From NCBI GenBank assembly GCA_012519845.1, contig JAAYPK010000089.1, forward strand, positions 1 to 64,000: DNA of 64,000 nucleotides, given 5' to 3'. This document shows, in pieces, positions 1-64,000 of the stretch (the first letter of the stretch is position 1; each line of letters opens with the position of its first letter). The position numbers and the translations under genes are program-made. The stretch comes from Clostridiales bacterium. Lineage in GTDB: Bacteria; Bacillota; Clostridia; Clostridiales; Clostridiaceae. Under the pieces are notes generated by a model. That model was not told the DNA's origin. It ran no database searches and saw only the letters and a program-made list of their open reading frames with translations.

Positions 1-1825
1 CATTAAAACTAAAAATAGAAAAACATTATCAACTATAGAGTTTGTATACGAAGATCATAAAGTAATAGGAAAATGGTTCAATCAACCCTATATTAAAAAT
101 AATTATAAAATTGGTAATACTTATTCATTGCTTGGAAATTTTAAACGAGTTGGTGAAACTTTAGAAGTAATAAATCCATTAGTAGTTGGAATGGAAGCAT
201 TAAAAAGTGAGATAATACCTAAATATCCATTAAAGGCTGATATTACTGATAAATTAATTACAAAGCTTGTAAGTTTAGTTTTAGATTCAATAATAATTAA
301 TGATAATTTACCAGAGGAGTTTATAAAAAGATATAATTTAATATCTCTAGATGAAGCAATTAGAGAAATTCATTTTCCTAAAAATAGAGACTTATTAGAA
401 GCTGCAATTACAAGACTAAAATATCAAGAGTTATTTACATACTCTCTTAAACTGTTGATGGTTAAGTATAATAATAAAAAAAATGTAGTAGGTTTAAGTT
501 TTCCGTGGAAAGATGAATTAAGAGAATTGAAGGAAAAGCTTCCATTTAGTCTAACAGAGGCGCAAAACAAAGCAATTAGAGAGATTTTAAGAGATCAAAA
601 AAGTAAAATCCCTATGAATAGGCTACTTCAAGGAGATGTTGGAAGTGGTAAAACTATTGTTGCCTTAATTGCCATATATAATGTATATACTAATGGATAT
701 AAATCTGCTTTTATGGTTCCAACAGAAATTTTAGCTAAGCAACATTATGATGAAGCTAAAAAATTATTTGAACCATTTAATGTGGAAATAGAATTACTTA
801 CAGGTAGTACTAAGGCAAAAGAAAAAGAAAGAATTAAAAACAGAATAAAAGAAGATGAACCTGTAATTGTTATTGGAACTCATGCTCTTATTCAAGAGGA
901 TGTAGAATTTAATAAACTTGGATTAATTGTAACTGATGAGCAACATAGGTTTGGTGTAGAACAAAGAAGTAAACTTATTAATAAAGGTATTAAAGCAGAT
1001 GTTTTAGTTATGACAGCAACACCTATTCCAAGAACCCTTGCATTATATATTTATTCTGATTTAGATGTTTCACAAATAGATGAATTACCACCAGGAAGAA
1101 TTAAAATTGATACTAGATTTTATGGTGAAAATTCAAAAAATGAGGCCTATAAAATTGCATTAGAGGAAATAAATAAGGGAAGGCAAGTATATATAGTTTG
1201 TCCATTAATAGATGAGGATGAAAAAGAACAGTTAAATTCTGTAGAGAGTGTTTATAAAGAATTAAAGGAAGGAATATTTCGAGATATTCCAGTAAATATT
1301 TTACATGGCAAAATGAAAGCTGATGAAAAAGATAAAATAATAACAGATTTTAAAGATAATAAAGTAAAAGTTATTATATCTACAACTGTTATTGAAGTTG
1401 GGGTTAATGTACCTAATGCATCAGTTATGATAATTGAAAATGCTGAAAGGTTTGGTCTTGCTCAGCTTCACCAATTAAGAGGCCGTGTTGGTAGAGGAAA
1501 ATATGCTTCTTATTGTTTATTAATTGGTAATGCTAAAAGTAATACTACTAAAAAAAGAATGGAGATAATGCAAAATTCATCAGATGGATTCTTTATAGCA
1601 GAGCAGGATTTAAAATTAAGAGGTTCTGGAGAAATATTTGGTATGAGGCAAAGTGGAGAAGAAGGACTTTTACTTGCAGATTTATACGATGATATAAAAA
1701 TTTTAAAATGTGCCACTAGGGATGCTAAATTAATATTAGAAAATCCTGAAGGAAATCATAAAAAGTTAATAATAGAAACTATGAAATCAATAGAAAAAAG
1801 TAAAGGATTCTTATGTTTCAACTAA
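1..1825 (+). CDS. recG: ATP-dependent DNA helicase RecG (5' end missing)
   Basis: Superfamily 2 helicase that remodels stalled replication forks and branch-migrates Holliday junctions. The reading frame is open from base 2, so the gene enters from the left edge and 607 residues are visible of about 680 usual for the family. The end of the OB-fold wedge domain comes first, then Walker A (GDVGSGKT, around visible residue 210), the RecG-typical DEQH box (DEQHRFG), the TATPIPRTL motif and the motif VI region QLRGRVGRG. The C-terminus is complete, ending at a TAA. It precedes rsmD-coaD, the usual Firmicute order. Nothing suggests a defect. Confidence 0.97.
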   Translation, partial: IKTKNRKTLSTIEFVYEDHKVIGKWFNQPYIKNNYKIGNTYSLLGNFKRVGETLEVINPLVVGMEALKSEIIPKYPLKADITDKLITKLVSLVLDSIIINDNLPEEFIKRYNLISLDEAIREIHFPKNRDLLEAAITRLKYQELFTYSLKLLMVKYNNKKNVVGLSFPWKDELRELKEKLPFSLTEAQNKAIREILRDQKSKIPMNRLLQGDVGSGKTIVALIAIYNVYTNGYKSAFMVPTEILAKQHYDEAKKLFEPFNVEIELLTGSTKAKEKERIKNRIKEDEPVIVIGTHALIQEDVEFNKLGLIVTDEQHRFGVEQRSKLINKGIKADVLVMTATPIPRTLALYIYSDLDVSQIDELPPGRIKIDTRFYGENSKNEAYKIALEEINKGRQVYIVCPLIDEDEKEQLNSVESVYKELKEGIFRDIPVNILHGKMKADEKDKIITDFKDNKVKVIISTTVIEVGVNVPNASVMIIENAERFGLAQLHQLRGRVGRGKYASYCLLIGNAKSNTTKKRMEIMQNSSDGFFIAEQDLKLRGSGEIFGMRQSGEEGLLLADLYDDIKILKCATRDAKLILENPEGNHKKLIIETMKSIEKSKGFLCFN

Positions 1826-1850
1826 AGATAATTAAAAAATTGTAATAATT

Positions 1851-1873
1851 TATCACATGTGATAGAATATAAT
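1851..1873 (+). promoter_or_regulatory. Perfect palindrome next to a -10 box upstream of rsmD
   Basis: TATCACATGTGATA (1851-1864) is a perfect 14-base palindrome. A consensus -10 hexamer TATAAT follows at 1868-1873, so the palindrome fills the spacer of the presumed rsmD-coaD promoter. No good -35 is present. The arrangement fits an operator, but the cognate regulator is not recognised. Confidence 0.4.
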
Positions 1874-1916
1874 TTATTAATAGTAAATAACTATGTTTAA
1901 ATAAGGAGGAAATTCA

Positions 1917-2465
1917 GTGAGGATAATAGCAGGAAAAGCAAAAGGACATAAATTAATTCCTCCTGCAACAATGGAAACTAGGCCAACTTTAGATAGAGTT
2001 AAAGAAGCAATGTTTAGTTCTATTCAAGGTTATATTCAGGATTCTGTTGTTGTAGATGTATTTGCTGGAACAGGTAGTTTAGGTCTTGAAGCTGCTAGTA
2101 GGGGAGCAAAAGAAGTATATTTAATTGACAAAAGTCAAACAACGTTTCCTATTCTTAAGGAGAATATTAACAAATTAAAATTTCAAGATTTTTGTTATGG
2201 ATTAAATATGGATTCTTATGAAGCTTTAAGAAAATTTGCTAAAAAAGATATAAAATTTGATATTATTTTTATAGATCCACCTTATTGTAAGGAAATGATT
2301 CCAGAGGCTATGAAAATAATAGAAGAAAATAATCTTCTTATAGATGAAGGTATTATTGTAACTAAAATTGATTCAATTGAAGAAATTTACGAGGGTTATG
2401 GGAAGATTCAACTAATGAAAAGTAAAAAATATGGGAATACAACTGTTTGTATATACAAATCTTAA
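1917..2465 (+). CDS. rsmD: 16S rRNA (guanine966-N2)-methyltransferase RsmD
   Basis: Methylates G966 of 16S rRNA in the small subunit using S-adenosylmethionine. The 182-residue length is normal. The SAM-binding loop DVFAGTGSLGLEA lies at about residues 47-59 and the N6/N2-methyltransferase signature DPPY at 120-123. The GTG start at 1917 is placed by AAGGAGG at 1903-1909. It is followed nine bases later by coaD, an adjacency seen across Firmicutes, so the two are probably co-transcribed. Confidence 0.95.
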   Translation: MRIIAGKAKGHKLIPPATMETRPTLDRVKEAMFSSIQGYIQDSVVVDVFAGTGSLGLEAASRGAKEVYLIDKSQTTFPILKENINKLKFQDFCYGLNMDSYEALRKFAKKDIKFDIIFIDPPYCKEMIPEAMKIIEENNLLIDEGIIVTKIDSIEEIYEGYGKIQLMKSKKYGNTTVCIYKS

Positions 2466-2477
2466 GGAGGCTTCATG

Positions 2478-2966
2478 ATGAAAGTGGCAGTTTATCCGGG
2501 GAGTTTTGATCCTGTCACAAACGGACATTTAGATATTATTACAAGGGGGGCAAAAACCTTCGACAAATTAATTGTTGGTGTGCTAGTAAATGTAGATAAA
2601 AACAACGGTTTATTTGATATAGATGAAAGAGTAGAATTAATAAAAAAAGTAACTAAGAATTTACCTAATGTTGAAGTGGTAGGTTTTAATGGATTATTAA
2701 TAGATTTTATGAGAGAGCAAAAATCACATATTATTTTGAAAGGTCTTAGAGCTTTTTCAGATTTTGAATATGAATTTCAAATGGCATTAATGAATAAAGA
2801 ATTAGATCCTGAAATAGAAACTTTATTTATGATGACATCAGCACAATATTCATATATTAGTTCATCATCAGTAAAACAAGTTGCTAAGTTTGGAGGAAAT
2901 ATTCAAGGCTTAGTACCAGAGTTGGTTATAGATGATATTTTAAAAAAATTTAAATCTAAAGTATAA
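2478..2966 (+). CDS. coaD: Phosphopantetheine adenylyltransferase
   Basis: Fourth step of coenzyme A synthesis: transfers AMP from ATP to 4'-phosphopantetheine, giving dephospho-CoA. The N-terminus [17 protein letters not shown] carries the nucleotidyltransferase TxGH motif (residues 14-17), and the ISSSSVKQ motif lies near residue 130. Length 162 is typical. Two ATGs are adjacent; the second (2478) is preferred because AAGGAGG at 2464-2470 then lies seven bases away rather than four. Probably in one operon with rsmD and the following small gene. Confidence 0.95.
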
Positions 2967-2977
2967 GGGGTGTGTTT

Positions 2978-3523
2978 ATGGGAAAAAACATGGATGTAAA
3001 CATAATAGAATTACTAGAATATTTACAAGATACTGTAGAAAATTCTCCTAAGGTACCTATAAGTGGTAAAACCATGATTGATAAAAAAGAAGTATTAGAT
3101 GTTATAGATCAAATAATCAATTATTTACCTGACCAATTTAAAAAAGCACAATGGATAATGAATGAAAGAGACAGAATTTTAGGAGAAGCTAAAAAAGAAT
3201 ATGATTCTGTTAAAAAAGAAACTATGGAAATGATGAGACAAAATGTTGAGAATCATGATGTAGTTAAAGAAGCTAAAATTAGAGCTCAAGAAATAGTAGC
3301 AGCAGCTAAAAGAGATGCTAAAGCAATTAGATTAGGTTCAAGAGATTATGCAAATGAAATGCTTTCTGAATTAGATAGTCAAATTGAAATAAAAAGAGCA
3401 GAGCTAATAAAGAATTTACAAAATAGTTTTGAAATAGTTGCAACAGATCTTGATAAAAACTTTATTGAAATTAGCTCTACAATAAAAGAAAATATAAAAG
3501 AATTAAGGGATATGAAAAAATAG
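2978..3523 (+). CDS. Conserved clostridial coiled-coil protein (often named ATPase)
   Basis: 181 residues, function unknown. The sequence is rich in charged heptad-like stretches (about residues 60-175: alternating Lys/Glu with Ala), consistent with a long coiled coil resembling DivIVA-like or ATP-synthase-stalk-like proteins. No Walker A or other nucleotide-binding motif is visible, so the common database label ATPase is not supported by the sequence. The ATG at 2978 has AAGGGG seven bases upstream. It follows coaD after 11 bases and its 3' end overlaps the convergent ylbJ by 21 bases. The position next to coaD is, from memory, conserved in clostridia. Confidence 0.8.
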   Translation: MGKNMDVNIIELLEYLQDTVENSPKVPISGKTMIDKKEVLDVIDQIINYLPDQFKKAQWIMNERDRILGEAKKEYDSVKKETMEMMRQNVENHDVVKEAKIRAQEIVAAAKRDAKAIRLGSRDYANEMLSELDSQIEIKRAELIKNLQNSFEIVATDLDKNFIEISSTIKENIKELRDMKK

Positions 3524-4621
3524 CTTTTTTGTTATTTGCCACATTAAATATATTAAAATAATAGCAATAGTAGGTATTAACAATATAAGTATATGAAGCT
3601 TGTACGTATACATAGTATTGATATTTGAGGTGAAAATATTTTTAGGGTAAACTGTGCAAATTATAAAAGTAATTAAAAAACTTATTATTCCTTGGATAAA
3701 TTTTAATAATGTATATTTTGCAATTGAAATATTGTGTTTACTAAAAAAGGATGCTGATTGTAATATTATACAAAGTCCTGAAAAGGAACATAGAAAACTA
3801 ATTAATCCTAGTTTTATAGGATATGTAAAGGAAGACATACTTATAAGCTTAGCACCTTTAGTTATTTCTATAGTACCTAAAAGGAATATGTTAATTGAAT
3901 TATTATTTAATATAGAAATTATTATTGAGAATATTAGTATAAAACCACAAACTGTTAATGAAGTATTTAAAGCATTTTCAATTGAGGTTTTTAATGCAAT
4001 GCCAAAATTTATATTATTTTTATTTTCAATTAATGTTTTTCGAGAGTTAATACTCTCATTTTTTTTTGTAATTAAAGCCATTATTATAACAGATAGATAA
4101 TTAGCAATTAATAATAAATAACCTGAAGCTAAGTCATTTAAAAAAGAATAGCCTATAGTACCAATGATAAAAATAGGACCGCAGTTTGTAGCTATATTTA
4201 ATAAACGAATATACTCTTGTTTATTAATATATTTTAACTCATAAAGATCTGTTGCATATCTTGCTCCTAAGGGATAACCACATAAGAAACTTGCAGCAAG
4301 TGAGAAGGAGCAACTTTTTGATAATTTTAATGGTTTGCAAAACAAAGGCCCTAGTATTTTTGAAAATAACAAAATACCATCATATTGTATAAGTAAGTTA
4401 CAGATAACTGAAAAAGGGAATAATGTTGGAATAATTGAATTTAAGCATAATTTACAGCCTTCAATAACTGCTTTAATTGAGGTATTAATATTTACAACAA
4501 AAATAATAATAGACATAAATATAAAAAAACATATTACTGTGTTCTTTTTTATATTTAATAGCTTAATTAGTAAAATAACAAAAAAAATAGACACTAACCA
4601 TAATAATAAAATACTATTCAT
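3503..4621 (-). CDS. ylbJ: Sporulation integral membrane protein YlbJ
   Basis: Polytopic membrane protein of 372 residues with about eight to ten hydrophobic segments and paired gate-type domains of the nucleoside-recognition fold. Recognisable parts are SIIPTLFPFSVICNLL, AASFLCGYPLGARYATDLY and NIATNCGPIFIIGTIGYSFL. In Bacillus subtilis ylbJ is a mother-cell (SigE) gene needed for mature spores, so this supports an endospore former. A GAGGTGA ribosome binding site precedes the ATG. It lies downstream of tmcAL on the same strand (70-base gap), and its end overlaps the end of the convergent coiled-coil gene. Confidence 0.9.
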   Translation of the reverse strand: MNSILLLWLVSIFFVILLIKLLNIKKNTVICFFIFMSIIIFVVNINTSIKAVIEGCKLCLNSIIPTLFPFSVICNLLIQYDGILLFSKILGPLFCKPLKLSKSCSFSLAASFLCGYPLGARYATDLYELKYINKQEYIRLLNIATNCGPIFIIGTIGYSFLNDLASGYLLLIANYLSVIIMALITKKNESINSRKTLIENKNNINFGIALKTSIENALNTSLTVCGFILIFSIIISILNNNSINIFLLGTIEITKGAKLISMSSFTYPIKLGLISFLCSFSGLCIILQSASFFSKHNISIAKYTLLKFIQGIISFLITFIICTVYPKNIFTSNINTMYTYKLHILILLIPTIAIILIYLMWQITKKLFFHIP

Positions 4622-4691
4622 AAATCACCTCAATGATTTTCTTATTATATTTATATTATTATAATTAGGTCTAAAGTATTATAAAAAAATT

Positions 4692-5897
4692 TTAATCAAG
4701 TATAAAAGGGCTTCTTAAATAATCATCCATTGGAGATATATTTTTATTTAGTATAGAATAAGCTTTAGTTCCTAATAAGTCTAACTTAAGAAGATTATTA
4801 TTGATTTTTTTAGGAACTTTTGTAATTATTTCTATGTTCTCTTTCTTTTTAATTTCTTTTAATAGTGTGCTACCTTTTTTATTAAAGGCTAATGGTCTAA
4901 TATAGTGAACTTCATTGTTTATAAGTGATGTGCAGTTATAATTCTCAAGTCCAATAAAATAAGAAATTAATATTCGGCTAATTCTAGTATGAGTATATCT
5001 TTTGCTTTTAACACCCATAATTAATTCATCCAAACTATTTGAAGAAAGAATTTCTTTAATAATTTTATTTTCTAATCCTTCTTTTACATATGAAAGATTT
5101 TTTAAAGAATTGCCTTCAGTTAATATTTTGTATTTTAAATACTTAAAGGTGTCTTCTGGAAATACAAAATTATAGTTGCTGTTTTTCAATGCTTTTAACT
5201 CATTGAAGGTTTCCTTTGGAAGAGTATCTTTTAATTCATCAATGGATACATTTGAATTTAAAGATTTCCTAATAGCAGTAGCTGAAGGTATAATTGAGTC
5301 TAAATTACTATCATTATAATTTGCACCTACTCTTTTTATTGTATAAGGTTTAATACTACTTTTTAGTTTAAGTAAAGCTTTTATATATTCAATTCCCAAA
5401 ATATTATTGGAATTAGATAATATTTGGGAGGCATTTATATTAGGTAAAAGAGATTTTATACTATTAACTCTTGCTTTATGATAAGGAAGCCCTAAATCTA
5501 GGTTCTTTTTTAATATTTCCTTATATTCAAAATCTTCATTTATTAGAAATTCAGCTATTTCTTCCAAAGCAGAAATATCACCATGTTCACTTCCAAAATA
5601 TAAAGAATCAACTATTCCTGTTTGGTTTAGAATTTTGCAAGCTCCATATGCAAAAGTTTCAGCAGAGGAAATAGAATATATAAGTGGTAACTCTATAACA
5701 AGATCCACTCCATTTAATACAGCAATTTTAGCTCGTGTCCATTTATCTAGTAAAGCAGGATAACCCCTTTGAACAAAATGACCACTCATAATAGCTATAG
5801 TATAGGAGGCATTAGTATCTTTAATAGCATTTTCAAGGTGTAATTTATGTCCAAGATGAAACGGGTTGTATTCAGTAATTAATCCTGTGATTTTCAT
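4692..5897 (-). CDS. tmcAL: tRNA(Met) cytidine acetate ligase TmcAL (YlbM)
   Basis: Forms N4-acetylcytidine at wobble position 34 of elongator tRNA(Met), using acetate and ATP through acetyl-adenylate (known for B. subtilis TmcAL). The N-terminus MKITGLITEYNPFHLGHKLH contains the nucleotidyltransferase HxGH motif (residues 14-17); SGHFVQRGYPALLDKW is also family-typical. Length 401 is normal. The start has no good ribosome binding site and an in-frame stop lies just upstream; a strong AAAGGAG instead serves a two-codon reading frame 27 bases earlier. The gene is divergent from pta-ackA, which make acetate, the substrate of this enzyme. Confidence 0.94.
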   Translation of the reverse strand: MKITGLITEYNPFHLGHKLHLENAIKDTNASYTIAIMSGHFVQRGYPALLDKWTRAKIAVLNGVDLVIELPLIYSISSAETFAYGACKILNQTGIVDSLYFGSEHGDISALEEIAEFLINEDFEYKEILKKNLDLGLPYHKARVNSIKSLLPNINASQILSNSNNILGIEYIKALLKLKSSIKPYTIKRVGANYNDSNLDSIIPSATAIRKSLNSNVSIDELKDTLPKETFNELKALKNSNYNFVFPEDTFKYLKYKILTEGNSLKNLSYVKEGLENKIIKEILSSNSLDELIMGVKSKRYTHTRISRILISYFIGLENYNCTSLINNEVHYIRPLAFNKKGSTLLKEIKKKENIEIITKVPKKINNNLLKLDLLGTKAYSILNKNISPMDDYLRSPFILD

Positions 5898-5924
5898 GAC
5901 TTTGTTATTCTATGATAAATATTG

Positions 5925-5933
5925 TTAAATCAT
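5925..5933 (-). other. Minimal upstream open frame (Met-Ile-stop) before tmcAL
   Basis: Read on the minus strand, AAAGGAG (complement of 5938-5944) is followed after four bases by ATG ATT TAA, then 27 bases to the tmcAL ATG. This is the only strong ribosome binding site in the tmcAL leader. It may be a regulatory minimal open frame or chance. Confidence 0.35.
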
Positions 5934-6069
5934 AGTTCTCCTTTCGTATTTTACATAAGTATATCATAAATCATAAAATATGTGATGGGATATCATACAA
6001 TATTCAGATAATTCTAATTATTTGAAATGTTTAAAGATTTAATTCCTTTAGGTTTTTAATAATATTTTA

Positions 6070-6099
6070 TTGAAATTAAGTGTGCTATAGGAGTATAGT
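6070..6099 (+). promoter_or_regulatory. Promoter for pta-ackA
   Basis: TTGAAA (6070-6075), 18 bases, TATAGT (6094-6099), a good vegetative promoter 57 bases before the pta start. The 257-base gap between tmcAL and pta is otherwise AT-rich and must also hold the tmcAL promoter; a TATACT box on the minus strand near 5955-5960 is a candidate. Confidence 0.6.
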
Positions 6100-6155
6100 A
6101 TATAGTATATAGGTACAAATATAAAGGTGATTCCAAACTTGAAAGGAGAATATTT

Positions 6156-7160
6156 ATGGAACTTATTAAAGAAATTCTCAATAGGGCTAAGATAGATAAA
6201 AAAAGAATTGTACTTCCTGAAGGTGATGAAGAAAGAACAATAAAAGCTACTGAAATAATCAAAAAAGAAGGATATGCTATTCCTATTTTAGTTGGAAATG
6301 AAAAAGGAATTAAAGATAAGGCAGAAGAATTAAATGTAGACATAAGTGGAGTAGAAATTATTGACCCTGAAAAATCAGGGAAGTTACAAGAATATATAGA
6401 AACATTTTATGAATTAAGAAAAAATAAGGGTATGACTTTAAGTAAAGCAGAGATTATTGTTAGGGATCCTTTGTATTTTGCAACAATGATGGTTAAATTA
6501 GATGATGCTGATGGAATGGTGTCAGGAGCTGTTCATACTACTGGTGATTTATTAAGACCAGGTCTTCAAATTATTAAAACAGCAAAAGGAGTAAAAACAG
6601 TTTCAGGTTTTTTTATAATGACTTTACCTGATAATATATATGGTGAAGATGGTACTTTATTTTTTGCAGATTGCGCAGTTAATCCAAATCCTAATGAGGA
6701 TCAATTAGCAGAAATTGCAATTGCTACTGCGGATACTTTTAAAAGATTAGCTAAAGCAGAACCAAAAGTAGCTATGCTTTCCTTTTCCACAATGGGAAGT
6801 GCAGATCACGAGTTAGTATCAAAAGTTAGAAATGCTACTTTAAAAGCTCAGGAATTAAGGGGAGATTTGCTTATTGATGGTGAGCTACAGTTAGATTCTG
6901 CTGTTGTTCATGAAGTAGCAGAACAAAAAGCACCTGATAGTAAAGTGGCAGGAAATGCAAATGTTTTAGTATTTCCAGATTTACAAGCTGGAAATATTGG
7001 ATATAAACTTGTGCAAAGATTTGCACATGCTACAGCTATTGGACCAATATGTCAAGGGTTTGCTAAACCAATAAATGATTTGTCAAGAGGCTGTAGTTCA
7101 GAAGATATTGTTAAGGTTGTAGCTATAACAGCAGTTCAAGCTCAAGGGGTTATAAACTAA
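6156..7160 (+). CDS. pta: Phosphate acetyltransferase
   Basis: Converts acetyl-CoA and phosphate to acetyl phosphate and CoA, the first half of fermentative acetate formation. The 334-residue length matches the short (Firmicute) form without the regulatory N-terminal domains of the E. coli enzyme. Family segments include VRDPLYFATMMVKLDDADGM, SGAVHTTGDLLRPGLQI, FADCAVNPNP and ELQLDSAVV. AAAGGAG lies eight bases before the ATG. It is followed 20 bases later by ackA, so the two enzymes form one operon, the classic clostridial ATP-yielding pair. Confidence 0.97.
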   Translation: MELIKEILNRAKIDKKRIVLPEGDEERTIKATEIIKKEGYAIPILVGNEKGIKDKAEELNVDISGVEIIDPEKSGKLQEYIETFYELRKNKGMTLSKAEIIVRDPLYFATMMVKLDDADGMVSGAVHTTGDLLRPGLQIIKTAKGVKTVSGFFIMTLPDNIYGEDGTLFFADCAVNPNPNEDQLAEIAIATADTFKRLAKAEPKVAMLSFSTMGSADHELVSKVRNATLKAQELRGDLLIDGELQLDSAVVHEVAEQKAPDSKVAGNANVLVFPDLQAGNIGYKLVQRFAHATAIGPICQGFAKPINDLSRGCSSEDIVKVVAITAVQAQGVIN

Positions 7161-7180
7161 CAAAATGGAGGGGATAAAAA

Positions 7181-8377
7181 TTGAAGATTTTAGTAATTAA
7201 TTGTGGTAGTTCATCACTTAAATATCAATTGATAAATATGGATAATGAAAATGTTCTTGCTAAAGGATTAGTTGAAAGAATAGGAATAAATGGATCTTTT
7301 TTAACTCAAAAGGTATCAGGGAAAGAAAAGTATGTAATAGAAACTCCAATGGAAAACCATAAGGTGGCAATTAAACTTGTTTTGGATGCATTAGTTGATA
7401 AAGAACATGGAGTTATTAAAGATATGAGTGAAATATCAGCTGTAGGACATAGAGTTGTTCATGGTGGTGAAAAGTATTCAAAATCAGTTTTAGTAAATGA
7501 TGAAGTTATGAAAGATTTATCTAGTTATGTAAAACTTGCACCACTTCATAATCCACCTAACATAATAGGAATTGAGGCTTGTAAGGAGTTAATGAAAGAT
7601 ACTCCAATGGCGGTTGTTTTTGATACAGCCTTTCATGCAACAATGCCTGATTATGCATATATTTATCCAATTCCATATGAGTTATATAAAGAAAATGGGA
7701 TAAGAAGGTATGGTTTCCACGGAACTAGTCATAAATATGTTTCTGAAAAGGTTGCAGAAACTATGGGCAAAAAAGTAGAGGATCTTAAAATAATAACATG
7801 TCATTTAGGTAATGGTTCAAGCATTACAGCAGTGAAAAATGGTAAATCTATAGACACAACTATGGGATTTACACCATTAGCAGGAATAGAAATGGGAACT
7901 AGAAGTGGTGATATTGATCCTGCAATAGTTATTTACCTTATAAATGAACTAGGATATTCAGCAAATGAGGTCAACACAATATTAAATAAAAAATCTGGGG
8001 CATATGGAGTATCAGGAGTTAGCTCAGACTTTAGAGATATTAAAGAGGCAGCTTACATAAAGAAAGATAAGAGAGCAAAAATAGCTTTAGATATTTTTGC
8101 CTATAAAGTAAGAAAGCAAATTGGAGCATACATAGCAGCAATGAATGGAGTAGATGTAATAGTATTTACTGCTGGAGTTGGAGAAAATTCTGACATAACA
8201 AGATTAGAATGTTTAAGTAATTTAGAATGTTTTGGAATAGAACTAGATGAAGAAAGAAACAAAAATAACGGTGAACTAACTAAAATATCAAAAGATTCAT
8301 CAAAAGTTTCAGTATATGTAGTTCCAACTAATGAAGAATTAATGATTGCAAAAGAAACAGTATCTTTGCTAGACTAA
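7181..8377 (+). CDS. ackA: Acetate kinase
   Basis: Transfers phosphate from acetyl phosphate to ADP, giving acetate and ATP. The ASKHA-fold signature [10 protein letters not shown] is at the N-terminus; [19 protein letters not shown] and the GDIDPAIV and FTAGVGENS segments are all present. Length 398 is typical. The TTG start at 7181 follows GGAGGGG at seven bases. Second gene of the pta-ackA operon. Acetyl phosphate and acetate made here are also the substrate pool for TmcAL, encoded divergently upstream. Confidence 0.97.
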
Positions 8378-8405
8378 TAAAAGTAAGAATTATTAATTTA
8401 ATATC

Positions 8406-8434
8406 TTGACTTTTTTTACTGTGCTATATATAAT
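8406..8434 (+). promoter_or_regulatory. Promoter for yceD-rpmF
   Basis: TTGACT (8406-8411), exactly 17 bases, TATAAT (8429-8434). This near-consensus vegetative promoter lies about 60 bases before yceD. Confidence 0.75.
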
Positions 8435-8494
8435 GAATTGTGTTTGTTTAATAAATATTTGCAGCTAAGGATTAAAAATAGTCAGGAGACATTT

Positions 8495-9001
8495 ATGGAT
8501 ATAAAGTTTTCAGATATTAAAACAAGAAAAGAAAGAAACAAAGATATTGCGCTTGAATTAGACTTTGATGACATTATATTTGAAGGAGAAAAGATTTCCT
8601 TTAATTCAAAGGTAAAGATTCAAGGAACTATATCTTTTGAAAATGAAATTATAAATTTAAATGTAAATGTTAAAACAGACTTAAAGTTAGTTTGTTCTAG
8701 ATGTTTAGATACCTTTATCTATCCAATAGATATTGATATAGAAGAAAGGTTTACAAATAATAATCAGAATTCAAATGATGAGATTGTATTTGTAGAAAAT
8801 GATATTATTAATATCATTGAAATTGTTGAGAATGCAATAATTTCATCCTTACCTATAAAAAGACTTTGTAGTGAAAAATGCAAAGGATTGTGTCAAAGTT
8901 GTGGTGCTAATTTAAATAAAGAGACATGTTCTTGTAATTATGAAGATGTTGATTTGAGATTAGTAGAACTTAAGGCACTTTTAAAGAATGAGGAGGTGTA
9001 A
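8495..9001 (+). CDS. yceD: YceD family protein (DUF177), L32-linked
   Basis: 168 residues. The DUF177 family is almost always encoded just upstream of rpmF and has been linked to ribosome or 23S rRNA metabolism in plants and E. coli; the biochemical role is unsettled. The protein carries two Cys pairs: CSRC near residue 70 and a cluster [13 protein letters not shown]...CSC near residues 125-145 that could bind a metal. The ATG at 8495 follows CAGGAG by six bases; an earlier in-frame GTG has no such site. Only two bases separate its stop from rpmF, implying translational coupling. Confidence 0.9.
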
Positions 9002-9003
9002 CG

Positions 9004-9186
9004 ATGGGAAATCCAGCAAGAAAGACATATAAAGCTAAAAGAGATTCAAGAAGAGCTCAAACTATGAAAACAAGTTTGCCAGGAATAGTTGAGTGTCCTC
9101 AATGTCATGAAATGAAACTTGCTCACAGAGTATGTAAGAAGTGTGGTTACTATAAAGGTAAAGAAGTAGTAGCAACTGAAGAATAA
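9004..9186 (+). CDS. rpmF: 50S ribosomal protein L32 (zinc form)
   Basis: 60-residue ribosomal protein of the large subunit near the peptide exit region. Four cysteines at 31, 34, 44 and 47 (CPQC...CKKC) make it the zinc-ribbon (C+) paralogue. The basic N-terminus [17 protein letters not shown] is family-typical. A GAGGAGGTG site overlaps the end of yceD. A strong terminator follows directly. Zinc-free L32 copies exist in some Firmicutes; none is in this window. Confidence 0.97.
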
Positions 9187-9215
9187 AGAAAGTCATAGGA
9201 CTTTCTTTTCTTTTT
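9185..9215 (+). terminator. Terminator after rpmF
   Basis: AAAGAAAGTC (9185-9194) pairs perfectly with GACTTTCTTT (9199-9208) around the loop ATAG, followed by TCTTTTT. The 5' arm overlaps the last bases of the stop codon. Confidence 0.85.
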
Positions 9216-9254
9216 ATAAATTTATATAAAATATATGAAAGTTGAGGATTGTTT

Positions 9255-10241
9255 ATGAAGATAGTCATAGATGGTATGGGGGGAGATAATGCTCCAAAGG
9301 CAGTAGTACAAGGCGTAATAGAAGGAATTAAAGAAATTAATGATATAGAGGTATATATTACAGGTCCAAAGGATACAATAGAAGAAGAACTTTCAAATTA
9401 TGAATATGATAAAACAAGGGTTCAAGTAATAGACGCAAAAGAAGTAATATCACCAAATGAACATCCTGTAATGGCTTTAAGGAAGAAAAAAGAATCAAGC
9501 ATTGTTAAAGCGTTAAATTTAGTAAAAAGCGGAGAATGTGATGCTATAATTTCTGCTGGAAGTACTGGGGCATTCTTAGCAGGATGTACTCTTATAGTTG
9601 GCAGAATGGAAGGGGTAGAAAGACCAGCTTTAGCTCCTATAATGCCAGGAAGAAATGGAAACTTCATGGTAATTGATGTTGGAGCTAATGTAGATTGTAA
9701 GCCTCATTACTTACTTCAATTTGCAAAAATGGGTAAAACTTATTATGAAATAATGTTTGATACTAAGAAAACAACAGTAGGGCTAGTTAATATAGGTGCA
9801 GAAGAGGAAAAGGGAAATGAGTTAACTAAAGCTGCATATAAATTATTAAAAGAAGAAGAACCTAATTTTATTGGAAATGTAGAACCAAGAGAAATACCAA
9901 CTGGTAATGTAAATGTATTAGTAACAGATGGATTTGTAGGTAATACAGTCTTAAAAATGTATGAAGGTTCAGCAAAAAATATATTAGGAATGCTTAAAGA
10001 TGAAATATATAGTGCTTCAATTATACCAAAGATAGGAGCTAAATTACTTTCACCTGTTTTTAATGGATTAAAGAAAAAATTTGATTATAAAGAAGTTGGA
10101 GGAGCTCCATTCTTAGGTGTTGATGGGATTTGTATAAAAGCTCATGGAAGTTCTGATGGTAAAGCATTTAAAAATGCCATAAAACAAACAAAGATATTTT
10201 ATGACAAGGGATTATTAGAAAAGATTAAAAATAATATATAG
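9255..10241 (+). CDS. plsX: Phosphate acyltransferase PlsX
   Basis: Makes acyl phosphate from acyl-ACP, the donor for glycerol-3-phosphate acylation by PlsY; peripheral membrane enzyme of phospholipid synthesis. The N-terminus [35 protein letters not shown] and [12 protein letters not shown] are family hallmarks. Length 328 is normal. The ATG at 9255 has TTGAGGA six bases upstream. In many Firmicutes fapR precedes plsX; here it does not, and the gene stands between rpmF and acpP. Confidence 0.96.
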
Positions 10242-10274
10242 AGTAAATTTTTTCATTTTTCTTATACTGCTATA

Positions 10275-10303
10275 TTGACGAATATATTCTTATATAATAT
10301 TAT
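10275..10303 (+). promoter_or_regulatory. Promoter for acpP
   Basis: TTGACG (10275-10280), 17 bases, TATTAT (10298-10303), 30 bases before the acpP ATG. A separate promoter fits the very high demand for acyl carrier protein. Confidence 0.65.
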
Positions 10304-10332
10304 CATATTGAAGATAAGTGGAGGTGAAATAT

Positions 10333-10563
10333 ATGTTTGAAAAAATTAAAGAAATAATAGCTGATAAATTAAGTGTAAGTGAAGAGGAAATCACATTAGA
10401 TGCATCATTTATTGATGATTTAAATGCTGATTCATTAGATATTGTTGAACTTATAATGGCTTTAGAAGACGAATTAGAAATGGAAATTCCTGATGAAGAT
10501 GTTGAAAACTTTAAAACAGTTGGAGATGTAGTTAATTACGTTAAAGCACATAATGAGGAATAG
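10333..10563 (+). CDS. acpP: Acyl carrier protein
   Basis: 76-residue acidic carrier that holds growing acyl chains on a 4'-phosphopantetheine arm. The attachment serine is Ser34 in the DSLD motif ([11 protein letters not shown]). The ATG at 10333 follows GGAGGTGA by six bases. It lies between plsX, which uses acyl-ACP, and rnc, a classic order, but has its own promoter and terminator. Confidence 0.97.
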
Positions 10564-10565
10564 TC

Positions 10566-10597
10566 AAATCCCGCCTATGCGGGATTTTGTTTTTTTG
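10566..10597 (+). terminator. Terminator after acpP
   Basis: AAATCCCGC (10566-10574) pairs with GCGGGATTT (10579-10587) around CTAT, followed by TGTTTTTTT. A GC-rich, strong intrinsic terminator. Confidence 0.92.
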
Positions 10598-10604
10598 TTA
10601 TAAT
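10596..10604 (+). promoter_or_regulatory. Extended -10 promoter for rnc
   Basis: TGTTATAAT (10596-10604) is a TGn-extended -10 box immediately after the acpP terminator. No clear -35 is seen. It would start a transcript near 10611, just before the long rnc leader hairpin. Confidence 0.5.
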
Positions 10605-10625
10605 TAAATGTACTAAATAAAATAT

Positions 10626-10670
10626 AGTTTATTCTTGAATTTTCTATAGATGAAAACTGAAGAATAAACT
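10626..10670 (+). promoter_or_regulatory. Long hairpin in the rnc leader
   Basis: AGTTTATTCTT (10626-10636) pairs perfectly with AAGAATAAACT (10660-10670); inside it TTTTC (10640-10644) pairs with GAAAA (10652-10656), with two mismatches between the stems, giving a hairpin of about 17 base pairs. It ends four bases before the rnc ribosome binding site and has no U-run. A double-stranded leader on the RNase III gene is a candidate self-cleavage site. Confidence 0.55.
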
Positions 10671-10691
10671 TTCAAGGAGAATGTTAAATAA

Positions 10692-11390
10692 ATGAATAAT
10701 TTTAGTTTGTCCGAAATAGAAAAAAATTTAAAGGTTCATTTTAATAATCCAGAATATATTAAAATAGCTTTAACTCATAGCTCTTATGCAAAACAATATA
10801 TAGGTGGATATTATAATGAGAGAATGGAATTTTTAGGGGACTCTGTTTTGCAATTAGTAATAACAGAATTTTTATTTATAAATAAAAAAGAAATGGAAGA
10901 AGGGGAATTAACTAAAATAAGAAGTTTAATTGTCTGCGAAAATTCATTATATGAAGTTTCTAAAAAGTTAAATTTAGCTAAAAGTATAAGAATGAGTAAA
11001 GGAGAAGAATTAACAGGAGGTAGAGAAAGAATATCTATTCAAGCAGATGCTGTAGAGGCAGTTATTGCTGCTATTTATTTAGATAAAGGTATTGAAGTAG
11101 CAAAAGAATTTATAATGGATAATTTTAGTGAAATCATTAATAAGGCAATTAATAATAAAATAATTTTAGATTTTAAAACAGAATTACAAGAATATCTTCA
11201 AAGAAATGGGGAGGTAAGTATTGTATATGAACTTATTAAATTTGAAGGACCACCTCATAGAAGAAAGTTTTTTGTGAAAGTACTTATTGATAATATAGAA
11301 AAAGGTAGAGGTGTTGGTTATTCTAAAAAAGAAGCTGAACAAAATGCAGCAAAAGAATCTTTAATTAAAATGGGGGTAATAAATGAGTAA
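10692..11390 (+). CDS. rnc: Ribonuclease III
   Basis: Double-strand-specific endoribonuclease for rRNA and mRNA processing. The catalytic signature NERMEFLGDSVLQ is at residues 42-54, the second acidic site is in QADAVEAVIAAIYLD (Glu122), and a double-stranded RNA-binding domain covers about 158-230 (KTELQEYLQ..., GVGYSKKEAEQNAA). Length 232 is normal. AAGGAG at 10674-10679 is 12 bases from the ATG, slightly long. It overlaps the next gene by eight bases and lies upstream of smc, as in most Firmicutes. Confidence 0.96.
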   Translation: MNNFSLSEIEKNLKVHFNNPEYIKIALTHSSYAKQYIGGYYNERMEFLGDSVLQLVITEFLFINKKEMEEGELTKIRSLIVCENSLYEVSKKLNLAKSIRMSKGEELTGGRERISIQADAVEAVIAAIYLDKGIEVAKEFIMDNFSEIINKAINNKIILDFKTELQEYLQRNGEVSIVYELIKFEGPPHRRKFFVKVLIDNIEKGRGVGYSKKEAEQNAAKESLIKMGVINE

Positions 11391-12390
11391 GAATTATTAT
11401 ATTATTCCTATTTTTGTACCTCATGAGGGATGCCCACATAATTGTGTATTCTGTAATCAAAATAGAATCACAGGGGTTTTAGAAAATGTTGTTACAGGTG
11501 AAAGTACAAAAAAGATAGTAGAAGAATATTTAGAAACAATAGATCATAAAAATGCAACTGTAGAGATTTCGTTTTTTGGAGGAACATTTACAGCCATTAA
11601 TGAAAAAAAACAAAGGGAATTATTATCGGTTGCAAAAGAATATAAAGATAAAAAATTAATTGATAAAATTAGAATGTCAACAAGACCCGATGCAATTTCA
11701 CCATATATATTATCTTATCTTAAGGATTATAGTGTAGATATAATTGAGCTTGGAGTACAATCTTTAGATAATGAGGTATTACTTAAAGCAGGTCGTGGAC
11801 ATAGTGCTAAAGATGTAGAATATGCATCGAAGCTTATAAAAGAATATGGTTTTATTTTAGGACATCAAATAATGCCAGGGCTACCGGGTGATAGCTTTGA
11901 TACAGATATAAGCACTACAAAAAAATCCATAGAAATGAAACCTGACATTGTTAGAATATATCCTTCCCTTGTAATTAAAGATACGCCTATGGAGAAAATG
12001 TATTTAGAAGGAAGTTATATTCCATATACTTTAGATGAAGCAGTTGAAATAAGCAAGATTATGTATAAAATGTACTACCAGAACAATATACAGGTAATTA
12101 GAATAGGTCTTCAACCGACAGATACAATTAGAGAAGGTGGAGACGTTATTTCGGGACCATTTCATCCGGCCTTTAGAGAGTTAGTTGAAGGAAGTTTATT
12201 TGCTGATAAAATTCGTGCTGAACTTGGTGAAAACAAAAATGCAGTAGTTGTTATAAATAATAAGGATATTAGTAAATTATATGCAAATAAAAAAATTTAC
12301 TTTAAAAAGCTTTTAGAGGAAGGGTATAATATTAAGGTAGAAACTTCCCATGAATTAGAAAGAGGTAGTATTTTAATAAAAGTTATTTGA
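11383..12390 (+). CDS. Elp3-like radical SAM protein
   Basis: 335 residues. The cluster-binding cysteines form CxxxCxxC (Cys17, Cys21, Cys24 in CPHNCVFC), followed by FFGGTFTA and the RPDAIS and ELGVQSLD segments that resemble the radical SAM half of Elp3/YhcC-type proteins. There is no acetyltransferase domain, so it is not a full Elp3. The substrate is unknown; tRNA modification is only an inference from the family. Its start overlaps the end of rnc, so translation is coupled, and the rnc-radical SAM-smc order is, from memory, a clostridial feature. Confidence 0.85.
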   Translation: MSKNYYIIPIFVPHEGCPHNCVFCNQNRITGVLENVVTGESTKKIVEEYLETIDHKNATVEISFFGGTFTAINEKKQRELLSVAKEYKDKKLIDKIRMSTRPDAISPYILSYLKDYSVDIIELGVQSLDNEVLLKAGRGHSAKDVEYASKLIKEYGFILGHQIMPGLPGDSFDTDISTTKKSIEMKPDIVRIYPSLVIKDTPMEKMYLEGSYIPYTLDEAVEISKIMYKMYYQNNIQVIRIGLQPTDTIREGGDVISGPFHPAFRELVEGSLFADKIRAELGENKNAVVVINNKDISKLYANKKIYFKKLLEEGYNIKVETSHELERGSILIKVI

Positions 12391-12403
12391 GGAAGGTGTA
12401 AAT

Positions 12404-12496
12404 ATGAAGAAAGAAGTTAGAACAAAGCTTACTTATGTATTAGCAATAATAATGGTATTATTAATGATTATAAGTTTATTACCAGCTATAATATAA
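12404..12496 (+). CDS. 30-residue single-span membrane peptide (DUF4044-like)
   Basis: ATG at 12404 preceded by GAGGAAGGTG; 30 codons ending TAA at 12494. A basic N-terminus (MKKEVRTKLTYV) is followed by one hydrophobic helix (LAIIMVLLMIISLLPAII). This Lys-rich head plus single transmembrane span resembles the tiny DUF4044 proteins of Firmicutes (recognised from memory). It lies in the gap between the radical SAM gene and smc on the same strand, with a spacing typical of an operon member. Function unknown. Confidence 0.7.
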   Translation: MKKEVRTKLTYVLAIIMVLLMIISLLPAII

Positions 12497-12514
12497 CTAT
12501 GAGGAGTGTGTAGG

Positions 12515-15500
12515 TTGTATTTAAAATCTCTAGAAATAAGAGGATTTAAGTCCTTTGCTGATAAAACTGAATTAAAATTTAAAAAAGGTGTTACTGCTGT
12601 TGTTGGACCAAATGGTAGCGGAAAAAGTAATATATCAGACTCTGTAAGATGGGTATTAGGAGAACAAAGTGTAAAAACATTAAGAGGCGGTAAAATGGAA
12701 GATGTAATATTTGCAGGAACTCAATATAGAAAACCTGTAGGTCTTGCACAAGTCTCTCTAACACTGGATAATGAAGACGGTGGTCTTAATACAGAATATA
12801 ATGAGGTAACAGTTTCACGTAGAATTTTTAGATCTGGTGAAACTGAATATTTAATAAATGGTACTAAATGTAGATTAAAGGATATTACCCAGTTATTTAT
12901 GGATACTGGTATAGGAAAAGAAGGATATTCTTTAATAGGTCAAGGTAAAATAGAAGCGGTTCTTAGTGGAAAACCTGAAGAGAGAAGGGCTTTATTAGAA
13001 GAAGCGGCAGGAATAGTAAAGTTTAAATCACGTAAAGAAGAAGCTGAAAAGAAATTAGATAATACAGATGCAAATTTAGTAAGAATTAGAGATATTATTT
13101 CAACATATGAAGAGAGATTAGAACCTCTTGCTAAAGAAAGAGAAAAGGCTTTAAAATATAAAGAAATATCTGAAGTATTAAATGAAAAGGAAGTTTCTTT
13201 ATATGTGCATTTTATTAAAGAAATTGAAGAAGTATTAAAAGATTACCAAGACGATTTATCTTTAAAGCAAAAAGAACTACAAATTAAGAAGAATAGTCTT
13301 TATGAAGAAAAAGAAAGATTAAACAATATAAAAGCTATGGTTGAAGAAATTGAAAGAAAAAATAGCGAAAATAAAAATGCTTATTATGATAAAAAAGAAA
13401 ATATTACTAAAATGTCTAATGAAATCCTTTTAATAAACGAAAAAATAAATAATTTAAATATAAATATAAAAAAGAATTCATCAGAATTAGAAAATATAAA
13501 TAATAAACTTCAATTCATAAAAGAGGAAAAAGAAAAGGCTGAAATTGAGTTAGAAGAAAGTAGAAATAAGAAAAAAGAAAAAGAAAAAGAAATATTATCT
13601 TATGAAGAAAACAGTAAAAAAATATCAATTAACATAAGTGAAATTGAAAATAAAATAAAAAATTTAAAGGACAACCAATTTGAATTATTAAGAGGACATT
13701 CAGAAATTAAAAATGCATTAGCACTTATTGATTCTGATATAAAAGGTAAAAATGAAAATCTTAATAATATTACTTTATCTATAAAAACAATTGAAGGAAA
13801 TTTAAAGATTAATTCTGCAACATTAGAAGGCTTAATTAACAAAAACAAAATAATAAATGAAGAAATAGAAATCCTTGAAACAGGAATTAATGAAAAAAAG
13901 AAAAAAATAACAGCTTATACTACTAAAAATAATAAAATGGATTCCTTTATAAAAGAACTAACTAAAAAGGTTAATGAAATTGAAGCCAATAAAAATATAT
14001 TATCTAATCTTGAAAAACATTATGAGGGATACAATAGAACTGTAAAAAATCTTATGGAAAGAATCGAATCTAAAAAAATAGCTAATGCTGATGGTACTAA
14101 AGTATTAGGAGAGATTTTTAAGGTTAAAAAGGAGTATGAAACTGCAGTTGAAATTGCTTTAGGTGGTGCAATATCTAATGTAATTACAGAAAATGATAAA
14201 ATAGCAAAAGAGTTAATTAGTTATTTGAAGAATAATAGCTTAGGAAGGGCAACATTTTTGCCACTAAACAATATTAATGGTAATAAGCTGTCACTAAGTA
14301 ATGATATAACAAATGTAGAAGGTTATATTGGTATAGCATCTGATATTGTATCCTATGATAAAAAATATGAAGTTGCAATTAATAATGTTCTTGGAAGAAC
14401 TATTGTTTGTAATAATATGGATTCAGCTCTTAAAATCTCAAAAATAAGTAGAAATTCTTATAGAATTGTAACATTAGAAGGAGAATTAATAGCCCCTGGA
14501 GGAGCATTAACTGGAGGAAGTATTCAGAAAAAATTTACTAACATATTGGGACGAAAAAGAGAAATTGAAGAATTAGCTGAGAATTTAAAAAATAAAAAGC
14601 AGGAGTTAGTTCAAAAAACTAATGAATATGAAACACTAAGAGTAATCATTAAGGAATTAGATGAAGAAATATTAAATGATAAAGATAGAATTCATTTTAA
14701 AGGTATTGAAAAGGCAAAAAATGAAAGTGAAATACATACTTTAGAAATTGAAGGAAAAAGATTAAAAGAAAGCTTAGAATTAAGTAAAGATGAAATATTA
14801 AGAACTGAAAAAGATATTATAAAATTAAAAGAAAAATTAGTATTAAAAAATAAAGAATTAGAACAATTAGAAGGGGAAAATTTTAGTAATAAAGATAAAT
14901 CAATTAAGCTTGAGGAAACCCTTCAAAGTGAAAAAGAAAAATCAGTTAAAATATCAGAAAAGATTACAGAACTTAAAATTAATAAAGCATCAATAGATGA
15001 AGCTTTAACTAATAAATTAAGTGAAGTTTATCGAAAAAGCAATGAAATAGATGAATATACTGAGAAGTATGAAAATATATGTGAAGAAAATAATGAGAAT
15101 AATCATGAAGTAGAGAAACTAAAAAATAGCATTATTGAAAAAGAGGAACTAATAGAAAAAGAAAAGGAAGAAATTGAAGTATTATCATCATTATTTAAAG
15201 AAGATGAAATAAAAAAAGCTAAATATAAGGATGAAATAAATATAAAAGAAACATCAATAAATGAACTTTCTGAAATTATTAATAAAGAAGAAGGGGAAAT
15301 AAATAAAAAAGAAATTCAAAAAGCAAAAGCTGAAATGGAAAAGGATAATTTATACACAAAGCTAAATGAAGAACTTTCATTAACTTTAGCAGAAGCCATG
15401 GACATAGCAGTTGAGATTAATGAACCAGAATTAATCAAAGCTGAAATTTCAAGACTGAAAGGGAAAGTTACAGCTTTAGGAACTGTTAATCTTGCAGCAA

Positions 15501-16072
15501 TTTCTGAATATGAAGAAGTGAAAGAAAAGTATGAAGAAATGTATGTTCAAGAACAGGACTTAGAAAAAGCTAAGAGTGAATTAAATGAAGTAATTCAAGA
15601 GTTAACAGAAAAAATGAAAGAAGTATTTAAAGAAAACTTTAAGATTCTAAATGAGAATTTTAATGAAACCTTTAAAGAACTATTTAAAGGTGGTAGTGCT
15701 GAATTAATTTTAGGTGAAGGTGATGAATTATCTGCTAATATTGACATTAATGTAGAGCCGCCAGGTAAGAAACTACAAAATATAAACCTAATGTCAGGTG
15801 GAGAAAAAGTATTATCTGCAATAGCTCTTCTATTTGCAATATTAAAAATGAAGCCTACTCCATTTTGTATTTTAGATGAAATTGAAGCTGCCCTTGATGA
15901 TGCCAATGTTTATAGGTATGCAGAATTCCTAAAAGAGTTTTCAGAAGGAACACAATTTATTGTAATAACCCATAGAAAAGGAACAATGGAAGCAAGTGAT
16001 GTTATGTATGGTGTTACAATGGAGGAAAAAGGTATATCAAAAGTAGTTTCAGTAGATTTAGCAGAAGTGTAA
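12515..16072 (+). CDS. smc: Chromosome partition protein SMC
   Basis: Structural maintenance of chromosomes ATPase that, with ScpA and ScpB, compacts and aligns chromosome arms. 1185 residues: N-terminal ATPase half with Walker A (GPNGSGKSN, about residues 31-39), two long Lys/Glu-rich coiled coils, a central hinge (about 515-680, including GEIFKVKKEYETAVEIALGG), and a C-terminal half with the ABC signature NLMSGGEK and Walker B CILDEIEAALDD. The TTG at 12515 is chosen because GAGGAG lies eight bases upstream and the protein then begins LYLKSLEIRGFKSFADKT, the family N-terminus. It is followed by ftsY, the common order. Confidence 0.97.
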   Translation: MYLKSLEIRGFKSFADKTELKFKKGVTAVVGPNGSGKSNISDSVRWVLGEQSVKTLRGGKMEDVIFAGTQYRKPVGLAQVSLTLDNEDGGLNTEYNEVTVSRRIFRSGETEYLINGTKCRLKDITQLFMDTGIGKEGYSLIGQGKIEAVLSGKPEERRALLEEAAGIVKFKSRKEEAEKKLDNTDANLVRIRDIISTYEERLEPLAKEREKALKYKEISEVLNEKEVSLYVHFIKEIEEVLKDYQDDLSLKQKELQIKKNSLYEEKERLNNIKAMVEEIERKNSENKNAYYDKKENITKMSNEILLINEKINNLNINIKKNSSELENINNKLQFIKEEKEKAEIELEESRNKKKEKEKEILSYEENSKKISINISEIENKIKNLKDNQFELLRGHSEIKNALALIDSDIKGKNENLNNITLSIKTIEGNLKINSATLEGLINKNKIINEEIEILETGINEKKKKITAYTTKNNKMDSFIKELTKKVNEIEANKNILSNLEKHYEGYNRTVKNLMERIESKKIANADGTKVLGEIFKVKKEYETAVEIALGGAISNVITENDKIAKELISYLKNNSLGRATFLPLNNINGNKLSLSNDITNVEGYIGIASDIVSYDKKYEVAINNVLGRTIVCNNMDSALKISKISRNSYRIVTLEGELIAPGGALTGGSIQKKFTNILGRKREIEELAENLKNKKQELVQKTNEYETLRVIIKELDEEILNDKDRIHFKGIEKAKNESEIHTLEIEGKRLKESLELSKDEILRTEKDIIKLKEKLVLKNKELEQLEGENFSNKDKSIKLEETLQSEKEKSVKISEKITELKINKASIDEALTNKLSEVYRKSNEIDEYTEKYENICEENNENNHEVEKLKNSIIEKEELIEKEKEEIEVLSSLFKEDEIKKAKYKDEINIKETSINELSEIINKEEGEINKKEIQKAKAEMEKDNLYTKLNEELSLTLAEAMDIAVEINEPELIKAEISRLKGKVTALGTVNLAAISEYEEVKEKYEEMYVQEQDLEKAKSELNEVIQELTEKMKEVFKENFKILNENFNETFKELFKGGSAELILGEGDELSANIDINVEPPGKKLQNINLMSGGEKVLSAIALLFAILKMKPTPFCILDEIEAALDDANVYRYAEFLKEFSEGTQFIVITHRKGTMEASDVMYGVTMEEKGISKVVSVDLAEV

Positions 16073-16095
16073 ATTTAAAATTTTGGAGGAATGTT

Positions 16096-17001
16096 ATGTT
16101 TGGTAAAATTTTTGAAAAACTTAAAACTGGTCTTGCAAAAACAAGAGATGGTTTAACTGATAAAATAAATGAAGCGTTAAAGCTTGCAGTAAGCATAGAT
16201 GATGATTTATATGAGGAATTAGAAGAAATATTAATTACTTCAGATATCGGAATGGATACTACCATGGAAATAATCGAAAGATTAAGGAAAAAAATTAGAG
16301 AAGAAAAAATTAATGATACAGAGCTAGTTATACCTGCCTTAAAAGAAATAATTAAAAATATGCTAACTGAAGGTGTAGAAAATAAAAGTGAAGATAAAAA
16401 GGTAATGCTTATAATTGGAGTAAATGGTGTAGGTAAAACTACATCAATTGGTAAATTAGCTGCAAAGAAAAAAACAGAAGGTAAAAAGGTGGTATTAGCA
16501 GCAGCAGATACTTTTAGAGCTGCTGCCATTGATCAAATTGAAGTATGGAGCCAAAGAGCTGGAGTAGATTTAATCAAACAAAGAGAAGGATCTGATCCTG
16601 CAGCTGTAGTATTTGATGGTTTACAAGCTGCAAAAGCTAGAAATGCTGATATATTAATATGTGATACTGCAGGAAGACTTCATAATAAGAAGAATTTAAT
16701 GAATGAACTTGAAAAAATAAACAGAGTAATTGACAGAGAAATGGGAGAGGATTCAAAAGAAACATTATTAGTATTAGATGGAACAACAGGACAAAATGCT
16801 ATAATTCAAGCAAAACAATTTATGGAGGTTTGCCCTATTGATGGTATAATACTTACAAAATTAGATGGAACAGCTAAAGGTGGAGTAGTAATATCAATAA
16901 AACAATCACTAAACATTCCAGTAAGATATATTGGAGTTGGGGAAGGTATTGATGATTTACAAGAATTTGATCCTGAAGCTTTTGCAGAAGCATTATTCTA
17001 A
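16096..17001 (+). CDS. ftsY: Signal recognition particle receptor FtsY
   Basis: Membrane-associated SRP receptor GTPase that docks ribosome-SRP complexes to SecYEG. 301 residues: a short N-terminal region without the long acidic A domain of E. coli, the N domain helices, then the G domain with GVNGVGKTT (from residue 108), DTFRAAA and DTAGRLHNK (near 190), and TKLDGTAKGG. TTGGAGGA precedes the ATG. It shares the neighbourhood with ylxM and ffh, so both halves of the targeting GTPase pair are encoded within 3 kb. Confidence 0.97.
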   Translation: MFGKIFEKLKTGLAKTRDGLTDKINEALKLAVSIDDDLYEELEEILITSDIGMDTTMEIIERLRKKIREEKINDTELVIPALKEIIKNMLTEGVENKSEDKKVMLIIGVNGVGKTTSIGKLAAKKKTEGKKVVLAAADTFRAAAIDQIEVWSQRAGVDLIKQREGSDPAAVVFDGLQAAKARNADILICDTAGRLHNKKNLMNELEKINRVIDREMGEDSKETLLVLDGTTGQNAIIQAKQFMEVCPIDGIILTKLDGTAKGGVVISIKQSLNIPVRYIGVGEGIDDLQEFDPEAFAEALF

Positions 17002-17026
17002 AAATATGCTAAATTAAAATAATAAT

Positions 17027-17058
17027 ATAGGTGTTAAGTAAAAATACTTGACACCTAT
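17027..17058. repeat. Inverted repeat overlapping the ylxM-ffh promoter
   Basis: ATAGGTGTTAAGTA (17027-17040) and TACTTGACACCTAT (17045-17058) form a 14-pair hairpin with one G-T wobble and loop AAAA. No U-run follows on the plus strand, so it is a poor terminator for ftsY. Its 3' arm contains the TTGACA -35 hexamer of the next promoter. Confidence 0.7.
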
Positions 17059-17076
17059 AAAAATATTTGTTATTAT
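17048..17076 (+). promoter_or_regulatory. Promoter for ylxM-ffh
   Basis: TTGACA (17048-17053), 17 bases, TATTAT (17071-17076). The -35 is a perfect consensus and lies in an inverted repeat, so a regulator bound there would compete with RNA polymerase. Confidence 0.75.
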
Positions 17077-17100
17077 CTCTTTTGTGGGTAAGGTGATAAC

Positions 17101-17433
17101 ATGGAAGATAGAGTTGAGATTTCATTACTGATGGATTGCTATGGTCCGTTATTAACTGAAAAACAATGTAACATTATGGATTTATATTATAATGAGGATT
17201 TATCCTTAGCTGAAATATCTGAACTAAATAACACAAGCAGGCAAGCAACACATGATTTAATAAAAAGATGTTACAAACAACTTCTGTCCTATGAAGATAA
17301 ACTTCACTTACTTCAAAAGAGTATAGATCGTGAAAATAAAATTATAAATCTAATAAGTTATTTAAAAAATAATTATAATATAGTAAATGAAGAGGAAATA
17401 AATAATATTTTATTAAAGCTTCGAGATTTATAA
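17101..17433 (+). CDS. ylxM: SRP-associated helix-turn-helix protein YlxM (UPF0122)
   Basis: 110-residue protein with a sigma-70 region 4-like helix-turn-helix: [40 protein letters not shown]. In streptococci and other Firmicutes YlxM joins the SRP and modulates its assembly (known for the family). AAGGTGATA precedes the ATG. It lies 13 bases before ffh, the invariable partner, so co-expression is near certain. Confidence 0.93.
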
Positions 17434-17446
17434 ATAGGAGGTTAAT

Positions 17447-18799
17447 ATGGCTTTTGAAGGATTAGGAGAAAAGCTTCAAGCTACCTTTAAGAAATTAAAG
17501 GGCAAAGGAAAGTTAAATGAAAAAGATATAAAAGAAGCTATGAGAGAAGTAAAACTCGCATTACTTGAAGCAGATGTTAATTACAAAGTAGTTAAAACTT
17601 TTGTTAAAAATGTATCTGATAAATGTATTGGAGAAGAGGTTTTAGGTAGTCTTACTCCAGGACAACAAGTAATAAAAATAGTTAATGATGAATTAACAGA
17701 GCTTATGGGTACAAGTGAAAGTAAAATTAATTACTCAAGTGTTGGACCTACAATAATTATGTTAGTTGGTCTACAAGGTGCAGGTAAAACTACAATGTGT
17801 GGTAAGTTAGCGTTAAGTCTTAGAAAGAAAAATAAAAAACCACTTTTAGTAGCATGTGATATTTATAGACCAGCAGCTATAAAACAATTACAAGTTGTTG
17901 GTAAACAAATAGATATACCTGTTTTCTCATTAGGAGATCATACTTCACCAGTAGACATATCAAAGGCAGCTATAAAGCATGCTAGAGATAATGGAAACAA
18001 TGTAGTCATTATTGATACTGCTGGTAGACTTCATATAGATGAAGATCTTATGCAAGAATTAAAAGATGTTAAAGAGGCTGTAAACCCTAATGAAATTTTG
18101 CTTGTAGTTGATTCAATGACAGGTCAAGATGCTGTTAATGTAGCTGAAAACTTTAATAAAGAACTTGACTTATCAGGAGTTATACTAACTAAACTTGATG
18201 GTGATACTAGAGGTGGTGCTGCTCTTTCAATAAGAAGCATTACTGAAAAGCCAATTAAGTTTGTTGGTGTAGGTGAAAAAATGAGCGATTTTGAAGTTTT
18301 CTATCCAGATAGAATGGCATCAAGAATTCTTGGAATGGGAGACGTTTTATCTTTAATTGAGAAAGCTCAAGAAGCCATTGATGAAAAAGAGGCTAGTGAT
18401 TTAGCTAAAAAGATGATGGATAATGAAATTAACTTTGAAGATTATCTTACAGCAATGGAGCAAATGAAGAAGCTTGGACCAATGAATAAAATATTAGAAA
18501 TGGTTGGAGCAAATAAAGAGCAATTAGGTAATATTGATATGGATAAAAGTGAAAAACAATTAGGAAAAGTAGAAGCCATTATTCATTCAATGACAATTAA
18601 GGAAAGAAGAAATCCTACTTTAGTTATAGGTTCATCTTCTAGAAAGAAGAGAATTGCTTTAGGGGCAGGGACTACAATACAAGAAGTTAATAAACTTATT
18701 AAAGGTTATGAAATGATGAAAAAGCAAATGAAACAAATGAAGTCATTTACTAAGAAATCCAAAAAAGGTCTTTTTGGGAAGATGCCTTTTATGAGTTAA
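17447..18799 (+). CDS. ffh: Signal recognition particle protein Ffh
   Basis: SRP54 homologue: binds signal sequences and 4.5S/scRNA and forms a GTPase heterodimer with FtsY. 450 residues: N domain, G domain with GLQGAGKTT (from residue 108), DTAGRLH, TKLDGDTRGG, then the methionine-rich M domain (about 300-450) with MNKILEMVGANKEQL, SMTIKERRNP and a basic KKQMKQMKSFTKKSKKG tail. AGGAGGT lies before the ATG. It is followed by rpsP, the standard Firmicute order. Confidence 0.97.
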   Translation: MAFEGLGEKLQATFKKLKGKGKLNEKDIKEAMREVKLALLEADVNYKVVKTFVKNVSDKCIGEEVLGSLTPGQQVIKIVNDELTELMGTSESKINYSSVGPTIIMLVGLQGAGKTTMCGKLALSLRKKNKKPLLVACDIYRPAAIKQLQVVGKQIDIPVFSLGDHTSPVDISKAAIKHARDNGNNVVIIDTAGRLHIDEDLMQELKDVKEAVNPNEILLVVDSMTGQDAVNVAENFNKELDLSGVILTKLDGDTRGGAALSIRSITEKPIKFVGVGEKMSDFEVFYPDRMASRILGMGDVLSLIEKAQEAIDEKEASDLAKKMMDNEINFEDYLTAMEQMKKLGPMNKILEMVGANKEQLGNIDMDKSEKQLGKVEAIIHSMTIKERRNPTLVIGSSSRKKRIALGAGTTIQEVNKLIKGYEMMKKQMKQMKSFTKKSKKGLFGKMPFMS

Positions 18800-18832
18800 A
18801 ATATATTAATACTTTAAAGGAGGTGAAATTAA

Positions 18833-19078
18833 ATGGCAGTAAAAATAAGATTAAGAAGAATGGGTGCAAAGAAAGCTCCTTTCTATAGAATAGTTGTTGC
18901 TGATTCTAGAAGTCCTAGAGATGGAAGATTTATTGAAGAAATTGGATACTACAATCCTGTAGTAAAGCCAGCTGAAGTTAAAGTAGACGAAGCTAAAGCT
19001 AATGAATGGTTAAAGAATGGTGCTCAACCAACAGATGTTGTTAAGAGATTATTTGACCAAGCAGGCCTTAACAAATAA
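18833..19078 (+). CDS. rpsP: 30S ribosomal protein S16
   Basis: 81-residue small-subunit protein important for 16S rRNA folding. [40 protein letters not shown] is diagnostic. AAAGGAGGTGA precedes the ATG. First gene of the rpsP-KH-rimM-trmD-rplS cluster. Confidence 0.98.
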
Positions 19079-19102
19079 TTTATGGAGGTGACAGCCACTA
19101 TT

Positions 19103-19330
19103 ATGAAAGAATTAGTAGAGATTTTAGCTAAATCACTTGTTTCATATCCAGATGATGTTATTGTTAAAGAAACAGTTACTGAAAACAATGTTTTACTTGA
19201 ATTATCAGTGAATTCTGATGATATGGGAAAAGTAATAGGAAAACAGGGGAGAATTGCAAAAGCAATAAGAACTGTTGTAAAGGCTGCAGCTATAAAGGAA
19301 GGCAAAAAGGTAGTAGTTGAAATTATTTAA
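19103..19330 (+). CDS. khpA: KH-domain RNA-binding protein KhpA (YlqC)
   Basis: 75-residue protein that is essentially one KH domain. The KH signature GKVIGKQGRIAKAIRTVVKAAA is near residues 37-58 (GKQG loop). KhpA forms a complex with KhpB/Jag in other Firmicutes and affects small-RNA binding and cell size (family knowledge). The ATG at 19103 gives the family N-terminus MKELVEILAKSL; GGAGGTG lies 12 bases upstream, a long spacing, and an ATG at 19082 is the less likely alternative. Confidence 0.92.
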   Translation: MKELVEILAKSLVSYPDDVIVKETVTENNVLLELSVNSDDMGKVIGKQGRIAKAIRTVVKAAAIKEGKKVVVEII

Positions 19331-19336
19331 TTTATT

Positions 19337-19363
19337 GAGTTAGGTGTATTCCTAACTCTTTAT
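19337..19363 (+). terminator. Terminator after khpA
   Basis: GAGTTAGG (19337-19344) pairs with CCTAACTC (19351-19358) around TGTATT, followed by TTTATT. It separates rpsP-khpA from rimM. Confidence 0.8.
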
Positions 19364-19411
19364 TCGCATATAGGAATAATATTCTTTTAACTATGAAAGG
19401 ATGATGATTTA

Positions 19412-19909
19412 TTGAACAAGTATTTTAATGTTGGAAAGATTGTAAATACTCATGGAATCAAGGGAGAAGTAAAGGTTTTACCATTAACTGATGATGTTAA
19501 CAATTTTAAAAGATATGAAAAAGTAATGGTTAAAGATGAGTGGAAAGAAATATTAGGTGTTAAATTTCAAAAAGATAGAGTTATATTAAAACTTGAAGGA
19601 ATTGAGTCTATAAATGAAGCAGAAACATATAAAGAAAATTATATTTATGTATTAAGAGAAAATGAACCTGAATTAGATGAAAATACATACTATATAACTG
19701 ATATTATTGGAGCTACAGTTTTTGATACAAACAATAATGATTTAGGGAAGATTTATGATGTAATTGAAACAAAAAATAACGATGTATATTGGATTAAGAA
19801 GCCTAAGGAATTACTTATTCCTGTTATTGATGATATAGTTCTTGAAATTGATGATAAAAACAAAAAGGTAATAATCAAACCAGTTGGAGAATGGCAAGAT
19901 GAAGATTAG
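19412..19909 (+). CDS. rimM: Ribosome maturation factor RimM
   Basis: Helps assemble the 30S head around S19. 165 residues with the N-terminal RimM barrel ([24 protein letters not shown]) and the C-terminal PRC-barrel ([22 protein letters not shown]..., [15 protein letters not shown]). TTG start with AAAGGA ten bases upstream. Its 3' end overlaps the trmD start by 11 bases, so the two are translationally coupled. Confidence 0.96.
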
Positions 19910-20615
19910 TATATTAACCTTATTTCCAGAAATGTTTTCAATTTTTGATCATTCTATTATAGGAAAAGCAAGAGAGAAGAATATAGTTGATTTTGAGTTT
20001 ATTAATATAAGGGATTATACAAAGAATAAACATAAAAAAGTAGATGATTATCCTTATGGTGGTGGTTGTGGTATGGTTATGTCACCACAGCCAATTATTG
20101 ATGCTATTCGGGAATGTAAAAAACACAATAAAGGAAAAGTAATTTATTTAGGACCTAGAGGAAAAACTTTTAATAACAAGTTATCAAATTATCTTTCAAA
20201 GGAAGATGAATTAATATTTTTATGTGGTCATTATGAAGGTATTGATGAGAGAGTTTATAAGTATATAGATATGGAGATATCCTTAGGGGATTTTGTACTA
20301 ACCGGAGGAGAAATGGCTGCTATTCCTATAATAGACTCTATATTAAGGTTTGTTCCAAGTGTTTTAGGAAAAGAAGAGAGTTATATGGAAGAGTCCTATT
20401 CAGATGGATTATTAGAATATCCTCAATATACAAGACCAGAAGAATTTGAAGGTGAACGGGTACCAGAGGTGTTACTTTCAGGTCATCATGAAAATATAAG
20501 AAAATGGAGAAGAAAACAATCACTAATTATTACTAAAAAGAATAGAAGTGACTTATATAAAAAGATAGAATTATCTAAAGAAGATATGAAATTATTAAGC
20601 AATAATGAACTATAA
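19899..20615 (+). CDS. trmD: tRNA (guanine37-N1)-methyltransferase TrmD
   Basis: Makes m1G37 in tRNAs reading CNN codons, preventing frameshifts. 238 residues, SPOUT fold: [16 protein letters not shown] and the SAM-binding trefoil knot [12 protein letters not shown]...[13 protein letters not shown]. The ATG at 19899 has TTGGAGA nine bases upstream and gives the family N-terminus [13 protein letters not shown]; it lies within the end of rimM. Confidence 0.97.
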
Positions 20616-20621
20616 AAAACA

Positions 20622-20650
20622 TTGCAATTTAATAAAAATTATGTTAAAAT
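20622..20650 (+). promoter_or_regulatory. Promoter for rplS
   Basis: TTGCAA (20622-20627), exactly 17 bases, TAAAAT (20645-20650), just after trmD. It would start a leader of about 75 bases before rplS. Confidence 0.7.
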
Positions 20651-20652
20651 CA

Positions 20653-20732
20653 AGCTTGTGCTAGTACGGGCGCTCCTCTGCTAAACTTAGGCTTTGGTAA
20701 GAACGTCAAATTATCTTAAGGAGGAATGCACA
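20653..20732 (+). ncRNA. rplS 5' leader (L19-leader-like)
   Basis: The stretch from about 20653 to 20710 is clearly more GC-rich than its surroundings (GTGCTAGTACGGGCGCTCC, then TTAGGCTTTGGTAAGAACG) and lies between a good promoter and the ribosome binding site AAGGAGG. It matches in position and appearance the L19 leader of Firmicutes, thought to bind L19 and regulate rplS. Assignment is from memory and needs a covariance search. Confidence 0.55.
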
Positions 20733-21080
20733 ATGAACGAAATTTTAAAAGCTATAGAACAAGATCAAATTAGAAATGATTTACCTGAATTTAAAGTTGG
20801 AGACAATGTAAGAGTTCATGTAAAAATCAAAGAAGGTAACAGAGAAAGAGTTCAAGCATTTGAAGGAACTGTTATCAAAAAGCAAAATGGTGGATTAAGA
20901 GAAACATTTACTGTAAGAAGAGTAGCTTATGGTACAGGAGTTGAAAGAACATTCCCAATTAACTCACCAATTATCGAAAAGATCGAAGTTACTAGAAGAG
21001 GTAAAGTAAGAAGAGCTAAATTATTCTACTTAAGAGATAGAGTAGGTAAGGCAGCAAAAGTTAAAGAATTATTAAGATAA
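20733..21080 (+). CDS. rplS: 50S ribosomal protein L19
   Basis: 115-residue protein at the interface of the large and small subunits. [27 protein letters not shown] and [20 protein letters not shown] are diagnostic. The ATG at 20733 follows AAGGAGGA; the frame extends upstream into the leader but without a usable site. Own promoter, leader and terminator despite the operon-like setting. Confidence 0.97.
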
Positions 21081-21090
21081 TTACTTTTAG

Positions 21091-21123
21091 GGAAAATGGG
21101 GACTGTAATAGTCCTCTTTTTTT
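21091..21123 (+). terminator. Terminator after rplS
   Basis: GGGGACT (21098-21104) pairs with AGTCCTC (21110-21116, one G-T) around GTAAT, followed by a run of seven T. Confidence 0.85.
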
Positions 21124-21141
21124 CCATATAGGAGGATTAAT

Positions 21142-21984
21142 ATGGCAATTAATTGGTTTCCGGGGCATATGAGAAAAACCCAACGAGAAATAAAAGAAAA
21201 TTTAAAATTAGTTGATGCTGTAATTGAAATTAGGGATGCTAGAATTCCAAGAAGTTCTGCAAATCCAGATATAGATAAAATTGTTGGAGACAAACCAAGA
21301 ATAATATTACTTAACAAATGTGATTTATCAGAAAGCAAAGTTACAAAGGAATGGATAAAGGAATTATCAAATGATCATGTTAAAGTTTTAGAAGTAAACT
21401 GTTTAAATGGAGTAGGTTTAAATGGAATTAAGCCTGCTATTTTAGATTTATTAAAGGAAAAACATGAAAGACTAAAAGCAAAAGGCTTAGTGAAAATTAT
21501 TACAAGAGTAATGGTGGTTGGTATACCTAATTGTGGTAAATCAACTTTTATAAATAAAATGGCAAGAAATAATATTGCAAAAACAGGAGATAGACCTGGA
21601 GTTACTAAAAATAAACAATGGATTAAAACATCTATAGGAATAGAACTATTAGATACACCAGGAGTATTATGGCCTAAATTTGATGATGAAGAAACTGCTT
21701 TAAATCTTGCTTTTACAGGAGCTATTAAAGATGAAGTAATGGATGTAGAAGAACTTGCTTATAAATTGGTGGAAAGACTCCAAAAATATTACCCTAATGA
21801 ATTAAAAGAAAGATATAAAATAGAAGAATTATATGAAAATCCTCTTGATACTCTTAATGCTATTGCAAGAAAAAGAGGAGCAATAATGAAGGGTTCTGAA
21901 ATTGATTATAATAGAATAGCAGTAACTCTATTAGATGAATTCAGAGGCGGGAAAATTGGCAATATTACCCTTGAGAGGTGGTAA
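21142..21984 (+). CDS. rbgA: Ribosome biogenesis GTPase RbgA (YlqF)
   Basis: Circularly permuted GTPase needed for late 50S assembly. The order of motifs is G4 first (LNKCDL, about residue 53), then G1 (GIPNCGKSTF), then G3 (DTPG), confirming the permutation. N-terminal INWFPGHMRKTQREI is diagnostic. 280 residues. TAGGAGG precedes the ATG. It is followed by rnhB with a two-base gap, the usual rbgA-rnhB pair. Confidence 0.96.
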   Translation: MAINWFPGHMRKTQREIKENLKLVDAVIEIRDARIPRSSANPDIDKIVGDKPRIILLNKCDLSESKVTKEWIKELSNDHVKVLEVNCLNGVGLNGIKPAILDLLKEKHERLKAKGLVKIITRVMVVGIPNCGKSTFINKMARNNIAKTGDRPGVTKNKQWIKTSIGIELLDTPGVLWPKFDDEETALNLAFTGAIKDEVMDVEELAYKLVERLQKYYPNELKERYKIEELYENPLDTLNAIARKRGAIMKGSEIDYNRIAVTLLDEFRGGKIGNITLERW

Positions 21985-21986
21985 TA

Positions 21987-22808
21987 ATGGAAAATGCAAT
22001 CAATGAATTAAAGAATAATATTAAAAATAAAAGTTATAAGGATATTAATTCTCTATTGTCTAATATAAATTACTATAATAAAGATAAAAATATTGATAGC
22101 CTTATAGAAACTTTAATAAATGATAGTAGAAAAAACGTTTCTTCTTTAGGATTAAAAATCAAAAAGAATTTTGAAAACATTGAGAAAGAAGTTGAAAGAG
22201 TTAACAAATTATATGAATTTGACAAATCCTTTGGAGAATATACATATATTGCAGGAGTGGATGAAGTTGGTAGGGGACCATTAGCAGGACCTATAGTTGC
22301 TTGTGCTGTTATTTTAGATTTAAATGTTCTAGAAGAAGAACATATATTAGGATTAAACGATTCAAAAAAATTATCTGAGAAGAAAAGAGAAGAATTAGCT
22401 AAAATAATAAAAGAAAAGGCTTTAGCATACTGCATTTATGAATCATCTAATGATGAAATTGATGAAAAGGGTATTGCTTTTTCTAATAATAAAGTTTTTC
22501 TTGAAAGCTGTAATAATTTGAGGATAAAGCCTGATTTAGTACTATCTGATGGTTATTTAGTTAAAAATATTAATATTCCAAATAAGTCTGTTATAAAAGG
22601 TGACACAAAAAGTGCAAGTATAGCAGCAGCATCAATAGTTGCAAAAGTTTATAGAGACAATTTAATGAGGGAATATGCAAAGGAATATCCAGGCTATGGA
22701 TTTGAAGAAAATGCTGGCTATGGGACACTAAAACATATTGAAAGCATAAAGAAAAATGGATTATGCAAAATTCATAGAAAAAGCTTTTTAACGAAAATAC
22801 TTACCTAA
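21987..22808 (+). CDS. rnhB: Ribonuclease HII
   Basis: Removes ribonucleotides and RNA from DNA hybrids. The catalytic core starts with YIAGVDEVGRGPLAGPIVACAV (acidic residues in DEVGRG), continues through LNDSKKLSEKKR and SDGYLV, and ends with GYGTLKHIESIKKNG. About 85 extra N-terminal residues precede the core, as in many Firmicute RNases HII. The ATG at 21987 follows AGAGGTGG by five bases. Its stop overlaps the end of the convergent yraN by eight bases. Confidence 0.96.
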   Translation: MENAINELKNNIKNKSYKDINSLLSNINYYNKDKNIDSLIETLINDSRKNVSSLGLKIKKNFENIEKEVERVNKLYEFDKSFGEYTYIAGVDEVGRGPLAGPIVACAVILDLNVLEEEHILGLNDSKKLSEKKREELAKIIKEKALAYCIYESSNDEIDEKGIAFSNNKVFLESCNNLRIKPDLVLSDGYLVKNINIPNKSVIKGDTKSASIAAASIVAKVYRDNLMREYAKEYPGYGFEENAGYGTLKHIESIKKNGLCKIHRKSFLTKILT

Positions 22809-23163
22809 AAGCATCTTTAATATGATTAATATTATAGCTTTTATTTTTGTTAAATATAACTTCTAAAACATCGAAACGAACATTTTTATTAAATAAATTA
22901 TTAATATATATGTAATAATTAGCAACAGATTTTATTTTCTGTTGTTTTTTATATGTTACAGATTCACAGGGATTACCAAATTTTAAAGTGTTTCTAGCTT
23001 TGACTTCTAAAAAAATTATATCACCATTATACAATGCTATAATATCAATTTCACCTATTCTATTTCTAAAATTCTTTGCAAGAATTTTATATTTATGATT
23101 AATTAAAAAAATCTCACATATCTTTTCTCCACTATTTCCAATATCTCTATTAGTGCATTTCAT
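22801..23163 (-). CDS. yraN: YraN family protein (UPF0102), endonuclease-like fold
   Basis: 120 residues with the restriction-endonuclease-like core: GNSGEKICEIFLINHKYKILAKNFRNRIGEIDIIALYNGDIIFLEVKAR, including the GEIDII and EVKAR motifs (D and ExK of a PD-(D/E)xK nuclease). No function is established. The start MKCTNRDIG (23163) is preferred since AAGAAGG lies upstream; two earlier in-frame ATGs have no site. It is antisense to its neighbours and divergent from comM. Confidence 0.88.
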   Translation of the reverse strand: MKCTNRDIGNSGEKICEIFLINHKYKILAKNFRNRIGEIDIIALYNGDIIFLEVKARNTLKFGNPCESVTYKKQQKIKSVANYYIYINNLFNKNVRFDVLEVIFNKNKSYNINHIKDAFR

Positions 23164-23267
23164 AATTAAGCCTTCTTTCATTATGATTTTAACCATATAG
23201 TAAAAAAATAATCAGCATATTGAATTATTTAAAAACTTTCTGTTAATAATTCAAAATGGGTGATTTT

Positions 23268-24797
23268 ATGGCAGTAAAAATAAAAAGTGGAACATGTTCA
23301 AATTTTAATGGATTTATTATTGAAGTAGAAGTTTTTATATCGAAAGGATTACCTTCTTTTTCAATAGTAGGGTTACCAGACACAGCAGTTAGAGAGTCTA
23401 AAGAAAGAGTTAGAGCAGCAATTATTAATAGTGGATATAAATTTCCTATGGGAAGAATAACAGTAAGTTTAGCGCCTGCTGATATTAAAAAAATAGGATC
23501 TTTACTTGATCTCCCCATTGCGATTGGAATACTTATTGAAAGTAATCAAATTTCAAACAATGATTTAAAGGATTTTTTAATAATAGGAGAGTTATCTTTA
23601 AGTGGTGACATTAAAGGTGTTAAAGGTGTTTTGCCTATAATGATGGAAGGCGTAGAAAGAAAGATAAAAAATATTATTTTCCCTAAAAAAAATATTAATG
23701 AATGTACTTATAATAATGAGATTACTTATTATCCATTTAATGATTTAAAAGAAACTACATCATTTATTAATAGTGGGAATAGTATATCTTTTAAAGTAAG
23801 AAAAAACAAACTAATAAAAGAAAAACATCCTTATACATTTGATGATATTATAGGACAGGAAAATTCAAAACGGGCTATGCTATTAAGTGCTGCAGGTAAG
23901 CATAATCTCTTATTATTTGGAAAAACAGGTTGTGGAAAAACCATGCTAGCTAAAGCATACAAATCTATATTATCAGATTTATCAAGGAAAGAAAAAATAG
24001 AAATAGCTAAAATATACAGTATAGCTGGGAAATTAGAAAATAATGAAATGGTTACAAGGCCTTTTAGAAATCCTCATCATTCTATAACTAAAATGGCATT
24101 AATAGGTGGAGGAAATTCTGTAAAGCCAGGGGAAGTTACTTTAGCACATGGAGGAATTTTGTTTCTAGATGAAATATTAGAATTTAAAAAGGGCATTCTA
24201 GAATTATTAAGAGAGCCTTTAGAGGAAGGAAATATTTCAATAAATAGAGGTAATATTGCTATGGTTTTACCAGCAAAATTTATATTAATTGGTGCTACTA
24301 ATTTGTGCCCATGTGGAAATGAAATAATAAATGATGGGTTAATAAGTAGTGGGTGTACTTGTAGTGAAGGGGCAAAAGTAAGATATACTAATAAAATATC
24401 TAAAGCTTTAAGAGACAGAATAGATATATTTAATTATGTACCACCTATTAAATTTACAGAAATAAATAATAAAAATTTAAGAATTTCTACAAAAGTTATG
24501 AGAGAAAAAGTTAGATTTGCTGAAGAACAGCAATTTGAAAGATTAAAAGATACAAGATATACCTTTAATGCAGAAATAAAAGGAAAGGATATCTTTGAGT
24601 TATGTAGAGTAAGTAAAAAAATAATGAATTTACTTGAAAACTACTTTAAAATTAGTGGGGCATCTCTAAGGTCTTATGGGAAAGTTATAAAACTTGCAAG
24701 AACCATAGCAGACATTGAGGATAATAAGGATATTTCAGAAAGCAATATTATTGAAGCAATAAGTTTTAGAAGAGATTTTAATGGAAAGATTATATAG
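23268..24797 (+). CDS. comM: ComM/YifB family AAA+ ATPase
   Basis: 509 residues: N-terminal Lon-protease-like substrate fold (GFIIEVEVFISKGLPSFSIVGLPDTAVRESKERVRAAI), then a magnesium-chelatase-type AAA+ module with Walker A FGKTGCGKT, Walker B HGGILFLDEILEF, a Cys cluster (CPCGN...CTC) and a C-terminal helical domain. In Vibrio ComM is a branch-migration helicase for natural transformation. The ATG at 23268 follows GGGTGA. Its neighbour dprA is another transformation gene. Confidence 0.93.
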   Translation: MAVKIKSGTCSNFNGFIIEVEVFISKGLPSFSIVGLPDTAVRESKERVRAAIINSGYKFPMGRITVSLAPADIKKIGSLLDLPIAIGILIESNQISNNDLKDFLIIGELSLSGDIKGVKGVLPIMMEGVERKIKNIIFPKKNINECTYNNEITYYPFNDLKETTSFINSGNSISFKVRKNKLIKEKHPYTFDDIIGQENSKRAMLLSAAGKHNLLLFGKTGCGKTMLAKAYKSILSDLSRKEKIEIAKIYSIAGKLENNEMVTRPFRNPHHSITKMALIGGGNSVKPGEVTLAHGGILFLDEILEFKKGILELLREPLEEGNISINRGNIAMVLPAKFILIGATNLCPCGNEIINDGLISSGCTCSEGAKVRYTNKISKALRDRIDIFNYVPPIKFTEINNKNLRISTKVMREKVRFAEEQQFERLKDTRYTFNAEIKGKDIFELCRVSKKIMNLLENYFKISGASLRSYGKVIKLARTIADIEDNKDISESNIIEAISFRRDFNGKII

Positions 24798-24804
24798 GTG
24801 AAAA

Positions 24805-25854
24805 ATGATATATAAAATTTGGTTATTAATAATTAACATTTCTAATAACATTAAAATAGAATTATTACAACAATTTAAAGATGAAGAAGAAATATTTAAA
24901 AATTTTCAAAAAATTTTTAATTGTAATACTCTATTTAAAAATAAAAAAGTACATAATATAAAAGAAGAATTAATAAAAGCTGAAAAAATATTAGACTTTA
25001 TTAATAAAAATAATATTAGTGTTTTATTTTATAATGATGAAGATTATCCAACAGCACTAAAGCAAATAAATGAGCCACCTTATGGGTTATTTTATAAGGG
25101 AAATATTTCACTTTTAAATAATAGAATAGTGGCAATAGTTGGTTCAAGATATTGTAGTAATTATGGTATTGAAGTAACAAAATTGTTGACAAACAATCTA
25201 AATAGTTTTAATATCACAATCATAAGCGGAGGCGCAAAAGGTATTGATACTGTTTCTCACAGAACTTCATTAAATTGCAATGGAAATACTATTGTTGTAT
25301 TAGGATGTGGTATTGATATAGCTTATCCTTATGAGAATTTTAATTTATTTAAACAAATAGAAAAAGAAGGCTTGATTATTTCAGAATTTTCACCAGGAAC
25401 TAAACCTTATGGTTATAATTTTCCAAGAAGAAATAGAATAATAAGTGGATTATCAGAATTAGTAATAGTTGTAGAGGCATCCATTAAAAGTGGTTCCCTT
25501 ATTACAGCAACTCTTGCAGCTGAACAAGGAAGAGAAGTAATGGCAGTTCCAGGTTCAATTCTTTATAAAGGTAGTGAAGGATGCAACAAGCTTATAAGTG
25601 AAGGAGCTGAAATTATAACAAGCTTAGATGATGTTTATGTTAAAATGAACTTACATAAAAGAACCATAATTAATAATATATCACCTATAAAAGGAAAAAT
25701 ATTATCAATTCTTCAAAAAGAACCAATACATATTAATGATATATTAAAAAAATCTTGTATTGACAGAGAAGTATTATTTAAGGTATTATTTGAAATGCAA
25801 ATTGGAAATGAAATAGTTTTCCTACCAGGTGATTATTATGCACGAATAATATGA
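24805..25854 (+). CDS. dprA: DNA processing protein DprA
   Basis: Loads RecA on incoming single-stranded DNA during transformation. 349 residues with the Rossmann-like core: AIVGSRYCSNYG, SGGAKGIDTVSHR, VVLGCGIDIAYPYEN, EFSPGTKPYGYNFPRRNRIISGLS and VVEASIKSGSLITA..AAEQGREV. A C-terminal winged-helix-like region (about 285-349) follows. It comes seven bases after comM. Its known partner RecA is encoded in this window only as a broken gene. Confidence 0.95.
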   Translation: MIYKIWLLIINISNNIKIELLQQFKDEEEIFKNFQKIFNCNTLFKNKKVHNIKEELIKAEKILDFINKNNISVLFYNDEDYPTALKQINEPPYGLFYKGNISLLNNRIVAIVGSRYCSNYGIEVTKLLTNNLNSFNITIISGGAKGIDTVSHRTSLNCNGNTIVVLGCGIDIAYPYENFNLFKQIEKEGLIISEFSPGTKPYGYNFPRRNRIISGLSELVIVVEASIKSGSLITATLAAEQGREVMAVPGSILYKGSEGCNKLISEGAEIITSLDDVYVKMNLHKRTIINNISPIKGKILSILQKEPIHINDILKKSCIDREVLFKVLFEMQIGNEIVFLPGDYYARII

Positions 25855-25870
25855 GGTAATAAGGGGGTGA

Positions 25871-25891
25871 AAACTCCAATATAAGGAGTTT
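25871..25891 (+). promoter_or_regulatory. Hairpin enclosing the topA ribosome binding site
   Basis: AAACTCC (25871-25877) is complementary to GGAGTTT (25885-25891) around AATATAA. The 3' arm is the AAGGAG site of topA, six bases before its ATG. If folded, the site is hidden. Confidence 0.45.
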
Positions 25892-25896
25892 ACATT

Positions 25897-27984
25897 ATGG
25901 ATCAAAACTTAGTAATAGTTGAGTCGCCCGCAAAAGCGAAGACTATAGAAAAATATCTTGGTAAAAATTATATTGTAGAAGCATCAATGGGACATGTTAG
26001 AGATTTGCCTAAAAGTAAATTAGGTGTTGACATAGAAGATAATTTTAATCCTAAATATATAACCATTAGAGGAAAAGGGGAATTAATTGACAAGCTAAGA
26101 AAAACAGCTAAAAAATGCAAAAAAGTATATCTTGCTACGGACCCTGACCGTGAAGGAGAAGCTATATCATGGCATTTAGCTAATATTCTTAAAATCCCAG
26201 AAGATAAGAAATGCAGAATTGTTTTTAATGAAATTACCAAAAGCGCCGTTAAAAATTCATTAAAAGAAGCTAGGCAAATAAAAATCAATTTAGTTAATGC
26301 GCAGCAAGCAAGAAGAATATTAGATAGATTAGTTGGATATGAAATTAGTCCTATTCTATGGAAAAATGTTAAATGGGGATTAAGTGCAGGGAGAGTTCAA
26401 TCAGTAGCATTAAAGTTAATTTGTGATAGAGAAAACGAAATAAAAGCATTTGTTCCTAAAGAATATTGGACTATTGATTCTACTATAAAAAAAGATAAGA
26501 AAAAGTTTTCAATAAAACTAATTAATAAAAATGGTAAAAAACTTGAGATATTAAATGAAGAAGAAGCAGATAAAATAGTAGAAGAAATTAAACAAGGTGA
26601 ATTTAAGGTTAAATCAATTAATGCTGGTAAGAAAAATAGAAATCCACTACCACCATTTACAACAAGTACACTTCAACAAGAAGCAGGTAAAAAGTTAAAC
26701 TTTATAACTAAAAAAACAATGTCAGTTGCGCAAGTATTGTATGAAGGGGTTGAAGTAAAAGGCTTTGGTACTGTTGGTTTAATTACTTATATGAGAACAG
26801 ATTCAGTAAGAATTTCTGATGAGGCTCAAAATTCGGCTTTAAAATTTATCGAAGATACCTACGGGAAAAAATACCTTCCAGAAAGTAAAAGAGTTTATAA
26901 AGGTAAAAAGAATATACAAGATGCTCATGAAGCAATAAGACCAACAATAATAGAAATTACACCAGAAATAGCAAAAGCTAATTTAACACCTGAGCAATAC
27001 AAACTATACAGTTTAATTTGGAAAAGATTTATGGCAAGTCAAATGGCTTCATGTATATTAAATACAAATTCTATAGAAATAATAAATGGTGAATATACAT
27101 TCAAAGCATCAGGATCTATAGTTGATTTTGATGGATTTATGAAATTATATGAATATAATAATGAAGAAGAAGAAAATGAAGGTATCCTTCCAAAACTTGA
27201 GGAAGGTGAGATATTAAAAGATTATACTGTAGAAGGAACACAACATTTCACCATGCCACCAGCTAGATTCACTGAGGCATCATTTGTAAAGCTTATGGAG
27301 GAAAAAGGAATAGGTAGACCAAGTACGTATGTACCAACTATTTCAACTATTATAAGCAGAAATTATGTAGTAAGAGAAAAGAAAAACCTTATTCCGACGG
27401 AACTTGGATTTATAGTGAATAATATAGTAAGTGAATATTTTAAACAGATAGTAGATGTTGATTTCACAGCAGAAATGGAAAAAAATCTAGACCATATTGA
27501 AGAAGGAACAGAAGAATGGACTCAAGTAGTAGCTGAGTTCTTTGGGCCATTAAAAATTGCAATTGATAAAGCAGAAAAAGAAATATCAAAGGTTGTAATT
27601 GAAGATGAGGTAAGTGATGTTCCTTGTGATAAATGTGGAAGAATGATGGTAATAAAAAGAGGAAGGTATGGTAAGTTTTTAGCATGTCCTGGCTATCCTG
27701 AGTGTAAAAATGCAAAGCCAATTGTAGAAGAATTAGATGTACCTTGTCCTGAATGTGGTAAAAAAATAGTTGCGAAAAAAAGCAAAAGAGGCAAAAAGTT
27801 TTTTGGATGTTCAGGTTATCCTGATTGTAAATTTGTCAGTTGGAATGAACCAGTAAATGAAAAATGTCCAGAATGTAAAAGTTATATGGTTAAAAAATTC
27901 TCAAAAAAAGAGGGAGAATATATTCAATGTTCTAATAAAGAATGTGGATATAAAAAGGTTTTGCCCAAAGATGACAAAAAATGA
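25897..27984 (+). CDS. topA: DNA topoisomerase I
   Basis: Type IA topoisomerase that relaxes negative supercoils. 695 residues: TOPRIM domain (LVIVESPAKAKTIEKYL..., DPDREGEAISWHLA), catalytic Tyr298 in ITYMRTDSVRIS, IGRPSTYVPTIS, and three C-terminal four-Cys zinc ribbons (about 577-690), each of the CxxC-C-C type. ATG after AAGGAG. It follows dprA as in Bacillus. Confidence 0.97.
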   Translation: MDQNLVIVESPAKAKTIEKYLGKNYIVEASMGHVRDLPKSKLGVDIEDNFNPKYITIRGKGELIDKLRKTAKKCKKVYLATDPDREGEAISWHLANILKIPEDKKCRIVFNEITKSAVKNSLKEARQIKINLVNAQQARRILDRLVGYEISPILWKNVKWGLSAGRVQSVALKLICDRENEIKAFVPKEYWTIDSTIKKDKKKFSIKLINKNGKKLEILNEEEADKIVEEIKQGEFKVKSINAGKKNRNPLPPFTTSTLQQEAGKKLNFITKKTMSVAQVLYEGVEVKGFGTVGLITYMRTDSVRISDEAQNSALKFIEDTYGKKYLPESKRVYKGKKNIQDAHEAIRPTIIEITPEIAKANLTPEQYKLYSLIWKRFMASQMASCILNTNSIEIINGEYTFKASGSIVDFDGFMKLYEYNNEEEENEGILPKLEEGEILKDYTVEGTQHFTMPPARFTEASFVKLMEEKGIGRPSTYVPTISTIISRNYVVREKKNLIPTELGFIVNNIVSEYFKQIVDVDFTAEMEKNLDHIEEGTEEWTQVVAEFFGPLKIAIDKAEKEISKVVIEDEVSDVPCDKCGRMMVIKRGRYGKFLACPGYPECKNAKPIVEELDVPCPECGKKIVAKKSKRGKKFFGCSGYPDCKFVSWNEPVNEKCPECKSYMVKKFSKKEGEYIQCSNKECGYKKVLPKDDKK

Positions 27985-27988
27985 TAAA

Positions 27989-28015
27989 TTGACATTTGTC
28001 GAATATAGATAAAAT
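27989..28015 (+). promoter_or_regulatory. Spo0A-box-like site upstream of codY
   Basis: TTGTCGAA (27996-28003) contains TGTCGAA, the consensus 0A box, two bases after a consensus -35 TTGACA (27989-27994); a TAAAAT lies at 28010-28015 with a short 15-base spacer. This suggests a Spo0A-influenced promoter between topA and codY. One site read by eye is weak evidence. Confidence 0.35.
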
Positions 28016-28133
28016 AATGTTGAAATAAGCCTCTTGATATGATATTATTACAATATATTAATTGTTTAGAATTTTTATACAATTTTGAATTTTTAAATTA
28101 TTGTTTTAATATAATATTGAAGGGGGGACGTAT

Positions 28134-28910
28134 ATGACATCACTATTAAATAAAACAAGAATGCTAAACAAAATACTTCAAAAATCTGGAACAGAACCAC
28201 TAGCTTTTGAGGATATTTGTAAATTGTTATGCAATGTTTTAAATTGTAATGTTTATATTGCAAGTAGAAAAGGAAAGATATTAGGTTATTCATTCGCAGA
28301 AGATTTTGAATGTGATGTAATGAAAAAGAAGGTAATTGAAGATAAAAGATTTCCAACTGAATATAATGATAAATTAATAGGGATGACAGAAACTATTTCA
28401 AATTCAACAAAATGTGGTGATTGTGTTTTTGAAGGTGAAGGTAGTTGTATAATGAAGGGGAAACTCACAACAATCGTCCCAATAATAGGAAACAGAGAAA
28501 GACTAGGAACATTAATTCTTGCAAGATTTAACAAACCCTTTGTTGATGATGATTTAGTACTTGTTGAATATAGTGCTACAATTGTAGGAATGGAAGTTTT
28601 AAGGGCAAAACAAGTGGAACTTGAAGAAGAGACTAGAAAAAAGGCAGTTGTACAATTAGCAATAGGTACTCTTTCATATTCTGAACTTGAAGCAGTTGAA
28701 CACATATTTGATCAGTTAAATGGAACAGAAGGCTTATTAGTAGCGTCTAAAATTGCTGATAAAGTGGGAATTACTAGAAGTGTAATAGTAAATGCATTAA
28801 GGAAATTTGAAAGTGCAGGAGTAATTGAATCAAGGTCCCTAGGTATGAAAGGAACACATATTAGGATATTAAATGATAAATTACTTGAAGAATTAAAAAA
28901 GATTAAATAA
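28134..28910 (+). CDS. codY: GTP- and branched-chain amino acid-sensing repressor CodY
   Basis: Global nutritional regulator of low-GC Gram-positives; binds DNA when GTP and Ile/Leu/Val are plentiful. 258 residues: N-terminal GAF domain (about 1-155; [19 protein letters not shown]), then a linker and winged helix with the recognition region [40 protein letters not shown] (about 203-245). AGGGGGG precedes the ATG. Its presence excludes most non-Firmicutes. It stands alone, with a terminator after it. Confidence 0.97.
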
Positions 28911-28918
28911 AATAATAG

Positions 28919-28965
28919 AGGCTATGGCATAATGATAAGAAAATAACTTGCCATAGCTTTTATTT
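28919..28965 (+). terminator. Terminator after codY
   Basis: GCTATGGCA (28921-28929) pairs with TGCCATAGC (28949-28957), extended by two outer pairs, followed by TTTTATTT. The loop is 19 bases. Confidence 0.75.
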
Positions 28966-28985
28966 AATTTAAAATTAAAAAATAG

Positions 28986-29014
28986 TTGATAGTGATAAAT
29001 ACCTATGTTATACT
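28986..29014 (+). promoter_or_regulatory. Promoter for rpsB
   Basis: TTGATA (28986-28991), 17 bases, TATACT (29009-29014). It starts a leader of about 100 bases. Confidence 0.7.
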
Positions 29015-29024
29015 ATCTTAGGTA

Positions 29025-29108
29025 ATAAAATACGCACATTATCTTATGATGTGTCTGGTGCCATTAATTTGGTAAGCACATAATGAAAGATAGTGGAGGA
29101 AAAAACCA
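29025..29108 (+). ncRNA. Structured rpsB 5' leader (candidate)
   Basis: The untranslated leader of rpsB contains a short hairpin (CACAT...ATGTG near 29035-29053), a GGTGCC...GGTAAGC segment and CACATAATG, which repeats the complement of the first hairpin, so alternative pairings are possible. No family is confidently recognised; autogenous control by S2 would be the obvious hypothesis. Confidence 0.3.
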
Positions 29109-29120
29109 GGAGGTAAGAAA

Positions 29121-29822
29121 ATGGCAGTTATATCAATGAAACAATTATTAGAAGCAGGTGTTCACTTTGGACATCAAACAAGAAGATGGAATCCTAAGAT
29201 GGCTCCATATATCTTTACAGAAAGAAATGGTATCTATATAATAGACCTTCAAAAAACTGTAAAGAAAGCTGAAGAAGCTTATGAATTTATAAAGAGTGTT
29301 GCAGCAGAAGGAAAAGATATTCTTTTTGTAGGTACTAAAAAACAAGCTCAAGAAGCTATCCAAGAAGAAGCAGAAAGATCAAGCATGCACTTTGTAAATA
29401 ACAGATGGTTAGGTGGAATGTTAACTAACTTTGAAACAATTAAAACAAGAATTAAGAGATTAGAAGATCTTCAAAAGATGGAAGAAGACGGAACTTTTGA
29501 AGTTTTACCAAAGAAAGAAGTTATTAAATTAAAAGGTGAAATGGAAAAACTTGAAAAGAACCTAGGTGGAATCAGAAACTTAGATGCAAGTAATGTTGGA
29601 GCTATGTTTGTAGTTGATCCAAGAAAAGAAAAGAATGCAATTTCAGAAGCTAAAATATTAGGAATTCCAGTAGTAGCTATAGTTGACACTAACTGTGATC
29701 CAGAAGAAGTTGATTATGTAATTCCAGGTAATGATGATGCTATAAGAGCTGTTAAATTAATTACAGCAAGAATGGCTGATGGAATTATTGAAGCTAGACA
29801 AGGTGAAGAAATAGCTGAATAA
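29121..29822 (+). CDS. rpsB: 30S ribosomal protein S2
   Basis: 233 residues. [59 protein letters not shown] and [22 protein letters not shown] are diagnostic. CAGGAGG precedes the ATG. First gene of rpsB-tsf-pyrH-frr-uppS-cdsA, the conserved bacterial order. Confidence 0.98.
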
Positions 29823-29837
29823 TTGATTTTAAAGAGT

Positions 29838-29873
29838 AAAAGATAGATGGAGAACTCTTCATTTATCTTTTTA
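29838..29873 (+). terminator. Terminator between rpsB and tsf
   Basis: AAAAGATAGATGGAG (29838-29852) pairs with the complementary arm at 29857-29871 (two G-T wobbles) around AACT, followed by TTATG. A partial terminator here would let S2 exceed EF-Ts. Confidence 0.65.
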
Positions 29874-29931
29874 TGAGATAAAATTATAAAAATAGAATAC
29901 TAACTTATGAAATCAAGGAGGAATTAAAAAT

Positions 29932-30843
29932 ATGATAACTGCACAATCAGTTAAAGAACTAAGAGAAAGAACTGGCGCAGGAATGATGGACTGCAAAAAG
30001 GCTTTAACAAAGACTGAAGGAGATATTGAAAAAGCAATTGAATTCTTAAGAGAAAAAGGATTAGCAGCAGCAGCTAAAAAAGCTGGAAGAGTTGCAGCAG
30101 AAGGTCTTGTAAAGACTGTAGTATCAGATGATAAAAAGAGAGCAGCAATAGTTGAAGTTAACTGTGAAACAGATTTCGTTGCAGCTAATGACCAATTTAT
30201 CGGATTTGTTGATAAGTTAGCAAAATTAGTATTAGATACAGATGTTAATACTGTAGAAGAATTATCAGAAGTGAAATTTGACGGAGATAAGACTGTAAAA
30301 GAATCAATTACTGAATTAATAGCAACATTAGGTGAAAATATGACAGTAAGAAGATTTAAGAAATTTGCAGTAAATAACGGAGTAGTTCAATCTTACATTC
30401 ACGGTGGAGGAAGAATCGGAGTTGTAGTTGAAGTTACTTGTGATACTGAATCAGATGTGTTAGCTGAAGTTGCTAAAGAATTATGTATGCAAGTTGCAGC
30501 AGCAAATCCTTTATTCTTAAGTGAAGCTGATGTTGATCAAGAAGCAATTGAAAAAGAAAGAGAAATATATAGAGTTCAAGCTTTAAATGAAGGTAAGCCA
30601 GAAAAGATCGTTGAAAAAATGGTAGATGGTAGAATAAAGAAATACTATAAAGAAGTATGTTTATTAGATCAACAATGGGTTAAAGACGGAGATAAATCAA
30701 TATCTAAGTTTATAGATGAAAAATCTAAAGAAGTTGGTTCTCCTATTACTGTAACTTCTTTTGTTAGATTCGAAAGAGGCGAAGGAATCGAAAAAGTTGT
30801 TGAAGATTTCGCAGCTGAAGTTGCTAAGCAAATGGGTAAATAG
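29932..30843 (+). CDS. tsf: Translation elongation factor Ts
   Basis: Guanine nucleotide exchange factor for EF-Tu. 303 residues: UBA-like N-terminus ([19 protein letters not shown]), [14 protein letters not shown], and the dimerisation part with [21 protein letters not shown] precedes the ATG. It is separated from rpsB by a hairpin and followed by its own strong terminator. Confidence 0.98.
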
Positions 30844-30848
30844 CATTT

Positions 30849-30877
30849 AAGAGAACACTAAGTGTTCTCTTTTTTTA
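30849..30877 (+). terminator. Terminator after tsf
   Basis: AGAGAACAC (30850-30858) pairs with GTGTTCTCT (30862-30870) around TAA, followed by seven T. Confidence 0.92.
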
Positions 30878-30910
30878 GAGGCATATTAATTATAATTATG
30901 GAGGTATATC

Positions 30911-31624
30911 ATGACTAAATGCAAGTATAAAAGAGTAATGTTAAAATTATCAGGAGAAGCATTAGCAGGTGAAAATGGATTTGGATTAGATTTTAATGTT
31001 GCTAAAAAGATAGCACTAGAAATAAAAGAGTTGGTGAATCTAGGTGTTGAAGTAGGTGCTGTAGTTGGTGGCGGAAACATATGGAGAGGCAGAAGTGGTG
31101 AAGGAATGGACAGAACTACTGCTGATTACATGGGAATGCTTGCAACATGTATTAATGCATTAGCACTTCAAGATTCTTTAGAACAAGTAGGAGTTATGAC
31201 TAGGGTACAAACTGCCATAGAAATGAAGGAAGTAGCAGAACCATTTATTAGAAGAAGAGCAATGAGACATTTAGAAAAAGGAAGAGTTGTTATATTTGCA
31301 GCTGGAACAGGTAATCCATATTTTTCAACTGATACAACTGCAGCTTTAAGAGCAGCTGAAATTGAAGCTGAAGTGATTTTACTTGCTAAGAAGGTTGACG
31401 GAGTATACGATAAGGATCCTCATATTTATAAGGATGCAAAAAAATATGATAAATTATCATACATAGAAGTATTAGATAAGGGATTACAAGTAATGGATTC
31501 AACTGCTACATCCCTTTGCATGGATAATAATATTCCTATACTAGTTTTTGGCTTAGATGATACTTCTAATATTAGAAGAGTAATGGCAGGAGAGGAAATA
31601 GGGACATTAGTGTCAAGAAATTAG
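30911..31624 (+). CDS. pyrH: Uridylate kinase
   Basis: Phosphorylates UMP to UDP, feeding RNA and cell-wall sugar nucleotides. 237 residues of the amino-acid-kinase fold: [69 protein letters not shown] and [17 protein letters not shown] precedes the ATG. It is coupled to frr 11 bases downstream. Confidence 0.97.
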
Positions 31625-31635
31625 GAGGTAATGAT

Positions 31636-32190
31636 ATGAAGGACATAATTAAAAATTCTGATGAAAAAATGAATAAGACAATTTCTAAATTAAAATCTGA
31701 TTTATCTACAATGAAAGCAGGTAGAGCTAATCCAACAATGCTTGATAGAATTCAAGTTGATTATTATGGAAGTTTATGCCCTTTAACACAAGTTGCTAAT
31801 GTATCAGCACCAGAACCAAGAGTATTATTAATTACACCTTGGGAAAAAACTATATTAAAAGATATAGAAAAAGCTATATTAAAATCTGACTTAGGGTTAA
31901 ATCCTTCAAATGATGGAAATGTAATTAGATTAATAGTTCCAGAACTAACTGAAGAAACTAGAAAAGCATTAGTGAAGAATGTAAAAAAAGTTGGAGAAGA
32001 ATCTAAAGTTGCAATACGTTCTATTCGTAGAGATGCAAATGATAAGATAAAGGCATTAAAAAAAGAATCAGATTTATCAGAAGATGAAATTAAAAAAGGT
32101 GAAGATGAAATTCAAAAGAAAACTGATAAGTTTGTAAAGGAAATAGATGAAATAGTTAATGCTAAGGAAAAGGAAATATTATCTATATAG
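31636..32190 (+). CDS. frr: Ribosome recycling factor
   Basis: Splits post-termination ribosomes with EF-G. 184 residues; LKSDLSTMKAGRANPTMLDRIQVDYYGS, APEPRVLLITPWEK, DLGLNPSNDGNVIRLIVPELTEETRK and VAIRSIRRDANDKIK are diagnostic. TAGGAGGT precedes the ATG. Its stop codon lies in the 5' arm of a perfect hairpin. Confidence 0.98.
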   Translation: MKDIIKNSDEKMNKTISKLKSDLSTMKAGRANPTMLDRIQVDYYGSLCPLTQVANVSAPEPRVLLITPWEKTILKDIEKAILKSDLGLNPSNDGNVIRLIVPELTEETRKALVKNVKKVGEESKVAIRSIRRDANDKIKALKKESDLSEDEIKKGEDEIQKKTDKFVKEIDEIVNAKEKEILSI

Positions 32191-32217
32191 AAAGATTATA
32201 AATAATCTTTCTATATA
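32184..32217 (+). repeat. Perfect 16-bp inverted repeat at the frr-uppS junction
   Basis: TATATAGAAAGATTAT (32184-32199) and its exact complement (32202-32217) are separated by AA. It includes the frr stop codon and ends eight bases before the uppS ribosome binding site. There is no U-run, so it is more likely an mRNA processing or stability element than an efficient terminator. Confidence 0.7.
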
Positions 32218-32237
32218 TTAATTTGGAGGGGCTAACT

Positions 32238-33014
32238 TTGCTTAGAATATTTAGGAAAAAAAAGTTAGATATAGAGGATGAAAATAGTAATTATGAATTA
32301 GATATGAATAATATACCTAGACATGTTGCTATTATTATGGACGGAAATGGGCGATGGGCTAAATCAAGAAATCTTCCAAGAACTATGGGACATAAAGCTG
32401 GAGTTGAAGCAATTATTGATATTCTTAAAGAAGCAGATAGATTAGGAATAAAATATATAACTTTATATGCTTTTTCTACAGAAAATTGGAAAAGACCTAA
32501 AGATGAAGTTAATGCTATAATGAAACTTTTAGTACAATACTTAAAACTTGAAATTGATGAAATGGAAAGAAATGGTGTTGTAATTAAAGTAATTGGGGAT
32601 ATAAGTAAATTGCCAACAGAATGTATTCAAGAAATTGAGAAAGCCTCAGAAAGAACTAAGAATAATACCGGTGTAATTATGAATATTGCTCTTAATTATG
32701 GAGGTAGAGATGAAATAGTTAGAGCTGTTAAAAAAATAATTAAAGATAAAGAAGAGGGGAAAATTTCTATAGACTCTATAGATGAAGATTTATTTTCAAA
32801 TTATTTGTATACAAATTATATGCCAGATCCAGATATAATAATAAGACCATCAGGGGAGCAACGATTAAGTAATTTCTTACTTTGGCAATGTGCATATTCA
32901 GAATTTTGGTATTCAAATATTAACTGGCCAGATTTCTCTCCAAAAGATCTTAGAAGAGCGATATATGATTATCAAAAACGTAATAGACGTTTTGGTGGCA
33001 TAAAAAGTAAATAG
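32238..33014 (+). CDS. uppS: Undecaprenyl diphosphate synthase (isoprenyl transferase)
   Basis: Cis-prenyltransferase making the C55 lipid carrier for peptidoglycan. 258 residues: HVAIIMDGNGRWAKSRNLPRTMGHKAG (catalytic Asp), YAFSTENWKRP, MNIALNYGGRDEI, and IIRPSGEQRLSNFLLWQCAYSEFW. The TTG at 32238 follows GGAGGGG by seven bases. A 20-residue charged N-terminal extension is present. It is followed by cdsA. Confidence 0.96.
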   Translation: MLRIFRKKKLDIEDENSNYELDMNNIPRHVAIIMDGNGRWAKSRNLPRTMGHKAGVEAIIDILKEADRLGIKYITLYAFSTENWKRPKDEVNAIMKLLVQYLKLEIDEMERNGVVIKVIGDISKLPTECIQEIEKASERTKNNTGVIMNIALNYGGRDEIVRAVKKIIKDKEEGKISIDSIDEDLFSNYLYTNYMPDPDIIIRPSGEQRLSNFLLWQCAYSEFWYSNINWPDFSPKDLRRAIYDYQKRNRRFGGIKSK

Positions 33015-33025
33015 AGGTGAATAAT

Positions 33026-33820
33026 TTGAAGATTAATAGCAGATATTTAGGAGCAGTTATTATTGCTCCTACTTTAATATTTTTATTTTTAGGTGGTATG
33101 CCATTAAAGATTTTTACTTTTCTATTATCTTTAGTAGGGATGCATGAATTTTATAGGGCGTTGAAGAAAAGTGACTTCTTGCCAATTGAATTTATAGGTT
33201 ATGCTTTATTAGTTGTTTATTATTTATTTAATAATGATTTAGAGAAACTTTCCATAATAATTATTATAGGAACTTTTCTTTTACTATTAGTACCAATAAT
33301 AGATTTGAAATATAATTTTGTTGGTGGTTGGTTAACCTTGCTTGGATTTATTTATGCTGGAGTTTTTATGAGCTTCATTTACTTGGTTTCAAATAAGGCT
33401 CAGGGTAATTTTTATGTCTGGCTTATATTTATTGGATCCTGGGTTACTGATAGCTGTGCATATTATGCAGGAAAATATTTAGGTAAGAATAAATTATGTC
33501 CTAAAATTAGTCCTAAAAAAACTGTTGAAGGATCAATTGGTGGTTTATTTGGAGCAGTAATAATTTGCGGTATATTTGGGATTGTTATTAATAATTATAT
33601 TTCAACATTTCCAATTTATCATTTCTTTATTATAGGTGGATTATGTGGTATATTTAGTCAGTTTGGAGATTTAGTAGCTTCATCTATAAAAAGATATGTA
33701 GATATAAAAGATTATGGGAATTTAATACCAGGACATGGTGGAATTTTAGATAGGTTTGATTCAATTCTTTTTTCTGGTGTTATTGTATTTTTTTATTTAA
33801 CATTTATAATAGGAATTTAA
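33026..33820 (+). CDS. cdsA: Phosphatidate cytidylyltransferase
   Basis: Makes CDP-diacylglycerol from phosphatidate and CTP. 264 residues with about seven membrane segments and the C-terminal CDS signature SQFGDLVASSIKRYVDIKDYGNLIPGHGGILDRFDS. The TTG at 33026 follows AGAGGTGA. Last gene of the rpsB operon series; a strong terminator follows, so dxr downstream is not simply co-transcribed. Confidence 0.96.
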   Translation: MKINSRYLGAVIIAPTLIFLFLGGMPLKIFTFLLSLVGMHEFYRALKKSDFLPIEFIGYALLVVYYLFNNDLEKLSIIIIIGTFLLLLVPIIDLKYNFVGGWLTLLGFIYAGVFMSFIYLVSNKAQGNFYVWLIFIGSWVTDSCAYYAGKYLGKNKLCPKISPKKTVEGSIGGLFGAVIICGIFGIVINNYISTFPIYHFFIIGGLCGIFSQFGDLVASSIKRYVDIKDYGNLIPGHGGILDRFDSILFSGVIVFFYLTFIIGI

Positions 33821-33831
33821 ATGAATTATAG

Positions 33832-33876
33832 AAGCTATCGCTTTATGGAGAAAAATCCATGAGTGATAGCTTTTAG
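33832..33876 (+). terminator. Terminator after cdsA
   Basis: AAGCTATCGCT (33832-33842) pairs with AGTGATAGCTT (33862-33872, one G-T), extended by an inner ATGGA/TCCAT stem, followed by TTAG. Clear hairpin ending the cdsA transcript. Confidence 0.8.
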
Positions 33877-33933
33877 TTATAGCAGTTATTTTTTAATCAT
33901 ATATTATAGAAATAATTATTTGCTAGAGGAAAA

Positions 33934-34905
33934 ATGGAGATAACAAAGAGGTATATGAAGTTAATTCAATTAATAACACTTTTTATAATAATGACCCTTA
34001 TTACTATAGGCATAAAATATTATTTTAAACCTTTACTTTTTATGATAATAGTTTATTTTTTATGTAATCCCATATTTATTTGGCTAATAAAGTTTAAAAT
34101 TCCAAGTAAGCTTGCCGGAACAATAAGCATTTTATTTGTAAATATTTTTATCATATTAGTTATTATTTATGCAGGAAATACAATTATTAAGCTTCTCTAC
34201 AGTGTGTACTTAAATAACATTGAATTTTTAGAAAAACAATTTATAAGCATTTATTCTACCTTTCAAGGAATAAGTAAATTAGGTTTAACAGAAAAAGTTT
34301 TTTCTTTATTGAAGGATGTGAATATTACTTCAAAAGCAATAAATACAGGAGAAAATTTCATATCTTATATTATTGGAAACATTGCAAGCTTTTTTATTTT
34401 AATAGATAAAAAATCAATTACTATATTATTAAAAAAAATATTGCCAAAGGAATTAATAGATAAAATTCTTATTAATAAGAAATATATAAAACAATTTATA
34501 TCTATTGAAATAAACTTAGTAATAATGTCAACTTTTATAACCTACTTAGGATTTAAAATTTTGAATATACCAAATGCTTTTGTTTTAGCAATTATTTGTG
34601 GAATTCTAGATGTATTACCTTACATCGGAACAATAATTGTATTTATTCCAATAATAATATACAATATTATAGTAAAAGATTATTTTTTAGTTTTTGGAAT
34701 AATATGCTTATATATCTTAATACAAGTTCTTAGAGAAATTCTAGAAGCTAATTTTTTAAGTGACAAGCTACAACTACATCCTTTACTAGTAATTTTATCA
34801 GTTTATATAGGAATAAAATTATTTGGATTTATAGGATTAATCGTTGGCCCTATGTATGGAATTTTAGCAAAGGATATAATCTTTAATGAAAAACTATCAC
34901 CTTAG
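33934..34905 (+). CDS. AI-2E family permease-like membrane protein
   Basis: 323 residues, mostly hydrophobic, with about seven to eight membrane segments. The C-terminal part has the family signature NIPNAFVLAIICGILDVLPYIGTIIVFIPI...LVILSVYIGIKLFGFIGLIVGPMYGILAKDI. Family members include YtvI, a putative exporter and TqsA; actual substrates are mostly unknown and Na+/H+ antiport has been reported for some. GAGGAAAA precedes the ATG. It sits between cdsA and dxr, genes that are normally adjacent, 11 bases before dxr. Confidence 0.85.
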   Translation: MEITKRYMKLIQLITLFIIMTLITIGIKYYFKPLLFMIIVYFLCNPIFIWLIKFKIPSKLAGTISILFVNIFIILVIIYAGNTIIKLLYSVYLNNIEFLEKQFISIYSTFQGISKLGLTEKVFSLLKDVNITSKAINTGENFISYIIGNIASFFILIDKKSITILLKKILPKELIDKILINKKYIKQFISIEINLVIMSTFITYLGFKILNIPNAFVLAIICGILDVLPYIGTIIVFIPIIIYNIIVKDYFLVFGIICLYILIQVLREILEANFLSDKLQLHPLLVILSVYIGIKLFGFIGLIVGPMYGILAKDIIFNEKLSP

Positions 34906-34916
34906 GAGGAGTCGTA

Positions 34917-36092
34917 ATGAAAAAAATATCAATATTAGGGGTAACTGGTTCAATTGGAACACAGACTCTTGATGTGGTGCGAAAATCAAGAGATCAAATA
35001 AAAGTAGTAGGGATTAGTGCAAATACTAAAGTTAAAGAAATAAAAGAAATTATTATTGAATTTAAACCTTCTTATGTGGCTATGATGGATTATAACTCTG
35101 CAAAGGAAATAGAGGAATTCTGCATAAGTAACAATTTAAATATAGATGTTTTTTCAGGTATGGAGGGGTTGGTAAAAATATCAACTTTAGAAGAAATTGA
35201 CATAGTAGTGACATCTGTTGTTGGTATGATAGGATTACAACCTACATTAGAAGCGATTAAAGCAAAAAAGGATATAGCATTAGCTAACAAAGAAACCCTT
35301 GTAGTTGCTGGGGAAATTGTAATGGCTGAAGCAAAAAAGAATGGGGTAAAAATACTTCCTGTTGATTCAGAACATGGTGCAATATTTCAATGTTTAAGAG
35401 GAAATGAAAATGAGTCATTAAAGAAGATAATTCTAACAGCTTCAGGAGGACCATTTAGAGGCAAAAAAACAAAGGATCTTCAAAATATAAAAGTTGAAGA
35501 AGCTTTAAATCATCCTAATTGGAGTATGGGAAGCAAAATATCTATAGATTCAGCAACTCTTATGAATAAAGGATTAGAGGTAATAGAGGCTCATTATTTA
35601 TTTAATTGTGATTATGATAATATTGAGGTAGTAGTTCATCCTGAAAGTATAATTCATTCAATGGTGGAATACATAGATGGAAGTATTATGGCTCAGATGG
35701 GAACAGCTGATATGAGATTACCAATTCAATATGCAATTAATTATCCTAAAAGAGAAAATCAAGTTGTAGATTCATTAAAATTTTATGAAATTTCAAAATT
35801 AACTTTTGAAGAACCTGATATGAATACTTTTAAATGTTTAAAGCTTGCATATAAAGCTGGAAAAACAGGTGGGTTAATGCCTACAGTTTTAAATTGTTCA
35901 AATGAAATGGCTGTAGATATGTTCCTAAAGAAAAAAATTAAATTCTTAGATATTATTAACATAAATGAAGATACTATGATTTATTTCGAAGATAAAATTG
36001 GTGAAGAATTAACACTTAATAATATTTTAGAAATGGAAATTAAGGTAAAAAAATATATTTCCCATAAGTGGAAACAGGAGGTATTAAATTGA
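34917..36092 (+). CDS. dxr: 1-deoxy-D-xylulose 5-phosphate reductoisomerase
   Basis: First committed step of the MEP isoprenoid pathway (DXP to MEP, NADPH). 391 residues: ILGVTGSIGTQTLDVVR, ALANKETLVVAGE, LPVDSEHGAIFQCL (metal-binding Asp/Glu), LTASGGPF and HPNWSMGSKISIDSATLMNKGLE. AGGAGGAG precedes the ATG. ispG, two genes on, is in the same pathway. Its stop overlaps the rseP start by four bases. Confidence 0.97.
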   Translation: MKKISILGVTGSIGTQTLDVVRKSRDQIKVVGISANTKVKEIKEIIIEFKPSYVAMMDYNSAKEIEEFCISNNLNIDVFSGMEGLVKISTLEEIDIVVTSVVGMIGLQPTLEAIKAKKDIALANKETLVVAGEIVMAEAKKNGVKILPVDSEHGAIFQCLRGNENESLKKIILTASGGPFRGKKTKDLQNIKVEEALNHPNWSMGSKISIDSATLMNKGLEVIEAHYLFNCDYDNIEVVVHPESIIHSMVEYIDGSIMAQMGTADMRLPIQYAINYPKRENQVVDSLKFYEISKLTFEEPDMNTFKCLKLAYKAGKTGGLMPTVLNCSNEMAVDMFLKKKIKFLDIININEDTMIYFEDKIGEELTLNNILEMEIKVKKYISHKWKQEVLN

Positions 36093-37102
36093 AGTATATT
36101 CTAGCAATATTAGCATTAGGATTATTAATTATTGTTCATGAGCTTGGGCATTTCATAATGGCAAAAATAAATAAAGTAAAAGTAGAAGAATTCTCAATAG
36201 GAATGGGGCCTAAAATATTTACATATCAAGGTAAAGAAACAAAATATTCTTTGTCTTTACTTCCAGTAGGTGGGTATGTCCAAATGCTTGGGGCTCATGA
36301 AGATGTTGATGAAGAAGGAAGTTTTAATACTAAATCTCCTTTTAGAAGATTAACCATTATTATTGCAGGTGTAGTTATGAATTTTATACTTGCCATATTA
36401 ATATTTACAGCAGTTACAGTTCATTTTGGCTATGGTGAAACTTCTATTTCTAAACTTACTGATGATGGTGCATTAAAAAGTGCAGGACTTCAAGAGGGAG
36501 ACAATATTACTAAAATAAATGGAAGCAAGGTTTTTACTTATTATGATATAACAATTGCAACAGGCTCTTCTAAAGGAGAAGAAATGGAAATTTCTTATGA
36601 AAGGGGAGGAGATAAGTACGAAGTTACCGTTACTCCTAAATATTTAGAAGATGAACAAAGGTATGTAGTTGGAGCTACTTTTAACTATAATTCTGATCCA
36701 AGCATTATTGAAGGTGTAAAACAAAGTTTTAAAGAAACAGCAACCTTAGTTACTCAAACTTTAAAAAGTATCGGAAATTTAATTACAGGTCATGGAAATT
36801 TCAAAACAGATTTAGGTGGACCTGTTACAGTAGTAAATTTATCTGCACAAGCAGCAGAATCAGGATTATGGGATTTAATGAATTTAGTTGGGCTTTTATC
36901 AATAAGTTTAGCAGTATTTAATTTATTACCATTTCCAGCGTTAGATGGAGGATGGTCAGTATTATTATTAATTGAAATGATTACAAAAAGAAAGGTGCCA
37001 GAAAAAGTTGTTGGAGTAATTAATGGAATAGGTTTTATTTGTTTAATGGCTTTAATGGTAGTTGTTACAGTAAAAGACATATTATTCCCAGCAAGTTTTT
37101 AG
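36089..37102 (+). CDS. rseP: Site-2 intramembrane metalloprotease RseP/RasP
   Basis: Cleaves transmembrane segments of anti-sigma factors and signal-peptide remnants. 337 residues: zinc motif HELGH in the first membrane helix, one central PDZ domain (about 125-200, LQEGDNITKINGSKV), and the second metal-ligand motif NLLPFPALDGG. The TTG at 36089 follows AGGAGGT. The four-base overlap with dxr implies translational coupling. Confidence 0.95.
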   Translation: MKYILAILALGLLIIVHELGHFIMAKINKVKVEEFSIGMGPKIFTYQGKETKYSLSLLPVGGYVQMLGAHEDVDEEGSFNTKSPFRRLTIIIAGVVMNFILAILIFTAVTVHFGYGETSISKLTDDGALKSAGLQEGDNITKINGSKVFTYYDITIATGSSKGEEMEISYERGGDKYEVTVTPKYLEDEQRYVVGATFNYNSDPSIIEGVKQSFKETATLVTQTLKSIGNLITGHGNFKTDLGGPVTVVNLSAQAAESGLWDLMNLVGLLSISLAVFNLLPFPALDGGWSVLLLIEMITKRKVPEKVVGVINGIGFICLMALMVVVTVKDILFPASF

Positions 37103-37111
37103 GAGTGAAAA

Positions 37112-38161
37112 ATGGATAGAAAAAAAACTAGAAGTATAATGGTTGGTAATGTTAAGTTAGGGGGAGATGCCCCTGTTGTTATACAATCAATGACAAACAC
37201 TGATACAAGAAATGTATCAGATACTTTAGATCAAATAAGAATGTTATATAATGCAGGTTGCGAGATAATTAGAGTAGCTGTGCCAGATGTTAAGGCTTGT
37301 GATGCTTTAAAAGAAATTACAGAAAAATCTCCTATTCCTGTTGTAGCAGACATACATTTTGATTATAGATTAGCTTTGGGTGCTATAGAAAATGGTGTAT
37401 CAGCCTTAAGGATTAATCCGGGAAATATTGGAGATAAAGAAAAAATTAAAAAAGTAGTAGCTAAAGCAAAAGAAAAGAAAATACCTATAAGAATTGGTGT
37501 GAATTCAGGATCATTAGAAAAAGATCTACTTGAAGAGTACGGTTCTCCAACTCCAGAAGCTTTAGTTTCCAGTGCATTAAGGCATGTTAAAATTTTAGAA
37601 GAGGAAGATTTTCATGATATAGTAATATCTATAAAATCATCTAATGTAAAAATGATGATAGATTCCTATAGATTAATAAGTGAAAAATGCAATTATCCCC
37701 TTCATCTTGGAGTTACAGAGTCTGGAACAATATTTAAAGGAACAATAAAATCAAGTATAGGAATAGGAACACTTCTTGCTGAAGGAATTGGTGATACAAT
37801 AAGAGTATCATTAACAAGCGATCCAATAGAAGAGATAAAAGTTGCTAAAGAAATTTTAAAAGCATTAGGACTTAGAGAAGAAGGACTTGAGTTTGTATCA
37901 TGTCCAACTTGTGGTAGGACTGAGATAAATCTAATTAAAATAGCTAATGAAGTTGAAAAAAGACTTGAAAATGTAAATAAAAATATTAAGGTAGCAGTAA
38001 TGGGCTGCGTAGTTAATGGACCTGGAGAAGCAAGAGAAGCAGATATTGGTATTGCAGGTGGAAAAGGTGTGGGAATTATTTTCAAAAAGGGTCAAATAAT
38101 AAAAAAGGTAAAAGAAGAAGAATTAGTTGAAGAACTAATGAAAGAAATAGAATCTTTATAG
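37112..38161 (+). CDS. ispG: 4-hydroxy-3-methylbut-2-enyl diphosphate synthase
   Basis: [4Fe-4S] enzyme of the MEP pathway converting MEcPP to HMBPP. 349 residues: VQSMTNTDTRNVSDTLDQI, VADIHFDYRLAL, LRINPGNIG, and cluster ligands in SCPTCGRTEINL and GCVVNGPGEA. It lies nine bases after rseP and ends in a strong terminator, so dxr-rseP-ispG is a unit. Confidence 0.97.
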   Translation: MDRKKTRSIMVGNVKLGGDAPVVIQSMTNTDTRNVSDTLDQIRMLYNAGCEIIRVAVPDVKACDALKEITEKSPIPVVADIHFDYRLALGAIENGVSALRINPGNIGDKEKIKKVVAKAKEKKIPIRIGVNSGSLEKDLLEEYGSPTPEALVSSALRHVKILEEEDFHDIVISIKSSNVKMMIDSYRLISEKCNYPLHLGVTESGTIFKGTIKSSIGIGTLLAEGIGDTIRVSLTSDPIEEIKVAKEILKALGLREEGLEFVSCPTCGRTEINLIKIANEVEKRLENVNKNIKVAVMGCVVNGPGEAREADIGIAGGKGVGIIFKKGQIIKKVKEEELVEELMKEIESL

Positions 38162-38163
38162 TA

Positions 38164-38212
38164 TGGGATTATCTTAAGCTATTTCAATGTAGCTTAAGAT
38201 ATCCCAATTTTT
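38164..38212 (+). terminator. Terminator after ispG
   Basis: An 18-base arm at 38164-38181 (TGGGAT, one bulged T, ATCTTAAGCTA) pairs with 38190-38206, followed by ATTTTT. Long and stable. Confidence 0.88.
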
Positions 38213-38238
38213 AAAGTAAACAAGGAGGAGATTTTTCT

Positions 38239-41200
38239 TTGAGTAATGCATTTTTAAAAAAAGTAACAACTGAAATTAACAAGGAAGAATCAATTTTAGA
38301 TAAAGAAGTCGAAATTATTAGATTTCAATTTTTTAAAAAGTCAAATATTCTAAAGGTTATAATAAAAGCAAATGAAACAATTAATGACCAAGAAGAAGAA
38401 ATAATTAAAAAAGCAATTATTGATAATTTGGAAATAGATGTGGAAATTAATATATTATGCTACATAAGAACAAGAAATGTAACTATTCAAGATATAGTTT
38501 CAAAATACTGGCTGGAGATAATTGGGGAGGTAGTTAGAAAACATCCTTTATCAAAGGGTATTTTAATGTCAAAAGAGAAAGAAATAGTTGGAAATAAAAT
38601 AATTTTAAAATATCACTTAGAAGCCATAATTAATCATTTAAAGTTAAAGCATATTGACGATATTATTAAAGAACAAATTGAAGATTTATTTAATCTTAAA
38701 GTAAATATTGAATTTAAATGGGATGAATCTTTAGCTAATGAAAACTATATTGAAGAAAAGATACTAGAAGAAAAGAAAATTATTAAAGATGCCTTGTCTA
38801 ATACGACGGTACATAAGGAGAATATTGGAGAGCCAAAGCCTAAAGAAAAAAGTAATGGCTATGAAAATAAGCAAAAATATAAAAGAGAACCAAAAGGTGA
38901 AAATACTATTCTTGGAAGAAATATTAGTTTAGAGGCAACTGAAATAAAAGAAATTAACGAAACTTCTGGTTATGTAGCAGTTATAGGTGAAATATTTAAA
39001 ACTGAAATACTAGAGACTAAAACCGGAAAAATAATACTTACTTTTTTCATAACGGATTATACAAGTTCTATTGCAGTAAAATGCTTTTTAAAGCCTAATG
39101 AAAAAGATGAGGTACTAGATGAAATAAAAAAAGGTCTATATTGTAAAGTACGTGGTGAAGCTATATATGATAATTATTCAAGAGAAGTAGTAATTATGGG
39201 TAGAGATATAGTTAAAATGAAAAAGATAGAAAGAATGGACGGTTCAAGTGAAAAGAGAGTAGAACTTCATCTTCATACAACAATGAGCACAATGGATGGT
39301 ATGACTTCTGCTAGTAAGTTAATTGGTAGAGCTGCAAAATGGGGTCATAAAGCTATAGCTATAACAGATCATGGTGTGGCACAAGCTTTTCCTGAAGCAC
39401 AAAGTGCTGCTAAAGCTAATGATATAAAGGTAATTTATGGAGTTGAAGGTTATTTAGTTGATAATGGTCTTCCAGTTGTAATTAATGAAAGAGGAAATAC
39501 TTTAAAGGATACCTTTGTAGTATTTGACTTGGAAACTACAGGTTTTTCTCCAATTAATGATAAAATAATTGAAATTGGTGCTGTAAAAATAAAAAATGGA
39601 GAAATAATTGATTCTTATAGTAAATTTGTAGATCCAGAAATGAGAGTTCCTTATAGAATTACAGAATTAACAAGTATAACAGATGATATGGTTAGAGGAC
39701 AGGGAACTATTTCTGAAGTGCTTCCTGAATTTATGAAGTTTTGTGAGGGTTCTATATTGGTTGCACATAATGCACCTTTTGATACATCATTTATTAAGAA
39801 AAATTGCAGAGACTTAAACATAAAATACGATTATTCTGTTTTAGATACAGTACCCTTAGCCAGATTTCTATATCCTGAATTAAAAAAAGTTAAATTAAAT
39901 ATAGTTGCTAAACATTTAGGCATATCTCTTGAAAATCACCATAGAGCTGTAGATGATGCAAAATGTACTGGTGATATATTATTAAAATGTTTTGAAAAAT
40001 TAGAAGAGGAATTAGATATTCATGATTTACATAAATTAAACGAGGAATTTTTAAAGAATTTTGATATAAGAAGGCAACCTTCTTATCATATTATTATCTT
40101 AGCCAGAACACAGGCTGGCCTAAAAAATCTTTATAAATTAATATCAGAAGCTCATTTAGATAACTTTTTTAAAGTTCCAAGAACCAAGAAAAGCAGATTG
40201 CAAGAAATGAGAGAGGGACTAATAATTGGTTCTGCCTGTGAGGCTGGTGAATTATATAAAGCTATACTAGCAGGAAAAACTGATGAAGAATTAAAAGAAA
40301 TAGTAGATTTTTATGATTATTTAGAAATTCAACCTTTAGGTAATAATGGGTTTATGATAGAAAAAGGCATTGTAAAAGATGAAGAGGAATTAAAAGAAAT
40401 AAATAGAAAAATTTATGATTTAGGTAAAAAATACAATAAACCAACTGTAGCAACAGGTGATGTTCATTTTTTAGAGCCTCAGGATAAAATATTTAGAAGT
40501 ATTATAATGGCTGGAAAGGGCTTTAGTGATTCTGATAATCAACCGCCGTTATATTTTAAAACTACTGATGAAATGTTAAAGGAATTCTCTTATTTAGGAG
40601 AGGATGTAGCAAAGGAAGTTGTAATTACCAATACTAATTTAATTGCTGACAGTTGCGAAGTAATTAAGCCAATTCCTGATGAAACTTATCCTCCTAAAAT
40701 AGACGGTGCAGAGGAAGATATTAAAAACATGACAATGAAAAAGGTTCATTCAATTTATGGTGATCCATTACCTGAGGTAGTTCAAAAAAGATTAGATAAA
40801 GAATTAAATTCTATTATAAATAATGGGTATGCAGTACTTTATTTAATTGCTCAAAAATTAGTTGCTAAATCTTTGGCAGACGGTTATTTAGTTGGATCAA
40901 GAGGATCAGTTGGTTCTTCTTTTGTTGCAACAATGTCTGACATTACTGAGGTTAATGGGTTACCTCCTCATTACGTTTGTCCAAAATGCAAGAATTCAGA
41001 ATTTTTCACAGATGGTTCTGTAAGTTCTGGTGCGGACTTACCAGATAAAAAGTGTCCTAAATGTGGTGCTGAGTATATTAAAGATGGTCATGATATTCCA
41101 TTTGAAACTTTTTTAGGCTTTGAAGGAGATAAAGAACCTGATATTGACTTAAACTTTTCAGGGGATAACCAAGGTGAAATACATAAATACACTGAAGTTT

Positions 41201-42558
41201 TATTTGGAGAAGGATATACCTTTAAAGCTGGGACAATAGGAACTGTAGCTGAAAAAACTGCTTATGGTTATGTAAAAAAATATTTAGATGAAAGAAATAT
41301 TCGTGTTTCTTCAGCAGAAATTGAAAGACTAACAATAGGCTGCACTGGAATAAAAAGAACTTCAGGACAACATCCGGGAGGAATAATGGTTGTTCCAAGA
41401 GATAATGAAATTTATAATTTTTGTCCTATACAACATCCAGCAGATGATCCAAATTCAGATATAATAACAACACATTTTGATTATCACTCAATTTCAGGAA
41501 GACTTTTAAAGCTTGATATACTTGGACATGACGATCCTACAGTATTAAGAATGCTTCAGGATTTAACAGGAAAGGATCCTAAAACTATACCATTAAATGA
41601 TGAAAAAGTAATTTCTTTATTTACAAGTCCTGATGCTTTAGGTGTTACAAAAGAGGAATTAGAATGTGAAGTAGGAACTTATGGATTACCTGAGTTTGGA
41701 ACTAAATTTGTTAGAGGGATGCTTGTTGATACGCAGCCTAAGAGTTTTGCAGATTTAGTTAGAATATCAGGATTATCACATGGTACTGATGTATGGCTTA
41801 ATAATGCTCAATATTATATTAAAGAAGGCTATACTACTTTAAAGGATTGTATTGCAACAAGAGATGATATTATGGTTTATTTAATGCATCAAGGAGTTAA
41901 ACCAAAACTTGCATTTACCATTATGGAAAAGGTAAGAAAAGGAAAAGGGTTGACAGAAGAATATGAAGCTGCTATGAGAGAAAACAACGTACCTGAATGG
42001 TATATAGAATCTTGTAAAAAAATAAAATATATGTTTCCTAAAGGTCATGCAGTTGCTTATGTTATGATGGCTGTAAGAATTGCATACTATAAGGTGTATT
42101 ATCCTCTTGCATATTATGCAACATATTTTACTGTACGTGCTGATGACTTTGATGCTGATTTAATATGCAAAGGAGAAAATGTTGTATATGCTAAATTACA
42201 TGAATTGTATGATCTTGGAAATAGTGCAACAGTTAAGGATAAAGGGTTAATTACAGCTCTTGAAATGTCTTTTGAGTTATATAAAAGAGGCTTTAAATTC
42301 TTAAAGGTTGATTTATATAAATCTGAAGCAACTAAATTTATTATTGAAGACGGAGCTCTAAGACCACCAATAAATGCACTTCAAGGGGTTGGAGATAATG
42401 CTGCAAAATCCATTGTTAAGGCTAGAGAAAATGGGGAATTTATTTCTAAAGAAGATTTAAGAATGAGAGCTAAAATCGGAAAAGCAATTATTGAAACTTT
42501 AGATAATCATGGTTGTTTGGAAGGGATGTCTGAAACAAATCAATTATCATTATTTTAG
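38239..42558 (+). CDS. polC: DNA polymerase III alpha subunit, PolC type
   Basis: Main replicative polymerase of low-GC Gram-positives with built-in proofreading. 1439 residues: N-terminal region and OB fold (about 240-330), split PHP domain ([15 protein letters not shown]...[15 protein letters not shown]), inserted 3'-5' exonuclease ([36 protein letters not shown]; about 425-590), polymerase core ([39 protein letters not shown]), and a Cys4 site (CPKC...CPKC). TTG start after GGAGGAG. Confidence 0.98.
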
Positions 42559-42596
42559 CTTAATTTATAGGTTAAAATGTAACATTAAAATTCTTC

Positions 42597-42628
42597 TTGT
42601 AATAAAGCTTGATATATGCTAATATAAT
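42597..42628 (+). promoter_or_regulatory. Promoter for the rimP-nusA-infB operon
   Basis: TTGTAA (42597-42602), 17 bases, TAATAT (42620-42625); a consensus TATAAT at 42623-42628 overlaps. It starts a leader of about 155 bases. Confidence 0.5.
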
Positions 42629-42639
42629 ATAGATGATTA

Positions 42640-42723
42640 GTCTTAGATATGAATGCACAAGAGTGGGTGATCCCGCTCTTTATATTTTGTAAGCGCAACT
42701 ACATTAAAATTAGTTGCGTTTTT
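42640..42723 (+). ncRNA. rimP 5' leader with two hairpins
   Basis: First hairpin: AAGAGTGGG (42659-42667) with CCCGCTCTT (42672-42680) around TGAT. Second: CGCAACTA (42694-42701) with TAGTTGCG (42711-42718), followed by five T, a clear intrinsic terminator. Both lie upstream of the first gene, so transcription must pass a terminator: an attenuator-type leader. NusA itself, encoded here, acts at such hairpins. Confidence 0.65.
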
Positions 42724-42790
42724 GATTAACCAAAATAAAAAAGACATCATTTGTAAATAATAAAATTGAATATTGAAAAGGAGGTATAAA

Positions 42791-43249
42791 ATGAATAATG
42801 ATACTTTAATAGAAAAGGTAAATAGATTAGCTACTCCTATTGCAAAAGAGTTGAGTTATGACTTATATCACGTAGAGTATGTAAAAGAAAATGGAGATAA
42901 TTTTTTAAGAATTTATATAGATAAGCCAGAAGGTATTGGAATTACTGACTGTGAAGCAATGTCTAGAAGAGTAAGTGATGAATTAGATATTCAGGATTTT
43001 ATTTCAGATTCATATTATTTAGAAGTTTCATCACCAGGACTTAATAGAGGCTTATATAAAGAAGAACATTACAATAAATCCATTGGACAAAAGGTATTAG
43101 TAAAACTAAATAAAGCCTTAAATGGTAAAAAAACATATAAAGGTATATTAACTAAGGTAACAGAAACATCAATATTTGTTGAAGAGAATACTTTAGTTGA
43201 AATTAATAAAGAAAATATTAAAGCCGCAAATATAGAAGGGGAAATATAA
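42791..43249 (+). CDS. rimP: Ribosome maturation factor RimP
   Basis: Needed for 30S maturation. 152 residues: ELSYDLYHVEYVKENGDNFLRIYIDKPEGIGITDCEAMSRRVSDELD and LEVSSPGLNRGL. The ATG at 42791 follows AAAGGAGGT; upstream in-frame codons lack such a site. First gene of the conserved rimP-nusA-ylxR-ylxQ-infB-rbfA operon. Confidence 0.96.
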   Translation: MNNDTLIEKVNRLATPIAKELSYDLYHVEYVKENGDNFLRIYIDKPEGIGITDCEAMSRRVSDELDIQDFISDSYYLEVSSPGLNRGLYKEEHYNKSIGQKVLVKLNKALNGKKTYKGILTKVTETSIFVEENTLVEINKENIKAANIEGEI

Positions 43250-43265
43250 ATAGGAGGATATAAAA

Positions 43266-44342
43266 ATGAACGAAGAGTTTATAGGTGCTCTAAAAGAAAT
43301 AGTAAAAGAGAAAGGAATTAGTGAAGAATTAATTTTTACTACAATTGAAGATGCAATGGTTGCTGCATATAAGAAAAATTATGCTAACCCGCATACTTCA
43401 GCACAAAATGTTAGAGTAAATATTAACAGAGAAAATGGGGAAATAAAGGTATTTGCACAAAAGGTTGTTTGTGACGAAGTTTATGATGATGTTACAGAAA
43501 TTTCATTAGAAGAAGCAAAAGAAATTAGCCCAAAATATGAAGTTGATGATATAGTAGATTTAGAAGTTACACCAAGAAATTTTGGTAGAGTTGCAGCACA
43601 GCTTGCAAAGCAAGTAGTAACTCAAAGAATTAAAGAAGCTGAAAGAGACATTGTATATAGCGAATATAAAGAAAAAGAATATGACATAATTACAGGAACA
43701 GTTCTTAGAAAAGACAAGGGAATGGTTTTTGTTAACTTAGGTAAAATTGAAGGAATTATTATTCCTAATGAGCAAATACCAGGTGAAGAATATAAATTCA
43801 ATGAAAAATTAAAATTATATATTGTTGAAGTTAAAAATGGATCAAAGGGTGCTCAAGTACATGTTTCAAGAACACATCCAGGATTAGTAAAAAGATTATT
43901 TGAATTAGAGGTACCAGAGATTTATACTGGTGTTGTTGAAATAAAAAGTATTTCAAGAGAAGCTGGTTCAAGAAGTAAAATTGCAGTTTATTCAAATGAT
44001 GAAGCAGTTGATGCGATGGGCGCTTGTGTTGGTCCAAAAGGAACAAGAGTTCAAAATATTGTTGATGAGCTAAAAAATGAAAAAATTGATATAATAAAGT
44101 ATAGCAAGGATCCAGTAGAATATATTGCAAATTCATTAAGTCCTGCTAAGGTTATTAGTGTTGAAGTTTCAGAAGAAGATAAAAGTGCAAGGGTAATAGT
44201 TGAAGATAATCAATTATCATTAGCTATTGGAAAAGAAGGGCAAAATGTTAGATTGGCTGCAAAATTAACTGGATGGAAAATAGACATAAAAAGTGAATCA
44301 CAAGTAGAAACATCTAAAGAAAATAAAGAAGTAGAAGAATAA
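43266..44342 (+). CDS. nusA: Transcription termination/antitermination factor NusA
   Basis: Binds RNA polymerase and modulates pausing and termination. 358 residues, the short Firmicute form: N-terminal domain, S1 domain (about 135-200, IITGTVLRKDKGMVFVNLGKIEGII), then two KH domains (GACVGPKGTRVQNIVDEL and LSLAIGKEGQNVRLAAKLTGWKIDI). The E. coli C-terminal acidic repeats are absent, as usual here. TAGGAGG precedes the ATG. Confidence 0.97.
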   Translation: MNEEFIGALKEIVKEKGISEELIFTTIEDAMVAAYKKNYANPHTSAQNVRVNINRENGEIKVFAQKVVCDEVYDDVTEISLEEAKEISPKYEVDDIVDLEVTPRNFGRVAAQLAKQVVTQRIKEAERDIVYSEYKEKEYDIITGTVLRKDKGMVFVNLGKIEGIIIPNEQIPGEEYKFNEKLKLYIVEVKNGSKGAQVHVSRTHPGLVKRLFELEVPEIYTGVVEIKSISREAGSRSKIAVYSNDEAVDAMGACVGPKGTRVQNIVDELKNEKIDIIKYSKDPVEYIANSLSPAKVISVEVSEEDKSARVIVEDNQLSLAIGKEGQNVRLAAKLTGWKIDIKSESQVETSKENKEVEE

Positions 44343-44363
44343 TTACAATTTTGAGGTGTATTT

Positions 44364-44630
44364 ATGAAGGTTAAGAAAATTCCATTAAGAATGTGCACTG
44401 GTTGTATGGAAATGAAGCCTAAGAAAGAATTAATTAGAATTGTTAGAAGTCCTGAAGGTGAAGTTTCAATTGACTTAACTGGTAAAAAAGCAGGTAGAGG
44501 TGCATATATTTGCAAAGATACTTCATGTTTAGAAAAAGCATTTAAAAGCAAAAGATTAAGTAGAAATCTTGAGGTAAATATTGATGATATAATATTTAAT
44601 TCTTTAAAGGATGAAATTGAAAATGAATAG
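44364..44630 (+). CDS. ylxR: YlxR family RNA-binding protein
   Basis: 88 residues with the YlxR signature RMCTGCMEMKPKKELIRIVRSPEG and GRGAYICKDTSC. Family members are small nucleic-acid-binding proteins; RnpM, a YlxR in B. subtilis, is reported to bind RNase P RNA. GAGGTG precedes the ATG. Overlaps ylxQ by eight bases. Confidence 0.93.
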   Translation: MKVKKIPLRMCTGCMEMKPKKELIRIVRSPEGEVSIDLTGKKAGRGAYICKDTSCLEKAFKSKRLSRNLEVNIDDIIFNSLKDEIENE

Positions 44631-44937
44631 ATTTTTTAATTTTTTAGGATTAGTAAAAAGATCAGGGAATTTACTTGAAGGATATAGTAAATGTGATGAA
44701 GGAAGAAATAAAAAAGATATTTACTTATTTATTCTAAGTCAAGATGCATCAGAATCAACAATAAAAAAATTTATAAAACATTGTGAAAGATATAAAATAC
44801 CATATATAAAAGATTTCTCAAAAGAAGATTTAGGAGATTCAATTGGAAGACTTGAAGTGAAAATTCTAGGTGTTTTAGATAAAAATATGAGTGATAAATT
44901 ATTATCTATTTATATGGAGGAGAAGTCTATGGGTTAA
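44623..44937 (+). CDS. ylxQ: L7Ae-family ribosomal protein-like YlxQ
   Basis: 104 residues resembling L7Ae/L30e K-turn-binding proteins: [25 protein letters not shown] and [28 protein letters not shown]. The ATG at 44623 overlaps the ylxR stop; AAAGG is 12 bases upstream. An ATG at 44611 lies too close to that site. Function is unproven; YlxQ is thought to bind RNA. Confidence 0.88.
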
Positions 44938-44956
44938 ATTAAGCGGAGGTGACTGT

Positions 44957-47050
44957 ATGTCAAAAATCAGAGTATATGAATTAGCTAAGGAAATAAATAT
45001 AAGTTCAAAGGAATTAATTACATTATTATTTGAAGAATTTAATGTAGAAGTAAAAAATCATATGAGTGTAATAGAAGATGAGGATGCAGAATTAATTAAG
45101 GAATTGGTTTTAGGTAAAAGTTCTACTTCTACAGCAGAGGCATCAACAAGTAGCGAAACTGATGATAAACATGACATTGTTGAAGAATATGAAGAAATAT
45201 TACAAGAAGAAGTTAATAAGGGGAATAGAAAAAAGAAAAAAACTAAAAAGCAAATTGAAGAAGAAAGAGTTAGAGCGGAACAAGAGTTTGCTGAGAATAC
45301 TATTTTAGAAATCGGTGAAACTATTACTGTAAAAGAATTATCAGATATGCTTAATAAACCTTATGCTGAAGTAATTAAAACACTTATGTTATCAGGGGTA
45401 ATGGCAGCTGTAAATGCTGAAATAGACTTTGATACTGCAGCAAAAGTATGTGAAAAATTTGAAATATTATACGAAAAGAAAGTCAAGTCAGATGAGCTTG
45501 AAACTCTTGAAGAAGTTGAAGAGGACGAAAAGAATTTAGTAAAAAGACCTCCAATTATTACAGTTATGGGTCATGTAGACCATGGTAAAACTTCATTACT
45601 TGATGCAATAAGAAAATCAAAAGTTACAACAACAGAAGCAGGTGGGATTACTCAACATATAGGTGCTTATACTGTTTCAATAAATGGAGAACAAATTACA
45701 TTTTTAGATACTCCAGGACATGAAGCTTTTACAGCAATGAGAGCTAGAGGAGCACAAATAACAGATATAGTTATTTTAGTTGTTGCAGCAGATGATGGAA
45801 TAATGCCTCAAACTAAAGAAGCAATAAATCACTGTAAGGCTGCTAATGTACCAATAGTAGTAGCTATAAACAAAATTGATAGACCAAATGCAAACATTGA
45901 TAAAGTTAAGCAAGAATTAACTGAGTATGGATTGGTTTCAGAAGACTGGGGTGGAGATACTATATGTGTTCCTGTTTCAGCTAAGGCCGGTAAAAATATT
46001 GACCAATTATTAGAAATGGTGTTATTAACAGCTGAAATGCTTGAACTTAAAGCTAATCCAAACAGAAAAGCTAACGGAACTGTAATTGAAGCAAAGCTTG
46101 ATAAAGGTAGAGGTGCTGTTGCATCATTATTAGTTCAAAATGGTACATTACATGTTGGAGATTCAATTTTAGTTGGATCAACTTATGGTAGAATAAGAGC
46201 TATGTTTGATGATGAAGGTAAGAAAATAAAAATGGCAGGACCTTCAATACCAGTTGAAATACTAGGACTTTCTGAAGTACCAGCTGCTGGAGACAGATTT
46301 AACCAAGTTAAAGATGAGAAAACAGCAAGAAGTATGGCGGAATCTAGAAAAGAAGCTATTAAAGATGAAACAATAAAAGCATCACACAAGGTTTCTTTAG
46401 AAGATTTATATAATCAAATAAAAGAAGGAACAGTTAAAGAATTAGCTGTTATAGTAAAAGCAGACGTACAAGGTTCTATTGAAGCAATAAGACAATCCTT
46501 AGAAAAATTATCTACTGATGATGTAAAGGTAAGAGTAATCCATGGAGCTGTTGGTGCAATTACTGAAACTGATACAACATTAGCTGTTGCATCAAATGCT
46601 ATAATTATTGGATTTAATGTAAGACCGGATTCAAATGCAATTCAGGCAGCAGATAGAGATGGAGTTGAAATAAAAACCTACAGAATTATATACGATGCAA
46701 TAGAGGATGTAAAATCAGCTATGATTGGTATGTTAGATCCTGATTATAAAGAAGTTGTGCTTGGAAAAGCAGAAGTTCGTGAAACATATAAAATATCAAA
46801 TGTTGGAACAATTGCTGGATGTTATGTTTTAGACGGAAAGCTTGTTAGAAATTCTGATATTAGAGTCATAAGAGAAGGAGTAGTAGTATTTGAAAGTGTA
46901 TTAGCTTCTCTTAAGAGATTTAAAGATGACGTAAAAGAAGTTGCTTCAGGATATGAATGTGGTTTAAGTGTTGAAAAGTTTAATGACTTAAAAGCAGGAG
47001 ATATTATAGAAGCTTATAAAATGGAAGCTGTTGAAAGAAAAGAGCTTTAA
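44957..47050 (+). CDS. infB: Translation initiation factor IF-2
   Basis: GTPase that brings fMet-tRNA to the 30S subunit. 697 residues: short N-terminal domain with a Lys-rich linker ([16 protein letters not shown]), then the G domain [48 protein letters not shown], and the C-terminal domains with [13 protein letters not shown]. The ATG at 44957 follows CGGAGGTGA; the frame stays open upstream into ylxQ without a site. Confidence 0.97.
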
Positions 47051-47062
47051 GAGGTGATTGAG

Positions 47063-47416
47063 ATGCCAAACTACAGAGGCGGAAGAATAAATGAGGAAGT
47101 AAAAAAAGAAATAAGTGCTTTAATAAGAGAAGAAATTAAAGATCCTAGACTTACAGCTATGATTTCAGTAACTGCAGTAAAAGTTACAAAGGACTTAAGT
47201 TATGCAAAAGTATATGTAAGTATTTTTTCTAAAGATGAAGAAGAAAAAAATAGTAACTTTGAAGCTTTAAAAAATGCTGCAGGTTTTATTAGAAAAGAAA
47301 TTGCCAGAAGAATTAACTTAAGGCAAAGTCCTCAAATAATATTTGAACTTGATGATTCTATTGATTATGGAATGCATATAGATGAATTAATTCAAAAAAC
47401 AAAAGGAAACAAATAG
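47063..47416 (+). CDS. rbfA: Ribosome-binding factor A
   Basis: Cold-linked 30S maturation factor with a KH-like fold. 117 residues: RGGRINEEVKKEISALIREEIKDPRLTAMISVTAVKVTKDLSYAKVYVSI. The ATG at 47063 follows GAGGTGA by five bases. It comes directly after infB and one base before nrnA. Confidence 0.95.
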   Translation: MPNYRGGRINEEVKKEISALIREEIKDPRLTAMISVTAVKVTKDLSYAKVYVSIFSKDEEEKNSNFEALKNAAGFIRKEIARRINLRQSPQIIFELDDSIDYGMHIDELIQKTKGNK

Positions 47417-47417
47417 C

Positions 47418-48389
47418 ATGAGTTTGAATGAAATTGCAAAAATAATATTAAAAGCTAATAAAATAGGAATTACCTTTCATACATCACCAGATGGGGATGC
47501 TACTGGAAGTGTATTAGGATTATTAAATGCATTAAGATCAATAGGAAAAGATTCATATGTTATTTCAAGAGAAGTTATTCAAGATAACCTCTCTTTCCTG
47601 CCATTAGCTGATGAAATTGATGGTAATACAAATGAGCCTTTGCCAAATACTGATTTAGTTATAGTTTTAGATTGTGGTAATTATGATAGAGTTTGTGCTG
47701 ATTTAGATAATTATAAAAACTTATTAATTACTATTGATCATCATATATCTAATGAACACTATGGTGATATAAATTATGTTGAATCAGATTCTTCAGCAAC
47801 TTGTGAATTAGTGTACTTATTAATAAAAGAACTTAACATTAATTTGCAAAAAAATAATAAAGAATCTATTGAAATATGCAGCTGTATATATACAGGTATT
47901 ATTACAGATACAGGATCTTTTAGACATTCAAATGTAACAGAAAGAACTCATAAAATAGTTGGAGAATTAATAAATATTGGAGTTAATAATTCGGCTATTC
48001 ATAGTAATCTTTTTGATAATAGATCCTTTAATAAAATAAAGCTTATAGGAGAAGCATTAAGTTCATTAGAATTATTTTTAGAGAATAAAGTATCTTATAT
48101 AGGCTTATCAAAAGAAGTATTAGGACGCTATAATCTTGCTAATGTTGATACTTCAGATATTATTTCTTTAGCTTTAAGCATTAAAGGGGTGGAAGTAGCT
48201 GTAGTCCTTAAAGAGGTAGATGATGGAGTTAAAGGAAGTTTACGTTCAAAAAATAAGGTTGATGTAAGAAGAATTGCGGAAGCACTTGGAGGAGGCGGCC
48301 ATATAAAGGCAGCTGGACTTAAATTAACTAATAATTCTCTAGAGGAAGCAAAAGAGAAAATTATAAATGAAATAGAAAAAGAGATTTAA
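47418..48389 (+). CDS. nrnA: DHH-family oligoribonuclease / pAp phosphatase NrnA
   Basis: Degrades nanoRNA and dephosphorylates 3'-phosphoadenosine 5'-phosphate. 323 residues: DHH-domain motifs HTSPDGDATGSVLG, VLDCGNYDR, TIDHHISNEHYG, and the DHHA1 C-terminus with RRIAEALGGGGHIKAAG. The start is one base after rbfA's stop, so translation is coupled. It belongs to the infB operon. Confidence 0.94.
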   Translation: MSLNEIAKIILKANKIGITFHTSPDGDATGSVLGLLNALRSIGKDSYVISREVIQDNLSFLPLADEIDGNTNEPLPNTDLVIVLDCGNYDRVCADLDNYKNLLITIDHHISNEHYGDINYVESDSSATCELVYLLIKELNINLQKNNKESIEICSCIYTGIITDTGSFRHSNVTERTHKIVGELINIGVNNSAIHSNLFDNRSFNKIKLIGEALSSLELFLENKVSYIGLSKEVLGRYNLANVDTSDIISLALSIKGVEVAVVLKEVDDGVKGSLRSKNKVDVRRIAEALGGGGHIKAAGLKLTNNSLEEAKEKIINEIEKEI

Positions 48390-48390
48390 T

Positions 48391-49269
48391 ATGAATGGTG
48401 TAATAAATATATTTAAAAATAAAGGAATGACCTCCTTTGATGTAGTAAGAATAGTTAAAAAAATTGCTAATACAAAGAAAGTAGGACATACTGGTACTTT
48501 GGATCCAGAGGCATCCGGGGTATTACCTATATGTATTGGAAAGGGCACAAAAATTATTGATTACATTATGAGCTCTGATAAAAGCTATTATGTAAAATTT
48601 AAGCTAGGAATTGAAACTACAACTTACGATTTAGAAGGAGAAATTATTTCGGAAAAAGATATTTCTAGTTTAAACTCAGAGATGATTTTGAAGGAAATTG
48701 GTAATTTTAAAGGTGAATATATGCAAATTCCACCAATGTATTCAGCTCTTAAAAAAAATGGAGTTAGATTATATGATTTAGCTAGACAAGGGATAGAAAT
48801 AGAAAGAGAAGGCAGGAAGGTAAATATAATTGATATAAAAAATATTAATATAGAACTGCCTTATGTTTCTATGGAAGTAACTTGTTCAAAGGGTACATAT
48901 ATACGAAGCTTATGTAAAGATATAGGAGATAATTTAAAAGTTGGTGGTACTGTTGTTGAATTAAGGCGAACAGTAACAGCTTCTTTTAAAGAGGAAGATA
49001 GTATTAATATTAATGACCTAACTCAGGAAAATATTACAGATTATTTAATTCCTATTGAGAAAGCGTTAAAAAGCTATCCCAAGCTACATATTAATAAAGG
49101 ATTTTCAAAATTATTAATTAACGGCGTTAAGGTCTATGACAAAAGATTAACTAATGTAGAAGTGGTAAATGATGCTTTATATAGAGTCTATGATGAAAAA
49201 AATAATTTTATTGGACTTGGAAAAAAGGATGGAGAAGGCTTTAAAATAGAAAAATTGTTAGTTGTATAG
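48391..49269 (+). CDS. truB: tRNA pseudouridine55 synthase TruB
   Basis: Makes the universal pseudouridine in the T loop of tRNAs. 292 residues: NIFKNKGMTSFDVVR, HTGTLDPEASGVLPICIGKGTKI (catalytic Asp in GTLDPEA), PMYSALKKNG, CSKGTYIRSLCKDIG. The start is one base after nrnA's stop; its 3' end is ten bases before ribF. Confidence 0.96.
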   Translation: MNGVINIFKNKGMTSFDVVRIVKKIANTKKVGHTGTLDPEASGVLPICIGKGTKIIDYIMSSDKSYYVKFKLGIETTTYDLEGEIISEKDISSLNSEMILKEIGNFKGEYMQIPPMYSALKKNGVRLYDLARQGIEIEREGRKVNIIDIKNINIELPYVSMEVTCSKGTYIRSLCKDIGDNLKVGGTVVELRRTVTASFKEEDSININDLTQENITDYLIPIEKALKSYPKLHINKGFSKLLINGVKVYDKRLTNVEVVNDALYRVYDEKNNFIGLGKKDGEGFKIEKLLVV

Positions 49270-49279
49270 GGGTTTTAAA

Positions 49280-50206
49280 ATGATTGTAGAAGATGAAAAA
49301 AGTTATACTTATGAGGATTCATTATGCTATATAGCATTAGGAAGTTTTGATGGTATACATAAAGGACATTTATCTTTGGTGCATAAAGTTTACCAATTAG
49401 CAAAAAAAAATAAAGCAATAAGTGTTGTATATACTTTTTCAAATCATCCAAGAGACATTATAAAAATAGGTGATAAGCCTAAATTGTTAATGGATAACAA
49501 AACAAAAATCGAAGTGCTTAAAAAAGAAGGAATAGATAAAGTATATTTTCAAAAATTCAGTAAAGAGTTTATGAAATATTCCCCAGAAGAATTTATTGAT
49601 TTCTTAAGTGATATATTTAATATAAAGGGATTTATAGTTGGCTTTAATTACAAATTTGGATATAAGAATTCTGGAGACACTTCTTTATTACAAGAAATAT
49701 GTAATAAGAAAAACTATGAGTTATATATATTACCACCATATATGTATAAGGATAAAATAGTAAGTAGCACTAGAATACGAGAAGAAATTTTAAAAGGTAA
49801 TATAGAAGAAGGAAATATTCTTTTAGGAAGACCTTATGAAATCTCAGGCAAAGTAATTCATGGAAAGCAAAATGGTATAAAACTTGGCTTTCCAACTGCT
49901 AACATAGAATATGATGAAAAATTTATTATTCCTAGGAATGGTGTATATTATACTAATGTATTGGTTAATAATAAAATATATAAAGGTATTACCAATATTG
50001 GTTATAATCCAACTTTTAATGGAAATAAAATTACAGTAGAAACAAATATATTAGATTTTAATGATAATATATATGGATGTGAAATTAAATTATATTTTGT
50101 TGAATTCTTACGTTATGAAAAAAAATTTGATTCTCTTGATAAATTAAAAGAACAGCTAAAAAGAGACAAAAAAGTAGCTGAAGAAAAAACATATTTACAT
50201 TTATAA
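49280..50206 (+). CDS. ribF: Bifunctional riboflavin kinase / FAD synthetase RibF
   Basis: Converts riboflavin to FMN and FAD. 308 residues: N-terminal adenylyltransferase (ALGSFDGIHKGHLSLV, VGFNYKFGYKNSGD, STRIREEILKG) and C-terminal flavokinase (GKVIHGKQNGIKLGFPTANIEY, NGVYYTNV, GITNIGYNPTF). The ATG at 49280 follows AGGGG by seven bases. The rpsO promoter lies inside its last codons. Confidence 0.95.
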   Translation: MIVEDEKSYTYEDSLCYIALGSFDGIHKGHLSLVHKVYQLAKKNKAISVVYTFSNHPRDIIKIGDKPKLLMDNKTKIEVLKKEGIDKVYFQKFSKEFMKYSPEEFIDFLSDIFNIKGFIVGFNYKFGYKNSGDTSLLQEICNKKNYELYILPPYMYKDKIVSSTRIREEILKGNIEEGNILLGRPYEISGKVIHGKQNGIKLGFPTANIEYDEKFIIPRNGVYYTNVLVNNKIYKGITNIGYNPTFNGNKITVETNILDFNDNIYGCEIKLYFVEFLRYEKKFDSLDKLKEQLKRDKKVAEEKTYLHL

Positions 50207-50222
50207 TATATTTTGTTATAAT
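50194..50222 (+). promoter_or_regulatory. Promoter for rpsO
   Basis: TTTACA (50194-50199), exactly 17 bases, TATAAT (50217-50222). It starts in the 3' end of ribF. Confidence 0.75.
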
Positions 50223-50228
50223 TTTTAG

Positions 50229-50304
50229 AGAACCTAGTGCTATGTTATAAGAATGCCAGCTTATTACTTGGAACTATGGGGATAATTACTTGGAGGTGCA
50301 AATA
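50229..50304 (+). ncRNA. rpsO 5' leader with a duplicated decamer
   Basis: A leader of about 75 bases precedes rpsO. ATTACTTGGA occurs twice, at 50264-50273 and 50285-50294, the second copy running into the GGAGGTG ribosome binding site. S15 is known to repress its own mRNA in many bacteria through unrelated leaders; whether this is one is not provable by eye. Confidence 0.35.
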
Positions 50305-50568
50305 ATGGATAAGGCAAAAAAGTTAGAAATTATTAAGGAATTTGGTAGAAACGAAGGAGATACAGGTTCTCCAGAAGTTCAAATTGCTTTATTAACAGAA
50401 AGAATCAACCAATTAACTGAACATTTAAAGGTTCATAAAAAAGATCATCACTCAAGAAGAGGTCTTTTAATGATGGTTGGTCAAAGAAGAGGTCTTTTAA
50501 ACTATTTACAAGATCAAGATGTTGAAAGATACAGAGCTATTATTAAAAAATTAGGATTAAGAAGATAA
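50305..50568 (+). CDS. rpsO: 30S ribosomal protein S15
   Basis: 87 residues. [60 protein letters not shown] is diagnostic. The ATG at 50305 follows GGAGGTG. The rpsO-pnp pair is nearly universal; here they are separated by a terminator and pnp has its own promoter. Confidence 0.98.
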
Positions 50569-50569
50569 T

Positions 50570-50600
50570 ATAGAGCGGATTAATCCGCTCTATTATTTTG
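50570..50600 (+). terminator. Terminator after rpsO
   Basis: A perfect 22-base palindrome at 50571-50592 (arms TAGAGCGGATT and AATCCGCTCTA), followed by TTATTTT. Strong stem. Confidence 0.85.
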
Positions 50601-50627
50601 AAAATATTATAGAATTATAACTATAAA
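50598..50627 (+). promoter_or_regulatory. Promoter for pnp
   Basis: TTGAAA (50598-50603), 18 bases, TATAAA (50622-50627), just after the rpsO terminator and 27 bases before the pnp ATG. Confidence 0.5.
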
Positions 50628-50654
50628 ATTATAAAAATGAAGGGAGGTCATATA

Positions 50655-52760
50655 ATGAGCAACGTATTAAGTACACCTATTGCCGGTAGAGAAATGAAAG
50701 TAGAATTTGGCAAAGTAGGTATGTTATCAAATGCTGCCATTTTTATGAGCTATGGAGATACAGTAATACTAACAAATGTTAATGCATCCGAAAATCCAAG
50801 AGAAGGGATAGATTTTTTTCCGCTAAGTGTTGAATATGAAGAAAGATTGTATTCAGTTGGTAAAATACCAGGTGGATTTATTAAGAGAGAAGGAAGACCT
50901 ACAGAAAAAGCTATATTAAATGGAAGAGCAGTTGACAGAACAATAAGACCGTTATTCCCAAAAGGATATAGAAATGATGTTCAAGTTGTAACAACTGTTG
51001 TATCAGTTGAAAAAGATAATTTGCCAGAAATATTAGCAATTAATGCTGCCTCAATGGCATTATGTTTATCAAGCATACCATATACTATTCCAGTTGCAGC
51101 AGTTCAAATAGGAATTGTAGATGGAAAGTTTGTTGTTAACCCAAATGCTGAAGAAAGAGAAAAGACCACTTTACATCTAACAGTATGTTCTACATCTGAA
51201 AGAGTAATGATGATAGAAGCAGGTGGGGATGAAATTCCAGAAGATACAATGATTGAAGCTATAAAATTTGGATTTGAACAATGTCAAGACATAATTAAAT
51301 TCCAAGAAGAAGCTATGGCTAAATTTGGTAAGAAGAAAGATGAACCTGTATTATATACAGTTGATCCAGAAGTAGAGGAAGCTGTTAGAAGTTTTTCATT
51401 TGATATGCTTAAAGAAGCAATGTATATAACTGATAAAGATGAAAGAAATGCAGCAGTTGATGAAGTTACTTCAAAAGTAAATGAAGAGTTTGCTGAAAGA
51501 TTTGAAGGCAAAGAAGGAGATATTAAGGAAGTATTGTATAGCACTCAAAAAGAAATTGTTAGAAATATGCTTCTTAATGAAAAAAGAAGACCTGATGGAA
51601 GAGCCTTTGATGAAGTAAGACCTATTAGTTGTGAAGTAGGAATATTACCAAGAACACATGGTACTGGATTATTTACAAGAGGATTAACACAAGTAATGAC
51701 AGTAGCAACATTAGGATCAGTAAGTGAAATACAAGTTCTTGATGGAATTGATGAAGCAGAAACAAAGAGATATATGCATCATTACAACTTCCCAGGATAC
51801 AGTGTTGGAGAAGTAAAACCATTAAGAGGACCAGGTAGAAGAGAAATAGGGCATGGAGCTTTAGCAGAAAGAGCTTTAGAACCATTAATACCTTCAGAAG
51901 AAGAATTCCCATATACTATTAGATTAGTTTCAGAAGTCTTAAGCTCAAATGGATCAACATCACAAGCATCTGTTTGTGGTTCAACATTAGCTTTATTAGA
52001 TGCAGGAGTACCAATAAAAAGACCAGCAGCTGGTATTGCTATGGGACTTATTACTTCAAAGGATTTAAAAGAAGAAGCAGTAATAACTGATATTCAAGGT
52101 ATAGAAGATTTCTTTGGAGACATGGATTTTAAAGTAGCTGGTACTACAGAAGGAATTACTTCAATCCAAGTGGATACAAAAATTAAAGGTATGAGCTTTA
52201 GTATAATAGAGAATGCAATAAGAGATGCAAGAAAAGCAAGGGTTATGATTATAGATAAAATAAATAAATGTATCCCTGAAAGCAGAAAAGATGTTTCAGT
52301 ATATGCTCCAAAAACTGAAATAATTAATATTGATCCTGAAAAAATAAGAGAAGTTATTGGGGCTGGTGGAAAAGTAATTAATAAAATAATTGCTGACACT
52401 GGTGTTAAAATTGATATTAAAGATGATGGAACTGTATTTGTTTCTTCAGCAGATCATAATGGAGTTAATGAAGCAATAAAAATTATAGAAGGATTAACAA
52501 AAGATGTTAAAGCTGGAGAAGTTTATCTAGGTAAAGTTACCAAAATAACTAATTTTGGTGCTTTTGTTGAAGTTCTTCCAAATAAAGAAGGTTTAGTTCA
52601 TATTTCTAAGCTAGACAAAAATAGAGTAAATAAAGTTGAAGATGTTGTTTCTGTTGGAGATGAGATTTTAGTAAAGGTAACTGAAATTGATAGCCAAGGT
52701 AGAATTAATCTTTCAAGAAAAGATGCTTTAATAGATAAGGAAGAAAAAGAAGAAAACTAG
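50655..52760 (+). CDS. pnp: Polyribonucleotide nucleotidyltransferase
   Basis: 3'-5' phosphorolytic exoribonuclease of the degradosome, also a polymerase. 701 residues: two RNase PH domains ([39 protein letters not shown] in the second), KH domain ([25 protein letters not shown]), S1 domain ([28 protein letters not shown]). The ATG at 50655 follows GGGAGGT. Confidence 0.98.
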
Positions 52761-52794
52761 ATAGAATTTAAAACAATTACTATGAATACAAATC

Positions 52795-52837
52795 CACGAA
52801 TTTCTTAAACTAATTTTGAGGAAATTCGTGATTTTTG
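52795..52837 (+). terminator. Terminator after pnp
   Basis: CACGAATTTC (52795-52804) pairs with GAAATTCGTG (52821-52830), followed by ATTTTTGTT. Confidence 0.85.
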
Positions 52838-52852
52838 TTATAAGGAGAAATT

Positions 52853-54109
52853 ATGTATAAATTATATACACTTAAAAATGGTCTTAAAGTGGTAACTGAA
52901 AAAAATGAATGGGTAAATTCTGTTAGTGTAGGAATAATGATTAAAAATGGGTCTAGAAATGAATCTGAGGAATTAAACGGTATTTCTCATTTTATAGAAC
53001 ATATGATGTTTAAAGGAACAGAAAAACGAAGTTCTAAAGAAATTGCAGAAGTAATTGAAAATGTGGGTGGACAAATTAATGCTTACACAAGTAAAGAAGT
53101 TACATGCTATTATACAAAAACATTATATACTCATTTGGATTTATCATTAGAAGTATTGTCTGATATGATGTTTAATTCAACTTTTAGTGAAGAAGAACTA
53201 GAAAAAGAAAAAAAAGTTGTTATTGAAGAAATTAATATGAGTGATGATACACCAGAAGATGTTCTTTACGATTTAAATTCTAAAGTTAGTTATGGAGATC
53301 ATTCATTGGGAGCTCCAATATTAGGAACTATTGAAAAAGTTAGTTCATTTACAAGAGAAGAATTAAAAAAATATATAAGTGAAAAATACACACCTTATAA
53401 TTCTGTAATATCAGTATGTGGAAAATTTGATGAAAATGAACTTGAAGAACTAGTAAATAAATATTTTTCTAATTGGAATTGTAATGAAAAATATAGTCCT
53501 AAATATGAGAAAGTGGAAATTATACCTGATAGTGGAGTAGTAGAAAAAAATATAGAACAGCTTCATATATCATTAGGACTTAAGGGATTACCTTCTGAGG
53601 ATGAAAGAACTTATTCCTTAGCTTTATTATGCAACATTTTAGGAGGGGGGGCTTCCTCAATTCTATTCCAAAAGGTTAGAGAGGAACTAGGACTTTGCTA
53701 TACGATTTACTGTTATCCTCAAAATTTTGAAGGAAGTGGGTTAATTAATATATATGCAGGTCTTGGCAAGAATTATGGCGAAGAAGCTCTTCAAGTAATA
53801 AGTAGAGAAGTTAAAAAATTTTCTAAAAATAAAATATCTGAAGAAGAGCTTAAAATGGCAAAGGAAAAGATTAAAGGAAGCTATATACTAGGAAGAGAAA
53901 GTACTAGTTCAAAAATGTTTAGTAATGCCAAAACAATATTATTTAGAAATAAAATCTATAGAGAAAAAGAAGTAATAGATAAAATAAATAATATTACTTT
54001 AGATGAAATTAATATAGTATTAGAGGAAACCTTCGGTAAGGGTATAATTAATTCATCCTATGTTGGTAAAAATATTAATTATGAAAAATTAAATAGTGTA
54101 CTATTTTAG
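52853..54109 (+). CDS. M16 family zinc peptidase (processing-peptidase type)
   Basis: 418 residues. The inverted zinc motif HFIEH (His46, Glu49, His50) plus EEINMSDDTPED downstream makes this an active-site-bearing M16B subunit, like B. subtilis MlpA/YmxG; the C-terminal half has LCNILGGGASSILFQKVREELGLCYTIYCYP. Substrates are unknown. AAGGAG precedes the ATG. pnp-M16-ylmC-aspartokinase-tepA is a conserved Firmicute stretch. Confidence 0.93.
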   Translation: MYKLYTLKNGLKVVTEKNEWVNSVSVGIMIKNGSRNESEELNGISHFIEHMMFKGTEKRSSKEIAEVIENVGGQINAYTSKEVTCYYTKTLYTHLDLSLEVLSDMMFNSTFSEEELEKEKKVVIEEINMSDDTPEDVLYDLNSKVSYGDHSLGAPILGTIEKVSSFTREELKKYISEKYTPYNSVISVCGKFDENELEELVNKYFSNWNCNEKYSPKYEKVEIIPDSGVVEKNIEQLHISLGLKGLPSEDERTYSLALLCNILGGGASSILFQKVREELGLCYTIYCYPQNFEGSGLINIYAGLGKNYGEEALQVISREVKKFSKNKISEEELKMAKEKIKGSYILGRESTSSKMFSNAKTILFRNKIYREKEVIDKINNITLDEINIVLEETFGKGIINSSYVGKNINYEKLNSVLF

Positions 54110-54165
54110 CTGAATAAAAAACCCTTAATATGCATATTAATTATGTAGAGGAAGGGGAATTTTAA

Positions 54166-54447
54166 ATGAGTAGTGATGATACAAGATTATTAAGTGAAAT
54201 ATCTGGGTATGAATTAATTAATATTAATGACGGAGAAAAGTACAATTATTTAGAAAACAATGATTTAGTAATTGATAGTGAAGGAAATATAAAATATTTA
54301 GTAATTAACTTAGGAAAAAGCAAACTTGGTTTATTTAGTAGCACAAGAGAGTTTTTAGAAATTCCATGGGAATGTGTTAAGAAAATTGGGTCTAAAACTA
54401 TTATTTTAGATGCTGATGAAGAAAATATAAAGAAAACTGAGTTTTAA
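54166..54447 (+). CDS. ylmC: PRC-barrel protein YlmC/YmxH
   Basis: 93-residue PRC-barrel: LSEISGYELININDGEKYNYLENNDLVIDSEGNIKYLVIN and IPWECVKKIGSKTIILD. Family linked to sporulation in Firmicutes (YlmC/YmxH), function unclear. AGGAAGGGG precedes the ATG. It is 11 bases upstream of the aspartokinase and probably co-transcribed. Confidence 0.9.
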   Translation: MSSDDTRLLSEISGYELININDGEKYNYLENNDLVIDSEGNIKYLVINLGKSKLGLFSSTREFLEIPWECVKKIGSKTIILDADEENIKKTEF

Positions 54448-54458
54448 TAGAGGTGGAT

Positions 54459-55658
54459 ATGTTAAATATAGTAGTACAAAAATATGGTGGTACCTCAGTA
54501 AGTACAAAAGAAAAAAGAAAAAAAGTAATAGAAAAAATAAAAATAGCTAAAAATAATGGAGAAATTCCAGTAATAGTTGTTTCAGCCATGGGAAGAAAAG
54601 GAGAACCCTATGCTACAGATACTCTACTTTCCTTAGTAGATTCTAAAATGGCTTTAGTAAATAAACAAGGTATTGACCTTTTAATGTGCTGTGGAGAGAT
54701 AATAAGTTCTGTAGTTTTATGTAGTGAATTATTAAATGAAGGAATAGAAGCAATACCTCTTACAGGAGGTCAAGCAGGAATAATAACAGATAATAATTTT
54801 ACTAATGCCTCATTAGTTGATGTTAATGGTGAAAACATAATTAATGTTATTAAAGAAGGAAAGATTCCGGTAATTACAGGATTTCAAGGTTCTACAAGTA
54901 ACGGTTTCTTAACAACTTTAGGTAGAGGTGGTAGTGACACTTCAGCAGCTATAGTAGGTGCTATGATAAAAGCTAAAAGAATAGAGATTTATACAGATGT
55001 AGATGGTATTATGACAGCAGATCCTAGAATAGTTCATGATGCCTCTGTAATTAAGGTATTAAATTATGATGAAGTGTTTCAATTAGCAGATCAAGGAGCT
55101 AAGGTTATTCATCCTAAGGCAATAGAAATTGCAAAAGCAAATAACATTCCTGTATATATAAAAAATACTATGAATAATCATGAAGGTACAATAATAAACA
55201 ATATTGGTGATGTTAATAATAAAAGATTAGTTACAAGTATTACAAGTGCTGATAATAGAATACAGGTAATAGTTAAGAAAACAGATAACTTAGACAATAA
55301 TGAATATAATAATATCCTTCAGGAAATTGCAAAAAATAAAATAAGCTTAGATTTAATAAATATATTTCCTAGCAAGCTTATTTTTACAATTCCAAAGGAT
55401 GCAAAAGAAAAATTAGAAAATATATTTAATGAACTTAAAATTAAATATAAGATAAAAGAAAATTGTAGCCAAGTAGCTCTTGTGGGATCAGGAATGAGAG
55501 GAGTTCCAGGTGTAATGGCTAAAATATATAATGCATTAAATAGCAATAATATTGAAGTGTTACAAACTGCTGATTCTCATATGACTATATGGTGTTTAAT
55601 ATATACAGATAATCTTAATGAAGGTATTAATGCATTACATAAGGCCTTCAGTTTATAA
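54459..55658 (+). CDS. dapG: Aspartate kinase
   Basis: Phosphorylates aspartate toward diaminopimelate, lysine, threonine and methionine. 399 residues: VVQKYGGTSVSTKEKRKK, TLGRGGSDTSAAIVGA, EIYTDVDGIMTADPRIV, and two C-terminal ACT domains (NRIQVIVKKTDN..., VALVGSGMRGVPGVMAKIYNALNS). Position and length match B. subtilis DapG. The ATG at 54459 follows AGAGGTGG. Its product, after one more step, is aspartate semialdehyde, also the substrate of carboxyspermidine dehydrogenase encoded 4 kb downstream. Confidence 0.93.
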   Translation: MLNIVVQKYGGTSVSTKEKRKKVIEKIKIAKNNGEIPVIVVSAMGRKGEPYATDTLLSLVDSKMALVNKQGIDLLMCCGEIISSVVLCSELLNEGIEAIPLTGGQAGIITDNNFTNASLVDVNGENIINVIKEGKIPVITGFQGSTSNGFLTTLGRGGSDTSAAIVGAMIKAKRIEIYTDVDGIMTADPRIVHDASVIKVLNYDEVFQLADQGAKVIHPKAIEIAKANNIPVYIKNTMNNHEGTIINNIGDVNNKRLVTSITSADNRIQVIVKKTDNLDNNEYNNILQEIAKNKISLDLINIFPSKLIFTIPKDAKEKLENIFNELKIKYKIKENCSQVALVGSGMRGVPGVMAKIYNALNSNNIEVLQTADSHMTIWCLIYTDNLNEGINALHKAFSL

Positions 55659-55663
55659 GGTAT

Positions 55664-55721
55664 AAAAAAAAACCTCTAGTAAAAAATATTATAGTGATAA
55701 TATTTTTTTGGAGGTTTTTTT
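55664..55721 (+). terminator. Hairpin terminator enclosing the tepA ribosome binding site
   Basis: Outer stem AAAAAACCTC (55667-55676) with GAGGTTTTTT (55711-55720); inner stem AAAAAATATTAT (55681-55692) with ATAATATTTTTT (55697-55708) around AGTG. The U-rich 3' arm contains GGAGG (55710-55714), the only ribosome binding site of tepA, whose ATG follows directly. The same structure can end the dapG transcript and hide the tepA start. Confidence 0.75.
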
Positions 55722-56390
55722 ATGGAAAAAAATAATGAAAAAGAAGATGAAATTAATAATGTTAAGGAATTTGGTAATACAGCAATAATTTCGCCAAAAG
55801 AGAAAATACAAGTGGTACCAATAATAGGTGAAATTGAAGGTCATATGGTGTCAAATCCTCAAACTAAAACAACAAAATACGAACACTTAATTCCTTTATT
55901 AGTATCAATGGAACAAAATGAAAATGTAAAAGGCATTTTGTTAATACTAAACACTGTTGGCGGAGACGTAGAAAGTGGATTGGCAATTGCAGAAATGGTG
56001 GCATCTTTAAATAAGCCAACGGTTTCACTTGTTCTTGGAGGAAGTCATTCTATTGGAGTTCCACTTGCTACTTGTACAGATTATTCATTTATAGTTCCAA
56101 CAGGTACTATGATAATACATCCAATTAGAATGAGTGGAACAGTAATTGGTGCTTCACAAACTTTTGATTATTTCAAAAAAATTCAAGATAGAATAACAGA
56201 TTTTATTACAGATCATTGCAAAATAAGCAAGGAAAGATTAGAAGAGTTAATGTCAGAAACTGGCGTATTAACAAAGGATATTGGAACAATATTAATTGGA
56301 AAGGAAACAATAGAAGAAGGGATAATTGATGAGGTGGGGGGAATAAAAGAGGCTATAAAAAAACTAAATGAACTTATTGAAGAAAAATAA
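55722..56390 (+). CDS. tepA: ClpP-like protease TepA (translocation-enhancing protein)
   Basis: 222-residue cytosolic serine protease of the ClpP/crotonase fold, in B. subtilis implicated in protein export and signal-peptide degradation. Nucleophile region GGSHSIGVPLATCTDY (Ser110), IIHPIRMSG (His133), substrate-binding LILNTVGGDVESGLAIAEMV. ATG directly after the hairpin that carries its ribosome binding site. In other clostridia spoIIIE usually follows (from memory); here a polyamine operon does. Confidence 0.93.
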   Translation: MEKNNEKEDEINNVKEFGNTAIISPKEKIQVVPIIGEIEGHMVSNPQTKTTKYEHLIPLLVSMEQNENVKGILLILNTVGGDVESGLAIAEMVASLNKPTVSLVLGGSHSIGVPLATCTDYSFIVPTGTMIIHPIRMSGTVIGASQTFDYFKKIQDRITDFITDHCKISKERLEELMSETGVLTKDIGTILIGKETIEEGIIDEVGGIKEAIKKLNELIEEK

Positions 56391-56401
56391 ATATATATTT
56401 T

Positions 56402-56465
56402 AAGTACATACAGAATACCTGCATTGATTACTTATCTGCAGTTCATTCTGCATGTACTTTTTAAT
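56402..56465 (+). terminator. Terminator after tepA
   Basis: AAGTACAT, one mismatch, CAGAAT (56402-56416) pair with ATTCTG, mismatch, ATGTACTT (56445-56459); an inner CTGCA/TGCAG stem extends it. TTTTTAATTTT follows. Confidence 0.85.
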
Positions 56466-56545
56466 TTTGCAATATATTAAGAACATAATCATTTTAATTT
56501 ACAATGAATAAGATAAATTATACAAAATTCTAACAAAATAGATTA

Positions 56546-56574
56546 TTGTATTTAATTGCTATATGTGGTATTAT
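56546..56574 (+). promoter_or_regulatory. Promoter for the polyamine operon
   Basis: TTGTAT (56546-56551), exactly 17 bases, TATTAT (56569-56574), about 130 bases before speD. Confidence 0.6.
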
Positions 56575-56593
56575 ATATATCGCAAATAAAAAA

Positions 56594-56637
56594 TACTAAT
56601 ACTATATTAAAAGTTTAGTATTAGTAAATTTTTAATA
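56594..56637 (+). promoter_or_regulatory. Attenuator-like hairpin in the speD leader
   Basis: TACTAATACTA (56594-56604) pairs perfectly with TAGTATTAGTA (56616-56626), followed by AATTTTTAAT. It lies about 20 bases after the promoter and 70 before speD; tepA already has its own terminator, so this one can only affect the speD transcript. The 316-base gap 56391-56706 thus holds a terminator, a promoter and this leader; no gene was found in it. Confidence 0.55.
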
Positions 56638-56706
56638 GAATTTATTACCTATATTTATTATAAATGAAAGAAAGTACTGTTGCCATAACGAAAGGTAGTG
56701 ATTAGG

Positions 56707-57504
56707 ATGGGAGAAAAGCTAAAATTATACGGTTATAACAATTTAACAAAAACACTTAGCTTTAGTATTTATGATGTATGCTATGCAAAAAGTGAAAGAG
56801 AACAAAAGGATTATATAAAATATATAGATGAACAATATAATTCCGAAAGATTAACTGCAATATTATGTGAAGTTACAAACAGAATTGGTGCACATATATT
56901 AAACATATCAAAACAGGATTATGAACCACAAGGTGCATCAGTTAATATACTAATAGCAGATGAGAGATTAAATGAAGAATATATAGATGAATCTTGTAAT
57001 CAAGGTAAGCATGCAAGTAGAGATACAATTCATGCTCATTTAGATAAAAGCCATTTAACCGTTCATACTTTTCCAGAATCACATCCTGAAAATGCAATAT
57101 CAACCTTTAGAGTTGATATTGATGTTTCAACTTGTGGAGAGGTATCTCCATTAAATGTACTTGATTACTTAATAGAAAGTTTTGACTCAGATATAATTAC
57201 AATTGATTATAGAGTAAGGGGATTTACAAGAGATGTAACAGGGAAGAAGTGTTTTATAGATCATGATATAACATCAATCCAAAATTACATTGATGAAAAA
57301 ACTCTACAAAAATATGATGCTATTGATGTGAATGTATATCAATCTAATATTTATCATACAAAAATGTTAATAAAAGAAATCGAACTAAAAAATTATTTAT
57401 TTAATACTGATGTATACGAATTACCACCAAAACAAAGACTTCAAATCTCGGACAATCTACGTAAAGAAATGATAGAAATTTTTAGTGGAATGAATATTTA
57501 TTAG
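56707..57504 (+). CDS. speD: S-adenosylmethionine decarboxylase proenzyme (E. coli type)
   Basis: Produces decarboxylated AdoMet, the aminopropyl donor for SpeE. 265 residues, the long class 1A form rather than the short Bacillus/Thermotoga form. Self-cleavage to make the pyruvoyl cofactor is expected before Ser115 in LDKSHLTVHTFPESHPE. FRVDIDVSTCGEVSPL and VRGFTRDVTGKKCFIDHDI are also conserved. The ATG at 56707 is preferred to the in-frame GTG at 56698, since AAAGG is three bases from the latter but about ten from the former. First gene of a five-gene operon. Confidence 0.93.
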   Translation: MGEKLKLYGYNNLTKTLSFSIYDVCYAKSEREQKDYIKYIDEQYNSERLTAILCEVTNRIGAHILNISKQDYEPQGASVNILIADERLNEEYIDESCNQGKHASRDTIHAHLDKSHLTVHTFPESHPENAISTFRVDIDVSTCGEVSPLNVLDYLIESFDSDIITIDYRVRGFTRDVTGKKCFIDHDITSIQNYIDEKTLQKYDAIDVNVYQSNIYHTKMLIKEIELKNYLFNTDVYELPPKQRLQISDNLRKEMIEIFSGMNIY

Positions 57505-57519
57505 TAAGGAGATTAAAAA

Positions 57520-58974
57520 TTGAAAGAATTAAATCAAATGGATACACCTATTCATAAAGCTTTAGAAGAAGTAAGAGATAATAGACTTGTTCATTTTGAT
57601 GTTCCAGGTCATAAAGGTGGAAGAGGAAATAAAGAGCTAAAATATTTTTTAGGTGAGGATTGTTTAAAGCTGGATGTTAATTCTATGAAACCATTGGACA
57701 ATCTTTGCCATCCTACTTCAGTAATAAAGGAAGCACAAGATTTAGCTGCAGAAGCCTTTCATGCTAATGAAAGCTTTTTTATTGTTAATGGAACCACAGC
57801 AGCAGTTCAAGGAATGATAATGTCAACTTGTAAGACTGGTGAAAAAATAATTATGCCAAGAAATGTACATAGAAGTGCAATAAATGCCCTTGTAATATGT
57901 GGGGCTATTCCTATTTATATAAATCCAGGAACAAATAAAAAGCTTGGAATACCTTTAGGTATGTCTATAAATGAAGTGAAAAAAGCAATAAAGGAAAATC
58001 CAGATGCAAAAGCAATAATGGTAAATAATCCTACATATTATGGAATATGTTCAAATTTAAAAGAAATAGTAAAAATAGCTCATGAAAATAATATGCTTGT
58101 TTTAGTAGATGAAGCTCATGGAACTCATTTTTATTTTGGAGAAAATCTACCTATTTCAGCAATGGATGCAGGAGCAGATATGGCAGCTGTTAGCATGCAT
58201 AAAACAGGTGGCTCTTTAACACAAAGCTCAATACTTTTATGTAGTAAATCTGTTAATGCAGATTATGTAAGACAAGTATTAAATTTAACCCAAACAACTA
58301 GTGGTTCATATTTATTAATGTCTTCCTTAGATATAGCAAGAAAAAATCTAAGCTTAAACGGTAAAGAATTAATAAAAAAGACTTTAGATTTTGCAAATTA
58401 TGCAAGAAATGAAATAAATAAAATAGGTGGCTACTATGCTTATGGAGAGGATATTATAGATGGTGATGAAGTTTTTAATTTCGATAAAACTAAATTATCT
58501 ATCTACACAAGAGAAATAGGATTAGCTGGTATAGAAGTATATGATTATTTAAGAGATGAATATGATATACAAATAGAATTTGGTGATTTAGGAAACATTC
58601 TTGCTATAATTTCAGGAGGAGACAGAAATTTAGAAATAGAAAGATTAATTTCAGCTCTTTCAGAAATAAAAAGATTACATTCAGGTGATAAAGCTGGTAT
58701 GTTTGATCACGAGTATATTAATCCAGTAGTTGTTATCCCACCACAAAAAGCCTTTTATGGAAATAAAAGATCAGTTCCATTAAATGAAAGTGTAGGAAAA
58801 GTGTGTGGTGAATTTGTAATGTGCTACCCACCTGGAATTCCAATTTTAGCTCCAGGAGAATTAATAACTAAAGAAATTTTAAATTATATAAATTATGCTA
58901 AAGATAAAGGGTGTTTAATGACTGGAACCCAAGATATGAAAATCGAAAATATTAATATTGTTGAGGAGGAGTAA
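57520..58974 (+). CDS. speA: PLP-dependent Orn/Lys/Arg-type decarboxylase (SpeA family)
   Basis: 484 residues, the short Bacillus SpeA-like branch of fold type I basic amino-acid decarboxylases. The PLP lysine is Lys228 in SMHKTGGSLTQSS; DEAHGTHFYFG is the cofactor-aspartate region; PGHKGGRG and VNGTTAAVQGM are N-terminal hallmarks. Bacillus SpeA is an arginine decarboxylase, but the family also holds lysine and ornithine decarboxylases. No agmatinase (speB) is adjacent, which leaves the substrate open. TTG start after AAGGAG. Its end overlaps nothing; speE starts one base later. Confidence 0.88.
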   Translation: MKELNQMDTPIHKALEEVRDNRLVHFDVPGHKGGRGNKELKYFLGEDCLKLDVNSMKPLDNLCHPTSVIKEAQDLAAEAFHANESFFIVNGTTAAVQGMIMSTCKTGEKIIMPRNVHRSAINALVICGAIPIYINPGTNKKLGIPLGMSINEVKKAIKENPDAKAIMVNNPTYYGICSNLKEIVKIAHENNMLVLVDEAHGTHFYFGENLPISAMDAGADMAAVSMHKTGGSLTQSSILLCSKSVNADYVRQVLNLTQTTSGSYLLMSSLDIARKNLSLNGKELIKKTLDFANYARNEINKIGGYYAYGEDIIDGDEVFNFDKTKLSIYTREIGLAGIEVYDYLRDEYDIQIEFGDLGNILAIISGGDRNLEIERLISALSEIKRLHSGDKAGMFDHEYINPVVVIPPQKAFYGNKRSVPLNESVGKVCGEFVMCYPPGIPILAPGELITKEILNYINYAKDKGCLMTGTQDMKIENINIVEEE

Positions 58975-58975
58975 C

Positions 58976-59827
58976 ATGGAGCTTTGGTATACAGAAGAGC
59001 ATACAAAAAATGTTCGATTCTCAATTAAAGTTGAAAAACAGATTGTAAATACAAAAGGAGATTTTCAACGTATAGATATTCTAGAAACTAAAGAATTTGG
59101 AAGGATTCTTGTACTTGATGGATATTTAATGACCACAGAAAAAGATGAATTTATTTATCATGAAATGATAACTCATGTTCCTATGGCAGTTAATCCTAAC
59201 ATAGAGAAGGTTCTAGTAATAGGTGCAGGAGATGGTGGCACTATAAGGGAACTTACAAGATATGATTCAATTAAACAAATTGACATGGTAGAAATAGATA
59301 AAGCTGTAGTTGATATTTGCAAAGAATATTTTACACAAACAGCTTGTAAATTAGATGATAAAAGAGTTCATATTTTTTATGAAGATGGTTTAAAGTATGT
59401 TAGAACAAAAAAGGATGAATATGATTTAATAATTGTAGATTCAACAGATCCCTTTGGGCCTGGAGAAGGATTATTTACAAAGGAGTTTTATGGTAATTGC
59501 TACAATGCATTAAAGGAAGATGGAATATTAATTAATCAGCATGAAAGTCCTTATTATTTAAATGATGCAAAAGCAATGCAAAGAGCTCATAAAAATATTC
59601 ATTCTGTATTTAATATAGCAACAGTGTATCAAGTTCATATACCAACGTACCCTTCAGGACATTGGCTATTTGGATTTGCCTCAAAAAAATATGATCCTTT
59701 ATTAGATATAAAGGAAGAAAAGTGGAATGAATTTAATTTAGAAACAGATTATTATAATATAGATGTTCATAAAGGAGCTTTTGCATTACCAAATTACGTT
59801 AAAAAGCTTCTAAAGAGTGTGGAATAA
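58976..59827 (+). CDS. speE: Polyamine aminopropyltransferase (spermidine synthase)
   Basis: Transfers the aminopropyl group of decarboxylated AdoMet to putrescine or a related diamine. 283 residues: ELWYTEEHTKNVRFSIKVEK, VIGAGDGGTIRELTRY (SAM loop), MVEIDKAVVDICKEYF, DSTDPFGPGEGLFTKEFY and QVHIPTYPSGHWLFGFASK. The ATG at 58976 follows GAGGAGGAG within the end of the decarboxylase gene. Confidence 0.94.
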   Translation: MELWYTEEHTKNVRFSIKVEKQIVNTKGDFQRIDILETKEFGRILVLDGYLMTTEKDEFIYHEMITHVPMAVNPNIEKVLVIGAGDGGTIRELTRYDSIKQIDMVEIDKAVVDICKEYFTQTACKLDDKRVHIFYEDGLKYVRTKKDEYDLIIVDSTDPFGPGEGLFTKEFYGNCYNALKEDGILINQHESPYYLNDAKAMQRAHKNIHSVFNIATVYQVHIPTYPSGHWLFGFASKKYDPLLDIKEEKWNEFNLETDYYNIDVHKGAFALPNYVKKLLKSVE

Positions 59828-59858
59828 CAAATTTTATGGAAAATAAGGAGGAATAATA

Positions 59859-61058
59859 ATGGGAAAAGCATTAATAATTGGAGCAGGTGGAGTTGCAAGC
59901 GTTGTAGTTCATAAATGTTGTCAAAATTCTGAGGTATTTGAAGAAATATTAATCGCAAGTAGAACAAAATCTAAATGTGATGCCTTAAAGGAGAAATTAG
60001 ATGGTGGAAAGACTAAAATAAGCACTGCTAAAGTAGATGCAGATAATGTTTCTGAATTAGTTGATTTAATAAATGACTTTAAACCAGATATTGTTATAAA
60101 TGTGGCACTTCCATATCAAGATTTAACAATAATGGATGCATGCTTAGAAACAAAAACTCATTATTTAGATACAGCGAATTATGAACCATTAGATACAGCA
60201 AAATTTGAATATAAATGGCAATGGGCATACAGAGAGAAGTTTGAAAAGGCAGGAATAACTGCAGTTCTTGGAAGTGGTTTTGATCCAGGAGTTACAGGGG
60301 TATTTTCAGCTTATGCTCAAAAACATGAATTTGATGAAATTAATGAAATTGATATATTAGATGCAAATGCAGGAGATCATGGATATCCATTTGCTACAAA
60401 TTTTAATCCTGAAATAAATATTCGTGAAGTAACTGCAAATGGTAGCTACATACAAGATGGAAAATGGGTTGAAACTAAACCAATGGAAATAAAGAGAGTT
60501 TATAATTTCCCCGAAATAGGTGAAAAGGACATGTACTTACTTCACCATGAAGAACTTGAATCCTTAGCATTGAATATTAAAGGGATAAAAAGAATTAGAT
60601 TCTTTATGACTTTCTCTGAAAGATATTTAACACATTTAAAGGTATTAGAAAATGTTGGAATGACTTCAATTGAACCAATTGATTTTGAAGGTAAAAAAAT
60701 TGTTCCACTTCAATTTTTAAAAGCTGTATTACCAGATCCAGCTTCTCTTGGACCAAGAACTAAAGGTAAAACAAACATTGGTTGTATATTTAAAGGTAAA
60801 AAAGATGGAAAAGATAAGAATTACTATTTATACAATGTATGTGACCATGAAGAATGCTATAAAGAAGTTGGTTCACAAGCAATATCATATACAACAGGGG
60901 TACCAGCTATGATTGGCGCTATGATGGTATTAACAGGTAAATGGCAAAAGCCAGGTGTTTACAATGTAGAAGAATTTGATCCAGATCCATTTATGGATGC
61001 TTTAAATAAGTTTGGACTTCCTTGGAAAGAAAGCTTTAATCCAGACTTAGTAGAATAG
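59859..61058 (+). CDS. Carboxy(nor)spermidine dehydrogenase (Lys9 family)
   Basis: 399 residues of the saccharopine-dehydrogenase fold: NAD(P)-binding ALIIGAGGVASVVVHKC at the N-terminus, ASRTKSKCDAL, DTANYEPLDTAKFEYKWQW and GSGFDPGVTGVFSAY. The carboxyspermidine dehydrogenase branch condenses aspartate semialdehyde with putrescine (or diaminopropane) and reduces the imine. The neighbour nspC, which decarboxylates the product, supports this over lysine metabolism. AAGGAGG precedes the ATG. It forms the alternative route next to speD-speE. Confidence 0.9.
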   Translation: MGKALIIGAGGVASVVVHKCCQNSEVFEEILIASRTKSKCDALKEKLDGGKTKISTAKVDADNVSELVDLINDFKPDIVINVALPYQDLTIMDACLETKTHYLDTANYEPLDTAKFEYKWQWAYREKFEKAGITAVLGSGFDPGVTGVFSAYAQKHEFDEINEIDILDANAGDHGYPFATNFNPEINIREVTANGSYIQDGKWVETKPMEIKRVYNFPEIGEKDMYLLHHEELESLALNIKGIKRIRFFMTFSERYLTHLKVLENVGMTSIEPIDFEGKKIVPLQFLKAVLPDPASLGPRTKGKTNIGCIFKGKKDGKDKNYYLYNVCDHEECYKEVGSQAISYTTGVPAMIGAMMVLTGKWQKPGVYNVEEFDPDPFMDALNKFGLPWKESFNPDLVE

Positions 61059-61067
61059 AGGAATAAA

Positions 61068-62204
61068 ATGAATTTTGATATAAACAAATTACCTACACCG
61101 TGCTATATAGTTGATGAAAGCTTACTTAAAAAGAACCTAGAAATATTAAAGTCTGTAATGGATAGAACAGGTTGCCATATTTTACTGGCACAAAAAGCAT
61201 TTTCAATGTTTTCAGTTTACCCATTAATTAAGGAGTATTTATCAGGAACTACAGCAAGCGGCTTATTTGAAGCAAAGCTAGGATATGAAGAAATGGGCAA
61301 AGAAGTTCATGTATTTATGCCTGCATATATAAAAGAAGATATGGAGGAAATAACATCTATATGTGACCATATAGTGTTTAATTCCTTTAATGAATGGAAT
61401 AAATATAAAGATTTAATTATTAATTCAAAGAAACATATATCTCCTGGAATAAGAATTAATCCAGAATATGCTGAAGTTGAAACAGAATTGTATAATCCCT
61501 GTGCTTTAGGCTCTAGACTTGGAACCACAGTAGATAATTTTAGTGGACAAGATTTAGAAGGTATAGAAGGACTTCATTTTCACACTATGTGTGAGCAAAA
61601 TTCTGATGTATTGAAAAGAACTATAAAAGTAGTTGATGAAAAGTTTGGAAAATACCTTTCGAAAATGAAGTGGATTAACTTTGGTGGCGGTCATCATATT
61701 ACAAGGGAAGACTATGATATTGAAACACTTATAGAGTGTATTATGTATTTTAAGAATAAATATAATTTAGAAGTATATCTAGAACCAGGCGAAGCAGTAG
61801 CATTAAATACAGGCTTTTTAGTAACAAAGGTATTAGATATAATTCATAATAATATTAATATTGGAATATTAGATACATCTGCAGCCTGCCATATGCCAGA
61901 TGTGTTAGAAATGCCTTATAGACCTAATATAAATGGCAGTGAAGAGGCAAATGTACTACCATATACATATAGATTTGGAGGACCAACTTGTTTAGCTGGT
62001 GATATTATAGGAGATTATTCCTTTAATGAACCATTAAAGGAAGGGGACAGATTAGTATTTACTGATATGGCTATATATAGTATGGTTAAAAACAATACTT
62101 TTAATGGTATGAAACTTCCAGCTATTGCAGTATGTGATTTAGAAAAGAATATAAAAATAATTAAAGAATTTGGATATGATGATTTCAAAATGAGATTATC
62201 TTAA
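61068..62204 (+). CDS. nspC: Carboxy(nor)spermidine decarboxylase NspC
   Basis: Decarboxylates carboxyspermidine (or carboxynorspermidine) to spermidine. 378 residues, alanine-racemase-fold PLP enzyme: PTPCYIVDESLLKKNLEIL, cofactor lysine in LLAQKAF (Lys44), GLHFHTMCEQNSD, NFGGGHHIT, YLEPGEAV and the active-site Cys in LDTSAACHMPDVLEMPYRP. GAGGAATAAAATG start; nine bases after the dehydrogenase. Last gene of the operon. Confidence 0.94.
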   Translation: MNFDINKLPTPCYIVDESLLKKNLEILKSVMDRTGCHILLAQKAFSMFSVYPLIKEYLSGTTASGLFEAKLGYEEMGKEVHVFMPAYIKEDMEEITSICDHIVFNSFNEWNKYKDLIINSKKHISPGIRINPEYAEVETELYNPCALGSRLGTTVDNFSGQDLEGIEGLHFHTMCEQNSDVLKRTIKVVDEKFGKYLSKMKWINFGGGHHITREDYDIETLIECIMYFKNKYNLEVYLEPGEAVALNTGFLVTKVLDIIHNNINIGILDTSAACHMPDVLEMPYRPNINGSEEANVLPYTYRFGGPTCLAGDIIGDYSFNEPLKEGDRLVFTDMAIYSMVKNNTFNGMKLPAIAVCDLEKNIKIIKEFGYDDFKMRLS

Positions 62205-62207
62205 TAG

Positions 62208-62249
62208 GGAGCATATATGCTTAAAAATAGGCGTATATGCTTCTTTTTT
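62208..62249 (+). terminator. Terminator after nspC
   Basis: GGAGCATATATGC (62208-62220) pairs with GCGTATATGCTTC (62231-62243, two G-T wobbles) around a ten-base loop, followed by six T. Confidence 0.85.
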
Positions 62250-62279
62250 AGATAAATGTTGATAAAGTTTTTTTATTCT

Positions 62280-62993
62280 TTATTCTAATGCAAAATTATT
62301 AAACCAACCTATATAAAATTTTAAATTTTTTGTAGCAACCCCTCTAAACTTTTTCCCAATCCAATAAATAAATTTATTATAGTATTTGCATACATTAGGA
62401 ATTTTAGTATTGTGAATAGTTTTATTAATATTAAAGGTTTTTCTAACGGCAATAACATATCTATTAAATGATTGCAAAATAGTTGCTTTTTCATTTAAAT
62501 TTCTATTAACAAAATCATTTATGATTCTACTGGTAACTCCATTGTAATGGGTGCTTAGTGAATAATTATTATATGAGTCAATTGCTATTGTTAACGATAA
62601 TTTCTTTGAAGGAACATAAGGCAATTTACTTCCTTTTCTATTTTCCTTTATTGGTCTGTTTTGGATCCCTATATTATCATTTAACTTAATTGATTTATTC
62701 TCTTTAAAATAAGTCAATAATTTGTGTCGCCAAGAAAAAGCACTTGCAATATTTATTTTTAAACTGTTTGATATGTCATATAAACAGTTATTATTCATAA
62801 TATTAATGTATTTTTCCCAAAAAGATAAATGCTTTTTTGTATAAGACCACGGCTTATTAGTAAAGGAGGTAAAAGTCCTATTGCATTCTTTACATTTATA
62901 GCGTTGTCTATTTCTAAATTTACCATATTTAACTATTTTATTTAATTTACAATGTGGACAAATGTAAATAGGATTATCTTCGAAACTATTCAT
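62280..62993 (-). CDS. IS1595-type transposase-like protein, catalytic residues apparently lost
   Basis: 237 residues, intact frame with a good AGAGGTG site. N-terminal zinc ribbon (Cys12, Cys15, Cys34, Cys37: CPHC...CKEC) then the helix-turn-helix region ending SAFSWRHKLL (85-93) match IS1595-family transposases, as does the C-terminal FRGVATKNLKFYIGWF (216-231). Aligned from memory to the ISPna2-like branch, the DD-N-K residues fall on Gln111, Gln174, Cys202 and Ile209. No terminal inverted repeats were found around it. It may be a decayed transposase or a domesticated DNA-binding protein. Confidence 0.65.
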   Translation of the reverse strand: MNSFEDNPIYICPHCKLNKIVKYGKFRNRQRYKCKECNRTFTSFTNKPWSYTKKHLSFWEKYINIMNNNCLYDISNSLKINIASAFSWRHKLLTYFKENKSIKLNDNIGIQNRPIKENRKGSKLPYVPSKKLSLTIAIDSYNNYSLSTHYNGVTSRIINDFVNRNLNEKATILQSFNRYVIAVRKTFNINKTIHNTKIPNVCKYYNKFIYWIGKKFRGVATKNLKFYIGWFNNFALE

Positions 62994-63024
62994 AATAACA
63001 CCTCTATAGGTAGTATTACCAAAT

Positions 63025-63053
63025 TTGACTACATTATTCGTAATATGTATGAT
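63025..63053 (+). promoter_or_regulatory. Orphan promoter divergent from the transposase-like gene
   Basis: TTGACT (63025-63030), 17 bases, TATGAT (63048-63053), pointing rightwards with no reading frame behind it. Confidence 0.55.
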
Positions 63054-63059
63054 AATGAT

Positions 63060-63144
63060 TTAAGGTCTGAATAGTATAAATCTGTTTTCAAGTATATGAG
63101 ACTATTTAAGAGAAATATTGATGGATATTTCTCTTAAATTTTGT
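63060..63144 (+). ncRNA. Candidate small RNA of about 80 nt
   Basis: Between the orphan promoter at 63025-63053 and a perfect 14-pair hairpin (TTTAAGAGAAATAT 63105-63118, complement 63125-63138, loop TGATGG, then TTTTG) lies an 85-base transcribable unit with no coding frame. It may be a small RNA or the remnant of a lost gene's ends. The 395-base gap 62994-63388 otherwise contains only AT-rich sequence, a weak ATATC/GATAT hairpin before seven T near 63270-63310, and the recA promoter. Confidence 0.35.
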
Positions 63145-63339
63145 TATCAACATTTCCTTAAAATAGATTACTATATTAGTTTTTAAAATATAAAGTATAT
63201 TAATATGAAATATGGTATTACATTAAAGAAAAAAGTTATGATATAATTTTATTTGTCAATGTGTTGTATTTAGGGCCATATCAATTGTCCTAGATATAGC
63301 ACTTTTTTTATTTGTTTGTAGAATTCCTAAATTAAGTTA

Positions 63340-63368
63340 TTGTGTGGTGACAAATATATATTGATAAT
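63340..63368 (+). promoter_or_regulatory. Presumed old recA promoter
   Basis: TTGTGT (63340-63345), 17 bases, GATAAT (63363-63368). No LexA-type box (GAACnnnnGTTC) is seen between this and the start codon. Confidence 0.45.
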
Positions 63369-63388
63369 AATTGAAGGTGGTGTAAATA

Positions 63389-63606
63389 ATGAGTTTAGAT
63401 AATAATAAGCTATTAGTGTTAGAAACTGTAATGAATCAAATTGAAAGACAATATGGAAAAGGTTCAGTTGTAAGGCTTGGTTTACATATGGAGATACAAG
63501 GCTTGGACAAGGAAGAGAAAATGCAAAAATATATTTAAAAGAAAACCCTGAGATTTTATTAGAAATAGAAAACTTAATACGAGAAAGAGTTAAGGGAGCA
63601 AACTAA
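63389..63606 (+). pseudogene. recA: recA remnant: internal deletion and frameshift
   Basis: ATG at 63389 after GAAGGTGG. Codons 1-31 read [20 protein letters not shown]... to GKGSVVRLG, aligning residue for residue with the first 31 positions of RecA (E. coli ...QIEKQFGKGSIMRLG). The sequence then jumps, in the next frame (63478-63606), to [36 protein letters not shown] and a stop, the normal RecA C-terminal region. About 260 codons are missing, including Walker A and B and both DNA-binding loops. As read, the start codon gives a 49-residue peptide ending at 63538. It cannot be an active recombinase. Confidence 0.9.
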
Positions 63607-63627
63607 AATTAATTGCTCCTTTTTCTT
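63594..63627 (+). terminator. Terminator after the recA remnant
   Basis: GGAGCAA (63595-63601) pairs with TTGCTCC (63613-63619), followed by TTTTTCTT. The stop codon is in the loop; this is presumably recA's own terminator, preserved. Confidence 0.8.
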
Positions 63628-63657
63628 AATTTATTTTATAAACAAATAATAAATATA

Positions 63658-63686
63658 TTGATATAAGTACATAAATATGATAAAGT
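63658..63686 (+). promoter_or_regulatory. Candidate promoter for the epimerase-like gene
   Basis: TTGATA (63658-63663), 17 bases, TAAAGT (63681-63686), about 90 bases before the gene. The region is very AT-rich, so chance matches are likely. Confidence 0.35.
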
Positions 63687-63773
63687 TTACAATATAATAC
63701 ATAAAATGAGAAAAGTAAAGTGTAGAAATTATTAATGTCCATAAAGTTATTGAATAAGGGAGGATACAGTAAT

Positions 63774-64000
63774 TTGAAAAAGATATTAATTACTGGTGGA
63801 GCAGGTTTTTTAGGAATAAACCTATATAATTTTTTGAAATCAAAAGGTTACCAGGTTGTTTTATTGGATATTGAAGACAGAATGAGAAGACTTAGAAATA
63901 GTAAATTTGATGGTGAGTTAATAAAATGTAATTTAGGAGTTGACCCATTTGTATGTCCAAAAGATATTGATGTAGTAATACATTTAGCTGCCTGGCCACA
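63774..64000 (+). CDS. NAD-dependent epimerase/dehydratase family protein (3' end missing)
   Basis: TTG start at 63774 after GGGAGGA; 75 codons visible before the window ends. KKILITGGAGFLGINLYNFLKSKGYQVVLLD is the extended-SDR nucleotide-binding GxxGxxG motif, with an acidic residue after strand 2 and DVVIHLAAWP in the place of the typical HLAA motif. Members act on nucleotide sugars for capsule or wall polymers, but the substrate cannot be told from the N-terminus. It occupies the place where rny usually follows recA in clostridia (from memory). Confidence 0.85.
   Translation, partial: MKKILITGGAGFLGINLYNFLKSKGYQVVLLDIEDRMRRLRNSKFDGELIKCNLGVDPFVCPKDIDVVIHLAAWP

Follow-up and report, generated by a model that had tools for sequence, protein, structure and literature searches.

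Duplicate recA genes had been investigated only in Bacillus megaterium and Myxococcus xanthus, according to PMC7029660, which also reports that the RecA2 of M. xanthus shows neither strand exchange nor LexA cleavage activity in vitro and that recA2 is the copy with a LexA box in that species. As in Bacillus (Priestia) megaterium and M. xanthus, two RecA-family genes per genome occur in some clostridia. Unlike the duplicates of those two species, the second gene of Clostridium, here termed recA2, forms a clade of its own, lies behind a leader or a CarD-like gene and is broken in several genomes; it further differs from M. xanthus recA2 in having no perfect LexA box where tested, and the shared name implies no orthology. 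Canonical Clostridium recA, found in the order rimO-pgsA-recA-rny, belongs to the same protein family as RecA2 (TIGR02012), but recA2 stands at a different locus, in a separate clade, and no LexA box was found with it. Likewise, the leader resembles attenuators that use an intrinsic terminator in the 5′ leader, in that promoter-like sequence is followed immediately by a hairpin with a T-run and then by a start codon; unlike the known attenuators it has no Rfam match and no known ligand or trigger. No account of duplicated recA in Clostridium was found among the papers listed from open-licence PMC text.

The window (the whole stretch of 64,000 nucleotides analysed, from a draft Clostridiaceae genome) contains a recA stump at 63389–63606 (+). 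Its 5′ part (63389–63481, +) consists of the first 31 codons of a probable recA2, with a ribosome-binding-like AAGGTGG before the ATG, and its 3′ part (63475–63603, stop at 63604–63606, +) consists of the last 43 codons in another frame, ending RERVKGAN. A terminator-like hairpin with a T-run, predicted by folding, lies at the 3′ end (~63592–63626, +). The open frame that begins at the recA start extends for 49 codons (63389–63538). The original prediction had described the join of 31 codons to 43 out of frame, the loss of about 260 codons and the retention of promoter region, ribosome binding site and terminator, and all of this agrees with the sequence and its open reading frames: 258 codons are absent on alignment to the RecA2 of C. 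saudiense (L039), and AAGGTGG, a promoter-like leader and the terminator-like hairpin are present. RecG, DprA and ComM are encoded in the window as it had stated, the last as a ComM/YifB-type ATPase.

The ATPase core, with Walker A and B and the DNA-binding loops, is not in the stump, from which about 258 core codons are absent, so that it does not encode a functional RecA recombinase; a Pfam RecA search of the genome gave no match at this place. Chance resemblance is excluded, because the DNA of the C-terminal part aligns with the ends of recA genes from other genomes in the genus at 73 to 84% identity (up to 84% over ~100 bases) and with the intact recA of the same genome at 75% over 112 bases. 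The junction falls within GCTTGG (63475–63480, +), a string present at two corresponding places in relatives, on the left in Clostridium sp. D53t1 (L099) and on the right in Clostridium sp. K13 (L038), which makes a deletion between 6-base repeats plausible.

We consider it probable that the stump is a pseudogene of an accessory RecA2 that suffered an internal deletion, in a genome that keeps its normal recA on another contig, C80. A RecA2 of this kind, distinct from the housekeeping RecA, would once have occupied this site, preceded by a promoter and by a leader hairpin of terminator-like form. RecA2 most likely serves as an accessory recombinase whose expression is independent of the SOS regulon; in the leader-bearing branch its transcription would start at the leader promoter and end at the hairpin unless some signal permits read-through. 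An internal deletion of ~258 codons, probably between two copies of GCTTGG, may then have joined the ends out of frame, so that the enzyme would have been destroyed while the leader remained in a form that can still fold. We infer that the deletion arose between short repeats and that RecA2 was dispensable in this genome. As a case of decay the stump is unremarkable, and the interest lies in how RecA2 is wired.

The RecA2 lineage was examined across the Clostridiaceae. A family search found two matches to a RecA2 query (E ≤ 1e-10) in 24 of 206 genomes, not all of which have a true second gene: in G077 a single gene is divided between two contigs. The count takes the second matches of G105, G108, G123, G124 and G198 at face value. 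The RecA2 group had been named after a first tree; in a subsequent, careful tree of 55 RecA rows, built without the stumps and without L021 and L022, whose genes are already represented by other loci, and with an X at the stop of the broken C. celatum row, 16 second copies formed one group (support 100/99) apart from 38 canonical rows. The second copy of L046 (G084) was a long outlier in this tree. Judged from their sequences, the 16 rows are a separate lineage, patchy in the Clostridiaceae and carried by a minority of clostridia. Two RecA2 proteins that were scanned scored 567.5 and 561.3 bits with TIGR02012 recA (cut-off 325.3), and the RecA2 core of L099 aligns with solved RecA structures. 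Moreover, pN/pS of intact RecA2 ranged from 0.10 to 0.30 (8 pairs), beside 0.11–0.20 for canonical genes (4 pairs), which indicates that intact RecA2 is under purifying selection.

Some neighbouring cases came to light in these searches. L037 (G028) contains a broken second recA, similar by eye to the more diverged outlier of L046, with which it possibly forms a third RecA type, and at G053:C1:2362890-2363674 a RecA match is split over two neighbouring frames, reflecting either a frameshift in canonical recA or a sequencing error. Plasmid and phage origins of RecA2 were considered and rejected, the best identities being ~70% among the plasmid matches listed (20 of 300 records) and ~67% among the phage matches listed (10 of 191). 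Neither the leader pattern nor the stump junction was present in viral contigs. No vector of RecA2 was found, which is not proof of its absence.

RecA2 loci have two upstream ARRANGEMENTS, a CarD-like gene or a leader of ~100 bases. The CarD-like gene, whose CarD/TRCF RID domain scored over the cut-off, lies directly 5′ of recA2 in 10 of the 12 non-leader loci (L033, L034, L035, L041, L050, L053, L054, L055, L058 and L062); at L051 the only candidate is a frame of 79 residues that weakly matches the CarD C-terminal model, and no CarD-like gene was seen upstream of recA2 in L052. None was recognised by eye among the open reading frames upstream of the stump in the window. Some of the non-leader loci also have a small protein nearby, that of L051 having a weak PcrA/UvrD-tudor match below the cut-off. 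Besides the window, the leader lies directly 5′ of recA2 frames in C. celatum (L036), Clostridium sp. K13 (L038), C. saudiense (L039), C. jeddahtimonense (L044) and Clostridium sp. D53t1 (L099). Four of these rows (L036, L039, L044 and L099) form one branch in the 55-row tree with support of 91/89, L038 being a stump and so not in the tree.

The leader of the window (63214–63314, +) was recognised with 78.8 bits (E 2.6e-14) by R2, a covariance model built from 18 leaders, none of them from the window; the next best place in the window reached 17.9 bits, and the element is single in its own genome, other places scoring ≤ 21.6 bits. Its anatomy consists of promoter-like TATTACAT...TATA, then an 18-pair hairpin, a T-run and the start codon; the hairpin (63258–63305, +), for which the predicted fold (−20.8 kcal/mol) and pair counts argue, is terminator-like together with the T-run that follows it. 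In the first six leaders, window included, 93.5% of cells were paired, a value reached by 0 of 500 shuffles and compared with 31–46% in slid versions; the count of pairs changed on both sides was reached by 34 of the 500. For the 18 leaders without the window, pairing was 93.8% (0/500 shuffles; slid versions 30–48%). Two of five pairing measures were reached by 287 and 279 of 500 shuffles in this larger set, and the covariation of the leader is hence moderate. In the window itself pairing is mostly kept: at several positions both partners differ or a G-U pair has arisen, and a single outer pair is broken.

A family search gave leader matches in 30 of 206 genomes at E ≤ 0.01, some of them weak and unlike in sequence. 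Thirty loci were read from 34 listed places: five precede recA2 (window included), one an MFS transporter gene and ten other or no clear genes, and 14 precede genes whose products begin M..(C)MP(R/T)N.KEG, a DUF2798-type class in which two MPRN.KEG-type proteins were Pfam-scanned and the rest assigned by eye. With 14 of the 30 loci before a DUF2798-type gene, the leader is not exclusive to RecA2. The DUF2798 Pfam score was below the cut-off in L073 and above it in the protein 3′ of recA2 in L099, where the gene order is leader, recA2, DUF2798 gene; a relative of the latter protein, 36% identical, is encoded on another contig of the window's genome. The one paper listed for DUF2798 in open-licence PMC text was unrelated.

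The identity of the leader was considered in relation to known elements. A known riboswitch was rejected, as Rfam 15 gave no match at the gathering threshold for 11 loci, nor up to E 1 for four loci that included that of the window. A ribosome-sensed leader peptide was likewise rejected: an MRCTxG(H/Y)TTCR frame is open in many members, yet it is inconsistent, changing in the loop of L073, L079, L087 and L089, lacking its start codon in L086 and stopping at codon 5 in the window. Owing to this inconsistency, an RNA or DNA element is preferred. The anatomy suggests that the leader may work as a transcription attenuator, and the family (63214–63314 of the window; L069–L089 and L099), usually with one member per genome, is a candidate new cis-regulatory element. 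Two further loci were noted. In L091 (G157) a weakly matching, different hairpin lies behind a promoter-like part of the TATTACAT type, 5′ of a CarD-like gene. In L105 the leader pattern (3412–3438, −) precedes an MFS gene, an arrangement shared with C. akagii, on a contig whose label is that of a Burkholderiales MAG but which is possibly clostridial and misassigned.

The assignment of the stump to RecA2 was weighed against descent from the canonical line. In a quick tree based on 73 residues the stump fell with RecA2 in a 17-row branch with SH-aLRT of 99.9, and its most similar row was the RecA2 of C. saudiense (L039), with 51 of 73 residues identical. The alternative, that it is an old, decayed duplicate from the canonical recA line and lies outside the RecA2 clade, draws on AU tests that reject neither alternative arrangement: forcing the stump beside the genome's own recA cost 7.1 log units over these 73 residues (p 0.29), and a tree in which 16 RecA2 rows excluded the stump lay 4.8 log units above the free search (p 0.68). 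Mean identities were the same (0.616 to RecA2 rows and 0.621 to canonical rows). By itself the protein evidence is weak, and the assignment relies mainly on the leader, which upstream of the stump is that of RecA2 loci.

The regulatory sequences also bear on this alternative. A perfect GAACN4-5GTTC was found upstream of 6/6 canonical recA genes tested, whereas the stump has no GAACN4GTTC within 350 bases of its start, even with one mismatch. The 17 regions examined upstream of RecA2 genes, which came from 16 loci and included that of the window, held no perfect GAACN4-5GTTC, and two of them held one-mismatch matches, the region tested at CarD-type loci lying mostly 5′ of the CarD-like gene rather than of recA2, and L038, L046 and L051 not being covered. 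Together with the top identity to a RecA2, the leader and the missing box make a canonical duplicate improbable, and the stump is most likely a member of the RecA2 lineage. A recent copy of the genome's own recA was a further candidate; it is disfavoured by divergence, by the leader and by the missing LexA box, and the tree tests do not reject it. In naming a remnant of duplication as one outcome the original prediction was thus close, except that the stump appears to be no recent copy of its own recA and most likely derives from a separate RecA lineage with its own leader.

Decay of RecA2 was seen repeatedly. The K13 locus (L038) corresponds to the D53t1 locus (L099), where recA2 is intact, but has lost two segments: the first lies within recA2, and the second runs from the end of recA2 into the DUF2798 gene. 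Read by eye from the strings, the microhomology at the K13 deletions is at most one base, so that deletion between repeats is no general rule here. Furthermore, recA2 of C. celatum (L036) has an in-frame stop in the ATP-binding region. Dead loci thus account for 3 of 6 leader-type loci (window included, with different lesions) vs 0 of 12 non-leader RecA2 loci, an uneven comparison given that the search began from the window and may have overlooked stumps at other places. Two approaches brought the broken copies to light, a comparison of 68 genomes of the genus with DNA of the window and a Pfam search of 59.

These lesions also speak to whether the deletion is real. The population could carry an intact gene, the deletion being a misassembly or an event confined to a single isolate, as might be suspected from a draft genome of 125 contigs and 88.96% completeness and from a join within a 6-base repeat. 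An overlap of six bases is short for misassembly, and this explanation looks very unlikely because genes of this kind are damaged in other ways in two further genomes. Of 12 genomes, six had an nspC match, and none of the six showed an intact RecA2 or an empty site at the position of the stump; in the closest of these matches (L115) the contig ends inside nspC, and L111–L114 and L116 contain no stretch similar to 62201–63740.

It is also conceivable that the stump retains a function, with the leader hairpin, or a 49-residue peptide that includes the N-terminal segment of RecA, serving as a regulatory RNA or modulating RecA. In favour of this, the retention of start codon, ribosome-binding-like site, leader pairing and terminator might be cited. 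However, one internal deletion would leave the same parts, the C-terminal codons are out of frame and no second genome with the stump was found, and we give this idea hardly any weight.

Decay of an accessory RecA2 is accordingly the reading retained here, and with it comes a lead that can be tested. Some clostridia keep a second RecA, apparently independent of SOS, under selection, and in others it has been broken by different lesions; what stands upstream of it is either a CarD-like gene or a leader hairpin of the type also seen before DUF2798-type genes. The D53t1/K13 pair offers an intact/broken comparison at one locus. A more far-reaching proposal, speculative and in our judgement rather unlikely, is that the Clostridiaceae possess an undescribed second recombinase system, in which a RecA paralogue under purifying selection and uncoupled from LexA would be either paired with a CarD-like RNA-polymerase-binding protein, linking recombination to transcription, or switched by a terminator leader shared with DUF2798-type membrane proteins; the window would then have kept the switch after the enzyme died.

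The housekeeping recA of the same genome was located with a Pfam RecA search of its own assembly, which found a full-length gene at G000:C80:20589-21374 (344 aa, zero stops, E 4.4e-144; 478.9 bits against a curated cut-off of 27). Its neighbours, named by eye, give the order rimO-pgsA-recA-rny, and 39 bases before its start codon begins a perfect LexA box, GAACGTAAGTTC. The only other place matched in the assembly was weak and was judged by eye to be RadA/Sms. The same Pfam model matched in 14/14 control genomes and in 58 of the 59 genomes of the relatives search, own genome included. With the normal recA and its LexA box kept on C80, neither recombination nor the SOS response is expected to suffer. 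An intact recA elsewhere was the first option the original prediction had offered, and the whole-genome search bears it out; its description of a chromosomal recA reduced to its two ends is misleading, and the loss of homologous recombination that it had also raised finds no support. That the lineage has lost RecA altogether, a reading for which only the stump itself speaks, can be set aside, given that the C80 gene is full-length with a LexA box, the contamination estimate of the assembly is 0.03% and the nearest rows, 92–93% identical, belong to the same genus. A false alarm, that of a free-living bacterium without RecA, is thereby removed.

Two other features of the window were recorded. 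An IS1595/IS1-like insertion element at 62242–63167 (−) ends 46 bases 5′ of the leader. It contains an open reading frame of 237 aa (62280–62993, −) between 24-nt imperfect inverted repeats (62242–62265 and 63144–63167, 83% complementary); the IS1/IS1595 zinc-ribbon domain scored over its cut-off and the IS1595 and IS1 transposase models below theirs, and one copy, 71% identical, is present elsewhere in the genome. A tepA/ClpP-like gene adjoins ftsK-rimO-pgsA-recA in 7/7 other loci checked (gene names by eye). In this genome it lies at 55722–56390 of the window, beside polyamine genes, and is absent from the fetched part of C80 (L048); its location in the window and not beside the C80 recA indicates that the cluster has been split in this lineage.
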